Origin: a virus
DNA length: 23,268 nucleotides
Direction: 5' to 3' (one strand)
IMG/VR virus record: IMGVR_UViG_3300025120_000579
Span: 1-23,268 of that record
Under the pieces are notes generated by a model that saw only the letters and a program-made list of their open reading frames with translations, had not been told where the DNA came from and ran no database searches. The position numbers were made by a program, and so were the translations under genes. Below, in pieces: positions 1 to 23,268 of this stretch; the stretch's first letter is position 1, and the number at the start of each line of letters is the position of its first letter.

Positions 1-1
1 T

Positions 2-1138
2 TGGGTTTCCGATACAAATCACCAAGCGAAGTGCCTTTGTGGTCATAGAATTGTCTATCATTTTGAAATTCTTAATACCACTAATGGTTCTAGAGAATGT
101 GTTGGTAGCGACCATATTAATTCATACTTAATTATGCGTCAAATTGAACAGGAAACTGGTAGAGACATTGACACTATTACTGATAAAGAAGTAGAAGATT
201 GGAAGAACAAAAGAGTTGGTTCCATGAAAGCAGAAGCATGGTGGAAAGAGAACGGTGTTTCTTTTGATATGATGTTTGAAAAGGTAAAGGAAATTGATTT
301 GTGGTACAACACTAGGGTAACTCAGCGTTTCTATAATAGTAAACTCAATCTTTGGGACAATGTAACTGAATTAAGAAAGAGAGCAGAAGGAATTTATGGT
401 CAGGCTGATTATAAAATGGCTTCAGTTGTATGGCGATGGAATCATGAAAGCAATTCAAAGGCTCAATTTAGAACAAGAGGCTATCCAAATGATAGGCTAA
501 TGCAAGATTTAGCCCTGTTGTTTATTAAATCGGATGGTATCATAAAACAATACGAAGCCCATAAGTTAGAAAGACAATTGGCTCAAGAAGCATACGATAC
601 TAGAATTCGTATTAGAACAGAAGAAAGAGAGGCTAGAATACAAGATAGAAGAAACAGGGAAGCAGAACAGACTAGAATCTACAATCTACCGGAAAATGTA
701 GAGAAAAGAAGAGTAGAAAGAGAAGAAAGGGAAGCAAGACAACTGGTATTTAGACAGGAACAAGATAGAATCAAAAAGGCTAGGGAAGATGCTGAGAAAG
801 AAAAGAACAAACAAGTTCTACAAGAAAATAACGAAGAGTTTGTTAATCTGTGTGGATATTATGGAATTCCAACATTCGATGCTACCTTTGCCACAAATGA
901 TTGGACATATAGTTTTCTAGCCAGTATCAAAGGTCAAATGTTACAAGGTAAATCTTTATCTCAAAATCAAATCAACAGTTTGAAGAATGTTTTTGTCCCT
1001 GCGACAGAAGCACAAAAGAGTTATCTTCTTAATTTGGGCTATGAAGGTTCTATAGAAGAACTCACTAAAGGACAAGCAGGTTATTTAATTAACAAAAGCA
1101 AGTATCCTGATAGTGAGAGGCATTCCGATGATAATTGA
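2..1138 (+). CDS. Partial phage protein with N-terminal zinc motif, coiled coil and C-terminal small domain
   Basis: The frame is open from the first bases, so the true start lies upstream and about 378 residues are visible. The visible N-terminus has a Cys-x-Cys-Gly-His motif and, about 20 residues on, Cys-Val-Gly-Ser-Asp-His. I recall this 'CxCGH ... VGS' pattern from conserved phage and plasmid proteins, where it probably binds zinc. The middle (about nt 560-830) is a very charged Arg/Glu/Lys-rich helix that should form a coiled coil. The C-terminal part (about nt 1000-1110) has a TEAQKSYLLNLGY ... ELTKGQAGYLI pattern, a small helical module also seen in phage proteins. An internal ATG at 134 would remove the zinc motif, so I do not favour it. 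Function is unknown; nucleic-acid binding is possible. Confidence 0.75.
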   Translation, partial: WVSDTNHQAKCLCGHRIVYHFEILNTTNGSRECVGSDHINSYLIMRQIEQETGRDIDTITDKEVEDWKNKRVGSMKAEAWWKENGVSFDMMFEKVKEIDLWYNTRVTQRFYNSKLNLWDNVTELRKRAEGIYGQADYKMASVVWRWNHESNSKAQFRTRGYPNDRLMQDLALLFIKSDGIIKQYEAHKLERQLAQEAYDTRIRIRTEEREARIQDRRNREAEQTRIYNLPENVEKRRVEREEREARQLVFRQEQDRIKKAREDAEKEKNKQVLQENNEEFVNLCGYYGIPTFDATFATNDWTYSFLASIKGQMLQGKSLSQNQINSLKNVFVPATEAQKSYLLNLGYEGSIEELTKGQAGYLINKSKYPDSERHSDDN

Positions 1139-1406
1139 TTGGATTAAGAAGTTCTTTGTTACTGAAAAGAAAGTAAAAACCCCTAAGTGTAATCTATGTG
1201 GCTTAGGTGCTAAGTTCCATATGTTGGTTGAATTCCAAACTATGGACTTAGTAGAGATAGAAAATAAAATATTAATAAAAATATGTAGTGATTGTTATGA
1301 AGAAGTATATGAAAGATATAATCCCGATAGAGAACCACCGGCAATACAAACCGGAGTATTTGAATCGAGAGTACAGACTAGAAAAGAAAAGAAAGGTAAT
1401 ATGTAA
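1128..1406 (+). CDS. Small zinc-ribbon protein
   Basis: A 92-residue protein with two CxxC pairs, Cys21/Cys24 (CNLC) and Cys53/Cys56 (CSDC), a classic zinc ribbon. The N-terminus is amphipathic (MIIDWIKKFF) and the C-terminal 30 residues are basic and probably disordered. I chose the ATG at 1128 because GAGAGG lies seven bases before it. A GTG at 1113 would add five residues but lacks a ribosome site. The gene overlaps the end of the upstream gene, which suggests translational coupling. No specific function is recognised; such viral zinc ribbons usually bind nucleic acid or protein partners. Confidence 0.75.
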   Translation: MIIDWIKKFFVTEKKVKTPKCNLCGLGAKFHMLVEFQTMDLVEIENKILIKICSDCYEEVYERYNPDREPPAIQTGVFESRVQTRKEKKGNM

Positions 1407-1472
1407 GCGTTTGATTACTAAGGGCATCAAGTACCATAAAGCGTACTTAATATCTCTAAGGAGGATGAAACT

Positions 1473-2126
1473 ATGAATATATTTGCACTAACAAGATGTC
1501 CGAAAGAATCAGCAAGACAGATGTTAAACAAGCATGTAGTAAAAATGCCAACAGAAACTTGCCAAATGTTACACACCAATGAATTGTTTAGTGAGTTCTT
1601 TGACAGGTTTGGTTATGAACCAACTTTGGCACAACTAAAACAATATCATAGTGATATGAATTCTATACTAATGAAACCTGCTATGTTAAATCACCCTAGC
1701 ACAATATGGGCTAGAAAAACAGATAATAATACATTATGGTTGTTTCAACATGGTGTAGAGTTGTGTAGAGAATTCAATGAGAGATATGGTAAAGAACATG
1801 GCAGTTTTGAAAGAATACTACAAACAGCAATAGACTATGATGCTGATTCTAGCATGGCTACGCCAATAAAAATTGCTATGTTTGATATCTATAGATTAGA
1901 TAGAAAAGAGTATTTCACTAATAATCCCGACAATGAAGAATGGGATTTTGTGATTGATTCTTATCGGCACTATTACCTAGAAGCCAAGTGGCAATTTGCT
2001 GAATGGCCGGAAGATAGAATGCCGAATTGGTGGCCTAAAAACCACAGAGCAGTAAGATATAATTTAGGAGTTAGAGCATACAATGCGACTAATCCTAGAT
2101 TCCCTAAAGTATTAATGGAGGAATAA
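1473..2126 (+). CDS. Conserved phage protein, possibly pyrimidine-dimer glycosylase-like
   Basis: A 217-residue protein preceded by a strong AAGGAGG site. It begins MNIFALTRCPKESARQML followed by a KHVVKMPTETCQML segment. It closely resembles a family I recall from cyanophages and other marine phages (MNIF..D...A......KHVVKM..ET.Q.L). Those are often labelled hypothetical and sometimes pyrimidine-dimer DNA glycosylase-like. A His-Pro-Ser motif (HPSTIWARK), a Tyr-Gly-Lys-x-His segment and the C-terminal Pro-Asn-Trp-Trp also match that family pattern. If the label is right, it would act in repair of UV damage in surface-water viruses. I am confident in the family resemblance and unsure of the biochemical role. 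Confidence 0.7.
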   Translation: MNIFALTRCPKESARQMLNKHVVKMPTETCQMLHTNELFSEFFDRFGYEPTLAQLKQYHSDMNSILMKPAMLNHPSTIWARKTDNNTLWLFQHGVELCREFNERYGKEHGSFERILQTAIDYDADSSMATPIKIAMFDIYRLDRKEYFTNNPDNEEWDFVIDSYRHYYLEAKWQFAEWPEDRMPNWWPKNHRAVRYNLGVRAYNATNPRFPKVLMEE

Positions 2127-2128
2127 AA

Positions 2129-2347
2129 ATGGAAGAAAAAATATATGAAGTAATAACAAAAGCCTACGGTACGGTTTATGAAGCCGCCCCAAAAGAAGAA
2201 GTAGAGAATGGTAAAACCAGTTCAAGCGAAGGTATTGATATGGCAGTAAGGCATTTCAAAGAAAACCCAAGTGCAACTAATTACAATTTGCTAAAGACAG
2301 CAATGCTAACTTACCAATACTGGACACAAAAGCGGGTGATTGAATGA
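2129..2347 (+). CDS. Small hypothetical protein
   Basis: A 72-residue acidic protein starting at ATG with GGAGG nine bases upstream, two bases after the preceding stop. The first 25 residues look like one strand-helix unit. A Ser/Glu-rich linker follows, then a helical segment ending TYQYWTQKRVIE. No motif is recognised. Its stop overlaps the start of the next gene (ATGA), so the two are probably translated together. Confidence 0.6.
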   Translation: MEEKIYEVITKAYGTVYEAAPKEEVENGKTSSSEGIDMAVRHFKENPSATNYNLLKTAMLTYQYWTQKRVIE

Positions 2348-2454
2348 AAATAAGATACCGTTGTGTAAATTGTAATAAAGTTATCAGTAAAGATAGACAT
2401 TATTGCTACGGTTGTTTTACCGAAGCAGAAGACAAGGTGAATGGCAATGAATGA
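2344..2454 (+). CDS. 36-residue zinc-ribbon peptide
   Basis: The start codon overlaps the previous stop (ATGA). The peptide has Cys7-Val-Asn-Cys10 and Cys21-Tyr-Gly-Cys24, an almost bare zinc ribbon with a ten-residue spacer and a short acidic tail. The paired CxxC motifs and tight overlap with both neighbours argue that it is real despite its size. A similar mini-ribbon occurs at 9747 and a related Cys-rich peptide at 23042. Function is unknown. Confidence 0.6.
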   Translation: MKIRYRCVNCNKVISKDRHYCYGCFTEAEDKVNGNE

Positions 2455-2764
2455 ATGTACATTATGCAAAGGAAAGGGATTCTATTGGGAACCTAATTAT
2501 AGATTAGAAATCATGGAAACCGTAGAGTGCTTGGATTGCCTAGCAGAAGAAAACTATCGAGATTCAATAGAATACGATACAAGTATTTTGTTATCTAAGA
2601 TAAGCCCACAGAAACTAGCACAGTTAGTAGCACAACTGTTAGTCAATTCGATGATTATGGAAGGCGGTAACGGCCTTCAACGATTAGATGGTATGGTGCA
2701 GGGTAAGAACACAATGAATGTCCTAGCACTAGCAGAAACAATGATAAAAGGAATAAAAAAATAA
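2447..2764 (+). CDS. Zinc-finger protein with DnaJ-like CxxCxGxG start
   Basis: The protein begins MNECTLCKGKGFYWEPN and has a second pair, CLDC, about 24 residues later. The first pair matches the DnaJ/treble-clef style CxxCxGxG motif. The remaining 60 residues are helical, including a Leu/Ala-rich stretch (KLAQLVAQLL). I prefer ATG 2447 because AAGGTGA ends seven bases before it; ATG 2441 directly abuts that site. It overlaps the preceding mini-ribbon gene. The role is unknown; nucleic-acid or partner binding through zinc is likely. Confidence 0.7.
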   Translation: MNECTLCKGKGFYWEPNYRLEIMETVECLDCLAEENYRDSIEYDTSILLSKISPQKLAQLVAQLLVNSMIMEGGNGLQRLDGMVQGKNTMNVLALAETMIKGIKK

Positions 2765-2775
2765 GAGATGATAAA

Positions 2776-3021
2776 ATGATAGTAGAAGAAAAAACACAAG
2801 TAGAATTTAGAGTTATTAATACAGAGGAAATGCCTCCAATAGTAATAACCCAAAATGAGAATGATAGCCCCAAAGTGGTGTTGAATGTTCATCACCGTAT
2901 TTGGATTAGTTTAAATAGAAAAGTGATAGTAGGTATTATTGAGAACCTCCAAGTCAAATTGGATTCGATATTAACATCGTACTTGAGCGAACAGAGAACA
3001 TTTGAAAAGATGGATGAGTGA
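2776..3021 (+). CDS. Hypothetical protein, conserved-phage-like
   Basis: An 81-residue protein. The first half looks like beta strands (VEFRVINTEE ... PPIVITQ). The second half holds VVLNVHHRIWISLNRKVIVGIIENLQ followed by a predicted helix. The 'lN.HH.IWlSLNR' run reads like a small conserved phage family, from memory only. The ribosome site is weak (GAGATGAT). No catalytic motif is visible. Confidence 0.6.
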   Translation: MIVEEKTQVEFRVINTEEMPPIVITQNENDSPKVVLNVHHRIWISLNRKVIVGIIENLQVKLDSILTSYLSEQRTFEKMDE

Positions 3022-3025
3022 TTAA

Positions 3026-3130
3026 ATGATAGGAAAAATAATAGGAAAAATAGTAATAGCAGCAGTAGCAATAGGAACAGGAGCATTCATGCTTGGGCTT
3101 TTAGCCGAAAATGATTATGAGTTAGAATAA
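3026..3130 (+). CDS. 34-residue single-pass membrane peptide
   Basis: Starts at ATG four bases after the previous stop, downstream of a GATGAGTGAT site. Residues 3-26 form one strongly hydrophobic helix (IGKIIGKIVIAAVAIGTG ... MLGLL) and the last eight residues are acidic. This is a typical tiny viral membrane peptide with a small cytoplasmic or lumenal tail. Function is unknown. Its length and composition allow it to be chance, but its position in the row of genes favours expression. Confidence 0.5.
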   Translation: MIGKIIGKIVIAAVAIGTGAFMLGLLAENDYELE

Positions 3131-3136
3131 GACTCC

Positions 3137-3144
3137 TTTAAATA
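3137..3144 (+). promoter_or_regulatory. Possible archaeal TATA box before the ubiquitin-like gene
   Basis: TTTAAATA in one of the few non-coding gaps (3131-3183). It lies about 40 bases before the ATG at 3184. Archaeal transcription normally starts about 25 bases after the TATA box, leaving a short leader that would include the GGAAGTGA ribosome site. There is no clear purine-rich BRE just upstream, and such words occur by chance in AT-rich DNA. Confidence 0.3.
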
Positions 3145-3183
3145 AGGTATGAAGAATGAATAGAATGAAACGGAAGTGAAAAA

Positions 3184-3390
3184 ATGATTAAATTAAGAAT
3201 AATGAATGAAACAGGACATACAGAAGTAATGATGAGTAGTGAAAGCATCATCGAACAAATAGATACACACCCAACCCATTGGTGTTTTATTGATGGGGAA
3301 ATGGTAGCAAGAGAAGACATTTCGAATGTTAATTGGGATGAGGTCACATCAGTAGATTTGACCCCTGCAATTGTTGGAGGAAGCGAGTAA
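3184..3390 (+). CDS. Ubiquitin-like (MoaD/ThiS-like beta-grasp) protein with C-terminal Gly-Gly-Ser-Glu
   Basis: A 68-residue protein with the layout of a small ubiquitin-like modifier or sulfur carrier. Strand 1 is MIKLRIMNETG and strand 2 HTEVMMSS, followed by a helix (ESIIEQIDT). A strand pair (CFIDGEMVARED) comes next, then the closing WDEVTSVDLTPAIVGG. The 'vdGe.v ... DEV.lvPaivGG' ending is characteristic of MoaD, ThiS and prokaryotic Ubls. Gly65-Gly66 is followed by Ser67-Glu68, so two residues must be removed to expose the di-glycine that an E1 adenylates. E1-like (6317) and JAMM peptidase (7178) genes downstream supply the expected partners. GGAAGTGA precedes the ATG, and a TATA-like word and a downstream hairpin flank the gene. 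Modifier versus sulfur carrier cannot be settled from sequence. Confidence 0.75.
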   Translation: MIKLRIMNETGHTEVMMSSESIIEQIDTHPTHWCFIDGEMVAREDISNVNWDEVTSVDLTPAIVGGSE

Positions 3391-3417
3391 GGCTATTCAA
3401 CAATACTTCATACCAAT

Positions 3418-3450
3418 GGGGGAGACTACCTGTAATTAGTAGTCTCTCCC
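3418..3450 (+). terminator. Stable intergenic hairpin after the ubiquitin-like gene
   Basis: A perfect-register inverted repeat: GGGGGAGACTAC (3418-3429), a nine-base loop, and GTAGTCTCTCCC (3439-3450). This gives a 12-bp stem with one G-T pair. It sits 27 bases after the ubiquitin-like stop and 18 bases before the next start. It could attenuate or end transcription, protect an mRNA 3' end, or be a protein-binding dyad. No strong T-run follows, so a simple intrinsic terminator is uncertain. Confidence 0.45.
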
Positions 3451-3468
3451 TCCTATTTAGGTGATGTT

Positions 3469-3846
3469 TTGAGAGGATTTAATTCGTATCAAGAGTTTTT
3501 GACTACGGTATTAGTTTTCTCTCAAAACTTATCTAATGATTCTCTTTTGAGAATTGATAACGCTAGAGATATTATCTCAAATAATAGAACCATGCCCGAA
3601 AAAGAAAAATATATTTTTTGGCGCAGACAACTACACTTATGTCTTTGGGAATTACCCGAAGCCGTAAATATCGGATTCAACGCATATCTAGATGAGAATC
3701 TCACTCATTATAGAGATGCCTTAAGATATCATGACGAAAATTGTCATGATTATAATTGTAATATCTGTACTATAAAAACAGATATGTTAGAAAAAATGAG
3801 GAATTTAAATGACAAAAGAACAGAACCCCGAATATATTCTCAATAA
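3469..3846 (+). CDS. Hypothetical protein with Cys/His-rich C-terminal segment
   Basis: A 125-residue mostly helical protein. The start is TTG, placed four bases after AGGTGA; the in-frame ATG choices are far inside. Near the C-terminus, HDENCHDYNCNIC provides three Cys and two His that could bind a metal. The centre has a Trp/Leu-rich helix (FWRRQLHLCLWELPEAV). I do not recognise the family. The end overlaps the next small gene. It lies between the ubiquitin-like gene and a larger unknown, so a link with the Ubl cassette is possible but unsupported. Confidence 0.6.
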   Translation: MRGFNSYQEFLTTVLVFSQNLSNDSLLRIDNARDIISNNRTMPEKEKYIFWRRQLHLCLWELPEAVNIGFNAYLDENLTHYRDALRYHDENCHDYNCNICTIKTDMLEKMRNLNDKRTEPRIYSQ

Positions 3847-3973
3847 GAGAAAGAATAAAAATATAGCAACACGCTGTAGAGTTTGCGGAGGTCAATTGAT
3901 GACAGCCCAAGATATAGCAAAGGAAATACATCAAGAATGTGATGTAGATAATAATAAAATGTATATGATGTGA
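3809..3973 (+). CDS. 54-residue zinc-finger peptide
   Basis: ATG at 3809 has GAGG seven bases upstream, inside the end of the previous gene. The peptide carries Cys23-Arg-Val-Cys26-Gly-Gly and then His41-Gln-Glu-Cys44, a C2HC-type zinc-finger arrangement, with a basic N-terminal segment (KRKNKN). The clear ribosome site and metal ligands support it as a real gene. Function is unknown; nucleic-acid binding is plausible. Confidence 0.55.
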   Translation: MTKEQNPEYILNKRKNKNIATRCRVCGGQLMTAQDIAKEIHQECDVDNNKMYMM

Positions 3974-3977
3974 TAAA

Positions 3978-5132
3978 ATGAAAATAGAAATCAAAAAACC
4001 TAATGATAGTAGAGAATATTATGAAACAGAAGTAACTTCAAAAGACCTTTCTCTCCCAACGAGAGCCACGGTTTCCTTTGAAAGAGAAGATAAAGACCCT
4101 GTTCACGCAGGGATAACCAAGTTTTGGAAAAATTTAATTGCCCGTCGCAATGGTTATACTTGGAGCATACCAACTGGTAATTTTAGCACCATGCTCATGA
4201 TTAAGTCCTGTCCTATCCTTATAGGAAGAAGTGGAAGTAGATTGAAACTTCAAGGGCAATATGTTAGTTTACAAACTATGGCTTCAGCATTAGCAAGAAT
4301 AACTTACAAATCTTGCTTTGAAGAAGATGCAGAAAAACTAATGCTGAGTTTGTATTCCACTCTTAACCTACCTGAGAATGTTAGGTATTGTTTAGAAAAC
4401 AAAGTCCCCTTTCACTTCTATGAAGACTTTAATAAAATAGAAGTTAGACTAAACTGTCAGCAAATAGGTGATAATGAGTTTGGCATAGAAGTAAGTGATG
4501 GTGTATGGGGAACTCTTACTGCTAAAGAGTTAGATGTTTATTGTAATTTTTATCTTCATGGCAAAGAAAGAAGCAAAAAGTGGAGAAGACTTTCACCTAA
4601 AAAATTATATTCAGTCTTAGTGGATAGAGAACCCACTGAATCCCAACTTACAGTAATGGTAGCGTTCCTTCAACAGAATAGAATGGGCGATATAGTTGAG
4701 AGAAGGGCAATGCAGTTGGTAGAAGATATGTTAGTGCAACACCAAAAAAGATTAATTCCGTTCTTTGATAAAGAAGGAAGATTAGAACACTTAGTTGTTA
4801 AGGGTAAAATACATGATTGGAGATTAACCTCTAGGGGTAATACTGATTATACATCTACTTCACTTCAAAGCGTATCAACCTTTATTTTACAAGAAGACAC
4901 ATTTAAAGAAGGTATCCCTACCAAAATTTGGAAAGGGCCGATATGTATAGATAATATGGCCAAAGGCTCTCCATTGGGCGACCAGTACGCTACTAGAGCA
5001 TTGGCGTTATTAAATGACAACCATACAATAAAAATAGTTAATACAATAAAAAGTTACATCACACCTAGTGATGATGAAATAAGAGTGGATGAAGATGTTT
5101 TGCGAAAATTGCGAGAAGGATATACAGAGTGA
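3978..5132 (+). CDS. Unknown 384-residue protein in the Ubl cassette
   Basis: No family is recognised with confidence. The N-terminal 200 residues mix strands and helices (for example KIEVRLNCQQIGDNEFGIEV, 153-172). Residues 219-258 form a helical block beginning EPTESQLTVMVAFLQQN. The C-terminal 140 residues hold a helix (242-259), strands around 268-285, then FKEGIPTKIWKGPICIDN (309-326) followed by two helices. That last order, an F-x-x-x-x-P segment, a G-x-ICxDN with Cys323, then helices, loosely recalls the E2 ubiquitin-conjugating active-site region. The gene sits between the Ubl and E1 genes. The resemblance is short and could be chance, so the E2 idea is only a hypothesis. The start at ATG 3978 follows GTGATAAA. 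Confidence 0.65.
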   Translation: MKIEIKKPNDSREYYETEVTSKDLSLPTRATVSFEREDKDPVHAGITKFWKNLIARRNGYTWSIPTGNFSTMLMIKSCPILIGRSGSRLKLQGQYVSLQTMASALARITYKSCFEEDAEKLMLSLYSTLNLPENVRYCLENKVPFHFYEDFNKIEVRLNCQQIGDNEFGIEVSDGVWGTLTAKELDVYCNFYLHGKERSKKWRRLSPKKLYSVLVDREPTESQLTVMVAFLQQNRMGDIVERRAMQLVEDMLVQHQKRLIPFFDKEGRLEHLVVKGKIHDWRLTSRGNTDYTSTSLQSVSTFILQEDTFKEGIPTKIWKGPICIDNMAKGSPLGDQYATRALALLNDNHTIKIVNTIKSYITPSDDEIRVDEDVLRKLREGYTE

Positions 5133-5952
5133 ATTTGATGAAAGGCTAGGAGAACATGCCTGTTTAGAATGTGGCCTTGTTTTAGTTACAGAAATATTCG
5201 AACAAACAGTGTATAGTTTAGATGCTAATGGTGAAAGGAAGCATTCTATTGATGGTAATACTCTAGGTTCTATGATACCTAACCATCGGTTAAGTAGTCT
5301 AAACAACCGTTCTGTATTCTCACAGCATATTCAAAAAGGTTTAATTCACTGTAATATGGTGTTGAGTTCTATACAACCCAACTCTCCTCTAAAGAAAAGA
5401 GTAGAAGAATTCTATCTATTCTGTAATAGAAAGGGAGTGTTCGGTAATTCTCAGCATGAGGCTAGAGCAACAGCAGTAGTATATTATGTGCTGAAAGAAA
5501 ATGGAACTCCTTACTCTTTAGTTGATGTAAATAGCGAATTTAAGGCTAGGACAAAAACAATCAAAAGACTACTAAGAGAGATGAATAAACTGAATAAGAA
5601 CATGGTTAGTAGAAAGCCAATTAACCCCCAATATCAACTAGAACGGGTGTTATTGAAGATAATGGGTGGGTCTAAATTCAATGAACAATGTTATGAGGTT
5701 TTAGAACATTTTGAGACAGTCATAGTAGATAGTGATTTTAACAAAGGGCGTTCTTATTACGCCTGTATTGCATGGATAGCGGCTAATTGTAATGTTAGAA
5801 AGGACATAACGAAACAAATGATTTCAAAGAGGACTGGGTTCTCCGAGTGGGTTATTTGGAGACAAACAAAAGCAATATTAAATTTGATAGGAAAGGATAA
5901 TTTAAAACAAATAAAGGGAAAGAAAATAACAATGGTGATTAAAAATGAGTAA
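5089..5952 (+). CDS. tfb: Transcription initiation factor B (TFB/TFIIB family)
   Basis: A 287-residue protein with the TFB layout. The N-terminal zinc ribbon has Cys5, Cys8, Cys25 and Cys28 (FCENC ... CLECGLV). A B-finger-like linker follows (VYSLDANGERKH ... NHRLSSLNNRS), then two cyclin-like helical repeats, about 90-170 and 185-280. The C-terminal repeat ends in a helix-turn-helix-like TKQMISKRTGFSEWVIWRQTKAILN. TFB recruits archaeal RNA polymerase to TATA/BRE promoters, so a viral copy could redirect host transcription to viral genes. ATG 5095 is an alternative start two residues in. The gene overlaps the upstream unknown by 44 bases. The cyclin repeats are diverged from cellular TFBs. 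Confidence 0.88.
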   Translation: MKMFCENCEKDIQSEFDERLGEHACLECGLVLVTEIFEQTVYSLDANGERKHSIDGNTLGSMIPNHRLSSLNNRSVFSQHIQKGLIHCNMVLSSIQPNSPLKKRVEEFYLFCNRKGVFGNSQHEARATAVVYYVLKENGTPYSLVDVNSEFKARTKTIKRLLREMNKLNKNMVSRKPINPQYQLERVLLKIMGGSKFNEQCYEVLEHFETVIVDSDFNKGRSYYACIAWIAANCNVRKDITKQMISKRTGFSEWVIWRQTKAILNLIGKDNLKQIKGKKITMVIKNE

Positions 5953-6154
5953 AGAAATAAAAGAAGAATGGTATGAATATTATGTATATTTAGAAGAATT
6001 ACGGCAAAGTGGAGAAACCAATATGTTTGGTGCTACTCCATATTTGAGAGAGGAGTTTGGCGTAGGCCGAAGAGAAGCAATAGAGATTCTAGGTAGTTGG
6101 ATGGATAACTACGCTGAATTGATAGAAAAAGGAATAATTGATAGAGGTGAATAA
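5945..6154 (+). CDS. Small conserved-phage-like helical protein
   Basis: A 69-residue acidic protein. The segment LRQSGETNMFGATPYLREEFGVGRREAIEILGSWMDNY matches a small protein pattern I recall as common in marine phages (LR.SG.TNMfGA.pYL...Fgl...eA..iL..W). It looks like a compact helix-turn-helix or adaptor fold, but no role is known. The start follows GGTGAT and overlaps the end of the TFB gene by eight bases, suggesting coupled translation. Confidence 0.65.
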   Translation: MSKEIKEEWYEYYVYLEELRQSGETNMFGATPYLREEFGVGRREAIEILGSWMDNYAELIEKGIIDRGE

Positions 6155-6155
6155 T

Positions 6156-6314
6156 ATGTATGTAGAAAAAGATTTTGAAGAAAAGAAGAGAAAGATTTTA
6201 GAAGAAATTGGAGAAAAATTAGACATACTGAAAACTCATAAATTGATTTATTGGGGAGACATAAAGAATTGGGTCATAGAAATATTAGAAGAAAACGAAA
6301 TAAGGAGAGAATAA
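6156..6314 (+). CDS. 52-residue charged helical peptide
   Basis: ATG 6156 lies one base past the previous stop region with AGAGGTGA upstream at 6143-6150. The peptide is almost entirely charged helix (Glu/Lys-rich, residues 4-26), followed by HKLIYWGDIKNWVIEILEENE. It ends inside the ribosome site of the E1-like gene, which follows after two bases. The position, ribosome site and codon pattern support expression. Function is unknown; a small partner protein is conceivable. Confidence 0.5.
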   Translation: MYVEKDFEEKKRKILEEIGEKLDILKTHKLIYWGDIKNWVIEILEENEIRRE

Positions 6315-6316
6315 AT

Positions 6317-6877
6317 ATGAAAAGAAAAATATTAGTAATTGGAGCAGGTGGTATTGGGAGTTTCTTAATACCGCTTTTAGATAAAGTAGAATTGTATAAC
6401 ATAACAGTAGCAGACCCCGATACGGTAGAAACAAAGAATCTACCATATCAAAACTTTAATGTTGATGATGTAAGACAGAATAAAGCAAAGGTCATGTATA
6501 ACAATCATAAGAGTGTTGGGAACTGTAAACCCTATCCTATTCTAACAGAAAAACAGATGCAAGAATATGACTTGGTTATTTGCTGTGTAGACAATTTATC
6601 AGTTAGAAAAACATTATACAACACAACCGTTAAATGGCTTGACCTTAGAGCGCAAGGTAGAAATGCCGCACTTGTGTCGCATAAAGCAGACCCTAAGATG
6701 TATGATATGCTTTTAGCGGGAAAAGATGGTTCATTTAGTTGTCAAGGGGATTCATGGGATGGTTCAAATAAAGGAGTTCATTTTATGCAAGTGGCTATTG
6801 CAGGAATGGGCGCACAATGGACTCAAAGATGGTTTAATGAAGAACAAGTGCAAGAATATATGGTGGTGAACCTATGA
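6317..6877 (+). CDS. Compact E1/ThiF/MoeB-like ubiquitin-activating enzyme
   Basis: A 186-residue Rossmann-fold adenylating enzyme. The nucleotide loop is GAGGIGS (9-15). The E1 signature DPDTVETKNLPYQNF (33-47) gives the Asp pair, Asn41 and Gln45, though the usual Arg before Gln is Tyr. DVRQNKAKV (51-59) supplies Lys56, and DLVICCVDNLSVR (85-97) supplies the conserved Asp92-Asn93 and Arg97. Cys142 in GSFSCQGD is at about the place where ThiF/MoeB enzymes carry a sulfur-handling or catalytic Cys. The paired zinc cysteines of MoeB/ThiF are absent. The family adenylates the C-terminal Gly of a Ubl. I chose ATG 6317 because AAGGAGAG precedes it; upstream extension has no site. The stop overlaps the next start (ATGA). 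Confidence 0.88.
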   Translation: MKRKILVIGAGGIGSFLIPLLDKVELYNITVADPDTVETKNLPYQNFNVDDVRQNKAKVMYNNHKSVGNCKPYPILTEKQMQEYDLVICCVDNLSVRKTLYNTTVKWLDLRAQGRNAALVSHKADPKMYDMLLAGKDGSFSCQGDSWDGSNKGVHFMQVAIAGMGAQWTQRWFNEEQVQEYMVVNL

Positions 6878-7185
6878 GTAAGAAATGGACAAAAGAAAAA
6901 GAATTAGATTTATTAGTTAATTTTTATGAACTAAGTATTGAAGAAGCAAGAGAAAGATTTGATGCCTCCTATAAAACAATAGCAGGTCGATTAGAAAAAC
7001 TATTTGATGACGAATCCGAAGAGGGCGTAGCCCTTCTATTAGATGCTTCTAAGAAGGTTAAGATGCAAAAGAAAGCAGGTAACATAGTAAATGAGAACTT
7101 TACTAGAAGGCAAAGAAGATTGGCTGTGAAAATAAATAAATTACAAAGAAAATTAGACAAACTAAGTGGTGAAAAGAATGAGTAA
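6874..7185 (+). CDS. Small SANT/HTH-like DNA-binding protein
   Basis: A 103-residue protein. The first 45 residues (KKWTKEKELDLLVNFYELSIEEARERFDASYKTIAGRLEKL) match a Myb/SANT or sigma-like helix-turn-helix pattern. The pattern is a Trp-led first helix, a turn around residues 24-28, and a recognition helix with TIAGRLEKL. The second half is basic and helical, ending in a heptad-like run (LAVKINKLQRKLDKL) that could dimerise. It lies between the E1-like and JAMM genes and overlaps both. It may be a regulator or a DNA adaptor. Confidence 0.65.
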   Translation: MSKKWTKEKELDLLVNFYELSIEEARERFDASYKTIAGRLEKLFDDESEEGVALLLDASKKVKMQKKAGNIVNENFTRRQRRLAVKINKLQRKLDKLSGEKNE

Positions 7186-7825
7186 AACTGGCGATTGGGC
7201 ATTAAGTGAAGAAGAGAAAAAAGAATATCATGATGATGGTTATGATAAATTTCTTGAGGAATTACAAATTAATGAAGCACAGAAAGAATTTGAGGCTCTA
7301 GAAAAGGCTAGAGCAAGGGCTGAACAACACATACTAAATGTATGGGTTGAAGAAGGTATGTTAGAATTGAAAAGTATTGGTGTTGATTGGAATAACAGAC
7401 ATACGGTAGATATGACTTCATATAAAGATAAAAGATTCTTTAATGCTATTTGGCATGCTTCAACTGAGATATTACCGGGTCTTGAAGTGCAAGTAGTTAT
7501 TGATGGAAATAATGACTGTTATGTTACAACAGGTTCTTCGGGATATGTAGAATTTGGAATGCAACCACCTGTAGGAATGAAACTTCCTATTAGGTGTTGG
7601 ACTCATACTCATCCATTCGGTAGGGCGTATTTTAGCGGTGTAGATATTAATACTGTTGCTAATTGGCAACTTCTAATGAAAGAAGCCTATGTCTTAGGTG
7701 GGGTAGAGCATTTTGGTCACTGGACACAAAAAGAACCATATGAGTTAGATATCTTTGTTGATAACCAATATGAAGAAACCCAAACATGGTCACATAAATT
7801 AGCAGAGGTTGGTGAAGAAGAATGA
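7178..7825 (+). CDS. JAB/JAMM metalloprotease (deubiquitinase-like)
   Basis: A 215-residue protein with an exact JAMM zinc motif, His-x-His-x7-Ser-x2-Asp, at His143, His145, Ser153 and Asp156 (THTHPFGRAYFSGVD). A preceding strand, GLEVQVVIDGN, may supply the catalytic Glu (Glu103, less certain). JAMM enzymes hydrolyse bonds after the Ubl C-terminal glycine or process Ubl precursors, matching the Gly-Gly-Ser-Glu tail of the protein at 3184. Residues 10-65 are a long charged helix absent from minimal JAB proteins and may position a partner. ATG 7178 is preferred since GGTGA lies five bases before it. The gene overlaps an HTH gene upstream and the GroES-like gene downstream. Phage tail-assembly JAB proteins are the alternative, but no tail gene or NlpC domain is nearby. 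Confidence 0.85.
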   Translation: MSKTGDWALSEEEKKEYHDDGYDKFLEELQINEAQKEFEALEKARARAEQHILNVWVEEGMLELKSIGVDWNNRHTVDMTSYKDKRFFNAIWHASTEILPGLEVQVVIDGNNDCYVTTGSSGYVEFGMQPPVGMKLPIRCWTHTHPFGRAYFSGVDINTVANWQLLMKEAYVLGGVEHFGHWTQKEPYELDIFVDNQYEETQTWSHKLAEVGEEE

Positions 7826-8040
7826 AAGCAGTAGGAGATTATGCATGTATTGAGATTGAAAACACTATCACTAGTAGTGGTATTCAAGTAAAGAACGACG
7901 GCATTGGGGTTTGTTTATCTTGCCCTTCTAAACCTAACTTAGTAGATTGTCAAGTTTTATTTGATATAAATCAAAAGTTTCATGAGCATGAAAATATGAT
8001 TTTTATTGATAGTAAGTTTATCATGGGGATAGTAGAATGA
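7822..8040 (+). CDS. GroES-like co-chaperonin
   Basis: A 72-residue protein with the Cpn10 pattern. MKAVGDYACIEIE aligns with the first GroES strand. TITSSGIQVKND resembles a shortened mobile loop ending in the Gly-Ile pair that docks into GroEL. QVLFDINQKFHEHENMIFIDSKFIMGIVE matches the GroES C-terminal strands that end '(I)LAIVE'. It is shorter than bacterial GroES (about 95), lacking much of the middle. The chaperonin gene begins 209 bases after its end, a strong contextual argument. GGTGAAG precedes the ATG, which overlaps the JAMM gene stop. The cysteines at 33 and 36 (CLSC... spacing) are unusual for GroES. Confidence 0.65.
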   Translation: MKAVGDYACIEIENTITSSGIQVKNDGIGVCLSCPSKPNLVDCQVLFDINQKFHEHENMIFIDSKFIMGIVE

Positions 8041-8252
8041 ACGATATAGAGTTATACGAAGACATTTTGTTACGAATGATTGATGTGACTGAAAATGGAG
8101 ACTTGTTTAGAGAAGATATGGATGATAGGCTTTTGATTGGGGAACTAGAGGTTCTGTTAAAGATGGTTAAAATGCTATTACAAACAATACCCGAAAAGAA
8201 ACAAGCATATGATTTGTGGAGAGGAATCCAAACAAGGTTGGTGGAAGAATGA
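8037..8252 (+). CDS. Small helical protein between GroES- and GroEL-like genes
   Basis: A 71-residue acidic protein that should be nearly all helical (DIELYEDILLRMIDVTENG, then LLIGELEVLLKMVKMLLQTI). No motif or family is recognised. Its start overlaps the GroES-like stop and its stop overlaps the chaperonin start (ATGA on both sides). It is therefore likely translated with the chaperonin pair and may be an accessory subunit. Confidence 0.6.
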   Translation: MNDIELYEDILLRMIDVTENGDLFREDMDDRLLIGELEVLLKMVKMLLQTIPEKKQAYDLWRGIQTRLVEE

Positions 8253-9745
8253 TATTGAATGGTAAAGAAGTTAAACAAAAATTATTAGAAGGAATTAATA
8301 TTGTAGCAAATACAGTAAGTCCCACTTTGGGGCCACAGGCAAAAACAGTAATTCTACAGGGAAATCCCCCTGTAATAATTAATGACGGCGTTACTATCAC
8401 TAAGCATATTTCTAGTGCTGACCCTTATGTTCAAATGGGAATACAACTAGTTCAAAATCTAGCAAGTAAAGCCCAAGAAGGAAGCGGTGATGGAACTACT
8501 ACTGCTTGTATTCTTGCTCAAGCGTTATGTCAAAATATGCCGGAAGACAATAAAATTAAACCACATGAGTTTAATTCTCTTTTAGATTACTTGAAGGAAG
8601 AAGCGGTAAATTATTTTGATGCTATTTCTACTAAAGTAGAGAACGAGGATATTCTAAATGTGGCCACTATTGCTGCTAACAACGACAAACAATTGGGTCA
8701 ACTAATACAAGAAGCACTAAATGAAGTTGGTAGAGATGGAATAGTGACAGTGGAAGAATCTAACAACTATCAAACGAATCTTATTCTTAGGGAAGGTATG
8801 GAGATTACTGAGGGCTATTTGAGCCACTTGATGTGTAATACTGATTCGGGTAGAGTAGAATTCAATAACCCGTTAATATTTATGTCTAACATTCCATTTA
8901 GGAATTTCAAAGATATTATTCCTCTTTTGGAATATTCTTCGCAGAAATCACAACCTCTACTCATATTCTGTAAAGGGATGGAAGGTTCAGCGATGAATAA
9001 TTTAATTATGAATTTGATTAATCAAACAGTACAATGTGCTGTTGTTCTTGCTCCTAATTTCGGTGATGCCCAAATAGATGAATTGGGTGACATGCAATCA
9101 ATGATTGGTGGAAGAGTATTTAATCACGAAAGCAAAGACGACCCTGCTTCATTTACAGAACTTGATTTAGGGACTTGTAACAAAGTTATAATCACTAAAG
9201 AAACAACTACCTTTATTGGCGGAGATGGAGAAACTGAAGAAAGAATTAATTCCCTCAAGGGAGCATTAGAAGATATGAAAGGACATGATGCTTCTAGGCT
9301 CAAAGCAAGAATTGCTAGGTTAAAGGGAGGAGTTGCCACTATTCAAGTCGGAGCCTCTTCGTCTATTGAAATGAGAGAGAAGAAAGAAAGATTAGATGAT
9401 GCTCTTAATGCTACTAAAGCAGCATTAGAGGAAGGTATTGTAGTAGGGGGAGGTATGCCTTTCATCAATTTTGCTAATGAATTTAAAAGTAAGATACCAC
9501 AATGGTTCTATGAATCTCTTCTACAACCATGTAGACAATTACACTTCAATAGCGGCCATCATCCTGTAGGTATAGAAGAATGGAAGGGTGATATGGGATT
9601 TAATGCTTTGACTGATGTTGTTGAGGATTTGGCCGAAGCCGGAGTCTATGACCCTGTTAAGGTAACTAAGAATAGTTTCTTAGCCGCTATGTCAATAGCG
9701 CAATTGTTTTATTCTACAGAAGTTGCGGTTTTATTGGAGGATTAA
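8249..9745 (+). CDS. groL: Group I chaperonin (GroEL/HSP60 family)
   Basis: A 498-residue protein that aligns through its length with GroEL. The ATP site has TLGPQAKTVIL (26-36), NDGVTITKHI with Asp46, and GDGTTT (80-85). The C-terminal equatorial part has KKERLDDALNATKAALEEGIVVGGG, containing the GroEL Asp398 equivalent near residue 384. The end, DPVKVTKNSFLAAMSIAQLFYSTEVAVLLED, matches the GroEL C-terminus but lacks the GGM tail. The apical domain (about 170-340) is more diverged and slightly shortened. Group I chaperonins form double rings that fold proteins with GroES. This is not the archaeal thermosome family, an unusual choice for an archaeal-type virus. ATG 8249 follows GGTGG; a GTG at 8216 is unlikely. 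Confidence 0.93.
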   Translation: MILNGKEVKQKLLEGINIVANTVSPTLGPQAKTVILQGNPPVIINDGVTITKHISSADPYVQMGIQLVQNLASKAQEGSGDGTTTACILAQALCQNMPEDNKIKPHEFNSLLDYLKEEAVNYFDAISTKVENEDILNVATIAANNDKQLGQLIQEALNEVGRDGIVTVEESNNYQTNLILREGMEITEGYLSHLMCNTDSGRVEFNNPLIFMSNIPFRNFKDIIPLLEYSSQKSQPLLIFCKGMEGSAMNNLIMNLINQTVQCAVVLAPNFGDAQIDELGDMQSMIGGRVFNHESKDDPASFTELDLGTCNKVIITKETTTFIGGDGETEERINSLKGALEDMKGHDASRLKARIARLKGGVATIQVGASSSIEMREKKERLDDALNATKAALEEGIVVGGGMPFINFANEFKSKIPQWFYESLLQPCRQLHFNSGHHPVGIEEWKGDMGFNALTDVVEDLAEAGVYDPVKVTKNSFLAAMSIAQLFYSTEVAVLLED

Positions 9746-9746
9746 T

Positions 9747-9839
9747 ATGAAATGCCCGACCTGTTGGAGAACGATGTCTCCCTATTATTCTAGGAGATAT
9801 AATAAATGTAAAGTATGTTTAGAGGGTGAAGAAAAATGA
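9747..9839 (+). CDS. 30-residue zinc-ribbon peptide
   Basis: Starts at ATG one base after the chaperonin stop, with TTGGAGG nine bases upstream. It contains Cys3-Pro-Thr-Cys6 and Cys21-Lys-Val-Cys24, with Arg/Tyr-rich spacer residues. Its stop overlaps the next start (ATGA). The two CxxC pairs with 14 residues between them are the minimum for a zinc ribbon. Function is unknown. Confidence 0.6.
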   Translation: MKCPTCWRTMSPYYSRRYNKCKVCLEGEEK

Positions 9840-10102
9840 TTCAGTGGATTTTAAGAAAACTAATCTATCTTACAGGAGTAGTCTATGTGATTCTAGATAG
9901 TTTCGCTAAACATGAGAACACGGATGAAATACTAGGAATAAAGATTGATGATGAATTTCAAACTATGTCTAGAAAACAACTATGTTCTTACATAGAGTTG
10001 CGATTCGGAATACCACAAGATTCGTTTTGGAGCCTACAGTCTACACAAAAGATTAGACTTTGTTGTGAAATCCTAAGAAAGAATAAGGTAGGAGGAAAAT
10101 AA
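9836..10102 (+). CDS. Small protein with N-terminal hydrophobic segment
   Basis: An 88-residue protein. Residues 4-21 (WILRKLIYLTGVVYVILD) could be a membrane anchor or signal-like helix. The rest is soluble and includes QTMSRKQLCSYIELRFGIPQDS, resembling a small SAP/HeH-like helix-extended-helix module, followed by a final helix with two cysteines. No function is assigned. ATG overlaps the preceding mini-ribbon gene and a GGGTGA site lies upstream. Confidence 0.6.
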   Translation: MIQWILRKLIYLTGVVYVILDSFAKHENTDEILGIKIDDEFQTMSRKQLCSYIELRFGIPQDSFWSLQSTQKIRLCCEILRKNKVGGK

Positions 10103-10103
10103 T

Positions 10104-10502
10104 ATGGTTAAGAAAGCAGTAACAGTAACACTACCTGCGCCACATAAAGCACAAATCAAATGTCCTATTTGTAAAGGAAACAAATGTGTTGTTTGTAATA
10201 TGACTGGTTCTCTAAAAATAGATGTAGCACCAAAAATACCAATACAAAGAGCGCACATTGTAAAATATGTTGTTGATAATATTCATGATATTTCGGGTGA
10301 GATAACTAGAATGTATGGATTAGTTCCCGAAATCAACACACAAGAAGTGATTATAGTGAATGAAGGTCAGTATGAAGTAGTACAAATATCATCTTTAGGC
10401 GGAGCCTGTTGGGTAGTAAATAGGTTGGACTCCCTTGAAACTCCAAGATATTTTACTTCAAGAAAAGAATTAGATAAATTCAAACAGGGGTGGATGAATT
10501 GA
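10104..10502 (+). CDS. Hypothetical zinc-finger protein
   Basis: A 132-residue protein with CPICKGNKCVVC near residues 20-31, two CxxC pairs separated by only four residues, like a zinc knuckle or DnaJ-type CxxCxGN repeat. The following 100 residues are mixed strand and helix (EVIIVNEGQYEVVQISSLGG ... CWVVNRL), ending in a helix. GGAGG lies eight bases before the ATG. I do not recognise the family. The end overlaps the next gene. Confidence 0.65.
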   Translation: MVKKAVTVTLPAPHKAQIKCPICKGNKCVVCNMTGSLKIDVAPKIPIQRAHIVKYVVDNIHDISGEITRMYGLVPEINTQEVIIVNEGQYEVVQISSLGGACWVVNRLDSLETPRYFTSRKELDKFKQGWMN

Positions 10503-10699
10503 GCGACACCTTAGAAAAAATAGGCTCTATCATTAGAAATGAAAAGATAGAATATGTTGTCAAAAAAGGCAGATGGACTATTTATGACATTATAGACATA
10601 AGACAATTTGAAAATGACAAACCCTCGATAAGGGGAGTTCGTCTTAATAGAGACGAGGCTAAATTATTATTAGAAATACTAAGGAGAGAATTAGAATGA
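10499..10699 (+). CDS. Small hypothetical protein, TTG start
   Basis: About 66 residues if translation starts at TTG 10499, which overlaps the preceding TGA; GGTGG lies five bases before it. GTG 10490 is an alternative three residues upstream. The protein has a beta-like centre (KIEYVVKKGRWTIYDIID) and a C-terminal helix (NRDEAKLLLEILRREL), resembling a small strand-strand-helix fold of transcription-related phage proteins. The family is unknown. Its stop overlaps the next ATG. Confidence 0.6.
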   Translation: MSDTLEKIGSIIRNEKIEYVVKKGRWTIYDIIDIRQFENDKPSIRGVRLNRDEAKLLLEILRRELE

Positions 10700-10977
10700 C
10701 AGAAAGAGAAATACACAAAAGACTGAGTGAGACTCAAGCCAAGAAAAGCGTTCGTAAAGCCAATAATAGCCGACAATATGCCCACGGAGCATTGCCGAAA
10801 TTTATAGGCTGTTCGAGTAAAATAGTAGATTTATTTGCTAAATATGTAGAACAAGAAATGAAAGTACCTGCGGGTGGCGGTAGAGGATGTAGAGTTAAAG
10901 ATACTCATATAGAGTTATGTTATGGTAAGTTCTATCAAGCCATGAGAGAATTTATGGATGGTGAAGGAAATGAATAA
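10696..10977 (+). CDS. Small basic hypothetical protein
   Basis: A 93-residue protein with a basic, helical N-terminus (HKRLSETQAKKSVRKANNSRQ). A glycine-rich loop, VPAGGGRGCRVKD, occurs at about residues 55-67, and the protein ends in a helix. The glycine loop does not match a Walker A motif (no GK[ST]). GGAGAG precedes the ATG, and the start overlaps the preceding stop. The role is unknown; nucleic-acid contact through the basic region is possible. Confidence 0.6.
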   Translation: MTEREIHKRLSETQAKKSVRKANNSRQYAHGALPKFIGCSSKIVDLFAKYVEQEMKVPAGGGRGCRVKDTHIELCYGKFYQAMREFMDGEGNE

Positions 10978-11326
10978 GTTATATTTGATAACCACTAATG
11001 ATAAGAAATTTCATGAATGGGCTAAGAAAGTAAAGAAAACACTAAAAGGCCAAGACATAGCGACAGATGCCTTTAATCAAGCATACGGAGAAGTCTCAGG
11101 CGGTAACTATTTGGTTAGGGCTTCCTTTGTTTGTTATTGGGAGATATATACTAATAATGATTTAGCAAGACTAGCACCTGCTATTACTCAAGCAACCATG
11201 ATTCATATGTTACATAGGTTTGCTGAACAGAATAAAATAGAAGAGGCGCAAGTGGTCGAACAGTTGATAGGAAACTTTGTTAGACTATTGGTTAATTTAG
11301 ATGGTGAACCTAATGAAGAAGAGTGA
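10970..11326 (+). CDS. Hypothetical protein
   Basis: A 118-residue, mainly helical protein beginning MNKLYLITTNDKKFHEW. A central segment (NYLVRASFVCYWEIYTNNDLARLAPAITQATMIHMLHRFAEQ) is aromatic and probably buried. ATG 10970 is chosen because GGTGAAGG lies just upstream; a GTG at 10958 is less likely. It overlaps genes on both sides. No family or catalytic motif is recognised. Confidence 0.6.
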   Translation: MNKLYLITTNDKKFHEWAKKVKKTLKGQDIATDAFNQAYGEVSGGNYLVRASFVCYWEIYTNNDLARLAPAITQATMIHMLHRFAEQNKIEEAQVVEQLIGNFVRLLVNLDGEPNEEE

Positions 11327-11483
11327 ATGGGTTTACTTAGCAAACGCTATGTGGACATACTCGGAACAAAATGAAGGTGAAATATCACGCCTTCTAAAAG
11401 AAGTGGTATTAAAAATAAATAAAAATATGGAAGTGATTATGGATGACATGGGAAACGATGAGCCGAATGTTAGAATCAAATGA
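11313..11483 (+). CDS. 56-residue hypothetical protein
   Basis: Starts at ATG 11313 with GGTGA five bases upstream, inside the previous gene, and runs 41 bases into the ligase gene. It is helical (SEWVYLANAMWTYSEQNEGEISRLLKEVVLKINKNM) with an acidic tail. The ribosome site and the overlapping layout support it; no function is seen. The alternative ATG 11301 directly precedes the ribosome site and is less likely. Confidence 0.5.
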   Translation: MKKSEWVYLANAMWTYSEQNEGEISRLLKEVVLKINKNMEVIMDDMGNDEPNVRIK

Positions 11484-12975
11484 TTCTATTGTACAGACGC
11501 AACAAATAAATGGAATAGTTAGAAGCCTAAAGAACACTACTTTAGTACCAAAGAGAGTATTACTAATTCTAGATAAAGATAATCTACCAAGTAATAATAT
11601 TGGTTTATCTAGAGCAAAGAAATGGTTAGCAAAAATCTTTCAAGTGTTTGAGAGTGAGATTGATGGTCTTTATGCCGCACATAATTGTTTAGGTTCTGCT
11701 GTTTATCATTTAGAAGCATCAGCAGAATGTAAGAAGCAATACTCATTGAAACAGACTTATCAACTATTAAGTATGGACACAGGTAAAATAGATTCTTCAG
11801 CGTTCAAACTAATGGAAGAAATGCTACCTAATATGTCTGCTAATGCTAGACAATGGTTTGTCAGATACTGGATTAGGAAACCTAGAAACGGCATCAATGA
11901 AGGAATAGTAACTAAAATAGTGTCTAAATATTACAACAAACCACTCAAAGATGTAAAAAAACATTTGAACTTTAATGATTTAGAAATAGTAGTAAACCAT
12001 TATACGATTTCGGCAAACCCTATGTGTAATTTAACACACGGCAAATTTGTAAAACCAATGTTAGCCAAAGAAGTCCCTATGAATAAGTGGCCGGAGAATA
12101 AGATTGTAGATTACAAGTATGATGGTAACAGGTATCAAATACACAAAGAAGGGGCTAATGTAATTATCTTTAATCGTAAAGGTTCTATTGTTACGCCACA
12201 GTTTCAAGATGTTGTAGAAACAGTTAGAGAATATGATACAGATTGTATTCTTGATGGTGAAATATATCCGATTAAAGACGACGGTTCACCTGCTGAACAT
12301 AAGTTAATGGGAACAAGAGTTCATTCTAAAGACCATGCGGAAGCAAGAGAGAAAGTTAAAGTCAAGTGGGTTATATTTGATTGCCTCAAGATGGGAGATA
12401 AGACTATTATGGATTTAGAGTATCTTACTAGATTACAATATATGAGAAAATTACCCGACCAAGCACACAGAATGGAAATTGGTGGTGATGTTATAGCATT
12501 CTATAATAGAGCCATTAACGATGGTTTTGAGGGCATTATTATCAAAGATACTACCCTACCCTATGAAGCAGGTAAAAGAAGCGCAGGGTGGGCTAAATAC
12601 AAGCCTCCTAGAATAAATCTAGATGTGGTTATTGTTAAGGCTAAATACGGTCAAGGTAATAGGTCAAATGTGTTTGGAACCTTTGAGATAGCAGTTAAGA
12701 ACGATACTGAATTTGTTTCAGTTGGTAGCGTCGGTTCAGGATTTACTGATGAAGAATTAATTAGACTAACCAATACTCTAAGAAGGAATGTGGTTAGTTT
12801 TGAGAACAAAACATTCGAGTTCGCCCCTAGTGTAATATTAGAGGTTACTGCTGATTTGGTGTCAAGGGATGATAATAATAATTTGGGATTGAGATTTCCA
12901 AGATGTGTTAGGATTAGAGATGATAAATTTGTTGCTGATATTAATACTTTAGATGATGTGGAGGCATTAGAATGA
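11443..12975 (+). CDS. lig: ATP-dependent DNA ligase
   Basis: A 510-residue protein with all nucleotidyltransferase motifs. Motif I is KYDGNR with the adenylated Lys225. Motif III is DCILDGEIYP around Glu273, and IIIa is VKWVIFDCL (308-315). Motif IV is EGIIIKD (363-369) and motif V GWAKYKP (382-388). The OB-domain motif VI is LRFPRCVRIRDDK (483-495). Residues 1-200 form the helical DNA-binding domain of archaeal/eukaryotic ligase I types. The enzyme seals nicks in DNA, here probably joining Okazaki fragments with the clamp and polymerase encoded nearby. Starts at ATG 11443, 11458 and 11467 are all possible; none has a strong ribosome site. The stop overlaps the next start. Confidence 0.95.
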   Translation: MTWETMSRMLESNDSIVQTQQINGIVRSLKNTTLVPKRVLLILDKDNLPSNNIGLSRAKKWLAKIFQVFESEIDGLYAAHNCLGSAVYHLEASAECKKQYSLKQTYQLLSMDTGKIDSSAFKLMEEMLPNMSANARQWFVRYWIRKPRNGINEGIVTKIVSKYYNKPLKDVKKHLNFNDLEIVVNHYTISANPMCNLTHGKFVKPMLAKEVPMNKWPENKIVDYKYDGNRYQIHKEGANVIIFNRKGSIVTPQFQDVVETVREYDTDCILDGEIYPIKDDGSPAEHKLMGTRVHSKDHAEAREKVKVKWVIFDCLKMGDKTIMDLEYLTRLQYMRKLPDQAHRMEIGGDVIAFYNRAINDGFEGIIIKDTTLPYEAGKRSAGWAKYKPPRINLDVVIVKAKYGQGNRSNVFGTFEIAVKNDTEFVSVGSVGSGFTDEELIRLTNTLRRNVVSFENKTFEFAPSVILEVTADLVSRDDNNNLGLRFPRCVRIRDDKFVADINTLDDVEALE

Positions 12976-13409
12976 TAGAAGTGGGAGATATGACAATAAT
13001 AGGAACGACTACTTATCGCTGCATTAGAATAGATAATGATGATAATGTTTTCTTAAAAAACATTCTGCATGATAAAGGCAGAGCATTAGTGTATAAAAGA
13101 GATTTATGCCCCTATATAGAAAATAATTTATTAGTAGTTCCGGAACAACCTAAAAAGAAAAGAATGACAACTAGAGTGAACATTTCAAAGGTTGTCAAAG
13201 AAAGTACCAACTTAGTTGTTTCTAATACCGCCAAAAGATTTCTAGTAGAATGGGTTGATACTGCTATTGCCAATTTGATTGCTAATGCTGAGGAAAATGC
13301 CGCACTTCGTGGAAAGCAAAAAATAACTGCTGCTGATTTGTTTTGGTTAGAAACAAACAACCTTCCTTCGGGTCATTGGAAAGACAATGAAGTATTCTTT
13401 AAGGAGTGA
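12972..13409 (+). CDS. Protein with C-terminal archaeal histone fold
   Basis: A 145-residue protein in two parts. Residues 1-60 look like a small beta domain (VGDMTIIGTTTYRCIRID ... VFLKNIL), SH3/KOW-like in appearance. After a Lys-rich linker (PKKKRMTTR) comes a histone fold. It has a short helix VNISKVVKE, then the loop and long helix VSNTAKRFLVEWVDTAIAN continuing LIANAEENAALRGK, and the last loop-helix QKITAADLFWLE. The 'N..A......A..rgkqkITaaDl' pattern matches archaeal histones. Histone-fold proteins wrap DNA or dimerise in TAF/NF-Y-like regulators. The fusion to an N-terminal domain differs from the usual 65-70-residue archaeal histone. The start overlaps the ligase stop (ATGA). Confidence 0.75.
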   Translation: MIEVGDMTIIGTTTYRCIRIDNDDNVFLKNILHDKGRALVYKRDLCPYIENNLLVVPEQPKKKRMTTRVNISKVVKESTNLVVSNTAKRFLVEWVDTAIANLIANAEENAALRGKQKITAADLFWLETNNLPSGHWKDNEVFFKE

Positions 13410-13414
13410 ATATA

Positions 13415-13777
13415 GTGTATAATGATGAAGAGATATCAAAATGGATAGAGAAATATGGCGAGGCTACGGGGTTTAATTTTATTATCTATGGAGCATTAAA
13501 AGACGAAGATATCGAATTACTAACTAAGGGGCTTATGTTTAGTATACTACAAAGTAAACCATCGCATGCTTTACCTCTAATGGTTACTAGCGACGAAATT
13601 GATGAAGAAACAGCAGTAGCCATGAATTCATTTCAAGGCACTACTCTATCTTTTGTTTTTGGGGGACATGCATTAGCCATTGAAGAAATAGTGCAACATA
13701 TGGTAGTTGACGGATTAACTTTCTTAAGATATAAGAATGAATATTTAGGACATCATCTGTGTGGTAGCCATGTATAA
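13415..13777 (+). CDS. Hypothetical protein, GTG start
   Basis: About 120 residues. I place the start at GTG 13415, eight bases after AAGGAG; GTG 13406 would overlap that site. The first third is helical (EEISKWIEKYGEATG). A mixed region and a glycine-containing strand follow (TTLSFVFGGHALAIEEIVQHMV), then KNEYLGHHLCGSHV at the end, with three His and one Cys that could bind a metal. No family is recognised. Confidence 0.6.
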   Translation: MYNDEEISKWIEKYGEATGFNFIIYGALKDEDIELLTKGLMFSILQSKPSHALPLMVTSDEIDEETAVAMNSFQGTTLSFVFGGHALAIEEIVQHMVVDGLTFLRYKNEYLGHHLCGSHV

Positions 13778-14165
13778 CAAAAATATATTGATAGGTATAT
13801 TTTTGAGTAAAGCAAATTATACCGTTTCAATTCAAGAAAACAAAAAATTTGCTATAGGGTATAAGGTCAAACCCTTAATATCTATAAGGGGAGATATAAG
13901 TTTCTTGGAAGCAATCCATCGCTCTTTGAAACAACACGCAGTAGATTCCACTATTAAAGAACTAGAGTCTAAAAATAACCCTAGACCAATACTAGTAATT
14001 AGTGGGTTAATTAACATAAATAACATAATATTGTTAATTCCAAATCTCCCTGATTCCGGTGCTAAGTTAGAGGGTTTTAAACATGCACTTAAAATCATAA
14101 ATGAAGGGCAACATAAACAATTAAAAGGATTAGAAGCATTATTAGAAATTAAGGGAGTATTATAA
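13770..14165 (+). CDS. Degenerate LAGLIDADG-like protein
   Basis: A 131-residue protein from ATG 13770. LIGIFLSKANYTVSI (7-21) aligns position for position with a LAGLIDADG helix and following strand, for example 'LAGFIDADGSFTVSI'. The acidic residues are gone: the usual metal-binding Asp is Lys14 and the other is Leu12. Downstream, IGYKVKPLISIRGD, then VISGLININNIILLIPNL and a C-terminal helix (KLEGFKHALKIINEGQHKQLKGLEALLEI) fit the single-domain LAGLIDADG fold, including the IxxGxH ... KGLE pattern. It probably binds DNA without cutting, as in maturase-like or regulatory relatives. It overlaps its upstream neighbour and ends at the next ATG. Confidence 0.6.
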   Translation: MYNKNILIGIFLSKANYTVSIQENKKFAIGYKVKPLISIRGDISFLEAIHRSLKQHAVDSTIKELESKNNPRPILVISGLININNIILLIPNLPDSGAKLEGFKHALKIINEGQHKQLKGLEALLEIKGVL

Positions 14166-15034
14166 TGGGATTAAAAAATATGAATAAAAAAAGAGCAATT
14201 TTAGTTATTGGGAAAACAGGAACTGGTAAGACAACAAAAGCAAAAACATTTGTAAATGACCCTATTGTTTTCTATGCTAATGACAAAATAGAATTTGATT
14301 TAGGTTCGTTTCCGGTGGACAGAGGTATTATCATAGAAGATATACATCATAAACCAAATAAAGATGTTATTCTTAATATAGTTAGACAATATCGTGGTCA
14401 GGTAGTATTGACTTCGATTAATAAAAAATCAGTTAAATGGATAGTAAAGATGTGTGATGTCAAATTAGCAGGTTCTAATAAATATCTTGAACAGTCAATT
14501 AAGAAACAGGCACCCAACAGCGAGCCTCCCGAAGACATAAAGAAAGGCGAGTTTGAATTAATTTATCCTTTTATGAAAGATAGAAGAAGAGATAAAATCA
14601 AAGATTTGCTTCTCTACAATGAACCTAAAGACTACCTAATACTAAATCTATTAGTGCAAGTATTACATCCTACAAGACTAATCTTGATAGATTCTACTGT
14701 CAAGAGAAGGTGGCACAAAAAATATTTCTATGAAATGTTAGCCTATTGTCATGAAGGTGGAGGTGTGGCTGTTTTGTCTAGAGCCAAAGTTAGAACAGAT
14801 AAAGACGAGGAAGATAAAAGGCTGAAAGATAACTTTCGTAGTCTATCTAGAAAATTAAAAGTCAAAGAGGTTAGAGTCTTTAAGCAATTATGCAAAGATG
14901 TAATCTTAAAAGAACATTTCAAGAAGAAACTGTCACACGGTGAAAGCAGACTTCTTAAATTGGGAGAAAAGAAAAAACCCAAGAAAAAGAAAATAATAAA
15001 AATAAAACAAACAAAAATAGAGGAATATATATGA
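14165..15034 (+). CDS. P-loop ATPase with C-terminal PIP box (possible RFC large subunit)
   Basis: A 289-residue protein. The Walker A motif is GKTGTGKTT (16-24). A Walker B-like strand is GIIIEDI (54-60), and VVLTSIN (80-86) sits where AAA+ proteins have sensor 1. The middle is helical. The end is very Lys-rich (about 263-280) and closes with QTKIEEYI (282-289), a good PCNA-interacting PIP box (Q-x-x-I-x-x-Y). Archaeal RFC large subunits carry the same C-terminal PIP box, and RFC small subunit (16195) and PCNA (19769) genes are nearby. It is shorter than cellular RFC-L (about 480), with no clear SRC motif, so another clamp-bound ATPase is possible. GGGAG precedes ATG 14165. Confidence 0.65.
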   Translation: MGLKNMNKKRAILVIGKTGTGKTTKAKTFVNDPIVFYANDKIEFDLGSFPVDRGIIIEDIHHKPNKDVILNIVRQYRGQVVLTSINKKSVKWIVKMCDVKLAGSNKYLEQSIKKQAPNSEPPEDIKKGEFELIYPFMKDRRRDKIKDLLLYNEPKDYLILNLLVQVLHPTRLILIDSTVKRRWHKKYFYEMLAYCHEGGGVAVLSRAKVRTDKDEEDKRLKDNFRSLSRKLKVKEVRVFKQLCKDVILKEHFKKKLSHGESRLLKLGEKKKPKKKKIIKIKQTKIEEYI

Positions 15035-15234
15035 AGAGTAAACAAACAATAGAAAGAATTCAAAATGCTCTAGGAGCAGAAGAACTGACTTCTTTAGAAA
15101 TAATGACCCGTTTAAAACAGGATAAAAAGGGAGTAGCATTTACTTCAAGGCAAATTAGTCAACTACTAAGAAAGAGTCTTTTTGTAAAAGTAAAAAGAGG
15201 AGTATGGAGGAATAAAGATGCCAAAGAAGAATAA
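15031..15234 (+). CDS. Small winged-helix protein
   Basis: A 67-residue protein with helix 1 (TIERIQNALGAEE) and a Leu-Thr-Ser turn into helix 2 (LEIMTRLKQD). Helix 3 is FTSRQISQLLRKS and the wing is FVKVKRGVWRN. This is the layout of a winged-helix DNA-binding domain. Its start overlaps the stop of the PIP-box ATPase gene. The following gene has a similar plan, so the pair may be diverged duplicates. The target is unknown. Confidence 0.65.
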   Translation: MKSKQTIERIQNALGAEELTSLEIMTRLKQDKKGVAFTSRQISQLLRKSLFVKVKRGVWRNKDAKEE

Positions 15235-15457
15235 ATGGATTCATGACAGAATCATCACCCTATTGGACAATGACAAAGAATTGACAACAGGGCAAATAAA
15301 AGAAGGTCTTTGGAATGCGAAAACCAAAAGAGGCACTCCGGTAAAGAAAGGAATGCCTTCAACTAATCAACTACAAATGCTTCTTAAAATTCATTATGAG
15401 AAAGCGGGCTTCTGCAACGAAGTTGACCAAACCGTTTGGAGGCTGAAAGAATGCTAG
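15218..15457 (+). CDS. Second small winged-helix protein
   Basis: A 79-residue protein with helix WIHDRIITLLDNDKE and an LTTGQIKEGLWNA second helix. A recognition-helix segment follows (MPSTNQLQMLLKIHYEK) and then the wing FCNEVDQTVWRLKE. The terminal 'vWrlk' matches the 'vWRn' wing of the upstream protein, suggesting a duplication. GGAGG lies seven bases before the ATG, within the upstream gene. Function is inferred only from the fold. Confidence 0.65.
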   Translation: MPKKNKWIHDRIITLLDNDKELTTGQIKEGLWNAKTKRGTPVKKGMPSTNQLQMLLKIHYEKAGFCNEVDQTVWRLKEC

Positions 15458-15567
15458 AATTATTAGTAGGAGTAATAACAGTATTGTTTCTTTATTGGTT
15501 AGGTGGGGTATTGTTACCCGACTATGAGCCAATACAACAAGAATTAATTAAAATAGAGGAGGAATAA
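15451..15567 (+). CDS. 38-residue single-pass membrane peptide
   Basis: ATG 15451 overlaps the end of the preceding gene, with GGAGGCTGA upstream. Residues 4-22 are a strongly hydrophobic helix (LLVGVITVLFLYWLGGVLL). A short acidic tail follows, and its last codons form the GGAGG ribosome site of the next gene. A comparable peptide is encoded at 3026. Function is unknown. Confidence 0.55.
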   Translation: MLELLVGVITVLFLYWLGGVLLPDYEPIQQELIKIEEE

Positions 15568-15569
15568 AA

Positions 15570-15785
15570 ATGAAAGCGTCGGAAAAGATAAAAGAAATAG
15601 AAAACAAATTAAAAGACTACAAAGGATTGCTAGAGGCACTAGAAGATATGGAAATGATTTATGATAACATAGTAGATTGGGTTGATATTTACAAACCCCA
15701 TCATATAGATATGGAATTGTCTCAAACAATCTTTGATGTTACAAACAAAATAGAAGCAATAGAATCCAAGTTGGAGAGGATATAA
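15570..15785 (+). CDS. Small coiled-coil protein
   Basis: A 71-residue protein made of charged helices. Residues 4-32 (EKIKEIENKLKDYKGLLEALEDMEMIYDN) and 55-70 (FDVTNKIEAIESKLERI) show heptad spacing, separated by YKPHH. It probably forms a helical hairpin or dimer. GGAGG precedes the ATG, and the stop overlaps the start of the next membrane-protein gene. No function is recognised. Confidence 0.6.
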   Translation: MKASEKIKEIENKLKDYKGLLEALEDMEMIYDNIVDWVDIYKPHHIDMELSQTIFDVTNKIEAIESKLERI

Positions 15786-16192
15786 TGGAAAGAGACTTTA
15801 GAAATCAAAGAATGGTATCAATATACTTAACAGCAGTTGGAGCAATATGGCTAATGCTATCGGCTATGAATGGTATGGTAGCATCAGTAGATATAGTAGA
15901 CTGTTATTACCGTTCATATAGTGAGGAATACTATTGTTATGAGACATATGATAGAGACATATTTTGGATAGCAGGTCTAATGCTAACCATAGCAATACCT
16001 ATCACATATCTTATTCTTTACTACCCTCAAGTGAAATTCTTACAATGGAAGGATAGCCTTGCTAGTAAGGAAATAATAAGAGAAGTAGAAGTAGTAAGAG
16101 AAGTGTATAAGAGTTTACCAATGCCACCAAATCCACAAGGAGTTGTAATAAAAAACTACAATGTGAAAGATGGTGTAGTAACGGAGGAATAA
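15785..16192 (+). CDS. Two-pass membrane protein
   Basis: A 135-residue protein with two membrane helices, about residues 12-34 and 59-80. The loop between them is Cys/Tyr-rich (CYYRSYSEEYYCYETYD), consistent with an external, disulfide-capable segment. The C-terminal 50 residues are cytoplasmic-like and charged, with a repeated EVEVVREVY motif and a Pro-rich stretch. The neighbours are a coiled-coil protein and the RFC subunit. No family is recognised; roles in envelope, lysis or superinfection are all possible. Confidence 0.6.
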   Translation: MERDFRNQRMVSIYLTAVGAIWLMLSAMNGMVASVDIVDCYYRSYSEEYYCYETYDRDIFWIAGLMLTIAIPITYLILYYPQVKFLQWKDSLASKEIIREVEVVREVYKSLPMPPNPQGVVIKNYNVKDGVVTEE

Positions 16193-16194
16193 AT

Positions 16195-17103
16195 ATGTTA
16201 TGGACAGAAAAATACAGACCAACTAACCTAGCACAAATAATAGGACAAGAACATTTTGTGATAGATGCTAATTCATGGGTAGAAGAAAACAATATGCCTA
16301 ATGTTTTGTTATATGGAAGTGCAGGCAACGGTAAAACAGGTGCAGGAATAGTCCTAGCAAAAGAAATACTGAAAGATAATTTCAAAGAAAACTTCTATGA
16401 AGTGAATGCTTCCGATGATAGAAAACTGGAAATGGTTAGAACTACGATTAAAGATGTAGCACAAAGCGGTACATTAGGAGATGTACCATTTAAAATAATG
16501 CTATTAGATGAAATGGATGGTATGACTAATGAAGCGCAGAATGCATTAAAAAGAATAATGGAAAGGTATTCTAATAATATTAGATTTGTTATTACTTGTA
16601 ATAATAGAAACAAGATTGTATTTCCACTACAAAGTAGATGTGCAAACTATCATTTTAAACCATTATCTAATAATGCAGTAAAAAGAGTATTAAAGTCTAT
16701 ATTGACTAAAGAGAACATTGATAGGTTTTCTGATGAAGAATTAGACTCCTTTATATATGCTATGAATGGTGATATGAGAAGGGCGATAACCGAGTTACAG
16801 GCCGCTAAATCAAGCGGGGCAACCTTAAAAAAACAAGTTTCGGCATCGTTAGATGACTACAAGAAATTAGTATTAAAAATCAAGGATAGTAATTCAACTG
16901 CTCTAGGAGACATTCACGAAATGATATATTATGGCCTTTCAATGAAAGAGATATGTCTAGGATTACACGATGCTGTAATTGATATGAGTGAACTTGACAG
17001 TACAATGAAGTTTAGATTCCTTAGAACTATAGGGGAGAGCGAATGGCGTTCCACAACTATGACCCCTAAAGTGCTAGCCTCATGGTTAGTAGGAAGTGTT
17101 TAG
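16195..17103 (+). CDS. rfcS: Replication factor C small subunit (clamp loader)
   Basis: A 302-residue AAA+ protein starting MLWTEKYRPTNLAQIIGQ, the RFC box. Walker A is GSAGNGKT (41-48) and Walker B IMLLDEMD (101-108). NEAQNALKRIMERYS and LQSRCANYHF contain the typical Arg and the SRC motif (147-149). The C-terminal collar helices follow. The family loads the PCNA ring onto primed DNA using ATP. It is slightly shorter than cellular RFC-S (about 320-330). GGAGG precedes the ATG. The clamp gene is 2.7 kb downstream and the PIP-box ATPase at 14165 may be its larger partner. Confidence 0.95.
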   Translation: MLWTEKYRPTNLAQIIGQEHFVIDANSWVEENNMPNVLLYGSAGNGKTGAGIVLAKEILKDNFKENFYEVNASDDRKLEMVRTTIKDVAQSGTLGDVPFKIMLLDEMDGMTNEAQNALKRIMERYSNNIRFVITCNNRNKIVFPLQSRCANYHFKPLSNNAVKRVLKSILTKENIDRFSDEELDSFIYAMNGDMRRAITELQAAKSSGATLKKQVSASLDDYKKLVLKIKDSNSTALGDIHEMIYYGLSMKEICLGLHDAVIDMSELDSTMKFRFLRTIGESEWRSTTMTPKVLASWLVGSV

Positions 17104-17140
17104 TTATGGAACAAAAAAATAAACATAGGAGTGAAAAAAT

Positions 17141-18367
17141 ATGAACGAAGACATGAAGAATGAAATAGCGAAAAGCGCACAGTACATAGGTATGAGCGAG
17201 GAAGAAGCAGAAGCAAAATACATAGAGATATGTGAACAAAATGGTATAGAGCCAACAAACCCTATTGCTAAGGGCGTTTGGCGAAACTTTGTTGCTAATG
17301 CTAGAAGAAGCCAAAATGATAACGCAGAAAAAAATGATACAAAGGGGTCAAATGATTCTTTCTACAAATCTGCATTTGGTTTCTTTGTTTCTTTAGATAC
17401 ACCTAGAGATGCTATGGCTTGGAACAGAATGAAAGCAAAAGAAGAATACCTAAGAGATGAAGATGGTGCTTTAGAAAAAGGCATTGTCGCAGTAGCGGTA
17501 GAAAATGCATTAGGCAAATATACTGTATCTAGATACCATAAGGGTACATACGGCGAAAAGGTGATATCGGAATTACCGGAAGGAGCAGTTACTTTAGAAG
17601 ATGGTAGAATCTATATTCCATTAGACTCTACTGAGTCTTATCTAAGTGGCGATATTAATTCTAATTATGGTAGACCCTTACCTGCTGAAGTAATGAGAAG
17701 GAATGGAGTATTCTACGGCTCTTTGGGCGTAGGGGAAATGAAACCTTATTATTTCTCTTACAAGGGTAAAGGCGGTGTAGGTTTTTCCCCTAATACCTTT
17801 GAATGGGTGCATTTCCTTTGTGTTGCTAATGACAACGGAACTGATATATATGGTGCTAAGGAATTAACACTTAATAGTTTAAGTTTAAACAGTGAAATGA
17901 ATCCGGAAGATGACCTTCACCGTGATATGTCAGCATTTAGTTTTGAAGAATGTCTAAAGAATGATTTCAAATCTCATTTGATACCTTTGGTAGATACTGA
18001 CAAGGAACATATAGTAAGACAAGGATTACCTGCTAAGGAAAAATTCATCATTACTGATGGTACAGTTTGTAACATGAATATGACACCTACCTCTAACGGC
18101 AATAGAATCATAAATCTAACTGATTTAGATGCTGAACTAGATTATGAGAGTGGTTCGGGAACAACAACTTGTTGGATTCCGGAACATCTAAATCTAGACT
18201 TTGGTATAGGCTCTAGTGTTATTATTGTAGGCAGAACTAGTCAATCTACAAATGACGAAGGAATACAACCCGCTACAATAAATGTTTCCGGACTATATTG
18301 TGTCGATAGACAGGGTTCAGTAGTAGAAGTATCTCAACCAGTGGAGTCTAACTTTGATTGGTTTTGA
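17141..18367 (+). CDS. RPA-like single-stranded DNA-binding protein (putative)
   Basis: A 408-residue protein with a helical N-terminus (about 1-60, acidic). Several strand-rich OB-like regions follow, for example GIVAVAVENALGKYTVSRYHKG and SSVIIVGRTSQS through ATINVSGLYCVDR near the C-terminus. It ends ESNFDWF, an acidic-aromatic tip like those that single-stranded DNA-binding proteins use to recruit partners. Replication genes on both sides (RFC-S, recombinase, clamp, polymerase) fit this role. I see no RPA zinc finger. The fold call is by appearance and context, so another replication protein is possible. GGAGTGA precedes the ATG. Confidence 0.55.
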   Translation: MNEDMKNEIAKSAQYIGMSEEEAEAKYIEICEQNGIEPTNPIAKGVWRNFVANARRSQNDNAEKNDTKGSNDSFYKSAFGFFVSLDTPRDAMAWNRMKAKEEYLRDEDGALEKGIVAVAVENALGKYTVSRYHKGTYGEKVISELPEGAVTLEDGRIYIPLDSTESYLSGDINSNYGRPLPAEVMRRNGVFYGSLGVGEMKPYYFSYKGKGGVGFSPNTFEWVHFLCVANDNGTDIYGAKELTLNSLSLNSEMNPEDDLHRDMSAFSFEECLKNDFKSHLIPLVDTDKEHIVRQGLPAKEKFIITDGTVCNMNMTPTSNGNRIINLTDLDAELDYESGSGTTTCWIPEHLNLDFGIGSSVIIVGRTSQSTNDEGIQPATINVSGLYCVDRQGSVVEVSQPVESNFDWF

Positions 18368-18375
18368 TTAAATTT

Positions 18376-18469
18376 CCTAGGGTGATAAGCCCTTTATTAG
18401 CAAGTGTAAGTATGAACTTGCGGAAGCAATTGATACTCGACTAGGTGCGAAGCCTTTCCTTAAGAGGAA
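18376..18469 (+). ncRNA. Structured leader RNA with possible pseudoknot and ribosome-site hairpin
   Basis: The 107-base gap 18368-18474 is packed with helices. CCTAG (18376-18380) pairs with CTAGG (18441-18445). GGGT (18380-18383) pairs with GCCC (18389-18392). GCAAGT (18400-18405) pairs with ACTTGC (18416-18421), and AGTAT in that loop (18409-18413) can pair with ATACT (18433-18437) as a pseudoknot. AGGT/GCCT (18443-18446, 18452-18455) competes with the first helix. TTCCT (18456-18460) pairs with AGGAA (18465-18469), covering the GAGG ribosome site of the gene at 18475. This resembles a cis-acting translational switch. I do not match it to a known riboswitch, ribozyme or tRNA class. Confidence 0.4.
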
Positions 18470-18474
18470 TTAAT

Positions 18475-18948
18475 ATGTTAAAAATAGATAAAAATTATAT
18501 AGAAACAGACAGAGCAATTACAGATATTAATTGTGTAACCCACATTTCATGGGGTCATATTGAAGATGGAGTTTATGAAGTAAAAATTCACTTCATAAAA
18601 GACCATGACTTAGTTACACAAGATATGTCTAAGAACGACTTAGAAAGATTAAAAGATTCTTTTAAAAATAGAAAGGTTGAACCTCCTGTAGAATGGAGAG
18701 AAAGTTCAAATGCTAACTTTCAAGTAAAAAACAGAAGAATTAATCTTTCTCTTGAAGATGGAATACTAACGAAAGATAGAACTTGGGCAGCAGATTTGGC
18801 AGCCATAGAGTTCTTAACTTGGAGACAGGATGAAGAAAGCCTAGATTATATGGTGAAACTACATACTGGAAATAAGTTCGTAAAGGTATGGTTAAATGAC
18901 AAAGAAGAAATAAATGAAATGATAGAAATATGGAAAAGGTATAGGTGA
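18475..18948 (+). CDS. Hypothetical protein behind the structured leader
   Basis: A 157-residue protein that looks like two repeats of a beta-rich unit. One is ITDINCVTHISWGHIEDGVYEVKIHF ... SKNDLERLKDSF (about 13-60). The other is AADLAAIEFLTWRQDEESLDYMVKLHTG ... NDKEEINEMIEIWKRY (about 103-156). Each has two or three strands then a closing helix. This suggests an internal duplication of a PH-like or small dimer-type fold. ATG 18475 has GAGG seven bases upstream, held in a hairpin. No family is recognised. The context is replication and recombination. Confidence 0.6.
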   Translation: MLKIDKNYIETDRAITDINCVTHISWGHIEDGVYEVKIHFIKDHDLVTQDMSKNDLERLKDSFKNRKVEPPVEWRESSNANFQVKNRRINLSLEDGILTKDRTWAADLAAIEFLTWRQDEESLDYMVKLHTGNKFVKVWLNDKEEINEMIEIWKRYR

Positions 18949-18953
18949 TATAT

Positions 18954-19772
18954 ATGGGATTAACAAATAATATAAATAAAGAAATGATAGAAAAAGCAGG
19001 AAATAACAGAAGAGTAGAAGCGTTTAGAGACAAACTTAAGTCCCAAACAGAAGTTAGACTAAAGAGAAACAGTCGCTTAGTTTGTGGAGTTTGGGGAGAA
19101 CCTAAAACAGTAAAGAGTGGATTAGCCTTAGACTTCCCCGAAAAACAAGTTTATGTTTTAGATTGGGATGATGGTTGTGAGCCAACATGGAGACAGAATC
19201 ATAAATGTGCTGATAGAATTACGCTATGGAATCCGGAAGTAAGAAATGAAAATGGTGAATTAGACATACAAAAGTCGGAAGCAAATTCCGAAGACTTTGT
19301 TTTGTTTGTCAAAGAAAAGATTGAACAGGGAGAAGATGTTCTTTTTGTTTTCGACGGTGTGGATAAATGGCTAGACTGTTGTACACTTCATGTTACAGGA
19401 AGTTCTAAAATTGGTAAGCCACAAAAAATGAAGTTCGAGTGGGGCAAAAGAAACGCCCCGTTTTATTCTTTATTGGCTATGTGTAAGAATCTAAATTGTG
19501 ACCAAATTTACATTACTCATGCTAAAGCAGACTACGGTGCCACTGGTGAAGTAATAGGAACAAAACCCAATTGGCATAATTGGGGAGACTTTTTACACCA
19601 AATTATTAGCACTAAAAGAATACTAAAGAAGGGCGATGTAGCATACAAAGCCACTCTTACTAGTAGTAAAACAAATACTTCCCTAGTGGGAACTACTTGG
19701 GAAACTCTAGTAGTTGGTAGTGGTAAAGTAGAATGGAATGGAATAAAAGAATTAAGAGAGGGAACAATATGA
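18954..19772 (+). CDS. Sak4/RecA-like ATPase (putative phage recombinase)
   Basis: A 272-residue P-loop protein. The Walker A region is GVWGEPKTVKSG (45-56), and VYVLDWDDG (67-74) lies where RecA-like proteins have a second strand. The Walker B is VLFVFDGVD (129-137). TSKTNTSLVGTTW near the end may be a sensor or DNA-contact loop. The size and motif plan match AAA_24/Sak4-type phage ATPases, which act with single-stranded DNA-binding protein in annealing and recombination. AGGTGA ends five bases before ATG 18954; a GTG nine bases upstream is unlikely. It lies directly before the clamp gene and overlaps it. The full RecA/RadA core is not present, so the name is a family-level call. Confidence 0.7.
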   Translation: MGLTNNINKEMIEKAGNNRRVEAFRDKLKSQTEVRLKRNSRLVCGVWGEPKTVKSGLALDFPEKQVYVLDWDDGCEPTWRQNHKCADRITLWNPEVRNENGELDIQKSEANSEDFVLFVKEKIEQGEDVLFVFDGVDKWLDCCTLHVTGSSKIGKPQKMKFEWGKRNAPFYSLLAMCKNLNCDQIYITHAKADYGATGEVIGTKPNWHNWGDFLHQIISTKRILKKGDVAYKATLTSSKTNTSLVGTTWETLVVGSGKVEWNGIKELREGTI

Positions 19773-20560
19773 AATTTACAGTAGATAGTAAGACACTAAA
19801 AGAAGCAGTAGAAAGTATCCAAGTTAAGGGTAAATCAACAACTAATAGTGGTTTTGGAAACACTAGCCTTGGGGATTATGCTAGATTTTCATTAACAGAT
19901 AACCAACTAGAGATTTGGAATGGTGATACTACTTTTTGTGTCAAGATATCCTTGGCAGTACGGGGAGAAACTAATGGTGAATGTGTTATTGATGTAACTA
20001 TGATAATTCCTTACTTGACCTCTTTTGCAGATGATGTAGTTGTCGAGTGCGCTGATTCTATGACAATTACTAGCAATAGAAAGAAGGCATCAGTTCCTTT
20101 GATTGTAAACCATCCTAATCAAGATGCTTTAGATACATTAAAGGGGATGCTAACACATATCAATTATCAAGCAAATCCTAATGTTCTTTTTAATTTTGGC
20201 AAGTCTAAATTTGAAGTAGGTTTCACCTTGACTCAAGAACAGTTGAATGAAACATTAAAGACTTGTGAATTAGTTAAAACTGGTGTGTATAAGTTTGATT
20301 TCCATAAAACAAATGAAGAACCATATGCCAATTGTCTAGAAGTATCTTCAAGACAAAACGCTTCAAACAAATATGAAGAGATTATTTCTCCTTTGTTTAG
20401 ATTAGGAGACAGTGGGGCTACACTAGAATTTTCTAGTCCTATTCACAAGTTCTTCAAAAAAGACCAATTGGTAAACATATACATGAAAGATGAATTCCCA
20501 TTATTGTTGGTGGCCATAGATAGAATTCTATTGAAGGCACCCTTTATTAGCGGTGATTAG
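19769..20560 (+). CDS. pcn: PCNA-like DNA sliding clamp
   Basis: A 263-residue protein close to PCNA length (about 245-260). It starts MKFTVDSKTLKEAVESI and has the repeated strand-helix topology of two clamp domains. The C-terminal DQLVNIYMKDEFPLLLVAIDRILLKAPFI is characteristic of archaeal PCNA. Clamps ring DNA and tether polymerase, ligase and RFC. The gene order recombinase-clamp-polymerase is tight: the start overlaps the recombinase stop and the polymerase begins right after its stop. ATG 19769 has GAGAGGG upstream. The protein at 14165 has a PIP box that could bind this clamp. Confidence 0.85.
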   Translation: MKFTVDSKTLKEAVESIQVKGKSTTNSGFGNTSLGDYARFSLTDNQLEIWNGDTTFCVKISLAVRGETNGECVIDVTMIIPYLTSFADDVVVECADSMTITSNRKKASVPLIVNHPNQDALDTLKGMLTHINYQANPNVLFNFGKSKFEVGFTLTQEQLNETLKTCELVKTGVYKFDFHKTNEEPYANCLEVSSRQNASNKYEEIISPLFRLGDSGATLEFSSPIHKFFKKDQLVNIYMKDEFPLLLVAIDRILLKAPFISGD

Positions 20561-22219
20561 ATGATAATAAGTAGAACAAATGTAGGGGACAAGATTTATC
20601 TTTCTTGGAGAGAAAATGGGGAGAAGAAACATGAAACTGTTTCCTTTGCTCCTTATTTTTATGTAGATGAGGATTCTAGAGAACCTACTTCTTACAAGGC
20701 TACTAAATATATAACTAGGGACTTTGAATATATCCGTGGTGATTGGGTAAATCTTGAAGGTAATAAACTAAAGAAAGTAGTAGTAGAATCATCATTTGAT
20801 ATTAGTAGAGCAAAAGGTATGTTCAAAAGAACCTATGAAGCAGATGTTCCCTTTCATTTTAGGTATGCAGTAGATAAAATTGATGATATGCCGGAATATG
20901 ATTTAAGAAAATGGTATTGGGATATGGAATGGCAACAAGGTGGAGAACATCATGATAAGATTACTACTATTGTAATGTATGATAATTACGATAAGCAATA
21001 TTATCAATGGGCTTGGTTTCCCCAAGAGAAGTTTGTTGAGCAAAAACAACACACTTCATTTCATTATTTAGTTTTTGATAATGAAAAAGATATGCTTGAA
21101 AACTTTATGACTTGTATGGTAGTAAAAGACCCCGATATGCTAATTGCATGGTTTGGAAACTTTGCAGATATCCCCAAACTATTAGATAGAGCCTGTTCAT
21201 TAGGATTAAACCCCAACATAATGTCCCCTTATGGCTCAATTAAAGGGGTTAAGAAGGCCAAGAAAGGACATACTTTTGCTTATGCTGACAAAGGATTCAG
21301 TCCTATAGAACAACCCATAGGCGGGCGCATAACCCTCAGTTTAGACTTGGCTTTTGAGCGACAATGGAACGATTCTCAAAGGGGTACGCTTCCTTCTTTA
21401 GCACTTGACTATATTGGAGAATTGGCTCTCAATAAAAAGAAATTGGTTTCTAAGAAGTTTAGCGACACCAATGAATTCTATCGCAGGGGTTGGTTAGAAG
21501 ATACTGAAACTTATCTTGCATATGCTATAAAAGATGTAAAACTGATTGTAGAGTTGGATGAAAAGAACTATTGTAGTGATGCTATTGTTTCTTTACAAAG
21601 ATTACTAAAAGCACCATTTGATGCTTGTTTCTATGCTTCACATATGGGTTCTATTTACTTTATGAGAAATGCTTGGTGGAAAGCACCTACAGGAGAAAGA
21701 GTAGAAAAGAGACAAGAGTACCAAGGTGCCATGATTTATGACCCTCTAAGTGAGAAGACTAATGGATTACATTTTAATGTCGCTGCTTTTGATTTTGCAG
21801 GTCTATATCCTAGTATGATGATTGCTAGAAACATATCATGGGAAACTATTAGCCACGAACCTACAGATTTTGCAGTTAATATTCTTACTCCTAGAGACTT
21901 TAGTGAGGTTTCCCATAAAGAAATGGTTTACTTTAAGACTGATAAAATGGGACTATTGCCCAAAGCAGTATTAGAACTGAAGGAACTTAGGAATGACTAT
22001 AAAGCCAAAATGAAAGAGGCAAGAGGGAAGCCAAACGGTGAGTATATGAAATGGCACAATAATCAAATGGCTGTTAAGAGATTAATGGCTTCATTTTATG
22101 GTATTGTTGCTTTCCAAGGTTTTGGTTGGGCTAATGTTACTCTAGCCGCTAGTATTACTGCAAGTGCAAGAGAGGCTATTAGATTAGCAGCGTTTAAGGC
22201 GAAGGAGATGGAAGTTTGA
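20561..22219 (+). CDS. polB: Family B DNA polymerase, N-terminal part lacking motif C
   Basis: A 552-residue protein. The exonuclease motifs are present: Exo I WDMEW (Asp121, Glu123), Exo II NFAD (200-203) and Exo III YAIKD (321-325). Polymerase motif A is DFAGLYPSM (411-419) and motif B is KRLMASFYG (506-514), with Ala where Asn is usual. The reading frame then stops at AFKAKEMEV, about 38 residues past motif B. Motif C (YGDTDS), which provides the second catalytic Asp, and the thumb are missing. No frame in the following 1 kb supplies them. The protein is therefore one half of a split polymerase or a fragment. No intein or frameshift signal is evident at the end. The start follows the clamp stop directly. 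Confidence 0.92.
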   Translation: MIISRTNVGDKIYLSWRENGEKKHETVSFAPYFYVDEDSREPTSYKATKYITRDFEYIRGDWVNLEGNKLKKVVVESSFDISRAKGMFKRTYEADVPFHFRYAVDKIDDMPEYDLRKWYWDMEWQQGGEHHDKITTIVMYDNYDKQYYQWAWFPQEKFVEQKQHTSFHYLVFDNEKDMLENFMTCMVVKDPDMLIAWFGNFADIPKLLDRACSLGLNPNIMSPYGSIKGVKKAKKGHTFAYADKGFSPIEQPIGGRITLSLDLAFERQWNDSQRGTLPSLALDYIGELALNKKKLVSKKFSDTNEFYRRGWLEDTETYLAYAIKDVKLIVELDEKNYCSDAIVSLQRLLKAPFDACFYASHMGSIYFMRNAWWKAPTGERVEKRQEYQGAMIYDPLSEKTNGLHFNVAAFDFAGLYPSMMIARNISWETISHEPTDFAVNILTPRDFSEVSHKEMVYFKTDKMGLLPKAVLELKELRNDYKAKMKEARGKPNGEYMKWHNNQMAVKRLMASFYGIVAFQGFGWANVTLAASITASAREAIRLAAFKAKEMEV

Positions 22220-22833
22220 TACCGGAACATGAAGATTTGGGAGATTTAGTTACAACTGAAACAGAATGGTATAGACCCCTTTATTCCCATTGGGAAGAGG
22301 AAGACTTAGATAAGTTTCAAGAGGAAAATGGCGTAGCATTCTGTGTTGTTGAACAAGGTTATCCTTGGACTTGGGGCTTTTCTAAACTTAGACCCCTTCA
22401 AAGTTTAATTGAAGAATATGGAAATCCAATCCATAGAGAAGAAAAATGGAATGGTAAATATTTAGGTTTGGAGTTTCCTAAAAGCAAATATCTTATAGAA
22501 TTTTATTCCTATGGTGATAAAGAAGAAGATAAGATAATAGAATCTTTACCTCTTGTTATATGTAATGATGGCCGTTGTAATGGTATTATTAATATGGAAG
22601 GGGATAGGTGCAATAAAAGAAACCATGAGGGAGGTTTTTGCGCTACTTGTAAGAAATATAATGATAAAGTTAAGGCAGGTAAATTGCGTGAATGTAAATA
22701 CTGCTCAAGCACTTATCACTCAACAAGAAGTTGTGAACTCAACCCTAAAGTTATTGAAGTAAATGCCAAAACAGAAGCACTTATCGCTAAGTATAGGTTG
22801 GAAGCGGAAGCGAGAAGGGAGTTGGAAGTATGA
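22216..22833 (+). CDS. Cys-rich zinc-binding protein after the split polymerase
   Basis: About 205 residues from TTG 22216, which overlaps the polymerase stop (TTGA) and has AAGGAG about nine bases upstream. The N-terminal 110 residues are acidic and aromatic (EWYRPLYSHWEEEDLDKF). From about 115 it is Cys-rich: CNDGRC, DRC, FCATC, then CKYCSSTYHSTRSCE, which resembles a CCHC zinc knuckle. The C-terminus is a charged helix. It does not contain a polymerase motif C or thumb. A role with the polymerase or single-stranded nucleic acid is possible but unproven. Confidence 0.65.
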   Translation: MIPEHEDLGDLVTTETEWYRPLYSHWEEEDLDKFQEENGVAFCVVEQGYPWTWGFSKLRPLQSLIEEYGNPIHREEKWNGKYLGLEFPKSKYLIEFYSYGDKEEDKIIESLPLVICNDGRCNGIINMEGDRCNKRNHEGGFCATCKKYNDKVKAGKLRECKYCSSTYHSTRSCELNPKVIEVNAKTEALIAKYRLEAEARRELEV

Positions 22834-23045
22834 GCGAAAAGAAATATGATAAAGATAGGGCTATATGGGAAATCTTATGGTTTTTAAAACGGGCTTCCGA
22901 CCCCGATGAATGTTGGGATTCTATACCATTACATGAATTAATTATGCAATTAAGAAGTCAAATGGATAAAACTGTTTGTGAAGGAGCATTGGCTATGATT
23001 TGGAATGAGTATGGAATGATGTCTTTTAGGGTTGATTTCGATTGA
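22830..23045 (+). CDS. Small helical protein, possible winged helix
   Basis: A 71-residue protein with DRAIWEILWFLKRASD, then SIPLHELIMQLRSQMDKTVCEGALAMIWNEYGMMSFRVDFD. The helices and the ending strand pair are compatible with a winged-helix fold, but the match is weak. The ATG overlaps the previous stop. Function is unknown. Confidence 0.55.
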   Translation: MSEKKYDKDRAIWEILWFLKRASDPDECWDSIPLHELIMQLRSQMDKTVCEGALAMIWNEYGMMSFRVDFD

Positions 23046-23152
23046 ATAGAATAAAATGTATGAAACCATTGGCACATAATCCTCAATTTGAGGGTAAGTT
23101 TCATTGTAAAAGATGTGCAGAAAGGTTGAAAGTGGGGAATAGCGATGAATAA
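23042..23152 (+). CDS. 36-residue Cys/His peptide, TTG start
   Basis: TTG 23042 overlaps the previous TGA (TTGA), the same coupling used at 10499 and 22216. The peptide has Cys6, His12, His21 and Cys22-Lys-Arg-Cys25, likely a small zinc-binding module, and is basic. It resembles the mini-ribbon peptides at 2344 and 9747. It is too short for certainty, but the overlap and metal ligands support it. Confidence 0.45.
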   Translation: MNRIKCMKPLAHNPQFEGKFHCKRCAERLKVGNSDE

Positions 23153-23268
23153 CTTTTTTAAGAAATGGATAAGAGAGACAGTTGGAAATAGAGAAGATAT
23201 ATTTTCATCTAATATGATACTAGAAGAAATAGTATCTAAGCGTGGAACAAGCCAATATCTTGGCACTG
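23145..23268 (+). CDS. 3'-truncated hypothetical protein
   Basis: An ATG at 23145 inside the end of the preceding gene opens a frame that runs to the window edge, 41 visible residues. It begins MNNFFKKWIRETVGNRED and continues MILEEIVSKRGTSQYLG. The latter part might be a helix-turn-helix, but too little is visible to assign a family. No strong ribosome site is present apart from the purine-rich AGTGGGG at 23131-23137. Confidence 0.45.
   Translation, partial: MNNFFKKWIRETVGNREDIFSSNMILEEIVSKRGTSQYLGT

Follow-up and report, generated by a model that had tools for sequence, protein, structure and literature searches.

Does a virus of marine archaea encode its own ubiquitin-like modification pathway and, if so, what would be its output? 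This question is raised by a locus where genes for a small protein with a diglycine near its C-terminus (Ubl), a compact E1-like enzyme and a JAMM-motif protein follow each other on one strand. The DNA that we analyzed (23,268 nucleotides; "the window") derives from a marine tailed-virus record carrying archaeal-type replication genes and is a fragment of a magrovirus, i.e., a tailed virus of Poseidoniales archaea. Its archaeal-type gene set, comprising PolB, ligase, RFC, a TFB-like protein, and a chaperonin, agrees with the ICTV profiles for Magrovirales, and the trio sits inside this replication module with the same genes as neighbors. The capsid genes lie outside the window. A scan of genome contigs found only three contigs; all were in MAGs of bacteria and appear to be misbinned magroviruses.

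Table 1. Positions and supporting evidence of the features discussed in the text
Feature	Coordinates	Strand	Basis
Ubiquitin-like beta-grasp protein (predicted), 68-aa precursor	3184..3390	+	AlphaFold2 model, VIA matches, conservation in all relatives
Invariant C-terminal Gly65-Gly66 of Ubl	3376..3381	+	All 57 distinct sequences and all distant relatives
Variable Ser-Glu tail after Gly-Gly, predicted JAMM cleavage product	3382..3387	+	Tail variation among relatives
Conserved protein, 384 aa, possible fourth component	3978..5132	+	77/77 loci having the trio; alignment
TFB-like transcription factor, encoded after Ubl and before E1	5089..5952	+	Weak Pfam match to zinc ribbon (E = 5e-4); 76/77 loci
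Compact E1/ThiF-superfamily adenylyltransferase, 186 aa	6317..6877	+	Pfam ThiF, AlphaFold2, VIA
E1 Cys142, candidate catalytic cysteine	6740..6742	+	Invariant in E1 alignment and distant relatives
Small protein of unknown role, encoded between E1 and JAMM	6874..7185	+	Relatives in 95 loci
JAMM/JAB Zn-metalloprotease, 215 aa	7178..7825	+	Invariant motif, Prok-JAB, AMSH-LP match
JAMM motif HTHPFGRAYFSGVD = HxHx7SxxD	7604..7645	+	Read in ORF and alignment

Anatomy and co-conservation of the trio

All three ORFs bear the motifs that a previous sequence-only reading of the window had assigned to them, namely a Gly-Gly-Ser-Glu end at 3184, E1/ThiF motifs at 6317, and HxHx7SxxD at 7178. The 3184 product, which ends in AIVGGSE, matches no Ubl family by sequence. 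Its fold is taken from prediction because comparing its profile to the PDB sequences returned nothing but noise: The AlphaFold2 model displays the beta-grasp order of elements (E-E-H-E-E-h-E; mean pLDDT 86) followed by a tail that is disordered, and its best structural matches in VIA are MoaD, SUMO, ThiS, TtuB, and a bacterial Ubl, though at low Z (4-5). Most VIA matches listed for this model are beta-grasp proteins, again at low Z, and since Foldseek alone gave nothing at E < 0.001, the beta-grasp assignment rests on the element order of the model together with the VIA list. A different fold would have refuted the earlier proposal that Ubl, E1, and JAMM are encoded together, but the model predicts a beta-grasp. 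We regard the 3184 product as a predicted ubiquitin-like beta-grasp modifier, with its attachment or thiocarboxylation being inferred.

Beyond the diglycine, the relatives carry 0-2 freely varying residues, with more than 20 different tails among the 57 distinct sequences and no further residue at all in 11 of them, as would be expected of a precursor that is trimmed by a peptidase. The gene is under purifying selection (pN/pS of ~0.30 across 363 unsaturated pairs). Ubl is also the most lysine-poor protein of the window (1.1% lysine compared to 8.4% in the rest; K/(K+R) of 0.26 versus 0.63), and 18 of 58 Ubl cores have no lysine whatsoever. Such depletion is expected where a C-terminus is activated, but it cannot tell conjugation from sulfur transfer because E. 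coli ThiS is likewise free of lysine.

The E1 protein matches Pfam ThiF (E = 4e-16), and its motifs GAGGIGS, DPD, NLPYQ, and DNLSVR belong to the Rossmann adenylation signature of the E1/ThiF/MoeB superfamily (GxGGxG, DxD, NL..Q, K, DN...R), which is present. Its AlphaFold2 model (pLDDT 81) reaches a VIA Z of 16-17 to TcdA, SUMO E1, MoeB, and UBA5. Cys142, the one invariant cysteine, aligns with E. coli ThiF Cys184, MoeB Cys187, and the SCS of PRTRC-ThiF. Missing are the zinc cysteines found in ThiF and MoeB, the NLxRQ arginine (MoeB Arg73 corresponds to Tyr44), and the MoeB-type N-terminal Arg-finger segment, as the protein begins at the first strand. Given the absence of the latter two, the ATP chemistry of this enzyme remains unproven, and such a minimal E1 without the usual ATP-site arginines would be a subject for mechanistic study.

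For the 7178 product, HxHx7SxxD and Glu103 are invariant across 24 family members in the alignment, and all five catalytic residues (Glu, His, His, Ser, and Asp) are also kept in distant relatives. Evidence for a JAB fold consists of weak profile matches: Prok-JAB hits the window protein weakly (0.041) and is matched by 22 of the 24 members (best 2e-4), while the best meaningful PDB match of the family profile is AMSH-LP (E = 0.003). A coatomer match of the same profile was judged to be a chance match to WD repeats.

Loss of the linkage in related genomes would also have refuted the earlier proposal. Instead, Ubl is followed by E1 and then JAMM, all on the same strand, in 77/77 Ubl-anchored loci that have all three genes, and the trio is complete in all 12 long viral records (≥88 kb; two of them distant) that had been picked by their DNA polymerase. 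The sequence-only reading had described the three genes as encoded together and next to TFB, PCNA, and RFC genes, which is accurate with qualifications: Strand and order are fixed, but the genes are not immediately adjacent, with 2.9 kb between Ubl and E1 in the window (median of 4.9 kb in relatives). A TFB-like gene does lie between these two in 76 of 77 loci, albeit with a weak zinc ribbon match below the Pfam cut-off, whereas RFC (16195) and a PCNA-like gene (19769; no match in the Pfam search) are located ~8 kb and ~12 kb away from the trio. At the level of anatomy, the view that an archaeal virus encodes a module for activating and processing a Ubl is thus well supported, without its chemistry having been shown, and we are confident that the trio forms such a unit of some kind.

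The co-occurrence of the trio is in part due to the synteny that the replication module shows in general.

Comparison to known ubiquitin-like systems

The SAMP/UbaA/JAMM system of Haloferax volcanii, for which protein modification has been demonstrated experimentally, shares with the magrovirus trio a beta-grasp modifier with Gly-Gly, a single E1-like enzyme, a JAMM protein, and the archaeal setting (PMC4895103, PMC4443979). Unlike this cellular system, the trio is encoded by a virus, its Ubl has a cleavable tail of 0-2 residues, and its compact E1 is devoid of zinc cysteines, the N-terminal Arg-finger segment, and the NLxRQ arginine. With 28 bits against NCBIfam UbaA, far under the cut-off of 450, the viral E1 is not of the UbaA type.

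The earlier comparison to PRTRC, a cassette found on bacterial plasmids (ParB, E, C, F, B, A, and ThiF), holds best for the E1. By profile, PRTRC-ThiF is the closest to this enzyme (hhalign 99.4%, E = 1e-21), and both have a single Cys and a VNL end. Nevertheless, it scores below the PRTRC_ThiF cut-off (46 bits versus 145), and its grouping with PRTRC-ThiF in the E1 tree is unresolved. The cassette does combine a small C protein with protein A, a JAB protein, but PRTRC C ends in KG instead of GG and does not match the viral Ubl profile; the profiles of Ubl and the 3978 protein match none of PRTRC C, E, F, and B.

The likeness to type II CBASS Cap2/Cap3 and Bil, also raised by the sequence-only reading, extends to E1-type activation and JAB deconjugation, and the viral E1 resembles the E1 domain of Cap2. 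However, Cap2 combines E1 and E2 in one protein and has cGAS as its target (PMC10097602), while the viral E1 is a single short domain whose matches to E1-E2 models are confined to their E1 part and which comes with a dedicated Ubl; no E2 was recognized in a search that lacked a positive control. Lambda-type tail clusters similarly encode a viral Ubl with a conserved terminal glycine (TAPI) and a JAB peptidase (TAPK), but have been described without an E1 and in the tail module (PMC1779556), as opposed to the E1-containing trio in the replication module of magroviruses. Assigning the trio to PRTRC or to the lambda-tail system was rejected since the tested features disagree. In the tailed crAss-like phages DAC15 and bajarodcaudo virus 1, a gene with the HxHx7SxxD JAMM motif is directly upstream of an E1 gene, yet these viruses have bacterial hosts, a longer E1, and the reversed gene order, and the 12 kb inspected contained no small diglycine protein.

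Conjugation, sulfur relay, and other readings

The sequence-only reading had allowed for protein modification as well as sulfur transfer. We somewhat favor protein conjugation resembling SAMPylation, without a recognized E2 or E3, as the output of the trio, with neither chemistry nor target having been shown. In this process, the JAMM protein would first trim the extra residues off the Ubl precursor to expose Gly-Gly, as inferred from variable tails and an invariant JAMM site. E1 would then use ATP to adenylate the Gly-Gly carboxylate and form a thioester on Cys142, an inference from its fold, motifs, and the invariant cysteine. More speculatively, activated Ubl may be passed to amines of viral or host proteins without a recognized E2/E3, like in archaeal SAMPylation, and the co-conserved 3978 protein may assist. 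Judging by family function, the same JAMM protein would take Ubl off again. What has been established for the trio is its anatomy, invariance, and co-conservation along with the predicted folds of Ubl and E1, but none of this chemistry. No E2 or E3 was recognized; the Prok-E2_B search, performed without a positive control, says nothing in this regard.

The main rival is a sulfur relay, which we consider possible but less likely: JAMM would expose Gly-Gly, E1 would adenylate it, and a nucleoside, cofactor, or amino acid would receive sulfur from a Ubl thiocarboxylate, with donors and acceptors supplied by the host. The PAIVGG end of Ubl resembles the ends of ThiS and MoaD, which, like TtuB, rank high in the structural comparison of its model, and both the alignment of Cys142 with ThiF Cys184 and the lack of lysine in ThiS fit this explanation. 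In QbsE, moreover, a two-residue tail is removed by a JAMM protein before thiocarboxylation. On the other hand, neither a rhodanese nor a TtuA/NcsA-type acceptor enzyme was found in the 12 long viral records (≥88 kb; positive controls were detected), none of the window genes scanned had a sulfur-metabolism match, and the E1 has no counterparts of the zinc cysteines present in ThiF and MoeB.

Alternatively, the trio could serve counter-defense or host takeover via a presumed SAMP system of the host, with the viral JAMM stripping host SAMP conjugates and the viral Ubl and E1 acting as decoys or redirecting host tagging, e.g., of transcription factors. Predicted deSAMPylases are numerous in archaeal Borg elements, where they were proposed to act against tagging by the host (PMC12660748), SAMP2 targets in Haloferax include a TATA-binding protein (PMC4895103), and the position of the TFB-like gene would suit this idea. 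We nonetheless find it improbable, as a dedicated Ubl and E1 that are conserved like core replication genes exceed what a stripping enzyme needs. That the 3184 product is instead a Lon-inhibitor-like protein (PinA), with no Ubl partner and mere synteny to E1 and JAMM, seems hardly tenable: Nine of 21 members show a weak match to Pfam PinA (Inhibitor_I24; best E = 1.4e-4) and T4 PinA outscores all 2000 shuffles against the Ubl profile, but the window protein is below the Pfam cut-off, the match is local (residues 9-53), and T4 PinA has 161 aa without the Gly-Gly end that is invariant in the viral Ubl.

The magrovirus core genome carries a Ubl with predicted activating and trimming or removing enzymes, suggesting a virus-run tagging or sulfur-carrying pathway during infection. 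In the searchable literature, we found no paper linking magroviruses with ThiF or ubiquitin, though a mention in Philosof 2017 or Prabhu 2025 is not excluded. While bacterial Ubl/E1/JAMM sets mostly function in defense or metabolism, the magrovirus set is a highly conserved core feature of an abundant marine order of archaeal viruses. If true, such viruses would attach a ubiquitin-like tag of their own to proteins or run their own sulfur relay, which would bear on the movement of ubiquitin systems between mobile elements and cells.

Returning to conjugation as the preferred output, we tentatively propose, well aware that this may prove wrong, that the trio is the first Ubl conjugation system of a virus of archaea and core to a whole order, with the 3978 protein as an unrecognized E2, adaptor, or obligate target. 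This protein had no match in family or PDB searches, and profile comparisons supported neither an identity as PRTRC F or B nor as the crAss E2-like protein. Its function is unexplained, but its conservation equals that of the trio and includes an invariant W-x-GPICIDN close to the C-terminus.

Conservation of the three genes in magroviruses

The sequence-only reading of the window had claimed that a ubiquitin-like protein (Ubl), an E1, and a JAMM peptidase are encoded together in an archaeal-type virus, and the three open reading frames were confirmed together with every motif quoted for them. Scans with E1, JAMM, and Ubl yielded 130 viral loci, and the order Ubl, E1, JAMM on one strand was found in 77/77 Ubl-anchored loci having all three genes. 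Because loci found through this trio are biased, viral records were also selected by DNA polymerase; each of the 12 searched records of at least 88 kb contained all three genes, including two from a group whose polymerase is only 44% identical to that of the window, and records missing one of the genes were shorter fragments. The expectation that the trio is kept together in related genomes was thus borne out. Ubl and E1 are among the best-conserved proteins of the region (mostly 63–84% and 65–91% identity to the window, respectively); neighbors such as 3469, 3978, and TFB show 24–55% outside near-identical loci. The replication module is syntenic in general, so co-occurrence by itself is no proof that the genes act jointly; the protein features described below are more specific.

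The window, a virus record of 23,268 bases, encodes PolB and an ATP-dependent DNA ligase along with RFC, a chaperonin of the GroEL type, and a TFB-like factor, all on the plus strand. This is the gene set published for Magrovirales (PMC10768690, PMC12999244; for the chaperonins, PMC5332604), whose members are tailed viruses that infect archaea of the Poseidoniales (Marine Group II). The C-terminal half of one further protein resembles an archaeal histone-fold segment by eye (ISKVVKESTNLVVSNTAKRFLVEWVDTAIANLI...KQKITAADLFWLE), with no significant Pfam histone match. Three magrovirus-like contigs (L131, L132, L133) lie inside bacterial MAGs (Maricaulis, Altibacter) and are apparently misbinned.

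Coordinates of the trio, its neighbors, and other features in the window and other viral records
Record	Position	Strand	Length	Feature
Window	1473-2126			Pyrimidine dimer DNA glycosylase family (Pfam Pyr_excise 8e-8), cf. T4 endonuclease V
Window	3184-3390	+	68 aa	Ubl, predicted
Window	3809-3973		54 aa	Small Cys-rich ORF (CRVCGGQ...HQEC); relatives in 73/77 loci
Window	3978-5132		384 aa	Conserved protein
Window	5089-5952	+		TFB-like
Window	6317-6877	+	186 aa	E1/ThiF, predicted
Window	7178-7825	+	215 aa	JAMM/JAB metalloprotease, predicted
Window	7822-8040			Small protein, GroES-like by eye, shortly upstream of chaperonin
Window	8252	+		GroEL-type chaperonin
Window	12972-13409			Histone-fold-like C-terminal half, by eye
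L053 (viral relative)	9651-11540			Large ORF, ribonucleotide reductase-like by eye, between Ubl and 3978; also in 40 other loci
L134 (crAss-like phage DAC15)	3290-6663			JAMM-motif gene directly upstream of E1
L135 (bajarodcaudo virus 1)	4601-6657			JAMM-motif gene directly upstream of E1

Features of the E1, JAMM, and Ubl proteins

As judged from sequence and predicted structure, the E1 identity of the 6317 protein is secure: it matches Pfam ThiF (E=4e-16), its predicted fold matches TcdA, SUMO E1, MoeB, and UBA5 (VIA Z 16–17), and it displays GxGGxG, DxD, NL..Q, a lysine, and DN...R. Its single invariant cysteine, Cys142, aligns with ThiF Cys184, MoeB Cys187, and the SCS cysteine of PRTRC-ThiF; the zinc Cys pairs and the N-terminal RYxRQ segment are lacking, and Tyr44 occupies the position of MoeB Arg73. 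PRTRC-ThiF is the nearest profile (99.4%, E 1e-21), with MoeB and ThiF somewhat behind PRTRC sequences in single-sequence comparisons; a tree left this grouping unresolved, and the score is far under both the PRTRC and UbaA cut-offs. The predicted JAMM identity of the 7178 protein is secure by motif, without a fold model: HTHPFGxAYFSGxD and a Glu located upstream of it do not vary among 24 members, 22 of which are matched by Prok-JAB (best 2e-4), and the catalytic residues are kept in distant relatives.

No sequence-level match to Ubl families was found for the 3184 protein. Its suspected beta-grasp fold was upheld by a model predicted from a 21-sequence alignment (mean pLDDT 86, Gly-Gly tail disordered), for which the VIA list comprises mostly MoaD, SUMO, TtuB, ThiS, ubiquitin, and bacterial Ubls (Z 4–5). 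Each of the 57 distinct Ubl sequences has Gly-Gly at its C-terminus with 0–2 residues after it: in 11 nothing follows, and among the remainder there are over 20 different short tails (SE, QE, NY, NL, SL, CY, HC, and others), a pattern shared by the distant clades (GGKL, GGL, GGCY, GGQN). Frozen last core residues with a free tail are expected of a peptidase-trimmed precursor, for which JAMM is the conserved partner.

Likely function and relation to known systems

A Ubl activation and processing module is a supported reading of the trio, and its mechanism is inferred: we favor Ubl conjugation, which would proceed in the manner of archaeal SAMPylation with its components SAMP, UbaA, and JAMM (PMC4895103, PMC4443979). 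The main alternative is a sulfur relay through host partners. Ubl has the lowest lysine content of the window proteins (1.1% family-wide versus 8.4% elsewhere in the window; K/(K+R) 0.26 versus 0.63), with 18 of 58 cores lysine-free, but E. coli ThiS likewise lacks lysine, so this depletion is compatible with either kind of activation. The relay is weakened by the absence of any viral rhodanese or TtuA/NcsA-type enzyme from the 12 long records, in searches whose controls worked, yet host partners keep it possible and it is not excluded.

For the target of such Ubl conjugation, two neighbors are speculative leads. The 3978 protein, present in 77/77 trio loci with invariant W-x-GPICIDN and GDQ(F/Y)..RALAL(L/F)ND motifs, matches no family or PDB entry. 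The other is the TFB-like gene that separates Ubl from E1; a TATA-binding protein is among the SAMP2 targets in Haloferax (PMC4895103). The ribonucleotide reductase-like ORF occurs in about half of the relatives and is absent from the window.

Iyer et al. (2006) described prokaryotic Ubl/E1/JAB clusters and a lambda-tail Ubl-JAB pair (PMC1779556), the E1-E2 protein of CBASS Cap2/Cap3 acts on cGAS (PMC10097602), and Borgs encode many deSAMPylase-like JAMMs, with a SAMP present in one Borg (PMC12660748); the arrangement of the magrovirus trio is matched by none of these clusters, CBASS Cap2/Cap3, or Borgs. The literature searched, which did not include the founding magrovirus paper, contained nothing on magroviruses with ThiF or ubiquitin, and a magrovirus diversity paper mentions neither. 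Among crAss-like phages, the JAMM-motif sequences of DAC15 and bajarodcaudo virus 1 read HSHHTMGAFFSGTD and HSHNNMPTFFSGTD, respectively; existing annotation calls these genes hypothetical or E1 enzyme family protein, and the gene preceding the JAMM-motif gene in DAC15 has an E2-like HSHV...DPCLGEGPI stretch.
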